From contig NZ_JACJSD010000044.1 of NCBI RefSeq assembly GCF_014697615.1, positions 1 through 63,653 on the forward strand: a stretch of 63,653 nucleotides of DNA. The letters are read 5' to 3'. Below, one piece after another: positions 1 through 63,653 of this stretch (positions within the stretch are counted from its first letter, which is position 1; the number at the start of each line of letters is the position of its first letter). The translations under genes and the position numbers were made by a program. The notes below the pieces were generated by a model. The model worked only from the letters and a program-made list of their open reading frames with translations, was not told the origin of the DNA and searched no databases. This DNA is from Nostoc sp. FACHB-280 (lineage in GTDB: Bacteria > Cyanobacteriota > Cyanobacteriia > Cyanobacteriales > Nostocaceae).

Positions 1-75
1 CCCAGAGTGATTAGTGTTCGTCGTTCGCGTAGCGTCTCGCAGAGAAGACGTTGGCGCAGCCATCGCCTGTTTATT
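1..75. repeat. dispersed short repeat at left edge
   Basis: This stretch contains GCGTAGCGTCTCGCAGAGAAG-like sequence, which I recognise as a short interspersed repeat common in Nostoc and Anabaena genomes. It lies directly upstream of the truncated Uma2 reading frame and may mark the break point. Recognition is from memory of the motif. Confidence 0.45.
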
Positions 76-98
76 CCTGATTTTCCTTCCTACATTGT

Positions 99-398
99 TT
101 GTCTAATTTGTCAATGCGTAACTCCTATGAACTTGATGAAACTCCTCCCATATTGGTAGTAGAAGTTGTCAGCGAATCGACTCAAACGACAGATTATCGC
201 TACAAGCGTTCTGAGTATGCTGTACGCGGAATTCCTGAATATTGGATTGTTGATCATCTTCAACAGGTGGTAACAGTATGTACGTTATTAGAAGGTTTCT
301 ATGATGCTGTTCCATTTCGAGGAGAGGAACGGGTTATTTCTGCGACTTTCCCTGATTTGAATTTAAGTGCTGCACAAATTTTGGCAGGAAGGAACTGA
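99..398 (+). pseudogene. truncated Uma2 family (DUF820) endonuclease
   Basis: The 99-residue product matches the C-terminal half of Uma2/DUF820 proteins, a PD-(D/E)XK nuclease-like family greatly expanded in cyanobacteria. The core is visible: PPILVVEVVSES, then a YKRSEYA helix and the GIPEYWIVD strand. Full-length members are about 190 residues, so roughly the first 85, including the upstream acidic active-site region, are missing. The only start in frame is a TTG, followed by an internal ATG at 114. The sequence just upstream is a dispersed repeat, consistent with disruption. It is probably a non-functional remnant, though a short expressed product cannot be excluded. Confidence 0.6.
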
Positions 399-562
399 GT
401 TACATGAGTTGAGTAAATCTGCGATCGCACCTTTTTTCTTTTGCTCAGTCTGCAAAGCTCAGTATTTCTCTGATTTTAATTCTTGAATTCTGCTATGTTA
501 CCCCAGTGTCGCGGTTCCCAGTCTAATATAAAGAAGTGTAAATTAAGCGATCGCCTACAGGC

Positions 563-1330
563 ATGGACTGGAAAGAAATTAGAGGTAACTGGGTACTGAT
601 TCCCAAAAATCCTATAGGTATTGTCCATTTTTTAGGGGGTGCTTTTGTGGCTACTGCACCGCACCTAACTTACCGCTGGTTACTGGAACAGGTAGCCAGT
701 AAAGGATATCTTGTGATTGCGACTCCTTTTGTGAATACGTTAGATCATATAGCGATCGCCCAATCTGTTTTATTAAACTTTGAGCGCACTCTTGAACGCT
801 TACACGACTCAGGTTTATTGCGTAAGCTGTATCTTCCTACTTACGGTATTGGACACAGTATGGGTTGTAAACTCCATTTACTCATCGGTAGTTTATATCC
901 TGTAGAAAGAGCCGGAAATATCTTAATATCCTTTAATAATTATGCAGCTAGAGATGCTATTCCTTTAGTTGAGCAATTAAATTCTAGTTTGGCAATTGAG
1001 TTTACTCCCTCGCCATTAGAAACAAATAAGATTGTCCAAGAAGGTTATAAAATCCGCCGGAATTTACTAATTAAATTCAATAACGATAACCTCGATCAAT
1101 CAGCAGCTTTAACCAAAATCTTACAGCAACGCTTTCCAGAAATGGTTACAGCACAAACCTTACCTGGAACTCATACAACTCCTCTCGGACAAGATATTCA
1201 ATGGCAAATCGGTGCGTCATTTACTCCTTTTGATGCCTTGGGACAATGGTTTAAGCAAGAAGTTTATCGGGATTTACATCAGCTTAAGCGTGCTGTTCTC
1301 CTATGGATGAATCCTTTATCGCCACCTTAA
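563..1330 (+). CDS. DUF1350 family alpha/beta-hydrolase-like protein
   Basis: This 255-residue protein has the DUF1350 signature of cyanobacteria and plastids. It opens with MDWKEIRGNWVLIP, followed by a VHFLGGAFVATAPHLTYRWLLE segment. The nucleophile-elbow-like GHSMGCKLHL sits near residue 97. The GxSxG geometry suggests an alpha/beta-hydrolase fold, and the late Asp and the GTHTTPLGQ segment could complete a triad. Substrate and pathway are unknown. No signal peptide is visible, so it is probably cytoplasmic. It stands alone, with about 160 bp upstream and 205 bp downstream. Family assignment is good; function is not inferred. Confidence 0.8.
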   Translation: MDWKEIRGNWVLIPKNPIGIVHFLGGAFVATAPHLTYRWLLEQVASKGYLVIATPFVNTLDHIAIAQSVLLNFERTLERLHDSGLLRKLYLPTYGIGHSMGCKLHLLIGSLYPVERAGNILISFNNYAARDAIPLVEQLNSSLAIEFTPSPLETNKIVQEGYKIRRNLLIKFNNDNLDQSAALTKILQQRFPEMVTAQTLPGTHTTPLGQDIQWQIGASFTPFDALGQWFKQEVYRDLHQLKRAVLLWMNPLSPP

Positions 1331-1385
1331 TTCTTGATATGTTCCAGATCAGATATAGCATTCATAAATCATACATTAACAACAC

Positions 1386-1416
1386 GATACCCGATTTTTT
1401 TGAGAAGTCGGGTATC
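1386..1416. repeat. GATACCCGA...TCGGGTATC palindrome
   Basis: An inverted repeat with arms GATACCCGA and TCGGGTATC follows the DUF1350 gene. A related palindrome follows cheA at 51056-51085, so this is a dispersed family that may double as a transcription terminator. Confidence 0.5.
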
Positions 1417-1535
1417 TGAGGCTAGGAAGTTTTACAAGTTACAGAAGATAACTTTAGTAACATTGAGAAAATTTAAATCTGTTAGTTTTCTGATTTTTTA
1501 TGATATCAAATAATAATTAATTATATCAAAATTTT

Positions 1536-2672
1536 ATGTTACAAATATTAGTAATCGATGATGATCCAACCATAAAAGTATTTCTCAAAAGGCTGTTAGA
1601 AAAACAAGGGTATGAGGTAATTACTGCCTGTAATGGAGAAGAAGGCATTGAGAAAGCGATCGCTTACCATCCAGCCCTAATTATTTGTGATTGGATTATG
1701 CCCGGATTAAATGGGCTAGAAGTGTGTAATTATATTAAGAATGATCCGAACTTATCCACCAGTTTTTTTATTTTATTAACCTCTTTAGATTCGGTTGCCG
1801 ATCGAGTTAAGGGTTTAGATGCTGGGGCTGATGATTTTATCACTAAACCTATCGAGCAGAATGAATTAAAAGCTAGAGTTAGAGCAGGATTACGCCTACA
1901 TCAATTAAGTCGAGATTTACAAATTCAAAAGCAGCTTTTAGAAACAGAATTAGCACAAGCGGCTGAATATGTGCGCTCACTTTTACCCTTACCAACCACG
2001 GAACCATTCAAAATTAATTCCTGCTTTATTCCTTCACGGCAATTAGGTGGTGATTGCTTTGATTATTATTGGTTAGATGATGATTATTTGGCAGTTTATT
2101 TATTAGATACAGCCGGACATGGACTGAAAGCGGCTCTCCCATCTATTTCGGTGTTAAATTTACTGCGATCGCGGGCTTTAAAAAGTTTAAATTACTATCA
2201 ACCTAGTGATGTGCTGCGGGGATTAAATGAAACATTTCAAATAAATTATCAAAATGATAAATACTTTACAATTTGGTATGGAGTTTATCACCGAATTACC
2301 CAGCAGTTAGTTTATGCTAGTGCTGGACATCCACCAGCCGTGTTAGTATCTGGCAAATCACCGAAAAATACCGAAGTGCAACTATTGAGAACTCCTGGTA
2401 TGCCAGTGGGGATGTTTCCCGAAGCAAAATATGTTGATGCTTGTTGTCAAATTGTCGACTTTAGTAATCTTTATATTTTTAGTGATGGAGCTTACGAAAT
2501 CACTAAATCTGATGGAACTCTTTGGAGTTTAGATGGGTTAATTCAAATATTAGTAAGCATCCAAAATACTTTTGATTGCCCACTAGAACAAGTGTTAAAT
2601 TACCTAATTGCTTTAAACTCCAAAGAGAATTTTGATGATGACTTATCAATCTTACAAATTCAATTTCACTAA
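1536..2672 (+). CDS. response regulator with PP2C (SpoIIE/RsbU-type) phosphatase output
   Basis: Residues 1-120 form a CheY-like receiver domain: acidic pocket DDD near residue 8, phospho-acceptor Asp52 in CDWIMPGLNG, and conserved Lys in the FITKPIEQNE segment. A short coiled linker leads to a PP2C/SpoIIE-type phosphatase domain (about 150-378) with metal-binding motifs GGDCFDYYWLDDD, LDTAGHGLKA and FSDGAYE. Such proteins dephosphorylate a STAS anti-sigma-factor antagonist in response to a sensor kinase. The gene ends one base before the convergent STAS gene at 2673, which makes that protein an obvious substrate candidate. That pairing is inference. No sensor kinase is adjacent. Confidence 0.88.
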   Translation: MLQILVIDDDPTIKVFLKRLLEKQGYEVITACNGEEGIEKAIAYHPALIICDWIMPGLNGLEVCNYIKNDPNLSTSFFILLTSLDSVADRVKGLDAGADDFITKPIEQNELKARVRAGLRLHQLSRDLQIQKQLLETELAQAAEYVRSLLPLPTTEPFKINSCFIPSRQLGGDCFDYYWLDDDYLAVYLLDTAGHGLKAALPSISVLNLLRSRALKSLNYYQPSDVLRGLNETFQINYQNDKYFTIWYGVYHRITQQLVYASAGHPPAVLVSGKSPKNTEVQLLRTPGMPVGMFPEAKYVDACCQIVDFSNLYIFSDGAYEITKSDGTLWSLDGLIQILVSIQNTFDCPLEQVLNYLIALNSKENFDDDLSILQIQFH

Positions 2673-2999
2673 TTAATTTTTAGAAAGCACAACTTGATGA
2701 AATTCATCTTGGCTAGGAAAAATTTCAAAAACTTTATCCATACCAGTCAATTCAAATAAAATTCTCACTTGTTCATTAATCGAACAAAGCACTAATTTTG
2801 TGCCTGTAGCTCTTAATGTTTTGAAAGCTAAAACTAAAGCGCCCAAGGCTGAACTATCCATAAATGTGACATCTTGGCAGTCAACTAGCACAATTTTGGC
2901 ACCAGTTTCTTGAAGTTCAGTAATATTTTCTCTAAGAGTTTGTGAATTGTTTGTGTTGATAATACCGTTAAGCTTCACAATTTGTACTTGATTATCCAT
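2673..2999 (-). CDS. STAS-domain anti-sigma factor antagonist
   Basis: This 108-residue single-domain protein has the STAS fold of SpoIIAA/RsbV. The phospho-acceptor loop is clear in DCQDVTFMDSSALGALV; the first Ser after the Asp is the usual phosphorylation site. In the family, the unphosphorylated form sequesters a switch-protein kinase, which releases a sigma factor or other target. It is convergent with, and immediately adjacent to, the receiver-PP2C gene, suggesting one partner-switching module. No RsbW-type kinase gene is in the neighbourhood. Length is typical and the start ATG is preceded by an AGGAAA-like ribosome site. Confidence 0.88.
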   Translation of the reverse strand: MDNQVQIVKLNGIINTNNSQTLRENITELQETGAKIVLVDCQDVTFMDSSALGALVLAFKTLRATGTKLVLCSINEQVRILFELTGMDKVFEIFPSQDEFHQVVLSKN

Positions 3000-3559
3000 A
3001 ATATTTCCTCATTGTTGTATGAAAAGATGCTGATTTTGTTAGTATTATATACTAATAGACATTTTGAGCAAAAAACTAGCAAAATAAAAGTCATAATTAC
3101 TAGTATTTGCTAAATTGATGTCACTACTTTTTCGAGGTGAGTGTTGATAATACATCTTCAATTCAACTTAAGAAGTATCCATAATTTCATTTATCAAGGT
3201 TAAGAAATACCCAAGCATTACTTTCTCTATTTGACCGTAACGTAAATTACAAAATTATCTTTTTGGAATTAAGTTGCTCCAAACTACCCTCAAAGAGTTA
3301 GATATAAGAACATAACTGAGAATTAAAAGTAAGTTTTGTATCAATCACACCAGAATACCTAGCAATCTTGTTTGATTTCTCAACTACTCCTTTAGGTAGA
3401 GAAGCAGGAATCTTAAAGTCAATAAAATCGTAAGTCCCTGAATAAATTTACGGAGATTTGCAGTAGCGATCGCCTAGACTTTATTAGTATTCCCAATATT
3501 TGTAATTTTTTTCACAAAAGTTAGTTCAGCAATTAATGAGGAATTTAAATATAATTGCG
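3000..3559. other. 560-bp intergenic region, no gene seen
   Basis: This is AT-rich sequence between two leftward genes. It must hold the promoter of the STAS gene at its left end. I see no convincing reading frame, hairpin terminator or RNA gene. One GCGATCGC octamer lies near 3466-3473. Confidence 0.5.
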
Positions 3560-4222
3560 TCAACTTGACTCAATTAAACTAACTTTTGCTCGATAAAGCA
3601 GTTTATCGCCTTGTAAGTAACCACTGTAGCGGACTTTAACTAATTCGCCAGGCTTTACTGTTCCCGCCATTAATTGATGCCTCTGGGGATCATAGGGGAT
3701 TTCTGCACCGATTGGTGCGATCGCTTCTATCCCCCAGGCTTGTAACAGTTTTTTGAGTGAGTTTTCGATTAATGGTAGTATCTTCACCGCTTCCAACTGG
3801 GGATTTTCCCGTGCTTTTTGAGCAGCAGCCGGAAATTGCAATAATAAAGATTCCAGCAGTTGCAAACTCGACTGCTGGAATTCTTGGAGTAATAACTCTC
3901 GTTGTTGTTTGATTTGTAATTGCGATCGCTGATATTCGGTCTTTAAATCAGCAATCTCTTGCAACATCTGTTGAGTCGATACTTGTTCAGCTTGATTCAA
4001 CTCTCGTGATGAAAAAGCTGTCACCAGTTCATTTAAAGATACTTGGAGAACTGAAGTCAACTTTAACAACACATCCACTCTGATTTGTTCTACCTCTCCC
4101 CGCCGTAACCGCAATATTTGTCGTTCGGAGACACCAGTCGCTTTACTCAAAGCTTTAAAACTTGTAATCCCGACTTTTTGGGATAAATCTTGCAGTTTTT
4201 GCGTGAAATCAAGATTTGCCAT
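3560..4222 (-). CDS. HTH protein with coiled coil and GrpE-like C-terminal domain
   Basis: Residues 1-70 form an XRE/lambda-repressor-like helix-turn-helix (SFKALSKATGVSERQILRLRRGEVEQI). Residues about 80-130 are Gln- and Leu-rich coiled coil. The C-terminus (about 155-218) follows the GrpE beta-domain pattern: GIEAIAPIGAEIPYDPQRHQ, then VRYSGYLQGDKLLYRAKVSL, matching the GIE-x-I-x-x-x-G-x-x-x-DP-x-x-H and GY-x-x-x-x-x-LLR-A-x-V features of nucleotide exchange factors. It may be a DnaK-interacting regulator, but that is inference. It is the third gene of a leftward group with dps and sulfiredoxin, which suggests a stress role. Confidence 0.7.
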   Translation of the reverse strand: MANLDFTQKLQDLSQKVGITSFKALSKATGVSERQILRLRRGEVEQIRVDVLLKLTSVLQVSLNELVTAFSSRELNQAEQVSTQQMLQEIADLKTEYQRSQLQIKQQRELLLQEFQQSSLQLLESLLLQFPAAAQKARENPQLEAVKILPLIENSLKKLLQAWGIEAIAPIGAEIPYDPQRHQLMAGTVKPGELVKVRYSGYLQGDKLLYRAKVSLIESS

Positions 4223-4303
4223 CGCTCAGGAAAGAATAAAGGCTTAAGGATGAAGTATGAAACTCATACTTAAAAATACTTCACGCTCCATCCTTCACAT
4301 TCC

Positions 4304-4795
4304 TTATTCTTCCAGCAAACTTCTCAACATCCAAGCAGTTTTTTCATGGACTTGCATCCGTTGAGTTAACAAATCGGCGGTTGGTTCGTCGTTGACTTCA
4401 TCTACTATGGGAAAAATCGATCGCGCAGTTCGCACTACCGCTTCTTGTCCTTCCACCAGTAACTGAATCATATCCTTAGCTTTTGGTACCCCAGGGGTTT
4501 CGGGAATAGAACTGAGTTTGGCATATTCGCTATAAGTTCCAGGTGCAGGATAACCCAAAGCCCTGATGCGTTCAGCAATTAAATCTACGGCTAAAGCTAA
4601 TTCTGTATACTGAGTCTCAAACATCAGGTGTAATGTTTGAAACATTGGCCCAGTAACATTCCAGTGGAAGTTATGGGTTTTGAGATACAGTGTGTAGGTG
4701 TCTGCCAATAGGCGGGACAATCCTTCGGCAATTTTGGTTCTATTTTCTTCGTCGATGCCAATATTTACATTTTTTACTGTTGCTTGAGATGACAT
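4304..4795 (-). CDS. dps: Dps family ferritin-like DNA/iron protection protein
   Basis: This 163-residue protein has the Dps architecture. The inter-subunit ferroxidase ligands are visible: [10 protein letters not shown] (His41/His44) and, about 30 residues on, the [12 protein letters not shown] helix (Asp71, Glu75). In this family twelve subunits form a cage that oxidises Fe2+ with H2O2 and can protect DNA. There is no long Lys-rich N-terminal tail, so DNA binding is uncertain. It lies between sulfiredoxin (98 bp upstream) and an HTH/GrpE-like gene (81 bp downstream), all leftward. The small gaps contain dispersed TTCATACTTC-type repeats, so co-transcription is uncertain. Confidence 0.92.
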
Positions 4796-4893
4796 AATTT
4801 TCTCCTAAACTTATTATTTGAGGATGAGGGGCTAAGAATGATGAAGTTTAAAGGCTGAATTATGAAATTTCATACTTCACACTTCATACTTCT

Positions 4894-5157
4894 TTACGCT
4901 AAGTGCATCTTGAGAACGCTGCGCGGAGCTTTACGGACTCTGGCTAATATGGTTTCTTGTCCTAAACGCTGACAAGCTTCATAACGATGGCAGCCAGAAA
5001 AGCCATAATATTGGCCGTCTACTTCTAAAACATCGATGGGTTCTTGCTGTCCAATCTCCGCAATCGATTCCATTAAGGCTTTAACCTTGTTGGGATCGTT
5101 GGCACGGGGTAGGGGACGTTTAATTTGATTTAAGGGAATTTCTTGGACTTTAGCCAT
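4894..5157 (-). CDS. srx: sulfiredoxin
   Basis: This 87-residue protein has a ParB/Srx fold and the sulfiredoxin signature FSGCHRYEA with catalytic Cys56. The family reduces the over-oxidised (sulfinic) cysteine of 2-Cys peroxiredoxins in an ATP-dependent reaction. Length and the SIAEIGQQEPIDVL motif fit cyanobacterial Srx and argue against a DNA-binding ParB, which would be longer and lack the GCHR cysteine. It is first in the leftward group with dps, consistent with a peroxide-defence theme. The start ATG at 5157 follows AACTCCTG, a weak ribosome site. Confidence 0.88.
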   Translation of the reverse strand: MAKVQEIPLNQIKRPLPRANDPNKVKALMESIAEIGQQEPIDVLEVDGQYYGFSGCHRYEACQRLGQETILARVRKAPRSVLKMHLA

Positions 5158-5272
5158 CAGGAGTTAATCCAACTAATTCTGTTCTGTGCCTATAGATAAA
5201 TCATAGTCGTTATGACTTTGATTTGCAAGTAATTTAGGTAGCTAAATTGGCAATGGTACTATTGGAGCATTC

Positions 5273-6940
5273 ATGCGACAAAACCACTACGCTACAAAGC
5301 AAATGGTAACTCTGCCCCAGCGCAATACGAAAAGGCAGAATCAAGTCAAAGTCGAATTTTCGTTTTGGCGTTTGTCTTACACAGTAGTAACGACATTTTG
5401 CCTATTGGGGCTGACAGCCGCATCTGGGCCGGGAAGCAACAGCCAAGATGTAGAGTTAAGAGTCGGAATTATCCAGAGATTTGGCGAAAAATCCACAGCC
5501 AAGCTACAACTAGAACCGACAAAAGGCGATCGCTTGCGGTTAAGCTTTCCTCTAGGCAATAAGCAACAGACCATAGTCACCGACAAACCTGTAAAACTAG
5601 AAACAGTGATGCAAGCTGTAGCTAAACCTGTAGTTCAGGAAGTAGTGGTTTTAGGGACATACCGTACCTTTGAAACAGCAGAAGACAGTGCCAACAAATG
5701 GCGTTCTCAAGGGATAGCAGTAGAGATTTCCCAGCCAGAACGCTGGCAAGTTTGGGCCAAGCGGGATGTTTACAGCACAGCTTTATTGCGTCGCTTGCTA
5801 TTTGAGAACTTGCAGGCATCTGGCGCAAAAATGGCATATATCGATACTAAAGTGCAGAAAGAAGTACCGCAGATCAGTTGGGTAGTTAATGGCAAACGTT
5901 ACAACCCGATGAACTTAGCCATCCGCGCCGATAAAAACTTAATTCGCGTCAACAAAGGTGAAAAATCGGGAACTGGGCGGGTGTATGCGGGGCGACTGGC
6001 CTTGCAGCCCAATGCTTACGGCACATATACATTAGTCAATGAAGTCTCCTTAGAAACTTATTTACGTGGTGTTGTTCCCAACGAAATTGGTTCAGATGCA
6101 CCAAAAGCAGCTTTAGAAGCCCAAGCAATTTTAGCTCGTACCTACGCTTTAAGAAATTTGCGGAGATTTGCTGTTGATAACTACCAATTATGTGCTGATA
6201 CCCACTGTCAAGTTTATTATGGGCTGAGTGGGGCAACTAGCAAAACAGATCAAGCGATCGCTGCGACTAGAGGCATGGTAGTAACTTATAACAACCAATT
6301 AATTGATGCCTTGTATTCTTCTACCACTGGTGGTGTCACAGCCTTTTTTAGTGATGTTTGGAATGGGGAAGACCGTCCTTATTTAAAACCAGTAGTTGAT
6401 ACGCCGATTAATTTTTGGGACTTATCACAACAGAGTTTGGCTGATGAAAATAACTTCCGCAAATTTATTAACATGAAGCAAGGCTTTAATGAAAGCAACT
6501 GGGATGTGTTTCGTTGGAATAAAGAAACTTCCCTGGAAGATATAGCCAAAGATTTACAAAAATTCTTGCGTGTCAAAAACAGCCCCTACGCTAAATTTAA
6601 AACAATTGAAGCGATCGCAGTCACCAAGCGAAGTCACAGTGGGCGCATCCTCGATCTAGCAGTCAAAACCGATATTGGCATATTTACCTTACACAAAGAC
6701 GAAGTACGCAGCGCCTTCGCTGCACCTGTGAGTACATTGTTTTACTTACAACCTTTAAATAAAGGTAAAGCCGAATTATGGGGTTACGCCTTTATTGGTG
6801 GGGGACTAGGACATGGTGTCGGTTTGAGTCAGACTGGCGCACAAAACTTGGCCAAACTAGGTTGGGAAACGTCAAAGATTCTTCAGTTTTACTATCCAGG
6901 GACGAAAATTCAAATCTTCAACGACAACATTAAGTTGTAA
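5273..6940 (+). CDS. SpoIID/LytB domain protein, membrane-anchored
   Basis: This 555-residue protein has a cytoplasmic N-terminus and a hydrophobic segment at about residues 30-50 (signal anchor). A beta-rich SPOR-like region follows at about 120-185. The SpoIID/LytB domain covers about 255-545, with YLRGVVPNEIG, EAQAILARTYAL, the STTGGVTAFFSDVWNG block and the closing GHGVGLSQTGAQNLA. SpoIID-family proteins are lytic transglycosylases or amidase enhancers acting on peptidoglycan. In cyanobacteria they are usually annotated as amidase-enhancer-like. A GGAG ribosome site lies 6 nt before the ATG. It is a single gene. Confidence 0.87.
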   Translation: MRQNHYATKQMVTLPQRNTKRQNQVKVEFSFWRLSYTVVTTFCLLGLTAASGPGSNSQDVELRVGIIQRFGEKSTAKLQLEPTKGDRLRLSFPLGNKQQTIVTDKPVKLETVMQAVAKPVVQEVVVLGTYRTFETAEDSANKWRSQGIAVEISQPERWQVWAKRDVYSTALLRRLLFENLQASGAKMAYIDTKVQKEVPQISWVVNGKRYNPMNLAIRADKNLIRVNKGEKSGTGRVYAGRLALQPNAYGTYTLVNEVSLETYLRGVVPNEIGSDAPKAALEAQAILARTYALRNLRRFAVDNYQLCADTHCQVYYGLSGATSKTDQAIAATRGMVVTYNNQLIDALYSSTTGGVTAFFSDVWNGEDRPYLKPVVDTPINFWDLSQQSLADENNFRKFINMKQGFNESNWDVFRWNKETSLEDIAKDLQKFLRVKNSPYAKFKTIEAIAVTKRSHSGRILDLAVKTDIGIFTLHKDEVRSAFAAPVSTLFYLQPLNKGKAELWGYAFIGGGLGHGVGLSQTGAQNLAKLGWETSKILQFYYPGTKIQIFNDNIKL

Positions 6941-7012
6941 AACTTGCCAAGTCAGATCAACTCACACTTTAATGACCTAAGCAAGCAAAAGAAAAATACA
7001 GATTTGGTAGAA

Positions 7013-7080
7013 GGGTGTAAGGATGTAGGGGTGTATGTATTTAAAGCCCTTACACCCCATACCCTTATATCCCTACATCC
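7013..7080 (-). terminator. inverted repeat downstream of petF copy 1
   Basis: GGATGTAGGG at 7021-7030 pairs perfectly with CCCTACATCC at 7071-7080, and an alternative pairing joins GGGTGTAAGG (7013-7022) with CCTTACACCC (7048-7057). It sits just past the stop of the leftward ferredoxin gene. There is no T-run, so it may be a dispersed repeat rather than a true terminator; similar GTGTAAGGG/CCCTTACACC sequence occurs at 39160-39215. Confidence 0.4.
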
Positions 7081-7116
7081 AATCTGCACATCCAAACTTT
7101 GTGCGTAAATCCTCTA

Positions 7117-7605
<489 letters not shown>

Positions 7606-7693
7606 TTATACCTGTTGAGCAACGAAATCAAATGGGTTCCTATAAAACTCGCCTCATTACCTTGCTATATGGTTAATGGCAACAATAGTTGAT

Positions 7694-7734
7694 GAAAAAA
7701 TAGGAACGCACCTTGTGATTAGAGTACGTTCCTA
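7694..7734 (-). terminator. Rho-independent terminator of petF copy 2
   Basis: Arms TAGGAACGCAC (7701-7711) and GTACGTTCCTA (7724-7734) form an 11-bp stem with one mismatch. On the minus strand the stem is followed by a T-rich run, the complement of 7694-7700. Position and polarity fit termination of the leftward gene ending at 7827. Confidence 0.75.
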
Positions 7735-7826
7735 GTGATTATTATTTGCTCTAATACTCAAGTCCTTACGTTGTAGTTACACATCTCACTTAACCAATAA
7801 CCTGTAAGGATTGTTAGAACCTAATC

Positions 7827-8320
<494 letters not shown>

Positions 8321-8510
8321 TACTTTATCGTAAGAATCGAAGCGTGGGGAGTACGGATATTAGGGAACCGTGGACAAGCATTTAAACTCCGTTCGAGGCA
8401 ACTATATTTTTTATCTACCTCCACGAATGAATTTAATTTTGTGCCACAACTTAGGTAATTGACCATTAACAATCATGTATAATTCAGAGGCAGTTTTGGG
8501 ACAAGCATAA

Positions 8511-9485
8511 GTGCGCGTCGGCTTGGTAGGGACTGGGTATGCAGCAAAACTCAGAGCAGAAGCACTGCTGCAAGATGAGCGAACGCATCTCGTCGCGGTG
8601 GTTGGTCATACCCCAGAAACAACAGAAATCTTTGCAAAAGAATATCAAACCTCAGCTTTAAATTCTTGGCAAGAGTTAGTAGTACGGGAAGATGTGGACA
8701 TGGTGGTGATCTCCACTGTCAATCGAGATCATGGAGCGATCGCCCGTGCCGCCCTCACCCACGGCAAACATGTAATTGTAGAATATCCTTTATCGATAGA
8801 TTTAGCAGAAGCAACAGAACTGATTGCTTTAGCCAAAACCCAAAATAAATTGCTGCATGTAGAACATATAGAACTTTTGGGTGGCTTACACCAAGCTTTA
8901 AAACAAAACTTAGATCAAGTAGGGGATGTGTTTTATGTGCGCTACAGCACTATCAATCCTCAAAATCCGGCACCGCGTAAATGGACTTATAATCATGAAT
9001 TATTTGGCTTTCCTTTAATTGGGGCAATTTCGCGGCTGCATCGTTTGATTGATTTGTTCGGACAAGTCTTTACAGTTAACTGTCATCAGCGATATTGGGC
9101 AGTAGAATCAGAGTACTACCAAAGCTGTATGTGTATGAGTCAACTGTGCTTTCACAGTGGATTGTTAGCACAGGTAATTTATGCCAAAGGGGAAACAATT
9201 TGGCAGCCAGAGCGCAAATTTGAAGTTCACGGCGAAAAAGGCGGTTTAATTTTTGATGGTAATACTGGATACTTAATTAAATCTGGAGAAACTACAGCAA
9301 TAGATGTGGGAACGCGCCGGGGTTTGTTTGCCAAAGACACAACTATGGTCTTAGACCATCTTTTTGATGGTACTTCCTTGTATGTCACCCCAGAAGCAAG
9401 TTTATACACCCTCAAGGTGGCTGATGCTGCCCAAAGAGCAGCAAACACAGGGTTAACTATATTTTTGAATGATGCTTTAGATTAA
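8511..9485 (+). CDS. bvdR: biliverdin reductase (Gfo/Idh/MocA family)
   Basis: This 324-residue protein has an N-terminal Rossmann fold (GLVGTGYAAK, residues 4-13). Its middle region carries motifs I recognise from the Synechocystis biliverdin reductase: LLHVEHIELLGG, YSTINPQNPAP, WTYNHELFGFPL and the SRRGLF-like TRRGLF segment. BvdR reduces biliverdin IXalpha to bilirubin with NADPH and is linked to phycobiliprotein metabolism. The start is GTG at 8511. The stop codon overlaps the ATG of methionine aminopeptidase by one base, so the two are translationally coupled. A generic Gfo/Idh oxidoreductase is the alternative, but the shared motifs are specific. Confidence 0.8.
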   Translation: MRVGLVGTGYAAKLRAEALLQDERTHLVAVVGHTPETTEIFAKEYQTSALNSWQELVVREDVDMVVISTVNRDHGAIARAALTHGKHVIVEYPLSIDLAEATELIALAKTQNKLLHVEHIELLGGLHQALKQNLDQVGDVFYVRYSTINPQNPAPRKWTYNHELFGFPLIGAISRLHRLIDLFGQVFTVNCHQRYWAVESEYYQSCMCMSQLCFHSGLLAQVIYAKGETIWQPERKFEVHGEKGGLIFDGNTGYLIKSGETTAIDVGTRRGLFAKDTTMVLDHLFDGTSLYVTPEASLYTLKVADAAQRAANTGLTIFLNDALD

Positions 9486-10261
9486 TGCCCATGAAAACCG
9501 AAACAATCGTTATATTATCCTCAAGAGAAATCGAAAAAATGCGTCGGGCAGGACGCTTGGCGGCTAAACTTCTAGAGCATCTGGAACCACTAGTAAAACC
9601 TGGGGTAAGTACACTGGAACTCAATGATGAAGCTGAACGTTGGACACAAGCCCACGGTGCAAAAAGCGCACCCCTTGGTTATAAAGGTTTCCCGAAATCA
9701 ATTTGTACCAGTGTGAATGAGGTCATCTGTCATGGCATTCCCAATGCTAAACAAATCCTCAAAGACGGCGACATTATTAATATTGATGTTACGCCGATTG
9801 TAGATGGATATCACGGTGATACATCAAAAACATTTATTGTGGGTAATGCGTCTACTAAAACGCAAAAGTTGGTAGAAGTAACTCAAGAGTGCCTATATCT
9901 TGGGATTGCGGAAGTCAAACCAGGCGCAAAGGTTGGGGATATTGGCGCAGCAATTCAGGAGTATGCAGAATCTCAGGGTTTTTCTGTAGTGCGGGATTTT
10001 GTTGGACACGGCATTAGTAATATTTTCCATACAGCGCCGGACATACCCCATTATGGGACTCGTGGCAAAGGTAAGCGTCTTAGACCTGGAATGGTATTTA
10101 CCATTGAGCCGATGATTAACGAAGGTACTTGGGAAGTAGAAATGTTGAGTGATGGTTGGACTGCTGTAACGCGCGATCGCAAGTTGTCAGCCCAATTTGA
10201 ACATACAATTGTGGTGACAGAAGATGGGGTCGAAATTTTAACTCTGCCTGAAGCTGAGTAA
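9485..10261 (+). CDS. map: type I methionine aminopeptidase
   Basis: This 258-residue MetAP removes the N-terminal Met of nascent proteins. Metal ligands are visible: Asp in IINIDVTPIVDG, Asp in YHGDTSKTF, His in GHGISNIFHTAPDIPH, Glu in TIEPMIN and Glu in FEHTIVV. The substrate-binding EVICHGIP segment is also present. It begins at the ATG overlapping the bvdR stop (TAATG); a second ATG two codons later is possible. Cyanobacteria usually carry several map paralogues, so this need not be the essential copy. Confidence 0.92.
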   Translation: MPMKTETIVILSSREIEKMRRAGRLAAKLLEHLEPLVKPGVSTLELNDEAERWTQAHGAKSAPLGYKGFPKSICTSVNEVICHGIPNAKQILKDGDIINIDVTPIVDGYHGDTSKTFIVGNASTKTQKLVEVTQECLYLGIAEVKPGAKVGDIGAAIQEYAESQGFSVVRDFVGHGISNIFHTAPDIPHYGTRGKGKRLRPGMVFTIEPMINEGTWEVEMLSDGWTAVTRDRKLSAQFEHTIVVTEDGVEILTLPEAE

Positions 10262-10596
10262 AGCGCAACTAACAGAAGTTAGTAAACAGCGATTGTTTAT
10301 CTTACTACTTGCTTTACCAACCTCAACGGGAGTCAGTCTGATTGAGATAAATTTTTAATTAGTGAATCAGTAAGTAAAATTTCCTAGTCCTATTTGCGTG
10401 AGGACAGATTAACTTCATCACCAGAGAAAAAACTTTGATGTTTGATGACAATTTTTCCATGCTTAACTAGTCCATAGCCGCTAATTCCTAGCCTCGAAAA
10501 TGCAACAAAACTGGTAGCAACAAAATCTAAAAGCCACAATAGAAGACGCGGACTGTCCACAAACAGTTATGCACTAAATTAAGGAGATTACTATCT
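10262..10596. other. intergenic region upstream of putA
   Basis: This is 335 bp without a convincing gene. A weak hairpin (ACTAAC/GTTAGT, about 10267-10282) follows map. The remainder presumably contains the putA promoter and ends with an AAGGAG ribosome site before the GTG start. No operator was identified. Confidence 0.45.
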
Positions 10597-13578
10597 GTGG
10601 TATTACAAGTACAAACCAGCATCTACGAACCTAAAACCCAGGAAATTGCTAAACAACTGTTAACAGCTACCCAAGAAAATCGTTCATTTTTAGCTTCCTT
10701 GCGTGACCAGATGCGCTGGGATGATAAATTACTCGCTTGGGCGATGAGTAATCCTGGTTTACGGGTGCAACTTTTTCGTTTTATTGATACTCTGCCAGCA
10801 TTACGCAGTAAGCCAGAAATTGCCGCGCATTTACAAGAATATTTAGGGGATGAAACTGTCGAATTGCCAGCCGCTTTGAAGGGGATGTTAAATTTTGCTA
10901 ACCCCGATTCTATGCCGGGACAAGTGGCTGCAACAACTGTCTCGACTGCGGTTGAAACTCTAGCACATAAATATATTGCTGGCGAAAATATTAAACAAGT
11001 CATCAAAACAGTTGAACGCCTGCGGAAAGAAAAAATGGCGTTCACAATTGATTTACTTGGTGAAGCTGTAATTACAGAAGTCGAAGCGCAGTCTTATCAA
11101 GAACGCTATCAAGAATTAATTGCACAGTTGGTAGAAGCATCGAAAAATTGGACGCATATTCCGGCTATTGATGAAGCTGATGGCGAAAGGCTACCAAAAG
11201 TCCAAGTTTCTGTAAAATTAACGGCGTTTTATTCGCAATTCGACCCTTTAGATGCTAAGGGTAGTGAGGAAAGAGTTAGCGATCGCATTCGTAATTTATT
11301 ACGTTATGCCAAAGAATTAGGCGCAGCTATTCATTTTGATATGGAACAGTATGCGTATAAAGATTTAACTCTGAATATTTTGCAAAAGTTATTGTTAGAA
11401 GATGAGTTTCGCCAACGTACAGATATAGGCATCACAATCCAAGCATACTTGCGTGATAGTGAGCAAGATGCGAGAAATGTGATTGCTTGGCTGAAACAGC
11501 GCGGATATCCGTTAACTATTCGCCTGGTGAAGGGTGCGTATTGGGATCAGGAAACTATCAAAGCTGCCCAGAAGCATTGGCCACAGCCTGTTTACAACGA
11601 CAAGGTGGCGACAGATGCGAATTTTGAAGCCATAACCCAGTTGTTGCTAGAAAATCATCAATATGTCTATGCTGCCATAGGTAGTCATAATGTGCGATCG
11701 CAAGCACGGGCAATTGCCATAGCGGAAAGTTTAAAGGTTCCCCGCCGTTGTTTTGAAATGCAAGTTTTGTATGGGATGGGCGATAAGTTAGCTAAGGCTT
11801 TGGTGGATAAGGGTTATCGCGTTAGGGTTTATTGTCCTTACGGTGAATTATTACCGGGGATGGCGTATTTGATTCGGCGTTTGTTGGAGAATACGGCTAA
11901 TAGTTCGTTTTTGCGGCAGAATTTGGAGAATCGGCCTGTGGAGGAACTACTAGCACCTCCGGATATGTCTCGCGCAAAGGCGCAAAGGCGCAAAGAAGAA
12001 GAGGATGGGAGATTTGAGGGTGCGGCGGATAGTGATTTTGCGGAGGACGAAAGGAGGAAGAAGGCGGCGCAGGCTTTTGAAGGTGTGCGTCGGGAGTTTG
12101 GGAAGAGTTATCTACCTCTAATTAATGGGGAGTATGTGAATACTCTGGAGGTGATTGATTCGGTTAATCCTTCTAATTACAGTCAGGTGATTGGTAAGGT
12201 TGGGTTGATTAGTGTGGAACAGGCGGAACAGGCGATGCAGGCGGCGAAGGCGGCGTTTCCTGGGTGGAGGAAAACGCCTGTGAAGCAACGGGCTGATATT
12301 TTACGCAAGGCGGGGGATTTGTTGGAACAACGTCGGGCGGAAATGTCGGCTTGGATAGTGTTAGAGGTGGGTAAGCCTGTTAAGGAAGCAGATGCAGAGG
12401 TTTCGGAGGCGATAGATTTTTGTCGTTACTACGCTGATGAGATGGAACGGTTGGAACAAGGTATTAATTATGACGTACCTGGAGAAACTAATCGTTATAT
12501 TTACCAGCCACGGGGAATTGCGGTGGTGATTTCGCCGTGGAATTTTCCGTTGGCGATCGCCTGTGGAATGACTGTGGCTGCTTTGGTTACAGGTAATTGT
12601 ACGCTGCTCAAACCTGCGGAAACATCTTCGATTATTACTGCCAAACTCACAGAAATTTTGGTTGAGGCGGGGATTCCTCAAGGCGTTTTTCAATACGTGC
12701 CTGGTAAGGGTTCGCAAGTCGGTGCTTATTTGGTAAGTCACCCTGATACTCATGTGATTGCTTTTACTGGTTCTCAAGAAGTGGGTTGTCGAATTTACTC
12801 AGAAGCGGCAACATTGAAGCCATTGCAAAGGCACATGAAGCGGGTAATTGCCGAGATGGGCGGTAAGAATGCCATCATTGTCGATGAAAGTGCTGATTTA
12901 GACCAAGCAGTTGTCGGGGTTGTGCAATCAGCCTTTGGTTACAGTGGGCAGAAATGCTCGGCTTGTTCGCGGGTGGTGGTTGTGGAATCAATCTACGATA
13001 CTTTTGTGGCGAGGTTGGTTGAGGCGACAAAATCCTTAAATATTGGGGAAGCTGATTTACCAAGTACCCAAGTAGGGCCAGTGATTGATGCTAACGCCCG
13101 CGATCGCATCCGGGAGTATATTGAAAAAGGTAAGGCAGAAGCAAAACTAGCACTAGAGTTACCATCACCAGCCCAAGGTTATTTTATCGGCCCTGTTATC
13201 TTCAGTGAAGTGCCACCCGATGGCATCATTGCCCAACAAGAAATCTTCGGCCCTGTGTTAGCTGTAATTAAGGTGAAGGATTTTGCCGAAGCATTACAAG
13301 TTGCTAACGGGACAAATTACGCCTTAACTGGTGGTTTGTATTCCCGTACACCTTCCCATATTCAGCAAGCCCAAGAAGAATTTGAAGTCGGCAACTTGTA
13401 CATTAATAGGAATATTACAGGGGCGATCGTGGCTCGCCAACCCTTCGGCGGCTTCAAACTTTCTGGCGTAGGTTCCAAAGCAGGTGGCCCTGACTACCTG
13501 CTACAGTTCCTCGAACCACGCACAATTACAGAAAACATTCAGCGCCAAGGTTTTGCACCTATCGAAGGCGCAGATTAA
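10597..13578 (+). CDS. putA: bifunctional proline dehydrogenase / P5C dehydrogenase (PutA)
   Basis: This 993-residue two-domain enzyme oxidises proline to glutamate. The FAD-dependent PRODH barrel covers about 190-450, with QAYLRDSEQDARNVI, RLVKGAYWDQE and YGMGDKLAKAL. The NAD-dependent aldehyde dehydrogenase domain covers about 500-985, with SPWNFPLAI, TGSQEVG, AEMGGKNAI and catalytic Cys787 in GQKCSACSR. There is no N-terminal ribbon-helix-helix, so this is a short PutA that does not repress its own gene. The start is GTG after AAGGAG. The inter-domain linker (about 455-500) is highly charged and contains a tandem CGCAAAGG repeat, so a dispersed repeat seems to have been accommodated in frame. 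Confidence 0.94.
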   Translation: MVLQVQTSIYEPKTQEIAKQLLTATQENRSFLASLRDQMRWDDKLLAWAMSNPGLRVQLFRFIDTLPALRSKPEIAAHLQEYLGDETVELPAALKGMLNFANPDSMPGQVAATTVSTAVETLAHKYIAGENIKQVIKTVERLRKEKMAFTIDLLGEAVITEVEAQSYQERYQELIAQLVEASKNWTHIPAIDEADGERLPKVQVSVKLTAFYSQFDPLDAKGSEERVSDRIRNLLRYAKELGAAIHFDMEQYAYKDLTLNILQKLLLEDEFRQRTDIGITIQAYLRDSEQDARNVIAWLKQRGYPLTIRLVKGAYWDQETIKAAQKHWPQPVYNDKVATDANFEAITQLLLENHQYVYAAIGSHNVRSQARAIAIAESLKVPRRCFEMQVLYGMGDKLAKALVDKGYRVRVYCPYGELLPGMAYLIRRLLENTANSSFLRQNLENRPVEELLAPPDMSRAKAQRRKEEEDGRFEGAADSDFAEDERRKKAAQAFEGVRREFGKSYLPLINGEYVNTLEVIDSVNPSNYSQVIGKVGLISVEQAEQAMQAAKAAFPGWRKTPVKQRADILRKAGDLLEQRRAEMSAWIVLEVGKPVKEADAEVSEAIDFCRYYADEMERLEQGINYDVPGETNRYIYQPRGIAVVISPWNFPLAIACGMTVAALVTGNCTLLKPAETSSIITAKLTEILVEAGIPQGVFQYVPGKGSQVGAYLVSHPDTHVIAFTGSQEVGCRIYSEAATLKPLQRHMKRVIAEMGGKNAIIVDESADLDQAVVGVVQSAFGYSGQKCSACSRVVVVESIYDTFVARLVEATKSLNIGEADLPSTQVGPVIDANARDRIREYIEKGKAEAKLALELPSPAQGYFIGPVIFSEVPPDGIIAQQEIFGPVLAVIKVKDFAEALQVANGTNYALTGGLYSRTPSHIQQAQEEFEVGNLYINRNITGAIVARQPFGGFKLSGVGSKAGGPDYLLQFLEPRTITENIQRQGFAPIEGAD
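11972..11997 (+). repeat. CGCAAAGG tandem repeat inside putA
   Basis: Three CGCAAAGG-like units lie in tandem in the linker-coding part of putA. The same short unit is common between genes in Nostocales. Here it encodes part of an AKAQRRKE peptide without breaking the frame. Confidence 0.6.
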
Positions 13579-13698
13579 TCTCGTCAACACACTCCACGCC
13601 TCCGGTTACTGAGCGACTTACCCTGAGCGCAGTTGTTCGAGCCGAAGTATGCGCCTGGAGTGTGAGCTAATCATAACGACATAATATGAGCATAAAAA

Positions 13699-13729
13699 TC
13701 AGGTGGGTAATGCTCACCTGACTTTTTTG
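13699..13729 (+). terminator. Rho-independent terminator after putA
   Basis: The stem TCAGGTG/CACCTGA has a short internal extension and a TAATG loop, and is followed by CTTTTTTG. It lies 120 bp past the putA stop and points rightward. Confidence 0.75.
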
Positions 13730-13892
13730 TTAGGTTCAGACTCAGTACTTGAAGGTATGTGTAAAATTCATCACCTACTGTCGATTTTGTTCTCCATCTA
13801 GATGCAGAGGATGTTGGTGTAGGAAAACCCAACAATACCTAGCTCAATATTAGGTGAAAATAAAATTTTGAATTTTACAAAAATATTGTCTG

Positions 13893-14195
13893 ATGGATGG
13901 ACGACAGTTTTACTCTAGCTTGATTCGACTTCACATTCTGCATCATGCAGTGAAAGAACCAATTTTTGGACTCGGCATTATTGAGGAATTGGCACGTCAT
14001 GGCTATAAACTCAGTGCCGGAACAGTCTACCCAATGCTGCACGATATGGAATGTAAGGGATATTTATATTCTGTTGAGGAGAAATCAGGACGGCAGCACC
14101 GACGACTTTACCGAGCTACCGATTTAGGAAAAATTACCTTAGAAGATGCCAAACAAAAGGTAAGGGAATTATTTGGCGAATTGTTTGAGGAGTAG
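13893..14195 (+). CDS. PadR family transcriptional regulator
   Basis: This 100-residue winged-helix protein has the PadR core: GLGIIEELARHGYKLSAGTVYPMLHDMECKGYL, then the wing segment RQHRRLYRATDLG. PadR proteins are dimeric repressors that respond to phenolics, drugs or other stresses. The C-terminal dimerisation helix is short, as in group 2 members. It ends 12 bp from a convergent phosphatase gene and lies upstream of a chromate transporter. Similar small PadR genes next to chrA occur in other bacteria, so it may control that transporter; this is inference. Confidence 0.85.
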   Translation: MDGRQFYSSLIRLHILHHAVKEPIFGLGIIEELARHGYKLSAGTVYPMLHDMECKGYLYSVEEKSGRQHRRLYRATDLGKITLEDAKQKVRELFGELFEE

Positions 14196-14206
14196 TGATA
14201 TCATCC

Positions 14207-14632
14207 TCACGAAAGGTTTTCTAAAAACTGCTTGAGATGAGCTTGCTCTGGGTTGATACCCTGTTCTTTGGCTTTTGCCAAAACCTCTTCACGGTTAAGT
14301 TTTTGTTGAGTTGCAAAAGCAATCAGTGCCAGGGCGCTGGCTCGTCCACCTGCACCACAATGAAAATATACCGGAGTCGGCAATTCTTCTAGTTCTGAGA
14401 GAATTTTTGTCGTCAAATTATTGTCGGCTTCTGTTGATTTGAGTGGAATGTTGATATATTCCAGACCTGCGGCTTGAGCTTGTTGCTGTTCGTCATCTAA
14501 AACACCAACTTCATCAGGCGATCGCAAATTCACTACAGACTTATATCCCTCATCAGCCAGATGTTTTAGCGTCTCTGGGGTTGGTTGTCCACCCGCGAAA
14601 AACTCATTACTCACTTTTTTGATATCACTCAT
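14207..14632 (-). CDS. DUF442-type (beta-lactamase-hydrolase-like) phosphatase
   Basis: This 141-residue protein resembles the dual-specificity-like phosphatase domain DUF442 found fused to, or beside, beta-lactamase-like persulfide dioxygenases. The catalytic loop is HCGAGGRAS with Cys92 and Arg97, a CX4R spacing typical of this family rather than the CX5R of classical tyrosine phosphatases. The FFAGGQPTPETLKHLADEGYKSV and NLRSPDE segments are also characteristic. It lies between a PadR gene and chrA on the opposite strand. Its start is 128 bp from the divergent chrA start, so they may share a control region. The substrate is unknown. Confidence 0.8.
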   Translation of the reverse strand: MSDIKKVSNEFFAGGQPTPETLKHLADEGYKSVVNLRSPDEVGVLDDEQQQAQAAGLEYINIPLKSTEADNNLTTKILSELEELPTPVYFHCGAGGRASALALIAFATQQKLNREEVLAKAKEQGINPEQAHLKQFLENLS

Positions 14633-14760
14633 ACATACTCCAACAAATCGATTGATTTACAGTATTTAATATTAACTGGATAGTAACATGGATTATTTCT
14701 AACGTTATCGAAATCCGATATATTAATTTTGTCACCATATCAAATTTTTGGAACACTACA

Positions 14761-15975
14761 GTGACACAAGAAGCTGAGGATATTCAGGAAGAGCAAGAAG
14801 AAAATTCCGCTAAGGCTCTGACTCAAAGGCAACAGAGGCAGCGATTAACTGAACTAGCAATAGTGTTTTTGCGGCTGGGGACGATCGCCTTTGGTGGCCC
14901 GGCTGCCCACATCGCCATGATGGACAATGAAGTAGTTAATCGTCGCCAATGGATGAGTCGAGACAAACTGTTAGATTTACTAGGGATTACAAATTTGATT
15001 CCTGGCCCCAACTCGACGGAATTAGCCATTCACATTGGTTATGAACGCGCCGGATGGCGTGGATTACTGGTTGCAGGAAGTTGTTTTATTTTGCCTGCTA
15101 TGCTCATTGTTTGGGCATTAGCCGCCATTTATGCTCGCTATCAAACTGTTCCCCAGGTAGAATGGTTGCTTTATGGAATTAAACCAGTAATTATTGCTAT
15201 CGTGCTTCAGGCTGTGTGGAATCTAGGTAGAAAAGCAGCCAAAGACTTACCGACAATCATTGCAGGGATAGCAGCGATCGCCGCATACTTTATGGGCATT
15301 AATGAAATTACCGTGCTGATTTTGCTAGGTATTGCTGTGATGCTAATTAAGAATTGGCAAACTAGAGGGCGCACAACAGGCGCATTCCTGTTGCCCTTGT
15401 CAGGTATGCTGGCGCAGGTTGGTAGTACAACAGCCGCAGTGACATCAGTTAGTTGGATCAGCGTCTTTATCTTCTTTCTCAAAATTGGGTGCGTTCTCTA
15501 TGGCAGTGGTTACGTGTTGCTGGCATTTCTGCAACGAGATTTAGTAGAGCGTAACCAGTGGCTGACATCACAGCAGCTTTTAGATGCTGTGGCGATCGGG
15601 CAGTTTACACCGGGGCCTGTTTTCACCACTGCAACATTTATTGGTTATTTATTAGCAGGAAATATCGGGGCGATTGTTGCTACAATTGGCATTTTTTTAC
15701 CAGCTTTTGTGCTGGTGTGGGTGGTGAACCCTTGGGTTACTAACTTACGGCAATCGCCTTGGGCTAGTGGATTTCTAGATGGTGTGAACGCAGCTTCTTT
15801 AGGATTAATGGCCGGAGTCAGCTACACATTAGGACGAGCCGCACTGGTGGATTGGTTAACAATTATTTTGGCAATTTTGAGTGCGATCGCTGTGTTTCGA
15901 TTCAAAATCAATTCTGCTTGGTTAGTGCTGGCAGGCGGAGTTGTCGGACTTACATCACGCATATTATTAGGCTAG
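14761..15975 (+). CDS. chrA: chromate efflux transporter (CHR family, long form)
   Basis: This 404-residue membrane protein has two homologous CHR halves, about 30-195 and 220-400. Diagnostic motifs are AFGGPAAHIAMM, NLIPGPNSTELAIHIGY in the first half and GQFTPGPVFTTATFIGYLL in the second. About ten hydrophobic helices can be followed. Family members export chromate, driven by membrane potential. The start is GTG at 14761; the first 30 residues are hydrophilic and Glu/Gln-rich. The preceding PadR-family gene may regulate it. In-frame integrity is complete. Confidence 0.9.
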   Translation: MTQEAEDIQEEQEENSAKALTQRQQRQRLTELAIVFLRLGTIAFGGPAAHIAMMDNEVVNRRQWMSRDKLLDLLGITNLIPGPNSTELAIHIGYERAGWRGLLVAGSCFILPAMLIVWALAAIYARYQTVPQVEWLLYGIKPVIIAIVLQAVWNLGRKAAKDLPTIIAGIAAIAAYFMGINEITVLILLGIAVMLIKNWQTRGRTTGAFLLPLSGMLAQVGSTTAAVTSVSWISVFIFFLKIGCVLYGSGYVLLAFLQRDLVERNQWLTSQQLLDAVAIGQFTPGPVFTTATFIGYLLAGNIGAIVATIGIFLPAFVLVWVVNPWVTNLRQSPWASGFLDGVNAASLGLMAGVSYTLGRAALVDWLTIILAILSAIAVFRFKINSAWLVLAGGVVGLTSRILLG

Positions 15976-16140
15976 AGGTGTATTGCAGTAGAGCATATTC
16001 TACTAACTATATTTATCTAGGTTTTGACTACTCTTATTCAGAAATTCAGGGCGAAATTTTCTGATTTTTAGTACATTGTCATTATCTCTTGACTTAAGGT
16101 GATCACTTGATTAACTATTTGAAATCGTAACGCGATCGCA

Positions 16141-17103
16141 TTAACTTACAGGTACTTCTTTTAACTCCACTTCTCGCCGTCGTGGCACATCATAAGTCAT
16201 AAAATCATAAGCCATATCTGTCTTAGGAAAAATCGCCCGCGCTTCTTGAAGCAAATCTTTCAACTCTATGGGGTTGCCAGGAGCGTAGCGAGGACTAAAA
16301 TGAGTCATGATTAACCGATGGGAACCAGCAGCTAAAGCTGTTTGTGCTGCCATTGTGGTTGTTGAATGTAATCTTTGAAAAGCCATCTCTGCGTCTTGAT
16401 GAGCAAAGGTCGCTTCGTGAATTAACACATCCGCATCTTTAGCTAGTTCTACAGCCCCTTCCGTATAAATTGTATCTGTGCAGTAAGCAATTTTGCGGCC
16501 AATTTCTGTGGGGCCACAAAGTTCAGCACCGTTAATTACTCTCCCATCATCCAAAGTAACAGTTTCACCCCGTTTGAGTTGACCGTAAATCCGTCCCGCA
16601 GGAATTTGCAGTGCTTTGGCTTTTTCGACATCAAAACGTCCGGCGCGGTCTTTTTCAGCAACTCGATAACCAAATGCGGTAATGCGATGATGCAACTGGC
16701 CACAGGTGACAGTAAATTCCTGATCTTCGTAAATTACTCCCGGACGGATAGCATGAACTTTAATCGGGTAGGAAAAGTGTGTATGAGAATATTTTGATGC
16801 CGAATGGATGTATTCATTTAATCCCGGCGGCCCGTAAATATCAATTCTGTCCACATTGCCAGCTAAACCACAACTAGCCAACAAACCCATCAAGCCAAAA
16901 ATATGGTCGCCGTGCAGATGGGTAATAAAAATTCGGGAAAGTTGACTGATTTTTAGGTCACTCCGCAAAATTTGGTGCTGAGTACCTTCACCACAATCGA
17001 ATAACCATAGCTCTGCCCTTTGGGGTAATCTTAGGGCGACACTAGAGACATTACGCGATCGCGTTGGTACACCGGAACTTGTCCCTAAAAATGTTATCTG
17101 CAC
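16141..17103 (-). CDS. rnz: ribonuclease Z
   Basis: This 320-residue metallo-beta-lactamase-fold nuclease makes the 3' end of tRNA. The metal site is in ITHLHGDHIFG (His62, His64, Asp66, His67), preceded by FDCGEGTQHQ. Further on are the exosite/PxKxRN-like region, the YCTDTIY strand, LIHEATF and the MTHFSPRY motif. Length is normal for the short bacterial form. It is a single leftward gene. Downstream (right) of its start lies a palindromic repeat region. Confidence 0.95.
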   Translation of the reverse strand: MQITFLGTSSGVPTRSRNVSSVALRLPQRAELWLFDCGEGTQHQILRSDLKISQLSRIFITHLHGDHIFGLMGLLASCGLAGNVDRIDIYGPPGLNEYIHSASKYSHTHFSYPIKVHAIRPGVIYEDQEFTVTCGQLHHRITAFGYRVAEKDRAGRFDVEKAKALQIPAGRIYGQLKRGETVTLDDGRVINGAELCGPTEIGRKIAYCTDTIYTEGAVELAKDADVLIHEATFAHQDAEMAFQRLHSTTTMAAQTALAAGSHRLIMTHFSPRYAPGNPIELKDLLQEARAIFPKTDMAYDFMTYDVPRRREVELKEVPVS

Positions 17104-17156
17104 AGCGTTTTTTGTTTCCCTATGACTGATTTTGGCTCTTTGTTCTATATCGTGAC

Positions 17157-17300
17157 ATAACAGAATTCAGAATACAGAACCCAGAAGTCAGAATTGTGAA
17201 AGAGTTTGAAAACCTATATTCTCAAAATTGAAAAATTTCTCTCTGACAAACTCCTAATTTATTCATACTTCTGAATTCTGACTCCTGAATTCTTATATAA
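17157..17300. repeat. CAGAATTCAGAA-type dispersed repeat, inverted pair
   Basis: A purine-rich block of AGAATTCAGAATACAGAA type at about 17161-17197 is followed about 70 bp later by its approximate reverse complement (TTCTGAATTCTGACTCCTGAATTC, 17269-17292). The pair could form a long hairpin. Related blocks occur near 22890, 61490-61640 and 63170-63260, always between genes. Confidence 0.55.
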
Positions 17301-17366
17301 AAATACCGCAGTTTTGCTGATAAACCACGGTTACAAACCTTTTGTTATGAATTGCCTAACTCAAGT

Positions 17367-17798
17367 TTATTTACTGTTGGCGGAAAGATTTTCTAACAAG
17401 CGATCGCGAATTCCCATTAGTCTGGCTTGATTATCAATTGCCGAGCGTGGTGCTGGTAAATCAGTATTCGGCCAACCAGGTAAATCATTGCATGGGCAAG
17501 CTTCTGCGGGCATTCCTACGTTTCTCATTGGAACCGGCATATTGCAACGGCTACAAGGCGATACTTCCCATGCAGATGTCAGCAATTCTGCAATGGTTTC
17601 GTGAGTCCCTTCTAGATAACAATCACCTGATTCTGGCGAGATAATTTTCTGCCAACACTCTTCAAATTCCTGGCTATAGTGATCGCCTCTATATACGGGT
17701 TGAGGCAACAAGCTTGCTACCCCATTGCCAATCACTACTTTCTTACCCAACTGAAACCAGTAGGCAAGATACTTTTTTACATCTTCTGTGTTTGCCAT
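17367..17798 (-). CDS. conserved hypothetical protein with CxxC-type cysteines
   Basis: I do not recognise a named family. The product (143 residues from ATG 17798; an ATG at 17813 would add five residues) has an N-terminal NTEDVKKYLAYWFQLGKKVVIG segment. A cysteine-rich middle (CSRCNMP ... CPC) looks like a small zinc-binding or redox motif. The C-terminal helix is RSAIDNQARLMGIRDRLLENL. The style is of a cyanobacteria-specific soluble protein. It lies leftward, 130 bp from cobU, which does not establish a link. Confidence 0.7.
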   Translation of the reverse strand: MANTEDVKKYLAYWFQLGKKVVIGNGVASLLPQPVYRGDHYSQEFEECWQKIISPESGDCYLEGTHETIAELLTSAWEVSPCSRCNMPVPMRNVGMPAEACPCNDLPGWPNTDLPAPRSAIDNQARLMGIRDRLLENLSANSK

Positions 17799-17927
17799 AC
17801 CACGATTGTACATTCGGCATGAGGAGACTTGGTTTGTATATAGTATTAATTTTCTATTAAAAATTTAACCCTCCATCGGTAGACAAAATAATAATCAAGC
17901 TCTCTTAATTTTTCTTAATTTAATGCT

Positions 17928-18485
17928 TTACAATTCCTCATTTATCGCTTTTGGTATTGGTGTACCCAACACACTCAAATTCAATATATGACCACCAACT
18001 ACTAGATAAACGGTGTCGCAAACAATACCTAATTGACGCACCAAAGAACCCAGGCGATCGCGGAATTGTCTGCCAATGGGATAAGCCGGAACCACACCCC
18101 AACCAACTTCTTCCGCCACAAACAGCAGATCGGCGGCAACTAGTTGTACTGTTTCTAAAAACTCGGCAATTGTATTTTGCCAACTCATTTCATCTTCATC
18201 TAAAAGATTTGTCACCCAAGTTCCCAAAGAATCAACTAACAAACAACTCTGGGGTTTAGCATCAGCCAAAGTAGCTGATAACTCTCTAGGTACGGCTAAA
18301 GTTACCCAGTTTTGCGGACGGCGTTGTTGATGTGCCGAAATGCGTTTTTGCCATTCAGGATCATCAGGATTTTCTGTAGCAGTGGCAACATAAACTACTT
18401 GTTTACCTGACTGCTGGGCTAAGTATTCCGCCCATTCACTTTTCCCTGACCGAGCAGCACCTGTAATTAAAATGACTTTACCCAC
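17928..18485 (-). CDS. cobU: adenosylcobinamide kinase / adenosylcobinamide-phosphate guanylyltransferase
   Basis: This 185-residue bifunctional enzyme works in nucleotide-loop assembly of cobalamin. The P-loop is GAARSGKSEWAEY (from residue 9). The following YVATATENPDDPEWQKRISAHQQRRPQNW segment contains the guanylylated His region (HQQRRP). LLVDSLGTWVTNLL and VAEEVGWGVVPAYPIGRQFRDRLG are diagnostic CobU motifs. Length is typical. No other cobalamin gene is in the window. Confidence 0.93.
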   Translation of the reverse strand: MGKVILITGAARSGKSEWAEYLAQQSGKQVVYVATATENPDDPEWQKRISAHQQRRPQNWVTLAVPRELSATLADAKPQSCLLVDSLGTWVTNLLDEDEMSWQNTIAEFLETVQLVAADLLFVAEEVGWGVVPAYPIGRQFRDRLGSLVRQLGIVCDTVYLVVGGHILNLSVLGTPIPKAINEEL

Positions 18486-18666
18486 AAATTTTTCCTAGAA
18501 AATACTTAAGCAAAAAGATGTAGAATTTTACTTCTACATCCTTTCATTTTCCAATCCTTTGATCACAACTATTTGGAAGAGGCTAAAGAGGTATAGAGCA
18601 ATACAGTTAAGTACAGCCTCACACCCATTCTTAACAGACAACCTCTGCACTTAAGTTCTATACCTG

Positions 18667-21597
18667 TTAAGCAATCACTAGAATGTCATTGGATGTCAGA
18701 GTTGGTGCGGGAGTGAGACTAGCAATTTGCTGTTGTGCAGCCCCACCATTACCGTCAATATCAAAGAATAGTCCACCAGTAATACTGTTATAAATAAATC
18801 TCTGATCTGCGGTTGTTGCACCTGTACCGACAAAGAACTGAAGGCTCGAAAGCACACCCAAGGATAGACCACCACCAAAACCAGAAGCAGAAACTGCGAT
18901 TGTATCAGGAACAGAAGCAAAATCAGTGATGATATCTACACCTTCCTCAGGTTTTAAGAAAGTGAACTGATCATTGCCAATACCGCCAGTTAAGACATCT
19001 GCACCACTACCACCGATGAGATTATCATCACCAGCACCACCTACTAATACATCATTGCCAGCACCACCATTGAGAGTGTTGTTAGCAGCATTACCAGTAA
19101 TGGTGTCATTATTCGCAGTACCTGTGACATTCTCAAAGTTACTGACAGTGAAATTGAGGCTAGTAGTTACACCACCAATCACCACATTGTTCACAGTCAA
19201 GCTATTGCTACCCAAGTTTGTGGTAATGGAGGTGCTACCCGTTGCTGCTGAGGCATTAATAGTATCATTCAGCAAGTTAGACGCAACGATCGCTTCAATA
19301 CCATTTAACTGGTCAGTCCCTCCACCAGATTTGCTGACTGTACCTGTGGGGCCAAGAACAATGGATTGCCCTAGTCCACTGTAGTTTACCGTGTCAGTGC
19401 CGGCATCACCATTGAGGGTATCATTGCCACTACTACCACGCAACACATCATTGCCAGCACCACCACTGAGAATGTTGTTAGCAGCATTACCAGTAATGGT
19501 GTCATTATTAGCAGTACCTGTGACATTCTCAAAGTTGTTGACAGTGAAGTTGAGGTTGGTCGTCACACCACCAATCAATACATTATTCACTGTCAAACTA
19601 TTTGTACCCAAGTTGGCGGTAATACTGACGCTACCTGTTGCTGTTGAGGCATTAATTGTATCGCCGAGTAAGGTAGAGGCTGTGATGGTTTCAATTCCGT
19701 TTAATTGGTCAGTCCCTCCACCAGATTTGCTGACTGTACCTGTGGGGCCGAGAACGATAGTTTGTCCCAACGCACTGTAGTCTGCTGTGTCAGTGCCTGC
19801 ATCACCGTTGAGGTTATCATTGCCACTGCTACCACGCAACACATCATTACCAGCACCAGCACTGAGAATATTATTGCTATTATTGCCAGTGATGATGTCG
19901 TTGCCAGCAGTACCTGTGACATTCTCAAAGTTACTGACAGTGAAGTTGAGGTTGGTCGTCACACCACCAATCACCACATTGTTTACAGTCAAACGATTGG
20001 TACTCAAATTTGCTGTAATACTTACACCACTGCTTGCTGTCGAAGCATTAATAGTATCATTCAGCAAGTTAGACGCAACGATCGCTTCAATGCCATTTAA
20101 CTGGTCAATCCCTCCACCGGATTTGCTGACTGTACCTGTGGGGCCTAGAACAATGGATTGACCCAATCCACTGTAGTTTACCGTGTCAGTGCCGGCATCA
20201 CCGTTGAGGGCATCATTGCCATTACTACCACGCAACACATCATTGCCAGCACCACCATTGAGAATGTTGTTAGCAGCATTACCAGTAATGGTGTCATTAT
20301 TAGCAGTACCTGTGACATTCTCAAAGTTGTTGACAGTGAAGTTGAGGTTGGTCGTCACACCACCAATCAATACATTATTCACTGTCAAACTATTTGTACC
20401 CAAGTTGGCGGTAATACTGACGCTACCTGTTGCTGTTGAGGCATTAATTGTATCGCCGAGTAAGGTAGAGGCTGTGATGGTTTCAATTCCGTTTAATTGG
20501 TCAGTCCCAAATCCACCGCCTTTGGTGACTGTACCTGTGGGGCCGAGAGTGATGGTTTGTCCCAGCGCACTGTAGTCTGCTGTGTCAGTACCTGCCTCAC
20601 CGTTGAGGTTATCATTGCCACTGCTACCGCGCAATACATCATTGCCAGCACCACCATTGAGAGTGTTGTTAGCATTGTCACCAGTAATGCTGTCGTTTTG
20701 GTTTGTACCTCTAACATTCTCAAAACCACTGACTGTAAAATTAAGGGTTCCCAAACCAGGAACATTATTTACAATCAGGGAATTGGTTAATAAATTAACA
20801 GTTATAGAAGTTGGTGCGGTAGCATCTGACGCATCAATCCAGTCGTTGAGTGATGAAGTCGCAAAAATTCTCTCAATTTGAACTAGTTGGTCTGTACCAA
20901 AGCCAACTCCTTTGGTAACAATCCCAGTGGATTTTAAGGTGATTGCTTGGCTTAAAGCACTGTAGTCAGCTGTATCAATGCCAGTTTCACCATTCAGCAA
21001 ACTGCTACCACTGGCATCTAATACATAAAAGTAATCATTACCAGTACCACCAATCAGATTATCACTGCCTGCATCATTAAATAAAATGTCATCGCCGCTT
21101 TCGCCAAAGACAGTATCGTTACCGACTCCACCAAGGAGGATATCATTGCCTTTGCCGCCAAACAGAAAGTCATTCCCACCTTCTCCGAATAACAGATCAT
21201 TACCACCCAGACCAAAAATATAATCACGGGTGGCTTTACCGATCAAAATATCATTACGCTCAGTACCAAGAATGATGTGAACTAGCTTACTTACTAAAGT
21301 GGCTGTCTCAGAATTAGCAGCCAAGAATACTTTAAAGGCGATCGGGTCATTTGCGACATCAGGTGCAAACTTGACTACAAACTCAGTTGCAGCATCAATA
21401 GTAGTTTCAATAATTTCAGCAGGTGGATTGGCTAATCGAGTTGCTTCTACAACATCTGTCTTACTGAATAAACGAGCGAAATCCGCAGCAGCTATCTTGC
21501 CTGAAACTAATTCTTGACTCAAGGTATTCAGGTCGAATACAAGCGAGTTTGTCAAGACCTGATCTTGATTTATTAATAATTGCACAGGTGTAGTCAT
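18667..21597 (-). CDS. RTX (haemolysin-type calcium-binding) repeat protein
   Basis: This 976-residue protein has a non-repetitive N-terminus (1-105) followed by GGxGNDxLxG nonapeptides (about 108-190), the calcium-binding parallel beta-roll. Next come five long units of about 132 residues, each with a TADYSALGQ-like start, a LNGIE helix, a NASTATGSVSI strand and a closing GGAGNDVLRGSSGND block. A final RTX block and a DxxTDFAS...DTIAV C-terminal domain typical of type I secretion substrates complete it. Units alternate between two types, making a 264-residue (792-bp) super-repeat with nearly identical DNA. It is probably secreted and extracellular. No secretion ABC transporter is adjacent. 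Confidence 0.85.
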   Translation of the reverse strand: MTTPVQLLINQDQVLTNSLVFDLNTLSQELVSGKIAAADFARLFSKTDVVEATRLANPPAEIIETTIDAATEFVVKFAPDVANDPIAFKVFLAANSETATLVSKLVHIILGTERNDILIGKATRDYIFGLGGNDLLFGEGGNDFLFGGKGNDILLGGVGNDTVFGESGDDILFNDAGSDNLIGGTGNDYFYVLDASGSSLLNGETGIDTADYSALSQAITLKSTGIVTKGVGFGTDQLVQIERIFATSSLNDWIDASDATAPTSITVNLLTNSLIVNNVPGLGTLNFTVSGFENVRGTNQNDSITGDNANNTLNGGAGNDVLRGSSGNDNLNGEAGTDTADYSALGQTITLGPTGTVTKGGGFGTDQLNGIETITASTLLGDTINASTATGSVSITANLGTNSLTVNNVLIGGVTTNLNFTVNNFENVTGTANNDTITGNAANNILNGGAGNDVLRGSNGNDALNGDAGTDTVNYSGLGQSIVLGPTGTVSKSGGGIDQLNGIEAIVASNLLNDTINASTASSGVSITANLSTNRLTVNNVVIGGVTTNLNFTVSNFENVTGTAGNDIITGNNSNNILSAGAGNDVLRGSSGNDNLNGDAGTDTADYSALGQTIVLGPTGTVSKSGGGTDQLNGIETITASTLLGDTINASTATGSVSITANLGTNSLTVNNVLIGGVTTNLNFTVNNFENVTGTANNDTITGNAANNILSGGAGNDVLRGSSGNDTLNGDAGTDTVNYSGLGQSIVLGPTGTVSKSGGGTDQLNGIEAIVASNLLNDTINASAATGSTSITTNLGSNSLTVNNVVIGGVTTSLNFTVSNFENVTGTANNDTITGNAANNTLNGGAGNDVLVGGAGDDNLIGGSGADVLTGGIGNDQFTFLKPEEGVDIITDFASVPDTIAVSASGFGGGLSLGVLSSLQFFVGTGATTADQRFIYNSITGGLFFDIDGNGGAAQQQIASLTPAPTLTSNDILVIA
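19442..20510 (-). repeat. 792-bp higher-order repeat in the RTX gene
   Basis: Sequence 19442-19718 recurs at 20234-20510, offset by exactly 792 bp. By eye I find a single mismatch in about 277 bp. That is closer than neighbouring 396-bp units are to each other, so it points to recent duplication or gene conversion at two-unit scale. Confidence 0.8.
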
Positions 21598-21940
21598 GTA
21601 TTTGGATTTCCCTTGGTGAAATATGTCTTGAAATTTGACCTAAGACAAAAGACCTTAACAAATATAAATAAATCATTAAATTGTTCGGCATGAACGTTTG
21701 CTTAAATACATTGAATATGAATTTTTTGTGAAGAGATGTGCTGTAATCGCAAATTGCCATCAAAAACAGCTTCAAAGCCCTATACCTGGGGATGATAATT
21801 TTAGGTGTGTTTGTTGCAAATATCTTTTAAAAGATAAAATTAGCACCAGATTAATTTGTGCCAAAATTGGCAAAAGCCAAAACTCCCAACAAACCTTTGT
21901 GAAAAATTAAACACCACAAAGGGCAGCAAACTCACAGGAT
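21598..21940. other. divergent intergenic region
   Basis: This is 343 bp between the leftward RTX gene and a rightward unknown gene, so it should hold both promoters. It is AT-rich. I see no strong operator, hairpin or small gene. Confidence 0.4.
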
Positions 21941-22759
21941 ATGCTTATGAAAACAGGGCTAAAACGGATTGAAGCGACTCTACACGATCTCGGACATCGA
22001 GACAACGCCACAGTCGAAGCAGGAGATTCGCTAAAGCAGCCAGTATCTTTTAGAATTAGTGTTTCTAGCAAAGCGGCTACCCCAGATGTAGATATATCTG
22101 ATGAGCAAAGTGTGACATCAGAACTCGCAGAAAACCTAGAGAGCAATTCTGAAAATGACAGCAGTGTTGAACAGCATTTATTTGCGGAAAATCCGGCTGT
22201 AGATACATTTTCTGCTAAAGAAATAGGTAATAAAACTCCCAGCCTACCCAAGTTTAAAACTCCTAGCTTTAGTAACCATCGCCACGGAGCTAACCCAGCC
22301 TTAGCCATGAATTTGCTGCAAGAAATTCAAATTCATGTAGCGGGTTGGCAACAAGAACTGCAACAAATCCTGCAACAAATCCAAGAGCTATATTTAGAAG
22401 GGCCGATAGTAAATGGTTGGTTAGAGTCTAATCCCAAAGAACCAGAACAGCCAGGAACCGCTACACTACGCCACGCCGAAGTTGACCGCTTGATGAACTA
22501 TGTCGAAGAAATCTGCACTACTGGGAATAAAGACGCTTATCAATTTTCGCGTACAGGATATCGGCTATGTGGCTTGGATGGATCTGGTAAAGTTTGGTCA
22601 CGTCCCTGTCCACCAGATCAAGTACCGACGGTGAGTATGGCGATCGCACGGCATCAAAAACTCCGGCAATTATTAGCACGCAAACAATATCTCGAAACCC
22701 GCCTGAGTCAATTAGCCGAAACTCTCGTAGTTTTACACAGCCATATTCAACAAGCTTAA
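21941..22759 (+). CDS. conserved hypothetical protein
   Basis: I do not recognise a named family. The 272-residue product starts MLMKTGLKRIEATLHDLG (ATG at 21941 or 21947). A low-complexity acidic and Ser-rich middle (about 40-115) leads to a compact C-terminal part (about 120-272). That part has long Gln-rich helices (WQQELQQILQQIQELYLEGP) and a conserved-looking RTGYRLCGLDGSGKVWSRPCP segment with two cysteines. It ends in a helical region (LRQLLARKQYLETRLSQLAETL). This looks like a structured, probably cytoplasmic protein with a disordered linker. Neighbours give no functional hint. Confidence 0.65.
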   Translation: MLMKTGLKRIEATLHDLGHRDNATVEAGDSLKQPVSFRISVSSKAATPDVDISDEQSVTSELAENLESNSENDSSVEQHLFAENPAVDTFSAKEIGNKTPSLPKFKTPSFSNHRHGANPALAMNLLQEIQIHVAGWQQELQQILQQIQELYLEGPIVNGWLESNPKEPEQPGTATLRHAEVDRLMNYVEEICTTGNKDAYQFSRTGYRLCGLDGSGKVWSRPCPPDQVPTVSMAIARHQKLRQLLARKQYLETRLSQLAETLVVLHSHIQQA

Positions 22760-22869
22760 AGAATTCAAGACGATTTCCGAAGAAACGCGGTTGGTGGGTT
22801 GGAATTTTTTGTTATAGATTAGCACAGAGCAGGCGACCGTTGGATAGAAGGCTGTAGTCTAAAATCCAA

Positions 22870-23045
22870 GGGTGACAACTTAAAAAAGAATACAGAATGC
22901 AGAATTCAGAATTCAGAAGCAATGAGTAATAGGTATAATCCTGCACTGATTGTTCATCCACTGAATCTTTGATGAGTGTGTGGTGTTTCACTGTTAATAC
23001 AGTAACCATCCACCGCACTGCCTCCTCCTGAGTCCTGAATTCTCT
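22870..23045. repeat. dispersed repeat region, CAGAATTCAGAA type
   Basis: Within the 304-bp gap before the first glycosyltransferase, an AATACAGAATGCAGAATTCAGAA block at about 22890 and a CTGAATTCTCTG segment near 23035 belong to the same dispersed family seen at 17160 and 61490. I see no gene here. Confidence 0.5.
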
Positions 23046-23063
23046 GTTGTTAAACTTAATCCT

Positions 23064-23996
23064 ATGTCAGACATCCAAATCTCTGCCATTATCTGTACTC
23101 ACAATCGAGATACCTATTTAGGTGCAGCAATTGATAGCCTGTTGGCGCAGGACTTTGCCGCCGATTTTGAGGTGATAGTGGTAGATAACAACTCCAGCGA
23201 TCGCACTCGCGAAGTTGTCGAACAAAGAGCCTGCAATCCCCGTTTAAAGTATATCTTTGAACCCACCACCGGCTTATCGGTTGCTCGGAACACTGGTGCT
23301 AAAGTTGCGCGTGCCGAAATTCTGGCTTATTTAGATGATGATGCTGTCGCCAGCGATCGCTGGTTGCAGGTATTGTATTCTGCCTATCAAAGCAACCCCA
23401 AACTAGCGATCGCGGGTGGCAAAGTCACACTTTTATGGCCGCCGACAGTTCAAGCACCTAAATGGCTATCTTCTGGGTTAGCCGGCAATTTGGGAGCTTA
23501 TGATCTAGGTGACAAAATAGTTTATATCGATCAACCAGGCTTAACCCCTAGAGGCTTAAATTATTCCATCCGACAGAGCTTTTTGGCAGAAATTGGCGGT
23601 TTTGACCCCCATCTTGGTAGAGTTGGCAAAAACTTGTTATCTAATGAAGAATTGCAAATGACAGAATTTGCACTTCAGCATGGTTGGCAAGTTGCCTATT
23701 TGCCAGAAGCTTTAGTTGCTCATAACGTTGCACCCGAACGGCTCAATCGCTCTTGGTTTCTGAATCGTGGCTGGTGGCAAGGTATCAGTGAATGCTACCG
23801 AGAACAACTTGCAGGCAAAACGGGGAGCAGTCAGTTATTACGCGGTAGTGAGCGTTTGATTCGGGGTTTATATAAATCATTACAGTATTTTTCTGACCCA
23901 GCAGAACGCTTCGACAAACTTGTGTATACATATTGTCAAATAGGTTATTTAAATGCTGCTATTCAGGGTCTGCTGTCTACATCCCATAAAAAATAA
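23064..23996 (+). CDS. family 2 glycosyltransferase
   Basis: This 310-residue GT-A enzyme has the nucleotide-binding start ISAIICTHNRDTYLGAAIDSLL, the DNNSSDRTREV motif and a metal-binding acidic cluster LDDDAVASDRW (Asp91-93). The catalytic region NEELQMTEFALQHGWQVAY and a C-terminal RGWWQG motif follow. No membrane helices are obvious. It transfers a sugar from a nucleotide donor, probably in exopolysaccharide synthesis. Only 15 bp separate it from the next GT2 gene, so the two form an operon. The N-terminal CTHNR and FDPHLGR motifs fit hormogonium- or exopolysaccharide-type transferases, but I cannot assign a specific donor. Confidence 0.88.
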   Translation: MSDIQISAIICTHNRDTYLGAAIDSLLAQDFAADFEVIVVDNNSSDRTREVVEQRACNPRLKYIFEPTTGLSVARNTGAKVARAEILAYLDDDAVASDRWLQVLYSAYQSNPKLAIAGGKVTLLWPPTVQAPKWLSSGLAGNLGAYDLGDKIVYIDQPGLTPRGLNYSIRQSFLAEIGGFDPHLGRVGKNLLSNEELQMTEFALQHGWQVAYLPEALVAHNVAPERLNRSWFLNRGWWQGISECYREQLAGKTGSSQLLRGSERLIRGLYKSLQYFSDPAERFDKLVYTYCQIGYLNAAIQGLLSTSHKK

Positions 23997-24011
23997 CAAA
24001 TAACAACATAT

Positions 24012-24953
24012 ATGTCCTCTAAAATTCCAGTCTCCGTCTTAATTCCCGCCAAAAACGAAGAAGCCAATTTGCCGGCTTGTTTGACCAGTCTCCAAAGAGC
24101 AGATGAAATCTTTATTGTCGATTCTCAAAGCACTGATAAAAGCTTGGAAATTGCTAATAGTTACGGTGCTAATGTTGTACAGTTCCATTTCAATGGACGC
24201 TGGCCGAAAAAGAAAAATTGGTCTTTAGATAACTTACCTTTCCGTAACGAATGGGTACTAATTGTGGATTGCGATGAACGCATTACTCCCGAATTATGGG
24301 ATGAAATTGCTCAAGCAATTCAAAATGAAGAATATAGCGGTTACTATCTCAATCGCCGCGTATTTTTCTTAGGTCAATGGATTCGTCACGGTGGAAAATA
24401 TCCCGATTGGAATTTGCGTTTGTTTAAACACAAAGCTGGTCGTTACGAAAACCTCAACACCGAAGATATTCCCAACACTGGTGATAACGAAGTTCACGAA
24501 CATGTAATTTTGCAAGGTAAAGTGGGATATCTAAACAATGATATGCTCCATGAAGACTTTCGTGATTTGTTCCACTGGCTAGAAAGACACAATCGCTATT
24601 CTAATTGGGAAGCGAGAGTTTATTACAATCTGCTCACTGGTCAGGGTGACACAGGTACAATTGGCGCTAACTTATTTGGTGATGCCGTTCAACGTAAACG
24701 TTTCCTCAAGAAAGTCTGGGTACATTTGCCTTTTAAACCAATTTTACGGTTTATTTTGTTCTATATTATTCAGCGTGGTTTTTTAGATGGCAGAGCCGGA
24801 TATATTTATGGCCGTCTACTAAGTCAATATGAATATCAAATTGGCGTGAAACTGTATGAATTACGCAATTGTGGCGGTAAATTAAATACAGCCAATACTG
24901 CTAAATCTGCTCCGCCATCTCTCCCCCAAAAAATTGAGCAAACGGCAGTTTAA
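24012..24953 (+). CDS. family 2 glycosyltransferase (WaaE/KdtX-like)
   Basis: This 313-residue protein begins VSVLIPAKNEEANLPACL and has DEIFIVDSQSTDKS and the DCDER acidic motif (Asp86/Asp88). The RRVFFLGQWIRHGG...YPDWNLRLFKH and NEVHEHVILQG motifs are typical of WaaE-like beta-glycosyltransferases. The C-terminal part has a hydrophobic FILFYIIQRGFLDG segment that may be membrane-associated. It lies in tandem with the preceding GT2 and upstream of a WcaF-like acyltransferase, a set consistent with surface polysaccharide assembly. The sugar substrate is unknown. Confidence 0.88.
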   Translation: MSSKIPVSVLIPAKNEEANLPACLTSLQRADEIFIVDSQSTDKSLEIANSYGANVVQFHFNGRWPKKKNWSLDNLPFRNEWVLIVDCDERITPELWDEIAQAIQNEEYSGYYLNRRVFFLGQWIRHGGKYPDWNLRLFKHKAGRYENLNTEDIPNTGDNEVHEHVILQGKVGYLNNDMLHEDFRDLFHWLERHNRYSNWEARVYYNLLTGQGDTGTIGANLFGDAVQRKRFLKKVWVHLPFKPILRFILFYIIQRGFLDGRAGYIYGRLLSQYEYQIGVKLYELRNCGGKLNTANTAKSAPPSLPQKIEQTAV

Positions 24954-25030
24954 GAAGTATGAATTCTGAAATAAAGAAATCTGTCTAGTTTGCTGGATAA
25001 GGTGTCTGAAAAGTATTAAATATTTTGTTT

Positions 25031-25106
25031 GATCCCCCCTAGCCCCCCTTAAAAAGGGGGGAATTTATATTAAAGTCCCCCTTAAAAATGGGGATTTAGG
25101 GGGATC
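25031..25106. repeat. MITE-like inverted repeat, GATCCCCC family
   Basis: This 76-bp element has about 25-bp terminal inverted repeats starting GATCCCCCCTA and ending GGGGGATC, with a short AT core. A second member lies at 55293-55379. Both follow a TTTGTTT flank. No transposase is encoded. Confidence 0.6.
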
Positions 25107-25186
25107 TATCAGTCTCAAATACAATACCAAAAAGTTTTCAGACATCCTCTAAAAGTAATTGATCATCGGTGCTTTATTTAGATGCG

Positions 25187-25218
25187 AGAGACTGGGAAAA
25201 TCATACTACCCAGTCTCT
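25187..25218. terminator. perfect 10-bp hairpin before acyltransferase gene
   Basis: AGAGACTGGG (25187-25196) pairs with CCCAGTCTCT (25209-25218), followed by TTAATTTA. It could terminate transcription from the glycosyltransferase pair. The T-run is weak. Confidence 0.45.
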
Positions 25219-25254
25219 TTAATTTATTGACGAATAACAAATAACCAATAACAA

Positions 25255-25845
25255 ATGACAAATAACCAATCCTTTGTAGATTTACGCAAGTATGACCAAT
25301 CCTGGTTTGATCGTGGTCGTCCAGGCTGGTATGTTTTGTTGTGGTGGTTTGTACAGGCGATCGCCTTTCCCTTAACTCCACATCCTTTTAATAGTTTGCG
25401 TTGTTCTTTGCTGCGACTATTTGGGGCGCGGATTGGTCAAGGTGTATTAATTCGGCCCACAGCCCGCTTTACTTATCCTTGGAAAGTTACCATCGGTGAC
25501 TATAGTTGGATTGGTGATGATGTAGTTTTATACAGCTTAGATAAAATTAATATCGGTGAACACTGTGTGATTTCCCAAAAGACCTACTTATGTACAGGTA
25601 GCCACGACATCCAAGACCCGGCTTTTGGGTTAAAAACAGCACCAATTACTATTAATAATGGGGTATGGATTACAGCCGATTGTTTTGTTGGCCCTGGGGT
25701 AGAAATTGGTGCCAATGCTGTAATTGGCGCTCGTAGTACAGTATTTGCTAATATTCCCCCTGGGCAAGTTTGTTGGGGTAGTCCTTGTAAACCACAGTAT
25801 GCCCGGTTGAAAAATTCAGCCAATTCATCAGAAAGTTTGGATTGA
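25255..25845 (+). CDS. WcaF-type left-handed beta-helix O-acyltransferase
   Basis: This 196-residue acyltransferase has an N-terminal aromatic segment (WFDRGRPGWYVLLWWFVQAIAFPLTPHP). Hexapeptide repeats form a left-handed beta-helix (about 60-175: IGQGVLIRP, IGDYSWIGDDVVL, IGEHCVIS, IGANAVIGARSTV), with a His/Asp acetyl-CoA site in TGSHDIQDP. WcaF-like enzymes acetylate polysaccharide precursors; in filamentous cyanobacteria the hormogonium-polysaccharide HpsU protein is of this type. Following two GT2 genes, it probably decorates the same glycan. The start codon and first residues (MTNNQ) lie within a heptameric AATAACA/AATGACA repeat, so the true start could be slightly further in. Confidence 0.86.
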   Translation: MTNNQSFVDLRKYDQSWFDRGRPGWYVLLWWFVQAIAFPLTPHPFNSLRCSLLRLFGARIGQGVLIRPTARFTYPWKVTIGDYSWIGDDVVLYSLDKINIGEHCVISQKTYLCTGSHDIQDPAFGLKTAPITINNGVWITADCFVGPGVEIGANAVIGARSTVFANIPPGQVCWGSPCKPQYARLKNSANSSESLD

Positions 25846-25950
25846 CAAAATTTAAACTCAAGTTCCTGATCTCCCTTGTCTTCCTTGTCCCCCTTGTCTC
25901 CTACTGCTCCCCCTAGCGATATTTTTAGTTGAAAGTCCCCTGACATAAAA

Positions 25951-28900
25951 CTAAATTACCTCTTCACCGGTGAAAAACTTTTTAATCAAGGCTGCTAGTT
26001 GCTTGAGTTTGACAGGTTTGCTGAGGTAGTCGTTAGCGCCTGCGGCTATACAGCGATCGCGATCGCCACTCATAGCCAGGGCTGTCAGGGCAATAATGGG
26101 AGTATTGATGAATTCAGGATCTTGGCGAATTTGCCTCATTGCTTCTAAACCATCCATTCCTGGCATTTGAATATCCATCAAAATTAAGTCAGGATGGTGT
26201 GCTTTTGTCGAGTCAATGGCTTCTTGACCATTTTTCGCCAGTACAATGCGATACCCCTTGGCTTCGAGGTAGCTAGAAACTGTACTAATATTGGCTTCGT
26301 TATCTTCTACCAACAATATGAGGGGGGTAAGACTTGATGATTCATCAGTGGTGCAGCAACAAGCTTCTGGAGTATTAATTACTTGATAATTGGTTGTGAG
26401 TTCCGGTACTAGATCAGAAATAGGATCACAGGGCAGATCGATTGTAAAACAACTACCCATACCTAATTCACTTGTCAGTCCCACCCGGCCACCGTGAAGT
26501 TCGACAATTTGTTTGACTAATGCCAGCCCTAAACCTGTACCTGTATATTGACGATTTAAGGCACTGTCAATCTGTACAAAAGGCTGAAATAGTTTCTGGA
26601 TATTTTCTGGTGAAATTCCAATGCCAGTATCTTGGATGGCGAAGTGCAAGAAGTGTTGCATCGTTGCATCGCTAGTTAACATTGGGCAAGAAATTTGCGT
26701 CACTTCCAAGGTGATGCGTCCACCATCTGGAGTAAATTTGACGGCATTGTTCAGCAGATTCAACAACACTTGACGAATCCGCCGTTCATCTACAAGTATT
26801 TCTGGGAGATTAATTGGCAATTTCAGTTCGACTTGAATTTGCTTGCGTAATGCTTGCTGTTTAATAAATGCCAGACTTGATTGGCACAGATGATTGACTG
26901 AAGTCAAGCGATAGTCAAGTTTGATCTGTCCAGCTTCAATTTTGGCTAAATCTAAAATATCGTTAATCAACTCTAGTAAATGGGAACCACTGCGCTCAAT
27001 AGTTTGTAATGCTTTGAGTTGTTGCTCATTGATAATCCCAAATACTTCCTCTTGTAGCCCTTCAGTCATCCCCAAAATGGCATTGAGAGGAGTACGGAGT
27101 TCATGACTCATGTTGGCTAAAAATTCATCTTTGAGACGGGTAGCGCGAGCTAGTTCTTCGTTGGAAATTGCTAGTTTTTGGTTGCTTTCAGTGAGTTTTG
27201 CTTCTGCTTGCTGGCGTTCGGCAAGTTCTAGTTGTAATTGTTGAAATAAACTCGCTTGCTGAATTGCGATCGCTAACTGATTGGCAATTTGTTGTATGAG
27301 TTGTGCTTCCGAGTCTTTCCAAACGCGTTTTTCTTGGCAAGCATGAACCACTAAAACTCCCCAGAGTTTGTTATTGGCCCAAGGAGTTACCCAGCGATGA
27401 TATTCGCTGTCTCGCACTTCTTGAAGAATTGGTGCGACGATTTTGGACTGAATTTGACCTGTCTGGGAGTATTCTACTAAGCAATTTGTCCAGATATCTT
27501 GCATAACATCGGGGACAATGCGCGGCTTGCCTTGCCAGTAATAATCTAGGATTTCTTGAGACCAAGTTTCATCTTCCCAGTGTTGGTCTTTGAGTCTCGG
27601 CAATCCCTCAGATATAGCTTCTTCGACAATTTGGCTCTTACCGTTAGCAAACAGCCGGAAGACGATCACACGATCGCAGTGTAATACCTCTTTCACTTGT
27701 TGAGTTACCGTTGCCAGGATTTCGTTAATATCTAAAGATTCCCGAATTTTTTGGACGATAATTTCCAGGGTTTCTTGTCGCCGCAGTTGCAACGCAATTT
27801 TAGCTTCGGCTTGTTGGCGGACTAACAATTCCGCCTGAATTTGTTCGTAGAGATTGGCTTGTTGAATGGCGATCGCTAACTGGTAGGACAATTCTTGGGT
27901 AAACTCAATCTCAGACTGTCGCCAAGAGCGAGTTGTGCCACATTGATGAATACACAACAAACCCCACAATTCATCACCACACAGTAAGGGCATCACCAAA
28001 TTGCTCCGCACCTGAAACTCAGCCAAGATATCGCTGTGACAGGTACTCATTCCACCTTTATAAATATCATCAACCGCAAAAAATCGACCTTTAGCATAGA
28101 GATATGAATAATTTTTGCCAAAGCAGTGATCATGTATGGGAATGGCGACGACTGAACTAAAACGCTCACCTACTGATTCCGCCACAAATTCGCCATCGTT
28201 ATAGCTGGAGTTGGGATAAAACTTGAAAATACACACCCGATCAGCCTGAATCACCTGGCGGATTTCCAGACAAGCAGTATTGAAAATCGTTTGCAAGTCT
28301 AAAGATTCACGAATCCTTTGGGAAATTTCTCGCAGTAATTTTTCCCGTTGTATTTGGAGATAAATTGTTTTCTCGGCTTGTTTACGAGCGGTAATATCTC
28401 GAAAGATACCTTGTGTGGCGATCGGCAGTCCATTTTGCAATTGACTATTAACATTCCCTTCAACAATAATTTCTCGCCCTTCTTTGGTGAGAAATCTGGT
28501 TTCGATCCCTAAACACAAAGTTCCCGCAAACAAGCTGTGCATTGCTGTCTGGAAATATGCCAATTCATCGGGATGAATAACTTGGAAAATCGATAATTGC
28601 TCTAAGTCGGTATCATCATATTCCAAGGTTTCTTTCCAAGCTCGATTCACAAATAAAATGCGACCATCAGGGGCAATGCTTTGAATTAAATCGGTGGCGT
28701 TATCAAAGAAATCTCGCAATTGTGCCTCTCGCGTTTGCAGTTCTTGGGTGCGCTGTGCAATTTTCTGCTCTAAGTCTTGGTTCAACCGATGTAGTGCATG
28801 ATTGGCGGCTTTGCGTTGTAATTCTGCGGCTGCCCTGGCTGCAAATACTTGGAGAATTGGGATGGCTTCAGCATATTGATTTTCCTGGATGGGTTGTAAA

Positions 28901-30816
28901 TCGAGAATGCAAAGAGTCCCAATTGCATTACCTTGATCATCTTTGAGGGCAATTCCTAGATAACTCTCGGCTTGTATATTTGCTAAGTCTAAATTGTCAG
29001 GGAAAAATGCCTGGACTTGGCTTTGGCAATAAAATTCACCGTTGTTGAGGGCATATTCGCAGGGAGTTAAAGCAGAATTGTAAGCAATGGTGGGTTGTAA
29101 GGCTCCTTTTGCCCAAAAGCCCAAGGTATGTAGTTGATTATCGAGTTTCTCGGTAACAAGCACATAGGAGACATTTAAAGCTTCGGCAATGTGGCTGACT
29201 AAGGCGGGAAAAAATTCCTCACCAGTGACGGCGGCTGTACCTTCAACCAATTTTTGTAAAGTCAATTCAATGCGTTGCCGATCGCGCAGTTCATCTTGGA
29301 GTTGTTGGTGGGTTGTGGCTTGCTGAAGTGCGATCGCTAAATGCACTGATAACATTTGCAAAAGTTCAACTTCTTCTGGTTGCCACTCACGGGTATGTTT
29401 TTCTGTCGCATTCAGCAACCCCCACAATTGATCACCGCACAAAAGTGGCACTAAAATTTTGGCTCTTGTTTGCAGGCGAATCAACATCTCGCGGTGACAG
29501 TCAGATATTTGGGTTGTGTAGATATCTGAGATAACACGAATTTTTCCCTGGCGATAACTATCGGTGTTAGTTAGCGGAAAGCAGGGGTCATGAATTTGTT
29601 CACCCACCAGTGATAGCGATGAGTTGGTAGACTCGGCAACCACTATCATTTGCCCATCAACATCAAATTGCCAAATATTGACGCGATCGCAACCCAATAA
29701 ATGCTGTACCTTTTCGACTGTAGTATTTAAAATTGTTTGCAAACTCAAAGATGAGCGAATTTGAGCAGTGATCTCTGCAATTAATTTCTCCTGTCTAACC
29801 TTAGCTTGCAGGGCGCTAGTGCGTAAGTCAACTTGTTGTTCTAGTTCAACGGTGCGACTTTCTAAAATAGCCAGATGTTCTGCTTCTAACTGCACCACCC
29901 GTTTTTCTAGTATTGCTGCTAAATTGTAGAGTTCCAAGGGGTTGAGAGCTTGTAGCAGATTGCTTTGGGTAACAATTCCCAAGAGTTCACCTTGTTTGCC
30001 AATAACTGCCAATCTTCTAATTAAGCGTTGTTCCATGATTTGCTGCACCACCAACAAAGAATCATGGGGTTTTACCGTAAACATTGGTGAACTCATGACT
30101 ATCTGCGCTAGGCAATGTTTTAAGTTCAAGCCCAAAGCTTGAAACTGCACAATGTCACGCTCGGTAATAATTCCCAGCGGAAATTGTAGCGGTTGAATTG
30201 GGCTACCACCAGTGTCTACAATCATTACCGAACTAATCTGATGTTGAGACATTAGTTGGGCGATCGCTAACATTGAACTATCAGGAGAGGCACAAATGAC
30301 CTCTGTGATCATCACCTCCGACACCAACCGCAACCGCAATAAATCCACCGGACGACAAGCATGACTCAGACTTTCATGAGTTACTAACCCTATCACCTGC
30401 TCCTGCCCATTCAAAATCGGTATATGGCGGATATGGTACTGTTGGAGCAAATTCACTGCCGAAAGTAAATCTGTAAAATCAGATTCGTGTAGGGTGACGA
30501 CTGGAGAAATCATCACTTCCCGAATTGCCAAATTTGCTAAAGAATGCTGTTCTGCACTCAACCGCACAACATCTCTTTCTGTGAAGATACCGATTAAGCT
30601 GCCATCTTCTACTATTAACACGCAACTAGAGCGTGCCTCTAGATATAACTTATCTAGTTGCCCATCCTGACTTTGAGTAGTATCACAAATATTTCGGATA
30701 CCACTCATTTGGGTAATTACTTCTGTTACCAATGTCTCTGGTTTGACTATGAGCGGATGAGGCACGATCGCAGATTTCAGTTCTGATGCCGTGAAAGATG
30801 TTGTTTGGTTAAGCAT
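25951..30816 (-). CDS. hybrid histidine kinase: CBS x4, GAF x4, PAS, HisKA, HATPase, receiver
   Basis: This 1621-residue cytoplasmic sensor has four CBS motifs (about 20-290), coiled coil (300-345), GAF1 (345-500), GAF2 (525-665), PAS (695-810), GAF3 (830-990) and GAF4 (1020-1190). HisKA follows with His1238 in NMSHELRTPL, then HATPase with N-box LLNNAVKF, DTGIG (Asp1396) and GTGLG, and finally a receiver with Asp1548. GAF1 has DPCF (Cys412) and a Cys440-His441 pair. GAF3 has DHCF (Cys898) and Cys926-His927. Both Cys-to-Cys spacings are exactly 28 residues, as in DXCF cyanobacteriochromes, so light sensing through a bilin is plausible. CBS domains usually bind adenine nucleotides. It is a single gene with no adjacent partner. 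Confidence 0.9.
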   Translation of the reverse strand: MLNQTTSFTASELKSAIVPHPLIVKPETLVTEVITQMSGIRNICDTTQSQDGQLDKLYLEARSSCVLIVEDGSLIGIFTERDVVRLSAEQHSLANLAIREVMISPVVTLHESDFTDLLSAVNLLQQYHIRHIPILNGQEQVIGLVTHESLSHACRPVDLLRLRLVSEVMITEVICASPDSSMLAIAQLMSQHQISSVMIVDTGGSPIQPLQFPLGIITERDIVQFQALGLNLKHCLAQIVMSSPMFTVKPHDSLLVVQQIMEQRLIRRLAVIGKQGELLGIVTQSNLLQALNPLELYNLAAILEKRVVQLEAEHLAILESRTVELEQQVDLRTSALQAKVRQEKLIAEITAQIRSSLSLQTILNTTVEKVQHLLGCDRVNIWQFDVDGQMIVVAESTNSSLSLVGEQIHDPCFPLTNTDSYRQGKIRVISDIYTTQISDCHREMLIRLQTRAKILVPLLCGDQLWGLLNATEKHTREWQPEEVELLQMLSVHLAIALQQATTHQQLQDELRDRQRIELTLQKLVEGTAAVTGEEFFPALVSHIAEALNVSYVLVTEKLDNQLHTLGFWAKGALQPTIAYNSALTPCEYALNNGEFYCQSQVQAFFPDNLDLANIQAESYLGIALKDDQGNAIGTLCILDLQPIQENQYAEAIPILQVFAARAAAELQRKAANHALHRLNQDLEQKIAQRTQELQTREAQLRDFFDNATDLIQSIAPDGRILFVNRAWKETLEYDDTDLEQLSIFQVIHPDELAYFQTAMHSLFAGTLCLGIETRFLTKEGREIIVEGNVNSQLQNGLPIATQGIFRDITARKQAEKTIYLQIQREKLLREISQRIRESLDLQTIFNTACLEIRQVIQADRVCIFKFYPNSSYNDGEFVAESVGERFSSVVAIPIHDHCFGKNYSYLYAKGRFFAVDDIYKGGMSTCHSDILAEFQVRSNLVMPLLCGDELWGLLCIHQCGTTRSWRQSEIEFTQELSYQLAIAIQQANLYEQIQAELLVRQQAEAKIALQLRRQETLEIIVQKIRESLDINEILATVTQQVKEVLHCDRVIVFRLFANGKSQIVEEAISEGLPRLKDQHWEDETWSQEILDYYWQGKPRIVPDVMQDIWTNCLVEYSQTGQIQSKIVAPILQEVRDSEYHRWVTPWANNKLWGVLVVHACQEKRVWKDSEAQLIQQIANQLAIAIQQASLFQQLQLELAERQQAEAKLTESNQKLAISNEELARATRLKDEFLANMSHELRTPLNAILGMTEGLQEEVFGIINEQQLKALQTIERSGSHLLELINDILDLAKIEAGQIKLDYRLTSVNHLCQSSLAFIKQQALRKQIQVELKLPINLPEILVDERRIRQVLLNLLNNAVKFTPDGGRITLEVTQISCPMLTSDATMQHFLHFAIQDTGIGISPENIQKLFQPFVQIDSALNRQYTGTGLGLALVKQIVELHGGRVGLTSELGMGSCFTIDLPCDPISDLVPELTTNYQVINTPEACCCTTDESSSLTPLILLVEDNEANISTVSSYLEAKGYRIVLAKNGQEAIDSTKAHHPDLILMDIQMPGMDGLEAMRQIRQDPEFINTPIIALTALAMSGDRDRCIAAGANDYLSKPVKLKQLAALIKKFFTGEEVI

Positions 30817-30920
30817 TCATGTATTGAGCAAGGAATTGATGCTTTATTGTTCCCATTACTATCTAGTTTTATCTATGGCATTTTTCGGGATTTTCATTTC
30901 CGTCAAACACATTCTCTTCC

Positions 30921-30960
30921 TGTAACCTATAACCTATAACCTGTAACCTGTAACCTATAA
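30921..30960. repeat. heptanucleotide STRR, TAACCTR units
   Basis: At least five tandem copies of a 7-bp unit alternating TGTAACC and TATAACC lie in the gap between two kinase genes. Heptamer STRRs of this kind are known from heterocystous cyanobacteria. Confidence 0.75.
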
Positions 30961-31103
30961 AATGTAATGTAAAATTTTCCTAGTTGACGGGGAAATTGCG
31001 CCCATCTTGTTCGGTTATACGACTGTCTGTTGTACACAAATGACTATAACCTCTTAAGTAGTAGTCAAAATTTAGTCGCTCTTCAACCAAGGGGTGAAAA
31101 CCT

Positions 31104-32549
31104 GTGTACGAATGGATCTTGCCAAGTCTGAGTGAAGTTTTAGCCGACAGTCAATCAACTATGGCTGAATGTTCACCAGCCAAGGCAGAGCGACAGTGGC
31201 GCACGAGTTTAGCAGCAACAGAACATTTATTAATTGAGAGTTTAGCAACAACTTCTCCGGCTTTATCAGCATTAGTATTAGCTGCACCAGCACCTTTATT
31301 TAGTCAACCTGTATTAACTCAAAACATCCAGACGGTTACTTTTACAGCCAAGCCGTTTAACCCTTTGGCTTTGATGCCGTTTCAAATGCCAACCACAACC
31401 ACGGTAGCCGAAGAAAATTCTTTTCAAGAAGCTGTGCTGCCGATACTACCTGCTGATCCCCTAGTTGCCGAGCAGTTTTGTTTGGTATTTACCGAGAAAT
31501 TCCGATTAGTCTTGGTTTTGGCAGAATGCAAAAATGGCAACAAAAGATTTTCCTTTTCCTTTGAACCCCAGATAGTTCAGCAAGCATGGCGAGCGATCGG
31601 AGCGCGGGTGATGCTGGCTAATCCTGACTTTTGCGCGGAACTTGATGGATTAGTGCAGCAATATGCACCAGTAGCGCCTGATTATCGTATTGCGATGCAG
31701 TTTAGTCAGTTGCTACTTCAAGAATTGCCAGAACCAGAAGTTGCTAAAGAGTCGGAAACTGCAACCAATATACCTCATCCCCAAGAGCCAATTTCCAATC
31801 CTCAACACCCAGTCCCAGATGTTGAATTGCTGCAAGCTTTTGCTCATGAGGTTCGCACTCCCTTAACTACCATTCGCACCATGACACGTCTGCTACTGAA
31901 GCGGCGTGACTTGCCTGCGGCTGTGGTGAACCGCTTAGAAATTATTGATCATGAGTGTACTGAGCAAATTGATCGGATGGAGTTGCTGTTCAAGGCGGCA
32001 GAATTAGAAACTTGTGCTGCTACAAAAGCGGCTAATACTCATCTTACGCCGATGTCTCTGCATCAAGTTCTGCAACAGAGTATTCCTCGTTGGCAACAAG
32101 CTGCATCTCGACGCAACCTCACCTTAGAAGTGGTGGTTCCCCAACAATTGCCCACAGTAGTCAGTAATCCAACAATGTTAGACCGGGTACTGACGGGATT
32201 GATGGAAAATTTTACCCGTAGCTTACCTGCTGGGAGCCATATTCAAGTGCAAGTTATTCCTGCCGGCGATCAACTCAAGCTGCAATTATCACCGCAACTC
32301 CAGTGCCAAGACTCAGAAGCGGCAGATACATTTGTTACACCACCGATTCGGAAAGCTCTGGGTCAATTGCTGATGTTTCAGCCAGAGACAGGGACAATTA
32401 GTTTAAATTTAAATGCCACTAAACACTTGTTCCAAGCGATTGGCGGTAAGTTGATTGTGCGTCAAAGACCGCAATATGGCGAAGTGTTGACGATTTTCTT
32501 ACCTTTAGAAGTTAGCCATCAGCAAAAGTTAGAAATGAGAAAAAATTAG
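31104..32549 (+). CDS. sensor histidine kinase with degenerate ATPase domain
   Basis: This 481-residue protein has a long N-terminal region (1-235) without an obvious named domain and a HisKA helix pair with His248 in FAHEVRTPLTTIRTM. The C-terminal region (about 330-475) has the layout of a HATPase: VLTGLMENFTRSLP in place of the N-box, and AIGGKLIVRQRPQYGEVLTIFLPL at the end. I find no DxGxG or GxGxG ATP-lid motifs, so ATP binding is doubtful. It may be a pseudokinase or depend on a partner. The start is GTG at 31104 after AAGGGGTGA. The gene looks intact rather than decayed. Confidence 0.75.
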   Translation: MYEWILPSLSEVLADSQSTMAECSPAKAERQWRTSLAATEHLLIESLATTSPALSALVLAAPAPLFSQPVLTQNIQTVTFTAKPFNPLALMPFQMPTTTTVAEENSFQEAVLPILPADPLVAEQFCLVFTEKFRLVLVLAECKNGNKRFSFSFEPQIVQQAWRAIGARVMLANPDFCAELDGLVQQYAPVAPDYRIAMQFSQLLLQELPEPEVAKESETATNIPHPQEPISNPQHPVPDVELLQAFAHEVRTPLTTIRTMTRLLLKRRDLPAAVVNRLEIIDHECTEQIDRMELLFKAAELETCAATKAANTHLTPMSLHQVLQQSIPRWQQAASRRNLTLEVVVPQQLPTVVSNPTMLDRVLTGLMENFTRSLPAGSHIQVQVIPAGDQLKLQLSPQLQCQDSEAADTFVTPPIRKALGQLLMFQPETGTISLNLNATKHLFQAIGGKLIVRQRPQYGEVLTIFLPLEVSHQQKLEMRKN

Positions 32550-32803
32550 TGGATAAATAGGCAGGCGATCGCAATTATTGGTTTTTGAGTAAATCGCCTG
32601 CGTTCACGGCTGATAATAATGAGGGGACTGGAGATATTTGTCATCAAACGAGCGATCGCACTTTCTTTGGCAGCATCGCTACTATCACTTTCCTCACAAT
32701 CTAATAGTAGTGCGCTGTTGGTGAGCATAGATTCTCGATCCCACAGTCGCAATAAATCATTGATTTCGTTGGTTCGCAGGTTAGTAATTGCACCTGCTGA
32801 CAT
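32546..32803 (-). pseudogene. possible fragment of eCIS-type AAA+ ATPase
   Basis: The 85-residue frame contains DLLRLWDRESMLTNSALLLD and CEESDSSDAAKESAIARL, then ISSPLIIISRERRRFTQKPI. This resembles the region before the Walker motifs in AAA+ ATPases found in contractile injection system loci, where a similar SRERRR...P run precedes the ATPase core. Here the similarity stops after KPIIAIA and the frame closes at once; no Walker A or B is present. It lies about 200 bp from a DUF4255 eCIS gene on the same strand, supporting a decayed locus component. The assignment is from memory of the family, so confidence is modest. A small unrelated gene is the alternative. Confidence 0.4.
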
Positions 32804-33013
32804 AATGTATAAATTAAGTTTAAGTAACTGACAAGCTACAGAGGCGATCGCTTTTTTACTACTTAAGTAGAGCGGTGCAAATAAACCGAACTATGTAACG
32901 AAAAGTAAATCGGCTTGAAAACCTCTTTCCTCCTGCCTTGCCATAACGACAATTTTTAACACCGACCTACTTATAGCAGCCTGCATAATTATGTTGTAAG
33001 TAACATAGAAAAT

Positions 33014-34279
33014 TTAAGAAATAACAACTACTGGCCCGATATACTGTTCAAATGTTGGACTGTTCGAGTCTGTATCAACTGTGAATAAACTTTCTGCACC
33101 ATCTACAATCAACCGGACTAGATAATTCCCTGGTAAACAATCATGAATTGCAAAGGTAATTGAGTTGGAACTATTACGGCGATTTTTGGTTTGCTCAGTA
33201 GAATAACCAGTAAGTTGGGTGAGGGAAAGTTCTGTTAAAACTAAGGTTACTTGTTGTGTTTTCTCAATATTCAAGTTAACAGTAATAGTTATATCAGCCG
33301 ATCGCGGTTCATTGCCTCTACCATGTACATTAGATACAGTGATGTCTAAAATAGTCGGGCGTAACAAGAAAGGTACAACATTAGAACTCACCTTGCTTTG
33401 GGGATGAATTACTTGTAAACTCTGAACACCAGCCCTCAGAGATTCTACTGCGATAGTAGCTAGATTTAAGATAATTTGCTTGTCTGTCACCTCTTGGGGA
33501 GTGGTTGTGATATCACCGATGCGGACTTGGGTAATATCTGCGCTTAATTTGTTTCCTTGAATTAATAAGGTACTGTCAGCCAGAATTAAGGATGTAGCTG
33601 CATATTGAGTTTGCCAAATTTTTGCTAGTTCTTCTACTACTTTGATTTGGGCGATCGCAGGTTGATATGGTGTAACATGACGCTGAAGATTGCGAACAGG
33701 TAAGGGTTTTTTCGGAAGTTCGCCGCTATCGATTAAGACCACACTGGCTTTATAAGCTAATGATAGAGCGTAGGGTGTTTGAAAAAATACCGTCCAAATT
33801 TTCGAGATTTCTTCGATATTCAAATCAACGGGAGAAATGGCGATCGCTTCTACTTGTTCGGCTAAATTAGAATCAGCTAAAAACGTAAAAGTTGCATCGC
33901 TGACGGTTTCCTGAATCATTGCTTGGGTAAGAATCGATTTGCTGTTGAAGGTGCGAACGACACTACCAATTAGGCGCTGCGGTTCTAGTTCTACATCATT
34001 CCCGTAACAAGTCAGCAAGTAGTACAAATCTAAACCTGTTTGCTGTCGCTTAGTATATTTCTCATCAGAATAGCGTTGTCTTAAATCAGCACTCCGCCAA
34101 GCACTATTCAGCAGAATATCGTAAAGATAGATGTTTACTCCTGCTTCTGGTGTAGCATTATTCAGGCGGTCTGGTCTGACGGTTGTTACCCGCGCACCAT
34201 CCACATCTACTTGAACACTGGCTTGCAATGTTCTTTGCAAAGTTGCGGTGACAGTGGCGATGGCTAAATGGTTACTCAT
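33014..34279 (-). CDS. DUF4255 / Pvc16-type contractile injection system protein
   Basis: This 421-residue protein has an N-terminal DUF4255 (Pvc16_N) domain: LAIATVTATLQRTLQ, NIYLYDILLNSAWR and LDLYYLLTCYGND, ending about residue 195 with QTPYALSLAYKASVVLID. The C-terminal half contains IPT/Ig-like beta segments (ILADSTLLIQGNKL, LRAGVQSLQVIHP). In Afp/PVC and cyanobacterial CIS particles this protein terminates or caps the tube-sheath. It is transcribed away from the sheath/tube operon. A two-component pair lies between the two halves of the locus. Confidence 0.82.
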   Translation of the reverse strand: MSNHLAIATVTATLQRTLQASVQVDVDGARVTTVRPDRLNNATPEAGVNIYLYDILLNSAWRSADLRQRYSDEKYTKRQQTGLDLYYLLTCYGNDVELEPQRLIGSVVRTFNSKSILTQAMIQETVSDATFTFLADSNLAEQVEAIAISPVDLNIEEISKIWTVFFQTPYALSLAYKASVVLIDSGELPKKPLPVRNLQRHVTPYQPAIAQIKVVEELAKIWQTQYAATSLILADSTLLIQGNKLSADITQVRIGDITTTPQEVTDKQIILNLATIAVESLRAGVQSLQVIHPQSKVSSNVVPFLLRPTILDITVSNVHGRGNEPRSADITITVNLNIEKTQQVTLVLTELSLTQLTGYSTEQTKNRRNSSNSITFAIHDCLPGNYLVRLIVDGAESLFTVDTDSNSPTFEQYIGPVVVIS

Positions 34280-34280
34280 T

Positions 34281-34380
34281 TGTTATTGGTCATTTGTTAT
34301 TAGTCATTTGTCATTTGTTATTTGTTAAAAGCGAAAAAACTCTATAGTCATATTCACACTTCACACTTCACACTTCAGTT
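34281..34380. repeat. heptamer repeats (TCATTTGTTAT and TCACACTTCA types)
   Basis: The gap between the DUF4255 gene and the response regulator is built of two short repeat types: TTGTTATTGGTCATTTGTTAT and CACACTTCACACTTCA. Both recur elsewhere in the window at gene boundaries. Confidence 0.6.
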
Positions 34381-35064
34381 CTATGGACAAACCAAACCGA
34401 GTTTTAAGGCTTTGACAATGGCTTGGGTGCGGCTGGTGACGCTTAATTTTTCAAAGATTGCTGTTAAGTGTGCTTTGACTGTGGCGACTGTAATATATAA
34501 ATGTCCTGCGATTTGTTCGTTAGAAGCACCTTGTACTAACCAATTTAAAACTTCTTGTTCTCTTTCGGTGAGATGAATACAATGATTGCCAAAGTTTAAT
34601 GAATTGCCTGTGTAGTAGTGAAATAATCTAAAGAAGGCAGTGGCGACGGCTGGTGGTAAATAAACTTGATGATTAATTACAGTATTGATGGCTTCACACA
34701 ATTGCGTTGCTAATTGGTCTTTAAATACATAACCACAAGCGCCGGCCTGCATAGCACGAAATATCCATTCATCTTGTTGATGAGCAGATAATATTAATAC
34801 TTTGCCGTTATAAGATAATTCTCCTAGACGGTTTAGGGCGGTAATGCCGTCTTCTGGTGGTAATTCTAAATCTAGTAAGATTAAGGCTGGATGTTGTTCA
34901 ACAGTTAATTTTAGTGCTTGTTCAACAGATGCAGCTTCTCCAATGACATTCAATCCTAGACTGCTACTACTTGTATAAAAGTTTAATAAGGTACGGATAC
35001 CTTGACGAAAATGCGGTTCGTCATCAACAAGTAAAATCGAGATTACCTCTTTTTTAGAATTCAT
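34381..35064 (-). CDS. NarL/LuxR-type response regulator
   Basis: This 227-residue regulator has an N-terminal receiver (acidic VDDEPHF, phospho-acceptor Asp65 in LILLDLELPPEDG, Lys in GYVFKDQ). Its C-terminal LuxR-type helix-turn-helix reads LTEREQEVLNWLVQGASNEQIA, then VKAHLTAIFEKLSV. It is the cognate partner of the kinase 111 bp upstream. The pair sits inside the injection-system locus, between the leftward DUF4255 gene and the rightward sheath/tube operon. It is therefore a candidate regulator of that locus; this is inference from position. Confidence 0.92.
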   Translation of the reverse strand: MNSKKEVISILLVDDEPHFRQGIRTLLNFYTSSSSLGLNVIGEAASVEQALKLTVEQHPALILLDLELPPEDGITALNRLGELSYNGKVLILSAHQQDEWIFRAMQAGACGYVFKDQLATQLCEAINTVINHQVYLPPAVATAFFRLFHYYTGNSLNFGNHCIHLTEREQEVLNWLVQGASNEQIAGHLYITVATVKAHLTAIFEKLSVTSRTQAIVKALKLGLVCP

Positions 35065-35174
35065 GGTAGTGTGCCTGGGATGTTAAAGAAATGTCTGAAA
35101 TCTGAGTCAGCCAACCATCTGAAATTGTGAAAAACTGTCAATATTAAGTTTGTTTACTGTTGACTTTTACCTTT

Positions 35175-36365
35175 TTACTTTTGCCTTTTATAAGGTAATG
35201 TAAAGGAAAATTGAGCGCCACCTGTGGGGAGATTTTCTGCCCATAAGTTGCCTTGATGTGCCAAGATAATTTTTTGTGCGATCGCGAGTCCTAAACCTGT
35301 ACCACCTACACGCCGAGAATAATAAGGCTTAAATATTTGCTTCAATTCCTCCGGTGCAATTCCCGAACCGCGATCGCAAATTTCTATTATTACTTCATGA
35401 CTATAGGTGTACCAATTGCAAGTTATTGTCCCACCACATGGACTAAAATGAATCGCATTTCCTAATAAATTATCAAACACCTGTTTCATCTGCCAGTTAT
35501 CTACGGTGACATATACAGGTTGCTGCGGATAGTTAATTGTTAAGTTTTTTTCTGCTAATAAGTGTTGTAAACTTTGAACACATTCCCCAATAATTGTTTG
35601 CAAATTATATTTTTTTAAATTTAGGTTTGCCCGTTGTCCACGGTAAAGCAAATCAGTTAATTTAGCACTTAGTTCATCTACTTTTTGCCGAATTAGGAGA
35701 GCTTGTTCTTGTAAACTCTCCTCTGGTAATGCCAAACGCAGATTTTCAGCATAGAGATTAATCAATGCTAAAGGATTTCGCAATTGATGTTCGGCTTGCC
35801 CGAGAATTTGAGATAAAGCTAAGATTTCTTGTTGTTGTTGCGATCGCTCTCGACAAATTGCTAAATAATTACTGAGTATTTGAGCATTACCCAGCAGTAA
35901 TTGTTGCTGTTCCACAGACAGCAACTTGTGAGTACATATCAATATATATTCGCCAATAGCCAAACTCTGTCTACTAATTCGGCAAACATAACTATGATAA
36001 ACATCTGATACTGTTAATTCCGTAACTTTCAAAACTGGTAAATCATCTCGCCACCAAGTTTCTGCTTGCAAATATGCCAAATCTGGAGATAATTTTCCAG
36101 ATACAAAGGAATTTGTGGTCAAATCCTGTGGAATCTGCACAGAGCATAACTTTTCTGAGCTATACTCATCCACTATATGACGTTTTTCTTCTTCTAAATC
36201 GTGATAAACAATCCAGATAGCCGCAATCGGGAATAAGGTCTTTAATTGTTGAATAGTCAGCCGACAAATTTGATGAAAATTTAACTCTGGTAGTTTATTT
36301 TCTGAACTGTTTACCAACAAAGGTAGCGGCAATTGAGAGGTTAATTTTTGTGTAGCCACCCTCAT
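35175..36365 (-). CDS. sensor histidine kinase (GAF-like input)
   Basis: This 396-residue soluble kinase has an N-terminal GAF-like region (about 25-170), no membrane helix and no obvious chromophore cysteine. It has a HisKA domain with His193 in AEHQLRNPLALINLYAE and a complete HATPase: FDNLLGNAIHFSP, CDRGSGIAPEE, then RRVGGTGLGLAIAQK. It probably phosphorylates the NarL-type regulator immediately downstream (leftward). The start at 36365 is an ATG. The 445-bp gap to the rightward sheath operon would allow regulated divergent promoters. Confidence 0.9.
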   Translation of the reverse strand: MRVATQKLTSQLPLPLLVNSSENKLPELNFHQICRLTIQQLKTLFPIAAIWIVYHDLEEEKRHIVDEYSSEKLCSVQIPQDLTTNSFVSGKLSPDLAYLQAETWWRDDLPVLKVTELTVSDVYHSYVCRISRQSLAIGEYILICTHKLLSVEQQQLLLGNAQILSNYLAICRERSQQQQEILALSQILGQAEHQLRNPLALINLYAENLRLALPEESLQEQALLIRQKVDELSAKLTDLLYRGQRANLNLKKYNLQTIIGECVQSLQHLLAEKNLTINYPQQPVYVTVDNWQMKQVFDNLLGNAIHFSPCGGTITCNWYTYSHEVIIEICDRGSGIAPEELKQIFKPYYSRRVGGTGLGLAIAQKIILAHQGNLWAENLPTGGAQFSFTLPYKRQK

Positions 36366-36810
36366 CCTGTTTTACACTCCGAAACACTCTAAACCACTAA
36401 GAAGCATGAGAAATGCTACCCAATCTCAAATATTTTTGCTTGGAGAAATTATGCTTCTTACTGTATAAATACGGACGAGATTAGCTTACTCTACAGCTTG
36501 TAAATTTGGGAGATTTAAAACAATAATTTTACAATATCGACCAAAGTCTAATAAACGCTAGACATCTAGATCCCTAAGCTAGAAAGAGTTAGCCCAATAG
36601 TGGCAAATTAGCCAACAAAAAAGCCTAATTCCAAGGTTTATTTTGTGCTGTCAGCCCTCCACCTTCCGTAAGTTCGGTAGCAAAGTAGTTACTTTCTGCT
36701 TGCGGAACTCTGGTAAGAACGCTTCAACCTCCGTAGATTCATGCTGGCGGTAAAAATCTACCAGCCAGAGTAATTAAGGGAGCATTTCAGTCACCCTGCT
36801 GTTGTGTTTT
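36366..36810. other. divergent control region of kinase and injection-system operon
   Basis: This is 445 bp without a gene. The right half has a GTAGATTCATGCTGGCGG...AATCTACCAGCCAG arrangement (about 36738-36770) that could fold as a hairpin just upstream of the operon. No defined operator was recognised. Promoters of both directions should be here. Confidence 0.45.
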
Positions 36811-37353
36811 ATGATCCCAGCTGCTACCCAGACTTTAGCCAAAATTTTAGCTGGCGGGATTTCCCTGCTCAGTACAGAGCAAATTGATTTCAACCATCCT
36901 GGTGTGAAACAGAATATTAACCCTAGGCTGAATTTATATTGTTACAACATTCAAGAAAGTGTTGACAAACAACAGTCTAATTGTCAGCAACCCGCAGACA
37001 AAAGGAAATTACTCTTATTAACACCAAGGTGGTTTGATGTCTCATTTTTGGTAAGTGCTTGGGATTTCACAAGTTTGAGTGAACAGCGTATCTTATCCGA
37101 GGCATTAATACTACTTTTGCATCATCACTCATTACGAGAAGAAGTACTGGCTCCAGCACTGCGAGGTCATGGCGAATTAGCAATGACCGTTTCTGCTATT
37201 CATCCTTTGGATGCTGCGGCTTTGTGGAATGCTCTAGGAGTACCATTACGTCCAGCTTTGTATGTGACATTAACAATTCCCCTAAACCTGGATAGTAATT
37301 TTGTCACTCAGCCAAGTTTGATTGACTGTTCAAAATCAACAAAAAAAGTATGA
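36811..37353 (+). CDS. short DUF4255 / Pvc16-N domain protein
   Basis: This protein of about 180 residues is first in the rightward sheath/tube operon. The ATG at 36811 (MIPAATQTLAKILAGG) fits better than an upstream TTG at 36802. It matches the Pvc16 N-terminal domain in outline: RLNLYCYNIQES, then WFDVSFLVSAWDFTSLSEQRILSEALILLLHH and a PALYVTLTIPL end. It lacks the Ig-like extension of the paralogue at 33014-34279. In other CIS loci this type of protein is a tube or sheath terminator. Two size classes in one locus suggest different positions in the particle. Confidence 0.72.
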   Translation: MIPAATQTLAKILAGGISLLSTEQIDFNHPGVKQNINPRLNLYCYNIQESVDKQQSNCQQPADKRKLLLLTPRWFDVSFLVSAWDFTSLSEQRILSEALILLLHHHSLREEVLAPALRGHGELAMTVSAIHPLDAAALWNALGVPLRPALYVTLTIPLNLDSNFVTQPSLIDCSKSTKKV

Positions 37354-37470
37354 AGTAAGAAGGCAGGAGGCAGGAGGCAGAAGGCAGAAGGCAGAAAGAA
37401 AACATGATTTTAATTTCGGACTTCACACTTCAGACTTCACACTTCAGACTTCACGCTTCAAAAAATAGGA
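37354..37470. repeat. heptamer repeats AGGCAGG/AGGCAGA and CTTCACA
   Basis: Tandem 7-bp units (AGGCAGG, AGGCAGA) are followed by CTTCACACTTCAGACTTCACACTTCAG. The cluster fills the gap between the DUF4255 gene and the sheath gene. The same two families appear near 40235-40375 and 57670-57800. Confidence 0.7.
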
Positions 37471-37482
37471 AAACCAAGTGTT

Positions 37483-39150
37483 ATGCCAAGATTAGATTAT
37501 TTTGCACCTGGTGTCTACGTTGAAGAAGTAGACCGAGGTAGTCGCCCCATAGAAGGGGTAAGTACGAATATCGCCGGCTTTATCGGTTTTACCGAAGATG
37601 TCAGAGGCGATGCGGAATTGTTTAAACCGATGCTGGTGACATCGTGGAACGAATATTTAGAATACTTTGCTAAACAAGGTTCTGATGGTTACACCGATTT
37701 TGATGCTTATTTACCTTTTGCAGTAAATGGTTGGTTTCTCAATGGCGGTGGACGTTGTTGGGTAGCGAGTATTGGTACGAAACTTCCTGGTTCTCAGCCA
37801 CCACCACCAGAAGAAACCGCCTTAAAAATTCGCACCACTGGGAACCGTCCTGCTTTAAGTTTTGCCCTCAAGCCAGCTGAAGATGATGATGATGGTGCAG
37901 AAGGTAGAATTAACGTTTCTGTAACTGAAAGTGAACCGCGTCCGCCAGAAAGCCCAGAAGCAGAACCACCCGCAAATAGTGGTGAATTTTTCAAAGTCAT
38001 AATTAGCCGCAATGGTGAAATTCTGGAAGAATACGACCACTTATCTATGAACCCACAAATTGATGCGGCTGTGGGTAGTTATGCGGTGACAGCGTTGCAA
38101 GACTCGCAATTTGTCACAGTTGCAGACTTGGAAACACCAGGACAACCCCTGTCTCGTCGTCCTGCTAACGGTAATTACGAAGTCAGTCCGCCGCCAGTAG
38201 TTTCCACCCCTGACCGTTTCCCCAGAGATGTGCAAGGTGTCAGAGACGATCGCACCGGGATGCAAGGTATCTTTGAAATTGATGAAGTTACCATGATTGC
38301 TTTCCCTGACTTGATGCGGGCTTATCAAAACGGCATCTTGGATTTGGATCAAGTCCACGGCATCATGGAAGCGATGGTGAGTCTGTGTGAAAATACTGCC
38401 CCTAACCGGATGGTAGTATTAGACCCGCCCCCATGTAAAGGTGGTGGTGCGGCTGTGCCTCCCACCCAGGTGAAGCCCCAGCATATGGCTCAGTGGTTGA
38501 GTGCATTTAATAGGCGATCGCAATTTGCCGCCCTCTACTATCCTTGGATTAAAGTCCCCAACCCCCGCAACGGTGGCAGACCCATTTTAATTCCTCCCGC
38601 CGGTCACATGCTGGGCGTTTGGTGTCGCACTGATGAAACTCGCGGTGTCTACAAAGCACCCGCCAACGATACACCCAGAGGAGTCATTGGATTAGCCTAC
38701 GAAACCAACCTGCGCGAACAAGAATTACTCAACCCCCTGGGTATTAACTGTATCCGTACTTTCCCCAACCGTGGTATCCGCATTTGGGGCGCTCGCACAT
38801 TGGTAGAACCAGATAACGTCCAGTGGCGTTATATCAGCGTCCGTCGCTTGATGAGCTATATCGAGAAATCCGTAGAACTCGGTACTCAATGGGTAGTCTT
38901 TGAACCCAACGACCAAGATTTATGGGCGCGTGTGACTCGTACCGTCAGTAACTTCCTAGAAAGACTCTGGCGGGAAGGTGCTTTATTTGGCGCTTCGGCG
39001 GCGGAAGCCTTTTATGTCAAATGCGACTCCAGCATCAATACCCACGAAACCATGATGTTGGGGCGGTTGTATATCGAAGTTGGTGTTTGTCCTGTACGTC
39101 CGGCGGAATTTGTCATCTTCCGCTTTAGTCAATGGTCTCCTAACCAATAA
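37483..39150 (+). CDS. contractile tail sheath protein (eCIS/phage type)
   Basis: This 555-residue sheath protein opens with YFAPGVYVEEVDRGSRPIEG, the conserved N-terminal arm that interlocks sheath subunits. The C-terminal core has RGVIGLAYETNLREQEL, NPLGINCIRTFPNRGIRIWGARTL and WRYISVRRLMSYIEKSVE. The final FYVKCDSSINT and EVGVCPVRPAEFVIFRFSQW strands form the sheath handshake. An acidic and Pro-rich insertion (about 128-170) interrupts the middle domain. In PVC/Afp-like systems six subunits per layer contract to drive the inner tube. Tube genes follow directly. Length is in the usual range. Confidence 0.92.
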   Translation: MPRLDYFAPGVYVEEVDRGSRPIEGVSTNIAGFIGFTEDVRGDAELFKPMLVTSWNEYLEYFAKQGSDGYTDFDAYLPFAVNGWFLNGGGRCWVASIGTKLPGSQPPPPEETALKIRTTGNRPALSFALKPAEDDDDGAEGRINVSVTESEPRPPESPEAEPPANSGEFFKVIISRNGEILEEYDHLSMNPQIDAAVGSYAVTALQDSQFVTVADLETPGQPLSRRPANGNYEVSPPPVVSTPDRFPRDVQGVRDDRTGMQGIFEIDEVTMIAFPDLMRAYQNGILDLDQVHGIMEAMVSLCENTAPNRMVVLDPPPCKGGGAAVPPTQVKPQHMAQWLSAFNRRSQFAALYYPWIKVPNPRNGGRPILIPPAGHMLGVWCRTDETRGVYKAPANDTPRGVIGLAYETNLREQELLNPLGINCIRTFPNRGIRIWGARTLVEPDNVQWRYISVRRLMSYIEKSVELGTQWVVFEPNDQDLWARVTRTVSNFLERLWREGALFGASAAEAFYVKCDSSINTHETMMLGRLYIEVGVCPVRPAEFVIFRFSQWSPNQ

Positions 39151-39237
39151 AAGTAGGTGCAGAGGTGTAAGGGAAACCATACTCCCCTACACCCTCACAC
39201 CCTTATACCCTCTATTGCAAACTAAGGAACTACAAAG

Positions 39238-39723
39238 ATGCCTGAATTAAAACCAATTGCTGCTAGTAACTTTTACTTTGAAATTGATGGCATGACCGAT
39301 ATGGCTTTTAGCAAAATTGGCGGTGTCAAATTTGAAGCTAAAGTCAAAGGTCAAGATAAACCTTTAATGTCTACAAAAGGCGGTGTTACTGTCAGACAAA
39401 TTAACTCTGCTGGATTTGAAGGACTATTTACAATTGACGTTTCTACCCTCATGAGTGGAGATAGTGATAGCACCAGCAAAAAAATGTATGAGTGGTTCAA
39501 AAAATGTATGCCCAAAACTGAAAAAGGCGAAGGCAAATGGGCAGACAGTAAAAAAACAGGCTCAATAGTTGCCTACGATACTGATGGTAATGAAGTAATG
39601 CGTTGGGAATTAAAAGAAGCTTGGCCTTCGCAATACAAAATCGGAGATTTAGATGTGAATGGCAACGATTATATTGAAGAAACTTACACCTTAACTTGTG
39701 AAAATATGAATCGCAAAAAATAG
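39238..39723 (+). CDS. contractile injection system tube protein 1 (gp19-like)
   Basis: This 161-residue tail-tube protein follows the T4 gp19/Afp1 pattern: ASNFYFEIDGMTDMAFSKIGG, WFKKCMP, SGSIVAYDTDG-like GSIVAYDTDG, and WELKEAWPSQYKIGDLDV ending in EETYTLTCENMNR. Tube proteins stack as hexamer rings inside the sheath. The gene starts 88 bp after the sheath stop. That gap contains CCTACACCCTCACACC repeats and ends with a CTAAGGAAC ribosome site. It is one of three tube paralogues here. Confidence 0.9.
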   Translation: MPELKPIAASNFYFEIDGMTDMAFSKIGGVKFEAKVKGQDKPLMSTKGGVTVRQINSAGFEGLFTIDVSTLMSGDSDSTSKKMYEWFKKCMPKTEKGEGKWADSKKTGSIVAYDTDGNEVMRWELKEAWPSQYKIGDLDVNGNDYIEETYTLTCENMNRKK

Positions 39724-39778
39724 ATTTTGCCTAATTTTTAGTTAATTAATTATTACCAATTTATCTGGAGGTTGATTT

Positions 39779-40243
39779 ATGCCAGAGTATATCTCTAATG
39801 CCAAGTTTTACTGGGAAGCTGACGGACTGACGGAAATTTTGATTCAGAAAATCAGTGGTATGCAAATGAAAATGATAGTTGCAGGTGGAGATGCACCTAT
39901 TGGTGTCACTAAGGATGGTAAAACTCAAACCCAAGCTACTATCGGTGGTGTAGAATGCTCAGAAATCACCATTGAGTGTGTAGCAACTGCTGATTCTAAA
40001 CAACTGCTTGATTGGTATAACAAATGCCATGCTGAAGCTCTTTCAGGTGGTAAATCAGAAGGACGCAAGAGCCGGAAATTAGGTAAACTTTCTATCTACG
40101 ATGGCGAGCAAGAAAAAATTCAATACGAATTTACAGATGTCTTTCCTACCAGCTACGGAACAGGCGATTTTACAGCAGGTAGTGGTGATTTATTAACCGA
40201 AACAGTCACCGTTGGTTTTACTTATTTTGAAAGGAAGAAGTAA
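39779..40243 (+). CDS. contractile injection system tube protein 2 (gp19-like)
   Basis: This 154-residue paralogue of the preceding tube protein has SNAKFYWEADGLTEILIQKISG, LLDWYNKCHAEAL, GKLSIYDGEQEKIQYEF and FPTSYGTGDFTAGSG, with the VTVGFTYFERKK end strand. In eCIS particles, divergent tube copies make the first rings next to the spike or the bulk of the tube. The sequence alone does not say which role this one has. A strong TGGAGG ribosome site precedes ATG 39779. Confidence 0.88.
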   Translation: MPEYISNAKFYWEADGLTEILIQKISGMQMKMIVAGGDAPIGVTKDGKTQTQATIGGVECSEITIECVATADSKQLLDWYNKCHAEALSGGKSEGRKSRKLGKLSIYDGEQEKIQYEFTDVFPTSYGTGDFTAGSGDLLTETVTVGFTYFERKK

Positions 40244-40400
40244 GTAGAAGGCAGGAGGCACTCCGGCAAAGCCGGAGAAGTCAAAAGTAAAAAACCAAAA
40301 GTCAAAAGTATTCTTCATTTTTGCCTTTTGACTTTTGCCTTTTTACTTACCGCTACGCGGTTGAAGCAGGAGGCAGGTAAAAATAACGTTATTTTAAATT
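40232..40400. repeat. cluster of dispersed repeats between tube genes 2 and 3
   Basis: AGGCAGG heptamers, a CTCCGGCAAAGCCGGAG palindrome and a hairpin of AAAAGTCAAAAGT/ACTTTTGACTTTT type fill the gap. A spurious upstream ATG at 40328 falls in this repeat, which is why the later start of tube 3 is preferred. Confidence 0.65.
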
Positions 40401-40465
40401 TATATCCGCGTCTTCTTCTTACCCTCATCTACTTCAATATCAAGTCTTTTAAAAACCTAAATTTT

Positions 40466-40957
40466 ATGGCTGACTTTCCCGAAATTTTGACGAATAGCCG
40501 ATTTTATCTGGAATTAAAGCTTACTGGTAGCCAAGAACCTGTAGATGGCTATTTTATGGAATGCCAAGGTTTTCAAACTACACAAAAAGTAATAGAAATT
40601 TCCGAAGTTACTCCCCAAACTTGGGGTAAAAGTGGTAATACAAGTGGTAGAATTATCACTACAAAAATCCCTGGTAATATATCTTATTCTAATATTGTGT
40701 TACGGCGTGGTTTAACTATTTCTATGACTATGTGGAATTGGTTAGCGGCTGTACAAGAAAGTAAATGGGGTGACGAAAGACGTGATGGTTCTTTGGTCAT
40801 TTATAATCAAGCTGCGGAAGAAAAATTTAGATTAGAATTTAAAAATGCTTGGCCTGCTAATTATAAAATTAATGATGTGAGTGCCTCTGGTAGTGAACAT
40901 GAAATTGAAGAAATAGAAGTAGTAGTAGAAGAATTAAAACGAGTAAAAGTAGCATAG
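40466..40957 (+). CDS. contractile injection system tube-like protein 3 (gp19-like)
   Basis: From ATG 40466 (MADFPEILTNSRFYLELKL) the product is 163 residues and matches tube-family length. An ATG at 40328 would add 46 residues derived from dispersed repeats. Motifs are GYFMECQGFQTTQKVIE, ITMTMWNWLAAVQ-like TISMTMWNWLAAVQ, GSLVIYNQAAEEKFRLEF and NAWPANYKINDVSASGS. This subtype, with NWL in place of WYNKC, resembles the tube-initiator or Afp5-like member of other loci. It ends two bases before the ATG of the next gene, indicating tight coupling. Confidence 0.85.
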   Translation: MADFPEILTNSRFYLELKLTGSQEPVDGYFMECQGFQTTQKVIEISEVTPQTWGKSGNTSGRIITTKIPGNISYSNIVLRRGLTISMTMWNWLAAVQESKWGDERRDGSLVIYNQAAEEKFRLEFKNAWPANYKINDVSASGSEHEIEEIEVVVEELKRVKVA

Positions 40958-40958
40958 A

Positions 40959-41267
40959 ATGTTGCAAACTGAATTTGAATTTACTTTACCGAAAGGGTAT
41001 CTTGATGCAGATGGTAATTTACACCGTAAAGGTGTGATGCGTTTATCCAGAGCGATGGATGAAATTATTCCTTTACGTGACCCCCGTGTAAAATCAAATC
41101 CAGCTTATGCAACAGTCATTATTTTATCTCGCGTCATTACTAAATTAGGTGCTTTAGATGAAGTGACACCTGCGGTTGTGGAAGATTTTTTTGCCTGTGA
41201 TTTAAGCTATTTACAAAATTTTTATCGTCAAATTAATGAATTAGAAGAAGTGGGGAGTGGTGAGTAG
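40959..41267 (+). CDS. phage tail assembly-like protein of the injection system, copy 1
   Basis: This 102-residue protein starts QTEFEFTLPKGYLDADGNLHRKGVMRLSRA and continues with a helical VIILSRVITKLGALDEVTP segment. It is of the tail-assembly or tail-completion type commonly found after tube genes in cyanobacterial CIS loci. Its C-terminus ends in a short acidic tail. The next gene is a clear paralogue. In phages, similar small proteins act as tail assembly chaperones; that role here is inference. Confidence 0.75.
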   Translation: MLQTEFEFTLPKGYLDADGNLHRKGVMRLSRAMDEIIPLRDPRVKSNPAYATVIILSRVITKLGALDEVTPAVVEDFFACDLSYLQNFYRQINELEEVGSGE

Positions 41268-41308
41268 GGAGTAGAAGAAAATCACAAATGACAAATAACA
41301 AGTGACTA

Positions 41309-41680
41309 ATGACAAACATTTATACAGAATTTAACTTTACCCTTCCTAGAGGTTTATTAGATGCTGAGGGGAATTTACATCGCCAAGGTGTGATGCGGTT
41401 GGCGACAGCAAAGGATGAAATAATTGTCCACAAAAATCGGGCTGCTCAGGAAAATACAATTTATGCTGCAATTGTTATGCTCTCACAAGTAATTACTCGT
41501 TTGGGCGATTTAACAGAAGTTACTCCGAGTTTACTGGAAAATCTTTTTTCTAAAGATTTGGCATATTTGCGAGAGTTTTACAATCGAATTAATCAGCAAG
41601 GTGATGCAGAAATTCCTGTCCACTGTCCCCAATGTCAGACTAAGTTTCAAGTGGAGTTGGCTTTAGCGGGGGAATCATAG
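41309..41680 (+). CDS. phage tail assembly-like protein, copy 2 with Zn-ribbon-like tail
   Basis: This 123-residue paralogue of the preceding gene has TEFNFTLPRGLLDAEGNLHRQGVMRL, AAIVMLSQVITRLGDLTEV and LREFYNRINQ. It differs by an extra C-terminal HCPQCQTKFQVE segment, half of a zinc-ribbon-like motif (one CxxC pair), which might bind metal as a dimer. The start ATG lies inside a heptameric AATGACA repeat, so the leader has been remodelled. Its stop overlaps the reading frame of a following microgene. Confidence 0.72.
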   Translation: MTNIYTEFNFTLPRGLLDAEGNLHRQGVMRLATAKDEIIVHKNRAAQENTIYAAIVMLSQVITRLGDLTEVTPSLLENLFSKDLAYLREFYNRINQQGDAEIPVHCPQCQTKFQVELALAGES

Positions 41681-41823
41681 GCTACCCCTCAGATTTACTA
41701 CACGAGGAGGTAGCCTGTATTGCGTTTCATTTCCATTGGAGTTTAGCAGATATTCTCACTTTAGAACATTCTGAGCGTCAACGCTGGGTGAATGAAATCG
41801 GTAAAATAGTGCAGCCAGAATAA
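41674..41823 (+). CDS. DUF6760-like injection system microgene without standard start
   Basis: A frame ending TAA at 41821-41823 encodes GYPSDLLHEEVACIAFHFHW, then SLADILTLEHSERQRWVNEI. I recognise this as the small DUF6760-type protein that follows tail assembly genes in cyanobacterial CIS loci. Family members begin with Met just before the GYPSD-like segment, but here that position reads ATC ATA. The frame has no ATG, GTG or TTG after a TAA at 41641-41643. It overlaps the preceding gene in another frame. Either a rare ATC/ATA start is used, translation is coupled, or a point change has inactivated the start. The coding part itself is undamaged. Confidence 0.6.
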   Translation: MIGYPSDLLHEEVACIAFHFHWSLADILTLEHSERQRWVNEIGKIVQPE

Positions 41824-41836
41824 CTGAGAAAGTTTA

Positions 41837-41966
41837 TATCATACAAGCAAATTTTTGGGTACATACTTTAGGAAGATGCCCCAATATTTAACTCAGTCTA
41901 AATTTATTTTGGTGTGTCAAATAACTGCTTTCTACAGAGGTTTAGCCTTGAGCTAAACCTTTTTTA
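41837..41966 (+). ncRNA. putative small RNA unit 1 of a four-unit tandem array
   Basis: The unit has a TATCAT box (41837-41842), a conserved GTACATACTTTAGGAAGATG core starting at 41859, an AAATTTA-containing middle, and a Rho-independent terminator AGGTTTAG/CTAAACCT with a seven-base loop and T-run (to 41966). The same order and spacing recur at 42177, 42430 and 42638. It would give an RNA of roughly 110-120 nt. No open frame is conserved, so a non-coding RNA is the best reading. Confidence 0.5.
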
Positions 41967-42176
41967 TAATTGATATTTTTTAAAAACTAACTGCTACAAA
42001 ATATTAGGTTATTTCAGAATAAATATTACCATAAATATCCGAAGAAGCTAAATTTTTTCTATCCTGAGACAGATAGGTGAAATAAATTATGCTCAAAATT
42101 AATAGAGCAATTATCAATCATTGATAAACATCTCTCTTCCTTGTCTATTATGTCCTCCTTGTCTTCGTAGTTCACA

Positions 42177-42302
42177 TATCATAGTTTCTAATTTTTGTAC
42201 ACAACTAGAAGGAAGATGAACTGCATCTACTAAAGAGATAAATTATCTAGGTATGGTAAACACCTGGTATATATGGGCTTGGTTAATGTCCAAGCCTTTT
42301 TC
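42177..42302 (+). ncRNA. putative small RNA unit 2 of a four-unit tandem array
   Basis: TATCAT lies at 42177-42182, with a core GTACACAACTAGAAGGAAG and ATGAA from 42197. AGATAAATTA comes mid-way, and a terminator GGCTTGG/CCAAGCC (42276-42296) with TTTTT closes it. The unit is 126 nt from the box to the T-run. It shares most with unit 4 (GGTATAYA near the terminator and the same terminator stem). Confidence 0.5.
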
Positions 42303-42429
42303 ATATTTTTGAGACAAATAAATTTCTCTTCAAATTAGTAATTATTAAAATATTTACTGGATTTATATTATGTATTATGTCCGCATTTTATGTGTTATTT
42401 GAATATGGCTTATTTTAGCTATAATCTCA

Positions 42430-42559
42430 TATCAATTTGTCTGTTGTTTAGGTACATCCTCAAGATAGATGAAGTGTCAAGAGGAAAGTAATAAATTAAT
42501 TTAGTACGTTGTTAAGCACAGCAATTTTTAAGGTTTGGCTCTTGACCAAACCTTTTTTG
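42430..42559 (+). ncRNA. putative small RNA unit 3 of a four-unit tandem array
   Basis: TATCAA lies at 42430-42435 and the core GTACATCCTCAAGATAGATG starts at 42452. AATAAATTAATTTAGTA comes mid-way, and the terminator AGGTTTGG/CCAAACCT (42531-42553) ends in TTTTTT. The unit is 130 nt. Its stem differs from units 2 and 4 by changes on both arms that keep pairing (GGTTTGG/CCAAACC versus GGCTTGG/CCAAGCC), which indicates selection on structure. Confidence 0.5.
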
Positions 42560-42637
42560 TGACTTCATTTTTTGAATAAAATTTTATGGTTATTTATAAA
42601 TAGTTTAAGCATAAAAAATAACTGTTGATTTGGGCAA

Positions 42638-42766
42638 TATCAGTTATTTAATCATTTGTATACATCCTTTAGAGAGATGAACTAACGGATGACCTGAGAT
42701 AAATTAAGCTTGGTGTAGTAAATGCTTGGTATACATAAAGGCTTGGTTCACCCAAGCCTTTTTTTG
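42638..42766 (+). ncRNA. putative small RNA unit 4 of a four-unit tandem array
   Basis: TATCAG lies at 42638-42643 and the core GTATACATCCTTTAGAGAG (then ATGAA) starts at 42658. AGATAAATTAAG and GGTATACATA follow, and the terminator AGGCTTGG/CCAAGCCT (42739-42759) ends in seven T. The unit is 129 nt. It is the last unit; about 790 bp of leader then precede the taxis operon. Confidence 0.5.
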
Positions 42767-43553
42767 TACATTTTTTCAGCATCATATTATTACAAAATCT
42801 TATCGTATTGGTTTGGCGATCGCATATAAGTCAAAAGTGTAAAAACTCTCTACAGCTTGTTTGGGATGTCATCTACTCACCCCCAACCTGAATCTCTCTA
42901 TCAGTTACACCGAAAAAATTTGCTTAAAAATATTGTGTCAGTAACTTTGTCTGGGTTTACCAAAAATTGTTGAAATACTTACATTTTGTCATATAGTACT
43001 ACGTGTCAGGCTAAGAGCCTAGCAAGTAAACTGTTGAAGTTTCATTAAGAAAACCAATATTGGGACTTTCCGTGGGAATTATATGGACAATTGCACTAAC
43101 AAAGACTAGAGGTGATTGCATCCAATGAATTTATGTAAATTCCCGGTAATCTTACTTAACTAAACATTACATTATGTCTGATTTGGGCAAAGCTGATTTT
43201 TTTTAAGTGTAACTACTGAGAAAAATCTAGTTAAATTTTGCTAATTTAGCAGTGTTCTTTAAGATTTGCTTATCTAAAAGTTGATGAAAAGCAAGGGGAT
43301 AGTTTTCATGTTTACTGTTTATAAAGTTAACTCTCCTGACGCTGATCAAGTTCAACGGCAGTAATTAATTTAACTTTTCATTACTCATATAAATAAAGAT
43401 GTAAATGCCAAAAGCCATAGCATCAAGTTACGATACCCCAAATTTAAACTTTAGTATTTGTAGTATTCTTGACACAAACACTGAGTTGTCTGGAGAAGAG
43501 TAACTAAACCACGTACGAATTTATATGACGCGTCTTGAATTTAGCTTAAGTAA
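42767..43553. promoter_or_regulatory. long upstream region of the PatA/Che taxis operon
   Basis: This is 787 bp without a confident gene. It contains a possible tiny ORF (43284-43364) with a GGGGA ribosome-like site and one GGCGATCGC site near 42816. The operon promoter should lie here. I could not place a specific sigma-factor motif. Confidence 0.4.
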
Positions 43554-44606
43554 ATGCAAAATCTAACTCCTATGAGTAGTCATCGGTTAATCCAAAAACT
43601 ACATCCATTATCTTTATTAGCACAGCTAACTAGTCGGCGTGCGACGGGTTGCTTACGTGTATTTACGGGTTCAACCTCATGGTCAATTCATCTTGAAGAA
43701 GGTAAACTTACTTATGCTTCTTCATCTGATAAGGTGTTTGAGAGGCTTGATAATCAGTTACGGCGCTTGAGTTTAAATATTCCCGCTCTCAACAGTGCGA
43801 CTCGTGTACAAATGCGACTGATGTTTGAACCAGCCAACGAAAGTCTGTCAATTCCATATCCAGATTACCAAGCTATTTGTTGGTTAGTAGAACAGCGTTA
43901 CATTAGTTCCATGCAAGCAGCTACTTTAGTAGACGAATTAGCTAAAGAGGTGCTGGAATCATTTTTAATTTTAAAAGAAGGAACCTACGAATTTTATCCT
44001 GATAGTTCATGGAATGAACTACCGAAATTCTGCCAGTTAGATTTGCGTTTACTAGTGGAATATTGTCAAAGACAATTACGACATCGTTACCATGTGCAGC
44101 AACCAACCAATGCTGCTAAAGGTTCACCAGTTTTACCAGCAATCAATTCACTATCGCATAACAAGACATTAACAAAAAATAACAATATTGACTCTGGTGA
44201 AAATAGCAATCAGAAACATATCAAGTCACGGGAAAGAAGTAGTTTATATACAGTAGCCTGCATTGATGATAGTCAAACTGTGTTAAATTCGATCAAATTA
44301 TTTTTAGATGAAAATACCTTTTTGGTAGTGACAATTAATGATCCTGTTAAGGCATTAATGCAGATTCTCCGCAGTAAGCCTGACTTGATTTTGTTAGATG
44401 TCGAAATGCCCAACTTAGATGGATATGAACTTTGTTCATTATTACGTAGGCATTCAGCATTTAAAAATATACCTATCATTATGGTGACGGGAAGGACAGG
44501 ATTTATTGATAGAGCGAAAGCTAAAATGGTCAGATCATCGGGATATTTGACTAAGCCTTTTACTCAATCAGAATTACTGAAAATTGTGTTTAAACATATT
44601 AAATAA
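43554..44606 (+). CDS. hmpA: PatA-type response regulator (DUF4388 + receiver)
   Basis: This 350-residue protein is first in the taxis operon. The N-terminal DUF4388/PATAN domain (about 15-190) has LLAQLTSRRATGCLRVFTG and WSIHLEEGKLTYASS. A polar linker leads to a C-terminal receiver with IDDSQTVLNSIK, Asp282 in LILLDVEMPNLDGYELC and Lys in GYLTKPFTQ. Anabaena PatA, N. punctiforme HmpA and Synechocystis PilG have this layout; they act as the CheY-like output of type IV pilus taxis systems. I use the hmp symbol by operon order only. An internal ATG at residue 7 is an alternative start. Confidence 0.75.
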   Translation: MQNLTPMSSHRLIQKLHPLSLLAQLTSRRATGCLRVFTGSTSWSIHLEEGKLTYASSSDKVFERLDNQLRRLSLNIPALNSATRVQMRLMFEPANESLSIPYPDYQAICWLVEQRYISSMQAATLVDELAKEVLESFLILKEGTYEFYPDSSWNELPKFCQLDLRLLVEYCQRQLRHRYHVQQPTNAAKGSPVLPAINSLSHNKTLTKNNNIDSGENSNQKHIKSRERSSLYTVACIDDSQTVLNSIKLFLDENTFLVVTINDPVKALMQILRSKPDLILLDVEMPNLDGYELCSLLRRHSAFKNIPIIMVTGRTGFIDRAKAKMVRSSGYLTKPFTQSELLKIVFKHIK

Positions 44607-44638
44607 TACTGTCTTTCCGACAATAAGGAGAATGAGGA

Positions 44639-45016
44639 GTGAGTTTGACTTTGGTTGGCACAATTTTAATTGTTGAAGATTCGCCCAGCGAACTAGAATT
44701 GATGAGCCATTATCTCAAAGAAAGTGGCTATAACGTGATCAAAGCCAGTGGTGCAAAAGAAGCTTTAGAGCAAGCTATTGCACAAACACCAGATGTAATT
44801 GTAACTGATGTTGTTATGCCAGGAATGAGTGGTTTTGAGTTATGCCGTTCCCTGAAAAAAAATCCAGAAACCCAAAAGTTACCCATAGTTATTTGTAGCT
44901 CAAAAAATCTCGAAATTGATAGATTATGGGCTATGAAACAAGGTGCAGATGTGTATCTGACTAAACCATACACCAGAGAACAGTTATTAAGAGCTATTAA
45001 ATCAGTGGTGCTTTAA
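44639..45016 (+). CDS. hmpB: CheY-like single-domain response regulator
   Basis: This 125-residue receiver has IVEDSPSELELMSHYL, phospho-acceptor Asp57 in VIVTDVVMPGMSGFELC, then CSSK and Lys in DVYLTKPYTREQL. It has no output domain, so it acts by protein contact, as PilH/HmpB do in pilus motility systems. The start is GTG 44639 after AATAAGGAGAATGAGGA, which includes a good ribosome site. It is followed by cheW after only 4 bp. Confidence 0.85.
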   Translation: MSLTLVGTILIVEDSPSELELMSHYLKESGYNVIKASGAKEALEQAIAQTPDVIVTDVVMPGMSGFELCRSLKKNPETQKLPIVICSSKNLEIDRLWAMKQGADVYLTKPYTREQLLRAIKSVVL

Positions 45017-45020
45017 ATCA

Positions 45021-45518
45021 ATGAATCATCCTAACGTCATCCTTGCGGAAAAACCTCTCCAAAATAATCTAGGAGATGGCTATTTAAAGTTTCAGCTAAA
45101 TCAACAAACGGCGGCAATATTAGCAATGAATCACACTCAAGAAGCTGTGATTTTGCCTGTAGAAGCAATAACTCCAATGCCCAATATGCCAGGATGTATT
45201 TTAGGCTTAATGAATTGGCGCAGTCGGATAATTTGGGCAATTGATTTACCCCGAATGCTCAATTTAGAAGCGATAGATACAAGAAGGCAACAGTATAATG
45301 TCATTGTGATTAAGGTAGAATCACTGCTTTTAGGTTTAGTTGTACAAGAAATCAAAGGAACAACTAAAATTTTGGTTGATGAAATTCATTCTCCAATTGG
45401 GCAAGTAGCATCTAGTTTAGTTCCTTATTTGCGTGGATGTGTTGTGCAGCAAGAAGAAATTTTACTGGCATTAGATGCACAAGCAATTGTACAATCTTCT
45501 ATTCTCCGCAGTGATTAA
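45021..45518 (+). CDS. hmpC: CheW-like adaptor protein
   Basis: This 165-residue CheW-domain protein has LPVEAITPMPNMPGCILGLMNWRSRIIWAIDLP and a VVQEIKGTTKILVDEI strand. It couples the MCP to the CheA kinase in signalling arrays. Position between cheY and the MCP gene matches pilGHIJL and hmpABCDE order. The N-terminal 25 residues are extra to the core fold. Confidence 0.85.
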   Translation: MNHPNVILAEKPLQNNLGDGYLKFQLNQQTAAILAMNHTQEAVILPVEAITPMPNMPGCILGLMNWRSRIIWAIDLPRMLNLEAIDTRRQQYNVIVIKVESLLLGLVVQEIKGTTKILVDEIHSPIGQVASSLVPYLRGCVVQQEEILLALDAQAIVQSSILRSD

Positions 45519-45561
45519 GTTATCTGGTAACGGATAGCTTTAAATATTTTTTGATGTACCT

Positions 45562-47874
45562 ATGCAGGAGAAGTTCAGAATGTTTAATAAGACTGACACG
45601 GCTAAGAGTGGTGATAGAAAAAATCGTGCTTCGTTAATTGCATCTACCAAGATTTCTGCGAATAAAATACCCCTGAAGGCTAGTTCTCAGATAGCGAATT
45701 CTGATGGAGAAACACAGCCAAATTTAGGTGGACAGTTAAAAAGGCTGAGTTTAGAAACAAAAGCAACAATTTTAGCGATCGCCATCAGTACTATACCAGC
45801 CTTATTCATTGGTGCGATCGCCTACCATTTAACTAGTAAATCCTTAACCAAGCAAATTACCCAATCTCAAACGACAGAAGCTGTTGATTTAACTGAAAAA
45901 ATTAACCGCTTTATGTCTGACAGGTATGGAGATATTCAAATACTGGCTAACTCGCCTTTATTTGCCAATGGCAACCTCACCAGCAAGACTAATAATCAAG
46001 AAAAGCAAGCATTACTTGATAAAATCCTCACCAATTATCAAAATTATAATAGTATTGCTGTCTTTGATACCGAAGGTAATGTCATTGTTCAATCTTCAGG
46101 CGAACCAATAGATAACCAAAAAGACAACAGTTATTTTCAGGCGACGCTGCTAAAAGATACGGCTGTCATTATGCAGCCAGAAAAATCTACTGATATTTAT
46201 CTTGCTGCCCCAATTAAAAATAGCATCACAGGCAAAACTTTAGGCATAGTGAGAACCAGTCTGCCCACCAAAGCTTTAGCCGAAACCATCAAAAACTATA
46301 CTGTTAATGGTTATCAATATGTTTTAGTAGATAATTCTGGCAAAGTTTTCTTAAGTTCACGCCCAGAATTATTAGGCAAAGAAGCAAAAGCTGAGTATCC
46401 TGGTTTAGCCAAAATTCTCGCCACCAATAATCTTGCTACACTCACAACCGTTCCCCGCAACCATCCTAAACGGCAATTAATTAGTTACGTCCCAGCACCC
46501 AAAATTGCAGGTTTATCTGATTTAAATTGGCAAGTATTACTCACCAATGATGCGGCAATTTTATATGGTACACAACAGCAATTGTTGTGGATTGTCACGA
46601 TTGGTACAGCCTTGATTGGACTGATTGTAGCAGCGATCGCAGCTTGGTTGGCCAAACGTACCACACAGCCCATCATCAATGCCACAGCCGCCGTCGCTAA
46701 ACTCGGACAAGGTGAACTCAACACCCGTCTCGCCTCCGAAAGAGAAGATGAGTTAGGCGTATTAAGTGCCAATATTGATCACATGGCTGCCAAATTGCAG
46801 GTGTTAGTCAACGAACAAACCGAAATTGACCACACCAAAACCCTAATTCAAGCCACATCCCCAGAAGAACGCCCCACACAAGAAGCCTTACAACTGCAAC
46901 TCTTAGAACTACTCAACGATATAGAAGGTGCAGCTAGAGGTGACTTAACAGTCCGCGCTGATGTTACAGATGGCGAAATTGGGACTGTAGCCGACTTTTT
47001 CAACTCTATTGTCGAGAGTCTGCGAGATATCGTCACCCAAGTTAAACAAGCCGCCACCCAAGTCAACACCGCCATTGGTTCCAACGAAACAGCTATTCGC
47101 AAACTTGCAGACGAAGCATTGGTACAAGCCGAGGAAATTAACCGCGCCTTAGATGCTGTGGATAATATGACTCATTCTATGCAAGCGGTGGCTAATAGTG
47201 CCGAACAAGCCGCTACCGTGGCGAATAACGCCGCCCAAAATGCTTCTAAGAGTGAAGAAGCGATGTATTTAACAGTGCAGAATATTCTGTCTCTGCGGGA
47301 AACTGTCGGCGAAACCGCCCAGAAAGTCAAACGTTTAGGCGAGTCTTCCCAACAAATTTCTCGCGTCGTTTCTTTAATTAATCAAATTGCGATGCAAACC
47401 AACTTACTCGCCATCAACGCAGGTATCGAAGCCGCCCGTGCTGGTGAAGAAGGACAAGGTTTTGCTGTGGTAGCCGAAGAAGTAGGTGAGTTAGCCGCCC
47501 GTAGCGCCGCAGCCACCCAAGAAATTGAACAAATTGTCGAGAACATTCAACGGGAAACTAGCGCCGTTGTGCAGGCGATAGAAATTGGTACTACCCAAGT
47601 TGGTGAAGGTGCGCGGGTAGTGGAAGAAGCCAAACAAAATCTCGGTCAGATTTTTGATGTTTCTCGTCAAATTGATTCTTTAGTACAGTCTATTTCTTCT
47701 GCAACCGCATCTCAAGTGCAAACATCGCAAACGGTGAGCTTGTTAATGAAAGAAATCGCTGCCATTTCTCAGCGTACCAGAGATTCTTCTAGCTCTGTTT
47801 GCCAATCTCTCAAACAAACTGTTGAGATTTCTCATAAGTTGCAAGAGACTGTTGAGACTTTTAAAGTGAATTGA
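45562..47874 (+). CDS. hmpD: methyl-accepting chemotaxis protein
   Basis: This 770-residue receptor has a cytoplasmic N-terminal extension (1-65), TM1 (about 68-92: [20 protein letters not shown]) and a periplasmic dCache-like sensor (about 95-340). TM2 is at about 345-370 ([20 protein letters not shown]), followed by HAMP (370-425) and a second HAMP-like segment (about 450-510). The signalling hairpin has tip [20 protein letters not shown]. HmpD/PilJ receptors of pilus-taxis systems have this build. No GAF photosensor is present, unlike PixJ/PtxD, so the signal is probably chemical or mechanical. Confidence 0.9.
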
Positions 47875-47955
47875 TTTTGTCATTTGTCATTTGTTCTTTG
47901 TTTACGAATGACAAATGACAAGTGACTAATGACCAATAAATAATTATTAAAAACA

Positions 47956-50900
47956 ATGTCACAAGATAAAGAATTAGAAATCCAGATGCAATTTCTGGAA
48001 GAAGCGACAGATTACCTCAATACCTTGGAGGGAGTCTTGCTGGAAATTGATACCAGCCATCGCATAGATTTAGAAAAAATTAATGGCGCACTCCGGGCTG
48101 CCCACTCCATTAAAGGTGGTGCAGCAATGATGGGATTTCGGGTGTTAAGTGATTTAGCACACCGTTTAGAAGATGCTTTTAAAGTTTTAAAAACCCACAA
48201 AACTTCTCTAGAAATTGACCAACAATTGCAAAGTTTATTGCTTTCGGCAATTGATTGGATGCGGCAAATTGTCGACTTACTCTCAACTCAAAGTGCTATA
48301 GAAGAAGAATGGTTAACAAGTTTTTGTTATCCAATTTTTGATGAACTACATCAACGTTTGGGTGATCCTACTCCCGAAGATGCGACAACAATGTTGTCCC
48401 CAGAAGATGGGCAGAATATTATTCCTTTATTATTTGAAACCGAAGTCGAAGGTTGTTTGCAACGTTTAGAATCTGTTTTGGCTGATAGTCAACAACCTTG
48501 TTTGCAAGAAGAAGTGGCTATTATGGCCGCTGAATTAGGCGGTTTAGGAGAAATGCTGCAATTGTCAGCCTTTAGCCAATTGTGTGATTCTATTAAACAA
48601 ACTATCGAATCTGCGGCACCAGAACGCATCTCAGGCATTGCTCAAATTGCATTGCAAACATGGCGGCGATCGCAAGCTTTAGTTTTAACCAATCAACTCG
48701 ACAGTCTACCTAGAGCCATTGAGTTGAGTGAAATACCAACTACTTCCACAACTTATAATCAAACCGCGCCACTGTCAACCGCAGATGCGATCGCTCAATT
48801 CTTGGCTACAGATAACGGCATTTACCCAGAAATAGAATTTGTCGAAACACCCATAATTCACCCAGAACCTGAAATAGTCACCAGTAATTTGATACCTTTA
48901 GAGGCAGAGATTTCTGCTGTCAATCTGCCGGAAATCAACAATCTTATTGCTGAACATAAAAATGAACCAATTACTCCTAATAAAGACCGCGAACATGCTG
49001 AAAATACAGTCCGAGTTCCTAGCAGACAACTAGAACAAATTAATGATTTATTTAGTGAACTAATTGTGCAGAGAAATGGTCTGCATTCGCAACTTGAAAA
49101 ATTACGTAACCTCTCACGCAATCTCGGACAGCGAGTGCAGAATCTGGATCGGGAAAATCAAGAATTACGCATAGCATATAACCGCGTGCTATCAGCTAGT
49201 ATCCGGCAAAATAACGGTTCAGAAACAGATACTCAGCAACGCCAGTCCGCTCAAGTCGGGGAACCCGCCCACGCGGCTGGCTCCTCAGCAATCAGCGAGA
49301 AGTTGCGTGCGGGGGTTCCCCCCGTTGAGCAAACTTCGGTGACTCAGCAATTATCCACTACTCATAACTCTCTCCAAGAAATTCATTTGCGATCGCAAGA
49401 TATCGCCGAAACAATTGTTCAAGTGCAAGAAGTCTCCACCGACATTCAATTAAGTGTCGATGATGCTGACCAAATTGCTCGCAAATTAAACAAAACATCC
49501 AAGCAATTACAAACCAAACTCAATCAAGTGCGGATGCGGCCAATCTCCGAGTTAGTTGAGCGGTTTCCCAGAGCCATCCGCGACTTAAATGTCGAGTATG
49601 GCAAGAATGTCCAGCTAAAAATTGAAGGTGGCAATACTTTAATTGAACGCAGCATTTTAGAAGCATTAAATGACCCCTTAATGCACTTATTAAGAAATGC
49701 TTTTGATCATGGCATTGAAGAACCAGCCACCCGCCGCAACTTAGGTAAACCAGAACAAGGATTAATCGAAATTCACGCCATTCATCGCAGCAATCGGACT
49801 ATTATTAGTATGCGCGATGATGGACGCGGAATCTCTTTAGAAAAAATCCGTTCCCGTGCCTTAACAATGGGGTTAGATAGTTCACTATTAGAAAGTGCTA
49901 GTGATGATGAACTACTATCGCTAATCTTTGAACCAGGGTTTAGTACCTCCGAAAAAGTCACCGCCTTATCTGGCCGTGGTGTAGGGATGGATGTGGTACG
50001 CAACAACCTGAAACTAGTGCGTGGCGATATTACAGTTGATACTGAACCCGGCGTTGGTACGACTTTCACCTTATCAGTACCGTTTACCTTATCTGTAGCA
50101 AGAGTGCTGTTAGTCGAAACGGGTAAAATATTGCTGGCATTTCCCACCGATGTGGTATCCGAAATATTTTTACTCCAAAGCGATCGCATCATCTCAATGG
50201 GAGGTAGCGAAGTCCTCAACTGGCAAGGTACAATGCTGCCATTGATTCGCCTAGGACAATATCTGCAATTTAATTGTCCCCGCTACGACAGTCCTGAACT
50301 GGAAACTCCCGCCGCTATTAACGCCAGCAGTGTCTTAATCGTTAAAGGTAACAATCAAACCGTCGCCATTCAAGTAGACCGTTGTTGGGGTGAACAAGAA
50401 GTTGCTATCCGTCAAGTTGAAGGAAATATACCTTTACCAGAAGGCTTTAGTAACTGCACAATTCTTGGTGATGGCCGAGTCGTGGCATTAGTCAGTGCGA
50501 ATGAATTACTCTATTGGATTGCTACCAATCAAAATACCCCGAAAAACAATCAATTACCCGCTGTCAGATTAAAAACACCATTCCTGTTCGTTGACAGTGA
50601 AAAACTCGCAGCCTTACCAGCCAAACCCAAAGGCAAGATTTTAATCATTGATGACTCCATTAATGTCCGCCGTTTCTTAGCACTGACTCTAGAAAAAGGT
50701 GGCTATCAAGTAGAACAAGCAAAAGATGGTCAAGACGCTTTAGAAAAACTCGAAACAGGTTTGCAAATTGCCGCCGTCATTTGTGATATTGAAATGCCAC
50801 GCCTTGACGGGTATGGATTTTTAGGCAAAGTCAAAAACAATGGTGATTTTAAAAATATCCCCGTTGCTATGCTGACTTCCCGCAGTAGCGATAAACATAA

Positions 50901-51021
50901 ACAACTAGCAATGCAGCTAGGTGCTAGAGCCTATTTTTCTAAACCTTACAACGAACAAGAACTACTCCGTACCCTAGAACAACTCATTGGTAATGTAGCA
51001 GAAAGCGCAGCTTCTAATTAA
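47956..51021 (+). CDS. hmpE: CheA-type hybrid histidine kinase
   Basis: This 1021-residue kinase has an Hpt domain with phospho-His50 in AAHSIKGGAAMMG and a degenerate second Hpt-like region (about 150-250). A dimerisation region follows (about 350-560; EHAENTVRVPSRQLEQINDL). The kinase domain has DPLMHLLRNAFDHGIE, MRDDGRGIS and LSGRGVGMDVVRNN. A CheW-like domain (about 715-860) and a C-terminal receiver with Asp in VICDIEMPRLDGYG complete it. Residues about 429-458 come from a palindromic repeat inserted in frame. It is the kinase of the PatA/CheY/CheW/MCP operon. Confidence 0.92.
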   Translation: MSQDKELEIQMQFLEEATDYLNTLEGVLLEIDTSHRIDLEKINGALRAAHSIKGGAAMMGFRVLSDLAHRLEDAFKVLKTHKTSLEIDQQLQSLLLSAIDWMRQIVDLLSTQSAIEEEWLTSFCYPIFDELHQRLGDPTPEDATTMLSPEDGQNIIPLLFETEVEGCLQRLESVLADSQQPCLQEEVAIMAAELGGLGEMLQLSAFSQLCDSIKQTIESAAPERISGIAQIALQTWRRSQALVLTNQLDSLPRAIELSEIPTTSTTYNQTAPLSTADAIAQFLATDNGIYPEIEFVETPIIHPEPEIVTSNLIPLEAEISAVNLPEINNLIAEHKNEPITPNKDREHAENTVRVPSRQLEQINDLFSELIVQRNGLHSQLEKLRNLSRNLGQRVQNLDRENQELRIAYNRVLSASIRQNNGSETDTQQRQSAQVGEPAHAAGSSAISEKLRAGVPPVEQTSVTQQLSTTHNSLQEIHLRSQDIAETIVQVQEVSTDIQLSVDDADQIARKLNKTSKQLQTKLNQVRMRPISELVERFPRAIRDLNVEYGKNVQLKIEGGNTLIERSILEALNDPLMHLLRNAFDHGIEEPATRRNLGKPEQGLIEIHAIHRSNRTIISMRDDGRGISLEKIRSRALTMGLDSSLLESASDDELLSLIFEPGFSTSEKVTALSGRGVGMDVVRNNLKLVRGDITVDTEPGVGTTFTLSVPFTLSVARVLLVETGKILLAFPTDVVSEIFLLQSDRIISMGGSEVLNWQGTMLPLIRLGQYLQFNCPRYDSPELETPAAINASSVLIVKGNNQTVAIQVDRCWGEQEVAIRQVEGNIPLPEGFSNCTILGDGRVVALVSANELLYWIATNQNTPKNNQLPAVRLKTPFLFVDSEKLAALPAKPKGKILIIDDSINVRRFLALTLEKGGYQVEQAKDGQDALEKLETGLQIAAVICDIEMPRLDGYGFLGKVKNNGDFKNIPVAMLTSRSSDKHKQLAMQLGARAYFSKPYNEQELLRTLEQLIGNVAESAASN
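49243..49336 (+). repeat. palindromic dispersed element inside cheA
   Basis: This is a GC-rich inverted repeat. The left arm (49250-49274) carries GGGGAACCC and ends CACGC. The right arm (49305-49328) starts GCGTGC and contains GGTTCCCCCC. It resembles Nostocales extragenic palindromes normally found between genes. Here it adds about 30 residues without a frame change. Confidence 0.7.
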
Positions 51022-51055
51022 ATCTAAAAAATATTTTTAGGGTTCTATCCCACTA

Positions 51056-51085
51056 GATACCCGGCTTCTCAACGAAGTCGGGTAT
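51056..51085 (+). terminator. palindrome after cheA (possible terminator)
   Basis: ATACCCGGCTT (51057-51067) pairs with AAGTCGGGTAT (51075-51085), followed by TTGT. It is a member of the palindrome family also seen at 1386-1416. It probably terminates the taxis operon. Confidence 0.55.
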
Positions 51086-51317
51086 TTGTCTGAAATCGTC
51101 TCTAACTGAGACAAATTGCATAATAGACGCTAAATACTCTGTTAGATAGACAGTAAATCTTGAGTGAAGTACACCATTTTACTCTCAAATTCTAGAGATA
51201 GTTAGCACCGTCTAACAATTCCAAATACCTGTATCTGTGCTTACTTTGTCTTTACACAATATGTGCTAAAGTTTCTCAACTACTGGTTTTTATTAAATTC
51301 GCAAAATTTAAAGAATT

Positions 51318-51596
51318 ATGGCAGAGCAATCAGACTTTCTCTCCAATCTCTCTGATTTTCTTTATCCTCGCAGTTGTTATTACGGTCAATTCAAACCAGA
51401 ATACCTACTCTTTAACGCGAGTCTACAAGAATTTGCTCAAAGAGTTAGCTACATTAGTAACTTGCAAACTAACGGTAAACTTTCACCAGAAGAAGCTTAC
51501 CAGCAAATTAAGACTTTGTGGAAACAATTAAAAAGTGCAAAAAAACAACTAGAAATTACCAAAGAGGCATTTAGTAGCAATAATCCTCAACAATAA
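51318..51596 (+). CDS. small conserved cyanobacterial protein (DUF7219-like)
   Basis: This 92-residue protein has FLYPRSCYYGQFKPEYLLFNASLQEFAQRVSYI and GKLSPEEAYQQIKTLWKQLK. The first block is distinctive of a small cyanobacteria-specific family that I believe is DUF7219. It is helical and soluble, with no catalytic motif visible. It lies 300 bp after the cheA stop and so may have its own promoter. Function is unknown. Confidence 0.7.
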   Translation: MAEQSDFLSNLSDFLYPRSCYYGQFKPEYLLFNASLQEFAQRVSYISNLQTNGKLSPEEAYQQIKTLWKQLKSAKKQLEITKEAFSSNNPQQ

Positions 51597-51655
51597 TACA
51601 TCACTTTTAATAAAAGCTTTTTGTTCCTCTGGGTTGAAACCCATAGCACTCGGCT

Positions 51656-52570
51656 TTACTCCAACGGTAAAACATCATGGAAATGGTTGTAGTCGATGTA
51701 ACGATGTCCCTCAGATGTGTGATGCAGGATATCGACAAATCGATGATTCCATAAAATCTCATTAGTCCCATAGCTATGACGTGCATGAACAACTTGTGCC
51801 ACTGTTTCATCAATGCCTGTTAAAGAGATCATCAATACACTATTGGCTTGACTTAAAGATTCGGGTGTCACACCATATAAAGGACTAGATTCATCAATGA
51901 CGTGCATAACTGACCAACTTAAGGCAAAGCCAGGGGTTTGCTGTCGTACAAGTTTGAGGTCATAAATGCGTCGCATAAACTCACCTTCGGCGGTAATTTC
52001 ATCACGCATTAGATAAACCCGCATCTGCGCTTCCAAAATTAAATTACGTCGCTGGTTGGCGCTGCGAAACATGAGAGTAGGGGCTTGTTCATAGGGAACA
52101 ATGACAGCCACACGGCTAAAAATGACACGGGCTGTTGGCCGAGAAAACCGCGCAAAGGCCAACCCCGTCATCATGGCAATTCCCATCACACCTGCGATCG
52201 CCTCAATTGTCACAATAATATTGGCATAATTTGTCTTGGGATACATTGCCCCGTAACCAATAGATGCCAGAGTTTGCACACTAAAGAAAAAAACATCTAA
52301 AAAAGACCCAGGACGGGCATTAGCAATGCAATCTCCGCCTAATAAATACGCCAAAGCAAATAGGGTATTAATAGCTACATAAAAAACAAAAATTACTAGT
52401 ACAAATCCAGACCAGGGAATTGTCAAGAGTAAATGGTAGGGATCGCGCCAATAGGAGTGCCAAACACCTAAACCCATAATCTCAACATTCCCATTGCGAT
52501 ACTTGAGGTGGACAATGGGTTGTGAACGCTGTCGTTGCTGGCGTGCAGGTTTTTTAAATTGAAATTTCAT
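51656..52570 (-). CDS. inward-rectifier (KirBac-type) potassium channel
   Basis: This 304-residue channel has an N-terminal slide helix (WHSYWRDPYHLLLTIPW) and TM1 (about 51-78). The pore loop has selectivity filter TLASIGYG (100-107). TM2 (about 117-141) is followed by a cytoplasmic IRK beta-sandwich (about 150-295) with VIVPYEQAPTLMFRSANQR and the closing HDVLPLE. The GYG filter implies potassium selectivity. Gating ligand is not deducible. It is a single leftward gene. Confidence 0.92.
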   Translation of the reverse strand: MKFQFKKPARQQRQRSQPIVHLKYRNGNVEIMGLGVWHSYWRDPYHLLLTIPWSGFVLVIFVFYVAINTLFALAYLLGGDCIANARPGSFLDVFFFSVQTLASIGYGAMYPKTNYANIIVTIEAIAGVMGIAMMTGLAFARFSRPTARVIFSRVAVIVPYEQAPTLMFRSANQRRNLILEAQMRVYLMRDEITAEGEFMRRIYDLKLVRQQTPGFALSWSVMHVIDESSPLYGVTPESLSQANSVLMISLTGIDETVAQVVHARHSYGTNEILWNHRFVDILHHTSEGHRYIDYNHFHDVLPLE

Positions 52571-52584
52571 TGGTGTAGATATAG

Positions 52585-52680
52585 CGGTTCTTATCCTAGT
52601 GAGCTATAAGCAATAATAATTAACCGCAGATAAACGCAGATGACAACAGATGAATTTGTACATCTATAGCGGTAGTCAGA
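52585..52680. repeat. TATAGCGGT direct repeats upstream of channel gene
   Basis: TATAGCGGTTCT near 52589 and CTATAGCGGTAGT near 52665 flank about 70 bp. The same TATAGCGGTTCTCAG sequence ends the IS630-like element at 63530-63545. These may be remnants of that IS family. Confidence 0.4.
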
Positions 52681-52845
52681 TATGTTAGGGCAATTTGAAA
52701 ACTTGAACGCCAGGCATAGTAAGACTTTCCCTCCTGTCTCCTGCTATATAGACTAGGAAATGCTATAAAAACAATCTGATTTATGCAAGAGGTTTATCAA
52801 ATCCCATTAAAAAGGGTGTTAAAAATTTTAACCGAAATGTATTTC

Positions 52846-53985
52846 TTACACCCCATTCTCAACTACCGATTCCTCACTCCCCAAATCTAAAACAGTAATA
52901 TCCAACTCTTGGTTATGAGTTTCTACAACGGGTTTTCGGATTCTGTAAGGAATTTCTTCGATCGCCAAGTTTTCGTTGTCGAGGTCATCGTAAATTAGCT
53001 GCAAATGTTTTTCATTCAGATGATGAATGATTTTACCACTGTATTTACTGGCATCGGCACCTAAACCTTGGATACGAATTAAACCATTAAATACAGTTGC
53101 CCTGGCTAAATAAATTACTGGGTCATCACGGAAGGGGAGATTGACGGTAGTTGTAGCGGTGAGATGCGCCATCCCTCTTTCATCCATTTCTTTGCCTAAA
53201 GCTATGGCCGTTTTTTCCAGTCCGCGAATAGCGACGATCGCAGCTGCCACAGCCATTGTAATATCTGTACCATCGTCAGCTAAAATCTTCTGGAATGAGA
53301 GAAACTCGTAATTTTCCTCGCCGATGTCACGGCGTAGGCGTTGATGGACGATGTTGCGGGGATTGAAATGTGTCAGTGCGCCGACAATCGCCCCACAAGC
53401 CGCACGAGGTTCGCGCCACAAAGATTCTTGGGTTTTGCCGTAGATGAGTTGTTCGCCTAAATCTAAACGTCCGACATGGGTTTTTAAATCAAGGGCAGCC
53501 AGAATAAAAGATTGGGGATTACCTGCATAAATTTGGCTACGCCAAGTTTCATCTAATTGATGGGCGATGGTAACGTGGGCTAAGGTTGCGCCATCATCAG
53601 TACCGCCACCAGTGGGGAAAAACGTCTCTGTTTTTAACTCACCAATTTCTGATAAAGTGGCAAAGCGGGAAGCAACCACATCACGATAAGTTCTGGTTGA
53701 CTCGCCTTGGTGAATGCGATCGCCACAGTTAGTATATGCCAATGTGGTGACAACACTGGGTAAACTCAAATCGGCCGCACAAGCTTTTAAATCCGAAATA
53801 CTCGCCCCAGCAAATTGTAATTCATCTCGGAGTATTTGCAGACCATTCACCAGAGTATAGCGATCGCTGACAATTTCATTTAAGTAAATACTTTTTGCAC
53901 TATCCTCTTGTCCAAATCTGGCAGATAGTTTCCAAAACTTGTCAATTCTGGCACTCGCTAAAGATGGATCAAATGCTGAAAACAT
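52846..53985 (-). CDS. conserved hypothetical protein downstream of the ABC operon
   Basis: I do not recognise a named family for this 379-residue soluble protein. Distinctive segments are TNCGDRIHQGESTRTYRDVVASRFATLSEIG, a glycine-rich FFPTGGGTDDGATLAHV, and REPRAACGAIVGALTHFNPR, followed by TTTVNLPFRDDPVIYLARATVF. No membrane helix or signal peptide is seen. It follows cmpD on the same strand, but 377 bp and a dispersed repeat lie between, so it may or may not be co-transcribed. A role in carbon or nitrogen assimilation is a guess from position only. Confidence 0.65.
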   Translation of the reverse strand: MFSAFDPSLASARIDKFWKLSARFGQEDSAKSIYLNEIVSDRYTLVNGLQILRDELQFAGASISDLKACAADLSLPSVVTTLAYTNCGDRIHQGESTRTYRDVVASRFATLSEIGELKTETFFPTGGGTDDGATLAHVTIAHQLDETWRSQIYAGNPQSFILAALDLKTHVGRLDLGEQLIYGKTQESLWREPRAACGAIVGALTHFNPRNIVHQRLRRDIGEENYEFLSFQKILADDGTDITMAVAAAIVAIRGLEKTAIALGKEMDERGMAHLTATTTVNLPFRDDPVIYLARATVFNGLIRIQGLGADASKYSGKIIHHLNEKHLQLIYDDLDNENLAIEEIPYRIRKPVVETHNQELDITVLDLGSEESVVENGV

Positions 53986-54154
53986 AAGTATTTGGCGGTA
54001 ATAACGGGGTAAAGAAGAAGTCAGGAGTCAGAGGTGTAATTTCAACCTGCCACTGTATAGAATTTATGATGAATTTCGGCCTTTAGTTTATATGTAAACA
54101 ATTTGTGCTGAATTTTGATCCCAAATTTCTAGAGATTTTGTATACACCGTCTCT

Positions 54155-54262
54155 ACAATTACTCCGGTTGGTGAATCTCGACACTTCGACAAGCTCAGTG
54201 CATCGCTTCGCTCGATTACCGCGCAGTCGAACCGGTTGGTGAGCGTAGTCGAACCACTGCAT
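54155..54262. repeat. CCGGTTGGTGA direct/inverted repeat element
   Basis: CCGGTTGGTGA occurs near 54163 and 54232, with CTTCGACAAGCTCAG and GCGTAGTCGAAC between and after. This is the dispersed TCGAC-AAGCTCA element common in Nostocales. It occupies the gap between cmpD and the unknown downstream gene. Confidence 0.55.
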
Positions 54263-54362
54263 TCTCTCTTCAAAGATAAAAAAGAAAGCAAAAGATAAAA
54301 GGTAAAATAACTTACCCTTTATCTTTTGCTATATAGCTAACCTTTGTCGTCGGGAGAAACTC

Positions 54363-55223
54363 TTAACCCACATCATCGTGAGCAAAACGGTTGAAGAGGA
54401 AGTCTAAGGCATAGTTACGCAGCTTGTAATATTGTGGATCTTCCATGATGCGGGCGCGATCGCGGGGCCGAGAAAAAGGAATTTCCATGACTTCACCAAT
54501 TTTTGCGTGAGGGCCATTGGTCATCATCACTAATTTGTCTGCTAAAAATAACGCCTCATCAATATCATGGGTAATCATTAACACTGTGCAACGGTTATCA
54601 TTCCAAATTTTCAGCAGTTCTTCTTGTAATTCTTCTTTAGTAATCGCATCTAACGCCCCGAAAGGTTCATCTAAAATCAGCACCTTGGGACGAATTGCCA
54701 AAGCCCGCGCAATGGAAACGCGCTGTCTCATCCCGCCAGACATTTGCATTGGCTTTTTCTCCATTGCGTCAGCCAGCCCCACCATAGCCAAATGATCACG
54801 GACAATTGCTCTTTTTTCCGCTTCCATTTTGTTGGGGTAAACTGCATTCACCGCTAAGTAGATATTTTCAAACGCAGTCCGCCAAGGTAACAGGGCGTAG
54901 TTTTGAAACACAACCATCCGGTCTGGGCCTGGTTTGGTGATGGGTTGACCTTCCAGTAAAACTTGCCCAGTTGTGGGAAAGTTAAAACCAGACACCATGT
55001 TGAGCAGTGTAGACTTGCCACAACCAGAGTGACCAATCACACAAATAAATTCACCTTGGTTTACCTGGAGATTCACCCCATCTAGTACAGTAAAGGGGCC
55101 TTTCTTCGTGGGGTAAACTTTGCTGACATCTCTAATTTCGAGGAAAGCTCTGCTGTTATCTGTCAATGTTGGTAAGGGTTTTCTAGAAGTACTGGTGACG
55201 GTGGACAAATTGCGGTTTTGCAT
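54363..55223 (-). CDS. cmpD: bicarbonate/nitrate-type ABC transporter ATPase (CmpD/NrtD)
   Basis: This 286-residue ATPase has Walker [13 protein letters not shown], signature MSGGMRQRVSIARAL (the normal SGGQ is SGGM here), Walker [13 protein letters not shown] and switch His in MITHDIDEAL. The C-terminal PRDRARIMEDPQYYKLRNYAL segment is typical of CmpD/NrtD. It forms a heterodimeric motor with CmpC. It is separated from cmpC by 440 bp of minisatellite and a MITE-like repeat, an unusual interruption in this normally compact operon. Confidence 0.85.
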   Translation of the reverse strand: MQNRNLSTVTSTSRKPLPTLTDNSRAFLEIRDVSKVYPTKKGPFTVLDGVNLQVNQGEFICVIGHSGCGKSTLLNMVSGFNFPTTGQVLLEGQPITKPGPDRMVVFQNYALLPWRTAFENIYLAVNAVYPNKMEAEKRAIVRDHLAMVGLADAMEKKPMQMSGGMRQRVSIARALAIRPKVLILDEPFGALDAITKEELQEELLKIWNDNRCTVLMITHDIDEALFLADKLVMMTNGPHAKIGEVMEIPFSRPRDRARIMEDPQYYKLRNYALDFLFNRFAHDDVG

Positions 55224-55292
55224 GGCGGGGAATGAGGGGTGAAGGGTGAAGTAGGTTGGGGGGAATGTAGCGTGACGTTTTAATTTTTGTTT

Positions 55293-55379
55293 GATCCCCC
55301 CAACCCCCCTTAAAAAGGGGGGCTAATCATCTTTTTTGATTACCCCCTTTTTAAAGGGGTCGCCGTAGGCGGGGGGATC
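55293..55379. repeat. MITE-like inverted repeat, GATCCCCC family
   Basis: This is the second copy of the element at 25031-25106: GATCCCCCCAACCCCCCTT at one end and GGGGGGATC at the other, with a GTCGCCGTAGGCG insertion near the right end. It lies between cmpD and the 21-bp array. Confidence 0.6.
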
Positions 55380-55652
55380 TTCAACGATGAAGTTCAGAAC
55401 TTGGTGAATGAACCTTTTATCTTCAACGATGAGGTTTTGAGGTTCATTGTTTAACCTTTGAGGTTCGACGATGAGGTTCTGAGCTTGGTGAATGAACCTT
55501 TTATCTTCAACGATGAAGTTCCAAGGCTCATCATTCAACCTTTTATCCTCAACGATGAAGATCCAAGGTTCATCGTTTAATTTTTGAGGCTCATTGTTGA
55601 ACCTTTTATGTTCAACGATGAGGTTCTGAGGTTCATCGTTCAAGCTCAGAGG
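55380..55652. repeat. 21-bp minisatellite between cmpC and cmpD
   Basis: Thirteen consecutive 21-bp units run from 55380 to 55652. Two types tend to alternate: TTCAACGATGAGGTTCTGAGG and TTCATTGTTGAACCTTTTATC-like. CAACGATG in one type and CATCGTTG in the other are complementary, so the transcript could form serial hairpins. Because 21 is a multiple of three, the minus strand stays open for about 106 codons with an NDEPQNLIVEDKR-type peptide, but I regard this as repeat-driven. Confidence 0.8.
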
Positions 55653-55664
55653 CTCAACTGTCAG

Positions 55665-57668
55665 TTACGCAACTCTTCTAGTGGGTGAATCAAGAATAAC
55701 TTCAGCAATGGAAAAGTCGCGTTTAATGTGCAAGCTGTTGAGGTAGGCAATAGGATCATCAGCGTTAAAGGGAGTACCATCAAATAATTGAATGGGTTGG
55801 CGAGTGTAGCTGATATCTAAACCTAATTCCCTGGCGGCAGTACTGAAAACGCGCACCCGACAAATTCGTTCCACAACTTCTACCCAATTTCTGGGGAAGG
55901 GAGTATCACCCCAACGCGCCAACTGAGTCATAATCCAAATTTGTTCTGTGCGGCTGGGGCGGTTAATAGCCGACTCAGAGTAAAACTGGTGGTGGGCGTA
56001 GTCCCGTAAGGGATGGTCTAAGTCACAAGTCAGGTTATTCGGGTCTTCTAGCTGGATGTAGTCTAAATCAGTGCTGACGTAATCTCTTCCCGCCACAATT
56101 CTTCTAACTTCTTCGGTGTTTTGGGGATCTGCACAGTATTGGCAAGCTTCTAACAACGCTTTGGTTAAAGCAATATGGGTGTTAGGATACATTTCTGCCC
56201 AATCTTCCCGCACACCGAGAACTTTACCGGGGTGTCCTAACCAAACTTCTAAGTCTGTGGCGATGGTAAAGCCGACATTTTCCACGGCGGCGCGGTAATT
56301 CCAAGGTTCACCCACACAGTAACCGTCAATACTCTTGTTTTGCAAGTCAGCGACCATCTGGGCGGGTGGAATAATGTGCATATCCACATCCGTATCTGGG
56401 TCAATACCACCAGCCGCCAACCAATAACGTAGCAACATATTGTGCATGGAGGCGGGATGGACTACGCCCATTGTGTGGCGTTGTTCGCGGGTGCGGAGTA
56501 AGTAATTTTTGAAGTCTGATAAGGTGCGGACACCTTCATCATAAAAGCGTTTGGCTAAGGTAATGGCGTTACCATTGCGGGTCATAGTGAGGGCGGTAAC
56601 AACGGGCAGGGGTTGGTTTTTATACCCGCCCAAGGTTAACCACATGGGCATCCCGGAAGGCATTTGGGCTGCATCTATATAACCACCAGTGATACCATCT
56701 ACAATACCCCGCCAGCTAGTTTCCCGGACTAAGTTAACTTCATCTAAACCATGCTTGGCAAAGAAACCTTTTTCTTTGGCGACAGCGAGGGGGGCGCAGG
56801 CGGTGAGGGGTAGGAAGCCAATTTCTAAGTTAACTTTTTCTAAACCGTGGCGAGAAATGGCGGCTGTTTTCCGCGCCCGAATTTTCTTAATGCGTTTTTG
56901 CTGGTTGAGGAAGTAAATCATCTCACTCCGCAAGCTGTAGTAGCTTGGGTGTTCGACAACTTCCATCCGTTTACGGGGACGGGGGATATCTACTTCTAAG
57001 ATGTCGCCAATTTTCGATTCGGGGCCGTTGGTCAACATGACAATTCTGTCAGACAACAGCACAGCTTCATCTACGTCGTGAGTCACCATTACCGCAGTGA
57101 CTTCATTTTCTTCGCAGATTTGCATTAACTGTTCTTGTAAGTTACCCCGTGTTAGAGCATCTAACGCTCCAAAGGGTTCATCTAACAGTAATAGTTTAGG
57201 ACGGATTGCCAAGGCGCGTGCGATCGCTACCCGTTGTTTCTGTCCCCCCGATAACATTCCTGGCTGTTTGTCGGCGTGGGGACGCAAACCTACCATATCT
57301 ATATGTTTTTCAACAATTGCCTTGCGTTCTGCCGCAGGTAAACCATTCATTACCGAGTCTACCGCCAAGGCAATATTTTCTCTCACTGTCCGCCAAGGTA
57401 ACAGCGAATAATTTTGGAATACCACCATCCGGTCTGGCCCTGGCTTGGTGATTTTTTGTCCTTGCAGCGTCACCACACCATCAGTCGGCAAATCCAAACC
57501 CGCAATCATATTTAATAATGTGGATTTACCGCAACCAGAGTGACCAATTAAAGAAACAAACTCACCTTTTTTAATTTGTAGGTCAATACCTTTTAAAGCA
57601 ATATATTGACCGCCGCCACTTAAATTAAATACCTTATCAATTTGATCAACAGCAACAAATACTGACAT
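55665..57668 (-). CDS. cmpC: ABC transporter ATPase fused to a solute-binding-like domain (CmpC/NrtC)
   Basis: This 667-residue fusion has an ATPase (1-255): Walker [12 protein letters not shown], signature [15 protein letters not shown], Walker [13 protein letters not shown] and [10 protein letters not shown]. The C-terminal domain (about 280-655) is homologous to the CmpA/NrtA binding protein: [28 protein letters not shown] and [19 protein letters not shown]. In NrtC this cytoplasmic domain senses substrate and inhibits transport. Interestingly, it reads [13 protein letters not shown] where CmpA here has [12 protein letters not shown]. It is third in the operon, after cmpB. Confidence 0.88.
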
Positions 57669-57669
57669 G

Positions 57670-57800
57670 GCTTTAAAGTCTGAAGTATAAAGTCTGAAGT
57701 GTGAAATAGAGAGTCGGGAGTGGGGAGTAGGGAGTGGAAGAGATAGGAGGAATATAAATTATTCTTTCCTCCTGCCTCCTGCCTTCTGCCTCCTGCCTTC
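57670..57800. repeat. heptamer repeats between cmpB and cmpC
   Basis: CTGAAGTATAAAGTCTGAAGTG units, then GGGAGTGGGGAGTAGGGAGTGG, then TGCCTCC/TGCCTTC heptamers fill the whole 132-bp gap. The last set is the reverse complement of the AGGCAGG family at 37354. Confidence 0.65.
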
Positions 57801-58640
57801 TTACTTTTGTTCTGCTGGTAAAATCAGGTTCTGTAACCAAGCCATGAATTTGTCGAGTAATAAACCAACGACACCGATATAAACCAGAGCCAAAATTACT
57901 TCACTCACGTCGTTATTTTGGTAAGCATCCCAGATAAAGAAGCCAATGCCAACGATACCAGACATAACGATTTCTGCCGCGATAATCGCTAACCAAGCCA
58001 AACCAATCGCAATTCTTAAGCCAGTGAAGATGTAAGGTAAAGCAGCCGGAATCAAAATGTTAAAGAAGTATTCTTTACGGCTGAGTTGCAGAACTTTAGC
58101 AACGTTGTTGTAATCTTGGGGAATTTGAGTTACACCAACCGCAGTGTTAATTAAGATTGGCCAAATTGCGGTGATGAAAATTACGAATAATGCTGCTGGT
58201 TCGTTTTGGCGCAATGCTGCTAAGGAAATGGGAACCCAAGCCAAAGGAGGTACAGTTCTTAATAGTTGAAACAGTGGGTCTAAAGCTTTGGACATGGTTT
58301 GATTCACACCAATTAAAATGCCCAAACCAATACCAACCACCGCCGCTAATGTGTAACTAATAGCCACCCGTTGCAAACTAGCTAAAATTTGCCAGAACAG
58401 ACCTTTATCAATACCGCCTCTGTCATAGAAAGGCCAAAAAATGAGTACCCAGGTATCTTGCACGACTTGAATTGGCCCTGGCAATGTGGCACCAGGAAGC
58501 CAAGCAAATAATTGCCACAGTCCGAGGAAGATTAAAATTGCGATCGCAGGTGGTACGATATTCGGCAATTGTTTTTGCAGTTGCGAGATAAAACTATTAT
58601 CTAACCTGGGGCTACTTGGTCTTTTCTGTGCAATTGTCAT
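57801..58640 (-). CDS. cmpB: bicarbonate/nitrate-type ABC transporter permease (CmpB/NrtB)
   Basis: This 279-residue permease has about six hydrophobic helices: IVPPAIAILIFLGLWQLFAW at the N-terminus and SYTLAAVVGIGLGILIG after it. The EAA-type coupling loop is near LQLSRKEYFFNILIPAALPYIFTGLRIAIG, followed by WLAIIAAEIVMSGIVGIGFFIW. It forms the membrane channel for CmpA-delivered substrate. It lies 39 bp after cmpA. Confidence 0.9.
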   Translation of the reverse strand: MTIAQKRPSSPRLDNSFISQLQKQLPNIVPPAIAILIFLGLWQLFAWLPGATLPGPIQVVQDTWVLIFWPFYDRGGIDKGLFWQILASLQRVAISYTLAAVVGIGLGILIGVNQTMSKALDPLFQLLRTVPPLAWVPISLAALRQNEPAALFVIFITAIWPILINTAVGVTQIPQDYNNVAKVLQLSRKEYFFNILIPAALPYIFTGLRIAIGLAWLAIIAAEIVMSGIVGIGFFIWDAYQNNDVSEVILALVYIGVVGLLLDKFMAWLQNLILPAEQK

Positions 58641-58679
58641 GATTTTTCTCTCAATTAACTAATGACTAATGACTAATGA

Positions 58680-60059
58680 CTAAACACTCACTTTTTTAAC
58701 CTTGAGGCTCTTGAGATATGCTTCGGGATTTTCAGGGTCAAATTTCACGCCATCAAAAAATTCTTCTACGCCGCGAGATGTGCTTGAGGGAATATCAGCC
58801 GCCGCGATACCTGCTTCTTTTGCTGCTTCTTTCCAAATATCTTCGCGGTTAACTTTATTAATCAGTTCTTTGGCCTTCGCTGCATTATTGGCGAGGTAAT
58901 CTTTGGGTAAGAATCCCCAACGCACGTTTTCAGTGATGAACCACAAATCATGACTCTTGTAGGGATAAGACACGCTACCTTTGCCATCTTTCCAGTAATA
59001 AGCAGCCATTGATTTATCGTCAATTTTCCGACCATCACCCATGTCATATTTACCTTGATATGGGTCTGCTAAAATTTCGGGTGTAGGTAAGTTGAAATAA
59101 TTTCTACCAGCGAGAATTGCAGCAGCTTCTTTGCGGTTGTCAAAGTTATCCAACCACTGTTGCGCCTCCATAATGCCTTTTAAAATTGCTTTTGTGGCTT
59201 TGGGATTTTTATCAACCCAGTCAGCGCGGATGGCTAAATATTCTTCTGGGTGATTTTTCCAAATCTCTGCGGTTAACGCCGCCATAAAACCAATTTTATC
59301 TTGGACAATGCGATAAGGCCAGGGGTCGCCGGTGCTGAACGCATCCATTGTCCCGGTTTTCATGTTAGCGACAGTTTGCGCCGCAGGTACAGTGAGGAGT
59401 TTGACATCTGCATCGGGGTCTAAACCACCAGCAGCTAACCAATAACGAATCCACAAATCTTGGTTAACGTGGGGGAAGGTGAATGCAGCTGTGAATGGTG
59501 TAGAAGATTTGAGTTCTTTGAATAAAGACTTAGCATTAGCAACTTCCAGGCTAATTTTACCAGCGTGTTTACTAGCGATCGCAATCCCGTTTCCATGTGT
59601 CACCAACTGCGCCAACACATACATCGGGATTTTTTGATTACCCTTAGTAATTAAACCTTCGGTAATTAAATGTGGCATGGGCATTTGCCATTGTCCACCA
59701 TCAATCCCACCACCCGCAGAACCAATTTCAACGTTATCCCTTGCAGAACCCCAAGAAGCTTGCTTAGAAAGGTCAACTTTGGTCATGCCATACTTAGCAA
59801 AAAAGCCTTTCTCTTTAGCAATAATTAAAGGGGCTGCCTCAACAATGGGTATATATCCTAACTTGACTGTATCTGTTTCTGGTGCTTGGTCTGGGCTAAT
59901 ATTCGCCACAGTTTGAGCAGTTGGCGCAGACTGAGAACTTCCACCAGTCAGGTTTTCTGGAGGGTTTCCTAAACAGCCTTTAAGAAATACTGCACTTGCA
60001 GAAGCCCCAGCTGTAACGATAAATTTGCGCCGTGAAATTTGGTTAAAAAATTCTGTCAT
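58680..60059 (-). CDS. cmpA: bicarbonate-type ABC substrate-binding lipoprotein (CmpA/NrtA)
   Basis: This protein is about 459 residues from ATG 60059; GAGGAG lies 8 nt upstream, whereas the frame's TTG at 60074 has no such site. A twin-arginine-like [10 protein letters not shown] and lipobox LKGC give a lipidated periplasmic protein. The mature part has [48 protein letters not shown] and [24 protein letters not shown] and HPEE match CmpA as I remember it; NrtA has GAHILTPMPYL and HPEK. Neither nirA nor narB is adjacent, and the promoter has no NtcA site. High-affinity bicarbonate uptake is therefore favoured; nitrate remains the alternative. Confidence 0.82.
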
Positions 60060-60608
60060 ATTATGTCTCCTCAAAAGTGAATTTAAAATTTTTTAAGCAT
60101 GACAATTAACGCAAGTCGAATACAATTTCGCTTGTGGTCATTACAAAATAATTTCGAGTTATATTCAAACTAGTTACCTTAAACCGATTATTCCTAATCA
60201 AAGGCCAAGATAACTAACTAGAAATAATTGCTTGGGTTTCAGGGTTTCCTTGGGGGATCACTTAATTCGTTGAAACTTAGTTTACAGGTTTTAACGTCAA
60301 ATTGGTTAACTATCCAATCATAATTCTTAAATAAATATTAGATTGATCATATAAGTAAAAATTTATTATGGGCGGCAAAGTCAACGAATAATGGCAATAT
60401 ATGGGAGGTTATTGATGATAACAATTAACTTTCTACAATGATGCAGTGGAAAAAACTTGATTTCTGCGACTAACCATAAATAATTTACTATGTATACGAT
60501 TGTCTAAATCATATATTTTGTCTTCAAAATAAAATCTAATTGAAATAATTGATAATTACTTATGCTAAGTATTACTTTTAGTCTATAGATAATCGGGAAA
60601 AAGCGCAG
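60060..60608 (-). promoter_or_regulatory. cmp operon control region with TTA-N7-TAA motifs
   Basis: This divergent 549-bp region has no gene. TTA-N7-TAA occurs at 60282-60294 and 60409-60421, the type of site bound by the LysR regulator CmpR in other cyanobacteria; in such AT-rich DNA chance matches are likely. I scanned for the NtcA motif GTA-N8-TAC and found none. No CmpR gene is in the window. Confidence 0.4.
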
Positions 60609-61478
60609 ATGTCAAAATCAGCACAACAAATATTTACGCCGCTACCCGTTTATAAATACGATATCTCAGGTTGGCAACCATATACACAAAAAGCTACCAC
60701 CGTCAATTTAACAACTTTGACAATCGCTAGTTTTAATGTGCTTTGTGACCTCTACGAAAAAGATAAAATCGCTACTGAAAAAAGATTACCCGCAATTATT
60801 GAGCAGTTAAATCAATGTAATGCCGATATTATCGCTATTCAAGAAGCAACACCAACTTTACTAGAGTTGCTTCTATCACAAACTTGGGTACAAAAGTATT
60901 ACATTTCTGAATCCAGCACAGCCGTAACCGTACGACCTTACGGTAATTTATTATTATCGCGTCTGCCTTTTACACTAGTAGAGCATCAATTTTGGGGACG
61001 CAAACGGGTATTAGTAGGAAGTTGTGAAATTAATGGTCAATTATTGCATATTACCGTCGTGCATTTAACAAGCGATCGCTCTCAAAATGCCCTAGAAAAA
61101 CGCCAACATCAGCTAACCACCATACTTGCATATCTCCAAACCCTACCCGGAAGTAGCTTAATAGCTGGTGACTTCAACACGCGCGGTAACGAACAAGAAG
61201 AGATATTAACCAGTGCTGAATATATTGATATCTGGCAACAACTCAACCCCCATACACCAGGTTACACATTTGACCCCCAACGCAACGCCTTAGCCGCATT
61301 GATGAGTTTACAAGGAATACCAGTGAGGCTCGATCGCATTTTACTGCGGAGTCAAAACCATAATTGGCAACCACAGTCAATTGACTTGTTTGCTTGTGAA
61401 CCAGTTGCAGGTACAGCTGGGAAAATCTATCCATCCGATCATTTTGGTCTGCGTGCAGTTCTCAAAGCAACAAATTGA
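60609..61478 (+). CDS. endonuclease/exonuclease/phosphatase family protein
   Basis: This 289-residue protein has the EEP fold. The metal-binding Asn is in ASFNVLCDLYEKDK and Glu in DIIAIQEATP. The central HLTSDRSQNALEKR segment, LIAGDFNTRG and the terminal YPSDHFGLRAVL complete the active site. The family includes DNase I, Mg-dependent phosphodiesterases and CCR4-type deadenylases; NVLCDLYEKDKIATEKR is rather CCR4/angel-like. There is no signal peptide. Substrate is unknown. It is divergent from the cmp operon. Confidence 0.85.
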   Translation: MSKSAQQIFTPLPVYKYDISGWQPYTQKATTVNLTTLTIASFNVLCDLYEKDKIATEKRLPAIIEQLNQCNADIIAIQEATPTLLELLLSQTWVQKYYISESSTAVTVRPYGNLLLSRLPFTLVEHQFWGRKRVLVGSCEINGQLLHITVVHLTSDRSQNALEKRQHQLTTILAYLQTLPGSSLIAGDFNTRGNEQEEILTSAEYIDIWQQLNPHTPGYTFDPQRNALAALMSLQGIPVRLDRILLRSQNHNWQPQSIDLFACEPVAGTAGKIYPSDHFGLRAVLKATN

Positions 61479-61660
61479 AGAAGAATTCATAAGTCAGAAT
61501 GCAGTCTGTGGGAGAAAAAGACCCTCCACTAATTGAAGACAACCAAATTTTAAATTTGCTAGGGGTCTGACACCAGTTGATTTATCCGTCAGTCATGCAA
61601 AATTCCATTCTTAATTCTGACTCCTGACTTCTGAATTCTGTTTCATAACACCCTCTGCCG
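61479..61660. repeat. dispersed CAGAATTCAGAA-type repeat region
   Basis: ATAAGTCAGAATGCAGT near 61490 and TTCTTAATTCTGACTCCTGACTTCTGAATTCTG around 61610-61642 are inverted relatives of the family at 17160 and 22890. They lie between the EEP gene and selO. Confidence 0.5.
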
Positions 61661-61707
61661 ATGTCAGAGGTACGATGAAGAGAATAATCCTTTTAAATTG
61701 GCGCGTA

Positions 61708-63165
61708 ATGACTCTGGCTGAAACTCCCAACCAAGAAAATTCTCTTAATCCTTTGCTCACCCTCAACTATGAACCAGCCTTAGAATCTTTGGGTGATGAT
61801 TACTACGACGAAGTAGCAGCAGAGGAATTTCCCCAACATATTTTGCGCTGGCGGAATGATGCACTGTTATCTGACTTAGGGCTAAATCCTCCAGCCGTGA
61901 CCGATGAGGATTTTACTACTGCCTTTGGCAAATTTCAAGGACGCAAACCTCTATTAGCACTGCGCTATCACGGTTATCAATTTGGTACTTATAACCCGCA
62001 ACTAGGTGATGGTAGAGGCTTTCTCTACGGTCAAGTCCGCGCTACTAATGGCGAATTATACGATTTCGGGACTAAAGGTTCTGGTAGAACACCTTACTCT
62101 CGTGGTGGCGACGGAATGCTGACACTCAAAGGCGGGGTGCGGGAAGTGTTAGCAGCCGAAGCCTTACATCAAATGGGAGTGCGTACCTCACGCTGTTTCA
62201 GCATGATTGAAACTGGTTTATCTTTGTGGCGTGGTGATGAACCTTCCCCCACCCGTTCCTCAGTTATGGTGAGAATGAGTAGTTCTCACATTCGCTTTGG
62301 TACTTTTGAACGTTTTCATTATTTACAGCGTCCTGATTTAACTCAAAAGCTATTAGACCATGTAATTGAATATTACTATCGCCACTTAGTCAACCACACA
62401 GATAAATACGCCGTATTTTATGCAGAGTTAGTCAAGCGTGTGGCTGAACTAGTGGCGCAGTGGATGGTCGCAGGTTTTTGTCATGGTGTGCTGAATACTG
62501 ACAATATGTCGATTACAGGGGAAAGCTTTGACTATGGCCCTTATGCTTTTATCCCTACCTACGACCCCTATTTTACTGCTGCATATTTCGACTATTACAA
62601 ACGCTATTGTTACGGTCATCAACCCAGCATTTGCCAATGGAATTTAGAAATGTTACAAGAACCATTAAAGGCAATTATTGACATAGCTGATTTGCAAGCA
62701 GGATTAGCCAGCTTTGATGATTATTATGGTGCAGAATATCGCCGTTTAATGTTGAAGAAGTTAGGTTTTGAGGAGTTGAAACATCCCGAAGCCGATGAGC
62801 TTTTAGAATTAACAATAAAATTCCTCAAAGAAAGTCAAGTTGGTTATCATCTATTTTTCTTTGAAATGGCTCGGACTTTTTCTGCTAAATGGCGAGATGA
62901 CCCAGCTTCTATACTCAACAATTCAGAAATTTTACCAACCGCAGAGACTTCAGGAATTTTTGATAGTTGGTGCATACTCTACCATAAAATCTTAAATCAT
63001 TTTGATTTAGATGAGATGGAAAATATAGCCAAGAATTTATCTCAGCACAATCCTCAGACTGTACTTCTTAGACCTGTAATTGAATCAATTTGGCAACCAA
63101 TAGTTGAAGCAGATAACTGGCAATATTTTAAGGATTTGATTCATCAAATTCAAACTAAGCAATAG
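61708..63165 (+). CDS. selO: protein adenylyltransferase SelO
   Basis: This is a protein of about 485 residues from ATG 61708 ([12 protein letters not shown]), which fits family N-termini better than the ATG at 61675. SelO (YdiU, UPF0061) is a pseudokinase-fold enzyme that transfers AMP to protein hydroxyl groups. Its diagnostic block is complete: [53 protein letters not shown] and GVRTSR, with [20 protein letters not shown] as the metal-binding Asn/Asp region. Its targets include redox proteins in other organisms. Confidence 0.92.
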
Positions 63166-63480
63166 AAGTAAGTATTCAGAATACAGCAGTCAGAAGTGGT
63201 CACATTATAATGACACATAGTCTAGAAAAACCTTGATTTACCCTATATTCTGGATTCTGAAGGGTAGTTGACGACAGTTGCCTCAAGTCGAGTCAGCGCG
63301 TTGCGGTAGAGGGCTTTCCTGGCATAAGCAATGTGGCGTTAGCGCAGCAATAGCTACGCAGGAGCGTCACCCGAAGGCGTTGTAGCAGCTGGTGTGGAAA
63401 ATCTTTTCAGCAGTTCCTCCTGGGGAAACCCCCAAGACCGGACTGCTTCACCACGGCACTGTCTCCTTCTGACTCCTGAA
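63166..63480. repeat. repeat-rich intergenic region
   Basis: Dispersed AGTCAGAAGTGG- and CTGAAGG-type blocks are followed by a GC-rich stretch with GCGTTAGCGCAGC and CGTCACCCGAAGGCG elements. Short frames here are repeat-derived. No gene is supported. Confidence 0.45.
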
Positions 63481-63524
63481 TTTTTCCACCAACACAGGTA
63501 AATTCGGAAATCAAACCTGATGCC

Positions 63525-63653
63525 ATATATAGCGGTTCTCAGTTGGGTGCAATATAGTAACAACAGTGAGTAAACCATCCAATAATGTCTTTTTTAGTCA
63601 CTGCATCTAGGGCATTTGTGATAGCTTGATCTAATTCTTCGTAGGTTCTAGCA
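63525..63653 (-). mobile_element. right-edge IS630-like element (partial)
   Basis: The element includes the transposase C-terminus and a TATATAGCGGTTCTCAG end near 63528-63542. It extends beyond the window. The same terminal motif in fragments near 52589 and 52665 suggests older copies. Confidence 0.5.
63539..63652 (-). CDS. IS630-family transposase, C-terminal end (cut by window edge)
   Basis: Reading leftward from the window edge, the frame gives ARTYEELDQAITNALDAVTK, then KDIIGWFTHCCYYIAPN and a TGA at 63541-63539. This is the C-terminus of IS630/Tc1-type DDE transposases common in cyanobacteria (a YEELEQAI...WFxHC pattern). The DDE core lies outside the window. A GAGAACCGCTATATA sequence just past the stop is probably the IS end. 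Confidence 0.7.
   Translation of the reverse strand, partial: ARTYEELDQAITNALDAVTKKDIIGWFTHCCYYIAPN

Follow-up and report, generated by a model that had tools for sequence, protein, structure and literature searches.

A tandem array of four predicted small RNA genes in Nostoc sp. FACHB-280 belongs to a multigene family of Nostocaceae related to RF02596

Results and discussion

Four units of one layout between tail-type and chemotaxis genes

The window analysed here is a stretch of 63,653 nucleotides from Nostoc sp. FACHB-280 (contig NZ_JACJSD010000044.1). It contains a contractile tail-type cluster with phage tail-sheath and T4 gp19-like tube domain genes (37483-39723) and, at 43554-51021, a DUF4388-response regulator, a CheY-like open reading frame (assigned by eye), CheW, dCache MCP and CheA-type set. 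These flank an array of four tandem units on the plus strand, whose TATCAN boxes start at 41837, 42177, 42430 and 42638 and are therefore spaced 340, 253 and 208 bp apart, as a sequence-only reading of this DNA had stated. A short open frame of 47 residues (GYPSDLLHEEVACIAFHFHWSLADILTLEHSERQRWVNEIGKIVQPE, 41680-41824) fills the gap between the last tail-type gene and unit 1.

The sequence-only reading described each unit as a TATCAN box, a core, an AAATTA-rich middle and a terminator with a T-run, and interpreted the four as a multi-copy family of ~115-nt sRNAs. The near-constant length from box to T-run holds, but our recount gives 129, 125, 129 and 128 nt, each 1 nt below the lengths given before (130, 126, 130 and 129 nt). 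The core is likewise found in all four units, but the letters quoted for it (GTACATCCT) are exact in unit 3 only; units 1, 2 and 4 carry GTACATACT, GTACACAAC and ATACATCCT, respectively, and the AGATGAA part is replaced by AGATGCC in unit 1. The TAAATT middle and the terminator with its T-run are present in all four units, the stem following the pattern GG(C/T)TT(G/A)G...C(C/T)AA(G/A)CC. The features are listed below under the assignment developed in the following sections; bit scores refer to the Rfam family RF02596.

41837..41878, plus strand: unit 1 upstream element, from the TATCAT box (41837-41842) to the TTTG..ACAT..AG..AGATG core; putative regulator site, predicted to be untranscribed, with fixed spacing in most of 134 units
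41876..41904, plus strand: unit 1 promoter; putative -35 ATGCCC (41876-41881), 17-bp spacer, -10 TAAATT (41899-41904)
41911..41965, plus strand: unit 1 predicted sRNA, seed class A (GGTGTGTC...); terminator 41939-41965; 30.3 bits, below cut-off
42177..42218, plus strand: unit 2 upstream element
42216..42244, plus strand: unit 2 promoter; putative -35 ATGAAC (42216-42221), 17-bp spacer, -10 TAAATT (42239-42244)
42250..42301, plus strand: unit 2 predicted sRNA, seed class B; terminator 42276-42301; 17.2 bits, below cut-off
42430..42471, plus strand: unit 3 upstream element
42469..42497, plus strand: unit 3 promoter; putative -35 ATGAAG (42469-42474), 17-bp spacer, -10 TAAATT (42492-42497)
42503..42558, plus strand: unit 3 predicted sRNA, seed class C (AGTACGTTGTTAAGCACAGCAAT); terminator 42532-42558; 26.9 bits, below cut-off
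42638..42679, plus strand: unit 4 upstream element
42677..42705, plus strand: unit 4 promoter; putative -35 ATGAAC (42677-42682), 17-bp spacer, -10 TAAATT (42700-42705)
42712..42765, plus strand: unit 4 predicted sRNA, seed class D (GGTGTAGTAAATGCTTGGTATA); terminator 42740-42765; 21.7 bits, below cut-off

The four units are real and chance is excluded as their origin. A model built from 42 units of other genomes (R3), from which the window and its near relatives were left out as a guard against circularity, matches all four with E-values, rough as these are, of 2.1e-26 to 9.2e-21; the only other matches in the window are two weak ones on the minus strand that lie over the terminators (E 0.003 and 0.015). 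A terminator scan of 41600-43560 finds exactly four sites, those of the four units, against a mean of 0.9 in shuffled sequence. The compensatory changes that had been noticed in the terminator stem are borne out by 94 aligned units, in which 99.2% of the cells are paired, both sides have changed in five of the eight pairs, and the observed covariation is reached by none of 500 shuffles. The layout is kept well beyond the window: among 134 units from 45 loci, which were chosen among model matches and so over-represent high-scoring units, the length from box to T-run is 121-132 nt (127-129 nt in 83 of them) and TA.CA stands at its fixed place, 38 nt before GATG, in 97.

Distribution of the family

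The genome of Nostoc sp. FACHB-280 contains two further copies, found with a model of the four units: one at C37:214004-214157 (E 3.4e-14) and one at C13:174544-174654 (E 5.2e-7). With a later model (R2) all six members of the genome reach an E-value of 6.6e-11 or better. The C13 type also occurs in three near relatives with an identical seed; the copy of the window genome (L164:4547-4686) has AAGTTT in place of TATCA at the fixed position, and the terminator loop is inverted between relatives (L164 versus L244).

Matches were found in 35 of 60 Nostocaceae genomes with model R1 and in 137 of 217 with R2, leaving 80 of the 217 without a match at E 0.001, and in 26 of the 34 genomes behind the named loci, a hand-picked set drawn from 35 of 80 loci. 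An order-wide sample of 340 genomes yielded 41 with a match, of which 39, the window genome among them, are Nostocaceae; in each of the remaining two there is a single weak match (E 2e-4 and 8e-4). The large searches used stricter filters, and some weak matches were lost in them. The multigene family is thus a family of the Nostocaceae, without a detected match in a good part of that group. The earlier proposal of a multi-copy sRNA family was right in kind, and the family reaches far beyond the window.

A lone copy is a member of RF02596, very probably an sRNA with a mapped start

Of particular importance is the C37 copy, which scores 81.2 bits against the Rfam family RF02596 (cyano_het_sRNA) and, at a gathering cut-off of 35.7 bits, is a full member of it. 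Window units 1-4 score 30.3, 17.2, 26.9 and 21.7 bits, all below the cut-off, and 10 of 14 control genomes likewise give sub-threshold matches; outside the window genome, class C units of three genomes and one class F unit pass the cut-off among 11 loci scanned. The seed of RF02596 (GGGAUGUUGUUAUGCACUGGAUUU), identical at the 5' end of all 17 RF02596 loci, is not present in window units 1-4, which carry seed classes A-D. The terminator hairpin of the RF02596 type, with its GG(C/T)TT(G/A)G stem directly after the seed, is present in the window units.

The identity of RF02596 can be traced through a neighbouring gene. At locus L220, NsiR8 and RF02596 are encoded on one strand with starts at 4633 and 4952, a distance of 319 nt, and in Nostoc sp. 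PCC 7120 the available text of PMC4734099 places NsiR8 at 4547556r (171 nt) and a second sRNA at 4547237r (51 nt), again 319 nt apart. Given this equal offset, RF02596 is very probably sRNA 4547237r, and its nucleotide 1 is very probably the mapped start of that RNA. According to the same passages, 4547237r is an RNA of ~51 nt verified by Northern blot and primer extension, which rises with culture density and after long nitrogen lack, and which is treated there as a single sRNA (PMC4734099). A literature search under the Rfam name and the accession RF02596 found no paper, and the array is not described in the consulted passages of PMC8386757, PMC10287535, PMC9045159, PMC3610870 and PMC6495340; some of the RNAs may be listed in Table S3 of PMC4734099. 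In 11 of 14 loci (L220:4633-5008 and ten more), and in one of three in a second set, RF02596 is preceded by NsiR8 on the same strand, at a varying distance. In PCC 7120, NsiR8 is heterocyst-specific and HetR-dependent.

Promoter anatomy

If nucleotide 1 of RF02596 is taken as +1, TAAATT falls at the -10 and the invariant ATG at the -35 place, so that the core and the AAATTA-rich middle would become an upstream element, a putative -35 and a -10. Relative to this position the -10 is TAAATT or a near form in the 17 RF02596 loci. In counts that used an earlier five-class labelling and 119 of the 134 units, GATG lies 24 or 25 nt from the -10 (a spacer of 17 or 18) in 111 of 119, the -10 is exactly TAAATT in 98 of 113, and the putative -35 consists of ATG plus variable bases, ATGAAC being the commonest form (35 of 113). 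TATCA(G) would stand ~73-74 nt before the start, and TTTGnAnACATCCTnTAGGA would extend from about -57 to -36. The window units, with starts expected near 41911, 42250, 42503 and 42712, would yield RNAs of 47-56 nt. By analogy with the mapped start of RF02596, then, the RNAs of the window are very probably ~50 nt and not ~115 nt in length, and the core, which the sequence-only reading took for the transcribed and pairing region, would be promoter DNA running into the -35 place. That reading was unable to match the core to a known tandem sRNA array, a difficulty that is resolved if the core is promoter DNA; the part predicted to be transcribed is, by the Rfam search, a relative of RF02596.

A scan with the sigma-70 consensus did not pick these promoters, which would depend on an activator or belong to a different type. 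A search for operator symmetry brought out neither a dyad nor a direct repeat. The operator pattern TATCAG...TTTGnACACATCCTnTAGGA, allowed up to 3 mismatches in the window genome, recovers the sRNA promoters in five cases out of six, along with five sites elsewhere that each have 3 mismatches; the reversed control gives four matches, and no other gene rises above chance level at this stringency.

Known regulatory motifs were also sought in the promoter stretches. The DIF motif, TCCGGA, occurs in 0 of 134 (1 in the reversed control) and is absent from 41700-42800. NtcA-activated promoters carry GTAN8TAC, which occurs in 4 of 134 against 8 in the reversed control. The looser form TGTN9-10ACA is found in 12 of 134 against 3, which may just reflect the conserved ACA of the core. 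In two loci of the same genus (L163 and L165), and also in L170, GTAN8TAC lies 13 nt before the TATCAG of a class E unit, the family as a whole not exceeding the reversed control. The SigJ J-box, as given in the available passages of PMC6495340, was discarded with 0 of 134 in a count made without a control.

Seed classes and their order

The units can be classified into seven seed classes, A-G. Window units 1-4 are A, B, C and D, whereas the copy on C37 belongs to E and that on C13 is F-like. For classes A-E, the only ones for which within-class values were taken, identity between loci is 0.86-1.00 in the seed (the 5' 22 nt) and 0.92-0.98 in the -10, and falls to 0.57-0.79 in the upstream element, 0.41-0.54 in the spacer and 0.33-0.40 in the upstream flank. 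Between classes the -10 is 0.95 identical and the seed 0.31, at fixed offset and without gaps. This comparison uses the 129 units that remain when five of the 134 fall below a seed-match filter of 0.75, less those that lack TAA or TAC at the -10 place. Exact seeds are found in 25 of 26 class C, 17 of 19 class D, 11 of 12 class E, 12 of 23 class A, 20 of 41 class B and 5 of 9 class G units, and in 3 of 4 class F units, for which a 9-nt test string was used. Exact patterns of seeds C, B and E gave 0 matches each in a viral collection, and the idea of phage-borne copies was dropped on this ground.

When gaps are allowed, none of 300 shuffles aligns as well as the seed pairs A-D, B-D, C-E, C-F and E-F, and only 2-3 of 300 do so for A-B, B-E and D-E. 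The class G seed matches no other class (76-232 of 300 shuffles are as good), although its promoter is the one common to the other classes. By these alignments, A-F are diverged paralogues and G is separate. The G seed, ATAGATTCTACTTCTA or near forms of it, is that of the second-position units of L146, L148, L150, L151, L152, L159 and L182 and, weakly, of L144.

The promoter parts cluster in the same way as the seeds: a unit shares its seed class with its nearest neighbour in another locus in 113 of 129 cases (24.9 expected), and in 90 of 104 (19.5 expected) once the group of the window is removed, related genomes adding to the effect. This clustering makes the classes look old and not homogenised.

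All 27 loci that have at least two units on one strand follow the order A-G-B-C-D-F, apart from absent members or a second B, two weak units (one b, one g) being placed by best match only. These 27 arrays are not independent, since six of them form the group of the window (the window, L024, L026, L029, L032 and L143) and all follow the same tail-type genes. Several others adjoin an arginase-family gene or an ETR1-type kinase, and the remaining arrays lie elsewhere. L178 has two class B units of opposite orientation and is outside the 27. A functional link to the injection-system or taxis genes beside the window array was given up because arrays elsewhere have different neighbours.

Proposed function and alternative readings

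The units are probably co-regulated genes for trans-acting sRNAs with separate targets, each unit being one complete gene. Each would comprise an upstream element (TATCAG, 11 nt, TTTGnAnACATCCTnTAGGA) from about -74 to -36, a putative -35, a 17-18 bp spacer and the TAAATT -10, with the start about 5-7 nt after the -10, followed by a 5' seed of ~22-27 nt and the terminator hairpin. Since the promoter is common to all units, one regulator or condition should switch them on together; the mRNAs paired with should differ from class to class, given that the strongly conserved seed is a different one in each. The A-F seeds are related once gaps are allowed, so their divergence does not by itself prove separate targets. 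Near-full complements of seeds E and C (up to 3 mismatches) occur in the window genome only in the sRNA genes themselves, which suggests that pairing, if any, would be shorter. When 404 gene starts in the vicinity of the retrieved loci were screened by duplex energy, the top scores fell on tail-type genes from six closely related strains (G, D, A and B versus clusters c6, c3, c2 and c3, respectively); as these are near-identical sequences scored without a shuffled control, we draw no inference from them.

The foremost alternative is that the seeds mainly bind a protein or one common target, the array serving as a titration decoy or as a means of dosage. A multi-copy array with strongly conserved seeds would be expected in that case, and the gapped kinship of the A-F seeds would fit it. 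A decoy for one partner should, however, keep one motif, whereas the seed stays specific to each class from locus to locus (0.86-1.00 within classes) and the class G seed resembles no other; we regard this alternative as unlikely.

Less probable still are sRNAs of ~115 nt that start just after the TATCAN box and use the core GTACATCCT for pairing. TATCA does resemble a -10 box at a fixed distance from the core, and the constant unit length would be explained, but the paralogue very probably starts ~74 nt further downstream than TATCA, after TAAATT (available text of PMC4734099), no conserved -35-like block precedes TATCA, and the stretch from the core to TAAATT varies in its letters and keeps its length, as a promoter spacer does. 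For classes D and E, pairing of the 5' part with its own 3' part is somewhat better than with the best swap (by 1.0 and 1.7 kcal/mol), and a 5'-3' helix is part of the consensus fold of class E, but own pairing is no better than swapped pairing in A, B and C. A conserved CATC/GATG hairpin or a 5'-3' pairing inside the unit was rejected as a general feature because A, B and C show no such preference for the own partner. All that the consensus folds of the five classes have in common is the terminator.

It is very improbable that the upstream stretch is a cluster of operator sites with the short RNAs as by-products: the upstream element is conserved in all classes, but the predicted transcribed seed is among the best-conserved parts (0.86-1.00 within classes) and the terminators covary. 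A small peptide read from the invariant ATG was also rejected, as the number of codons to the stop varies within every class, although the stop follows 2 codons in 14 of 19 class D units and 11 codons in 14 of 26 class C units. Decay from a transposon or a single protein-coding repeat, an origin that the sequence-only reading had itself raised, would suit tandem units whose positions differ between genomes, but is hardly credible given the lack of a conserved frame, the ordered and class-specific conservation with freely varying spacers, and the finding that no gene cluster flanks the arrays in all loci examined.

Starting again from co-regulated trans-acting sRNA genes, a wider interpretation can be offered tentatively, as possible rather than probable. 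The family may form an sRNA-only regulon in the Nostocaceae, in which a single regulator acts through the operator TATCAG...TTTGnACACATCCTnTAGGA on a cassette of fixed order, A-G-B-C-D-F, with diverged and conserved seeds. One input would then be turned into many separate post-transcriptional outputs, and the order would have been kept while the cassette moved around the genomes.

Relation to known sRNA systems

Until now, RF02596, very probably 4547237r, was published as a lone and unexplained sRNA. Our analysis places it among at least seven seed classes with a common promoter and thereby extends a known Rfam family to a multigene, ordered array with diverged seeds. The window units have in common with RF02596 the promoter anatomy, the predicted size of ~50 nt and the succession of 5' seed and GG(C/T)TTGG terminator; they differ from it in scoring 17-30 bits against a cut-off of 35.7, in their seeds (A-D) and in their tandem arrangement. 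The relationship predicts that the units would be induced together at high density or after long nitrogen lack and that each seed would have separate targets. That 27 of 27 arrays have the same order even though their neighbours change would be unusual among tandem sRNA genes, and raises the question of what holds it.

The Qrr RNAs of Vibrio are co-regulated paralogous sibling sRNAs that share a core pairing region. The window units resemble them as a set of several predicted co-regulated paralogous sRNAs, but the likely pairing region is the part in which they differ most, whereas in Qrr it is the common core.

The sequence-only reading had also likened the array to NsiR1, a comparison that holds only for the layout, tandem genes with one promoter per copy. 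As described in the available passages of PMC9045159, NsiR1 of Nostocales consists of tandem sRNA genes of ~60 nt, each with its own promoter, in 12 copies of which the seven central ones are identical, located before hetF and provided with a DIF motif. The window units, in contrast, have seeds that differ from unit to unit and no TCCGGA; identity with NsiR1 was ruled out, since the array is not upstream of hetF and its neighbours are tail-sheath/tube-type genes and the DUF4388-CheW-MCP-CheA set. NsiR3, a single-copy sRNA of heterocystous cyanobacteria according to the passages available from PMC3610870, was considered as the lone copy and discarded, because the sequence at its published place in Nodularia (2888944-2888814, minus strand) looks unrelated on inspection and the family members are found at other places. 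The published Yfr2 place in the same Nodularia genome does contain a Yfr2-like sequence, as judged by eye.
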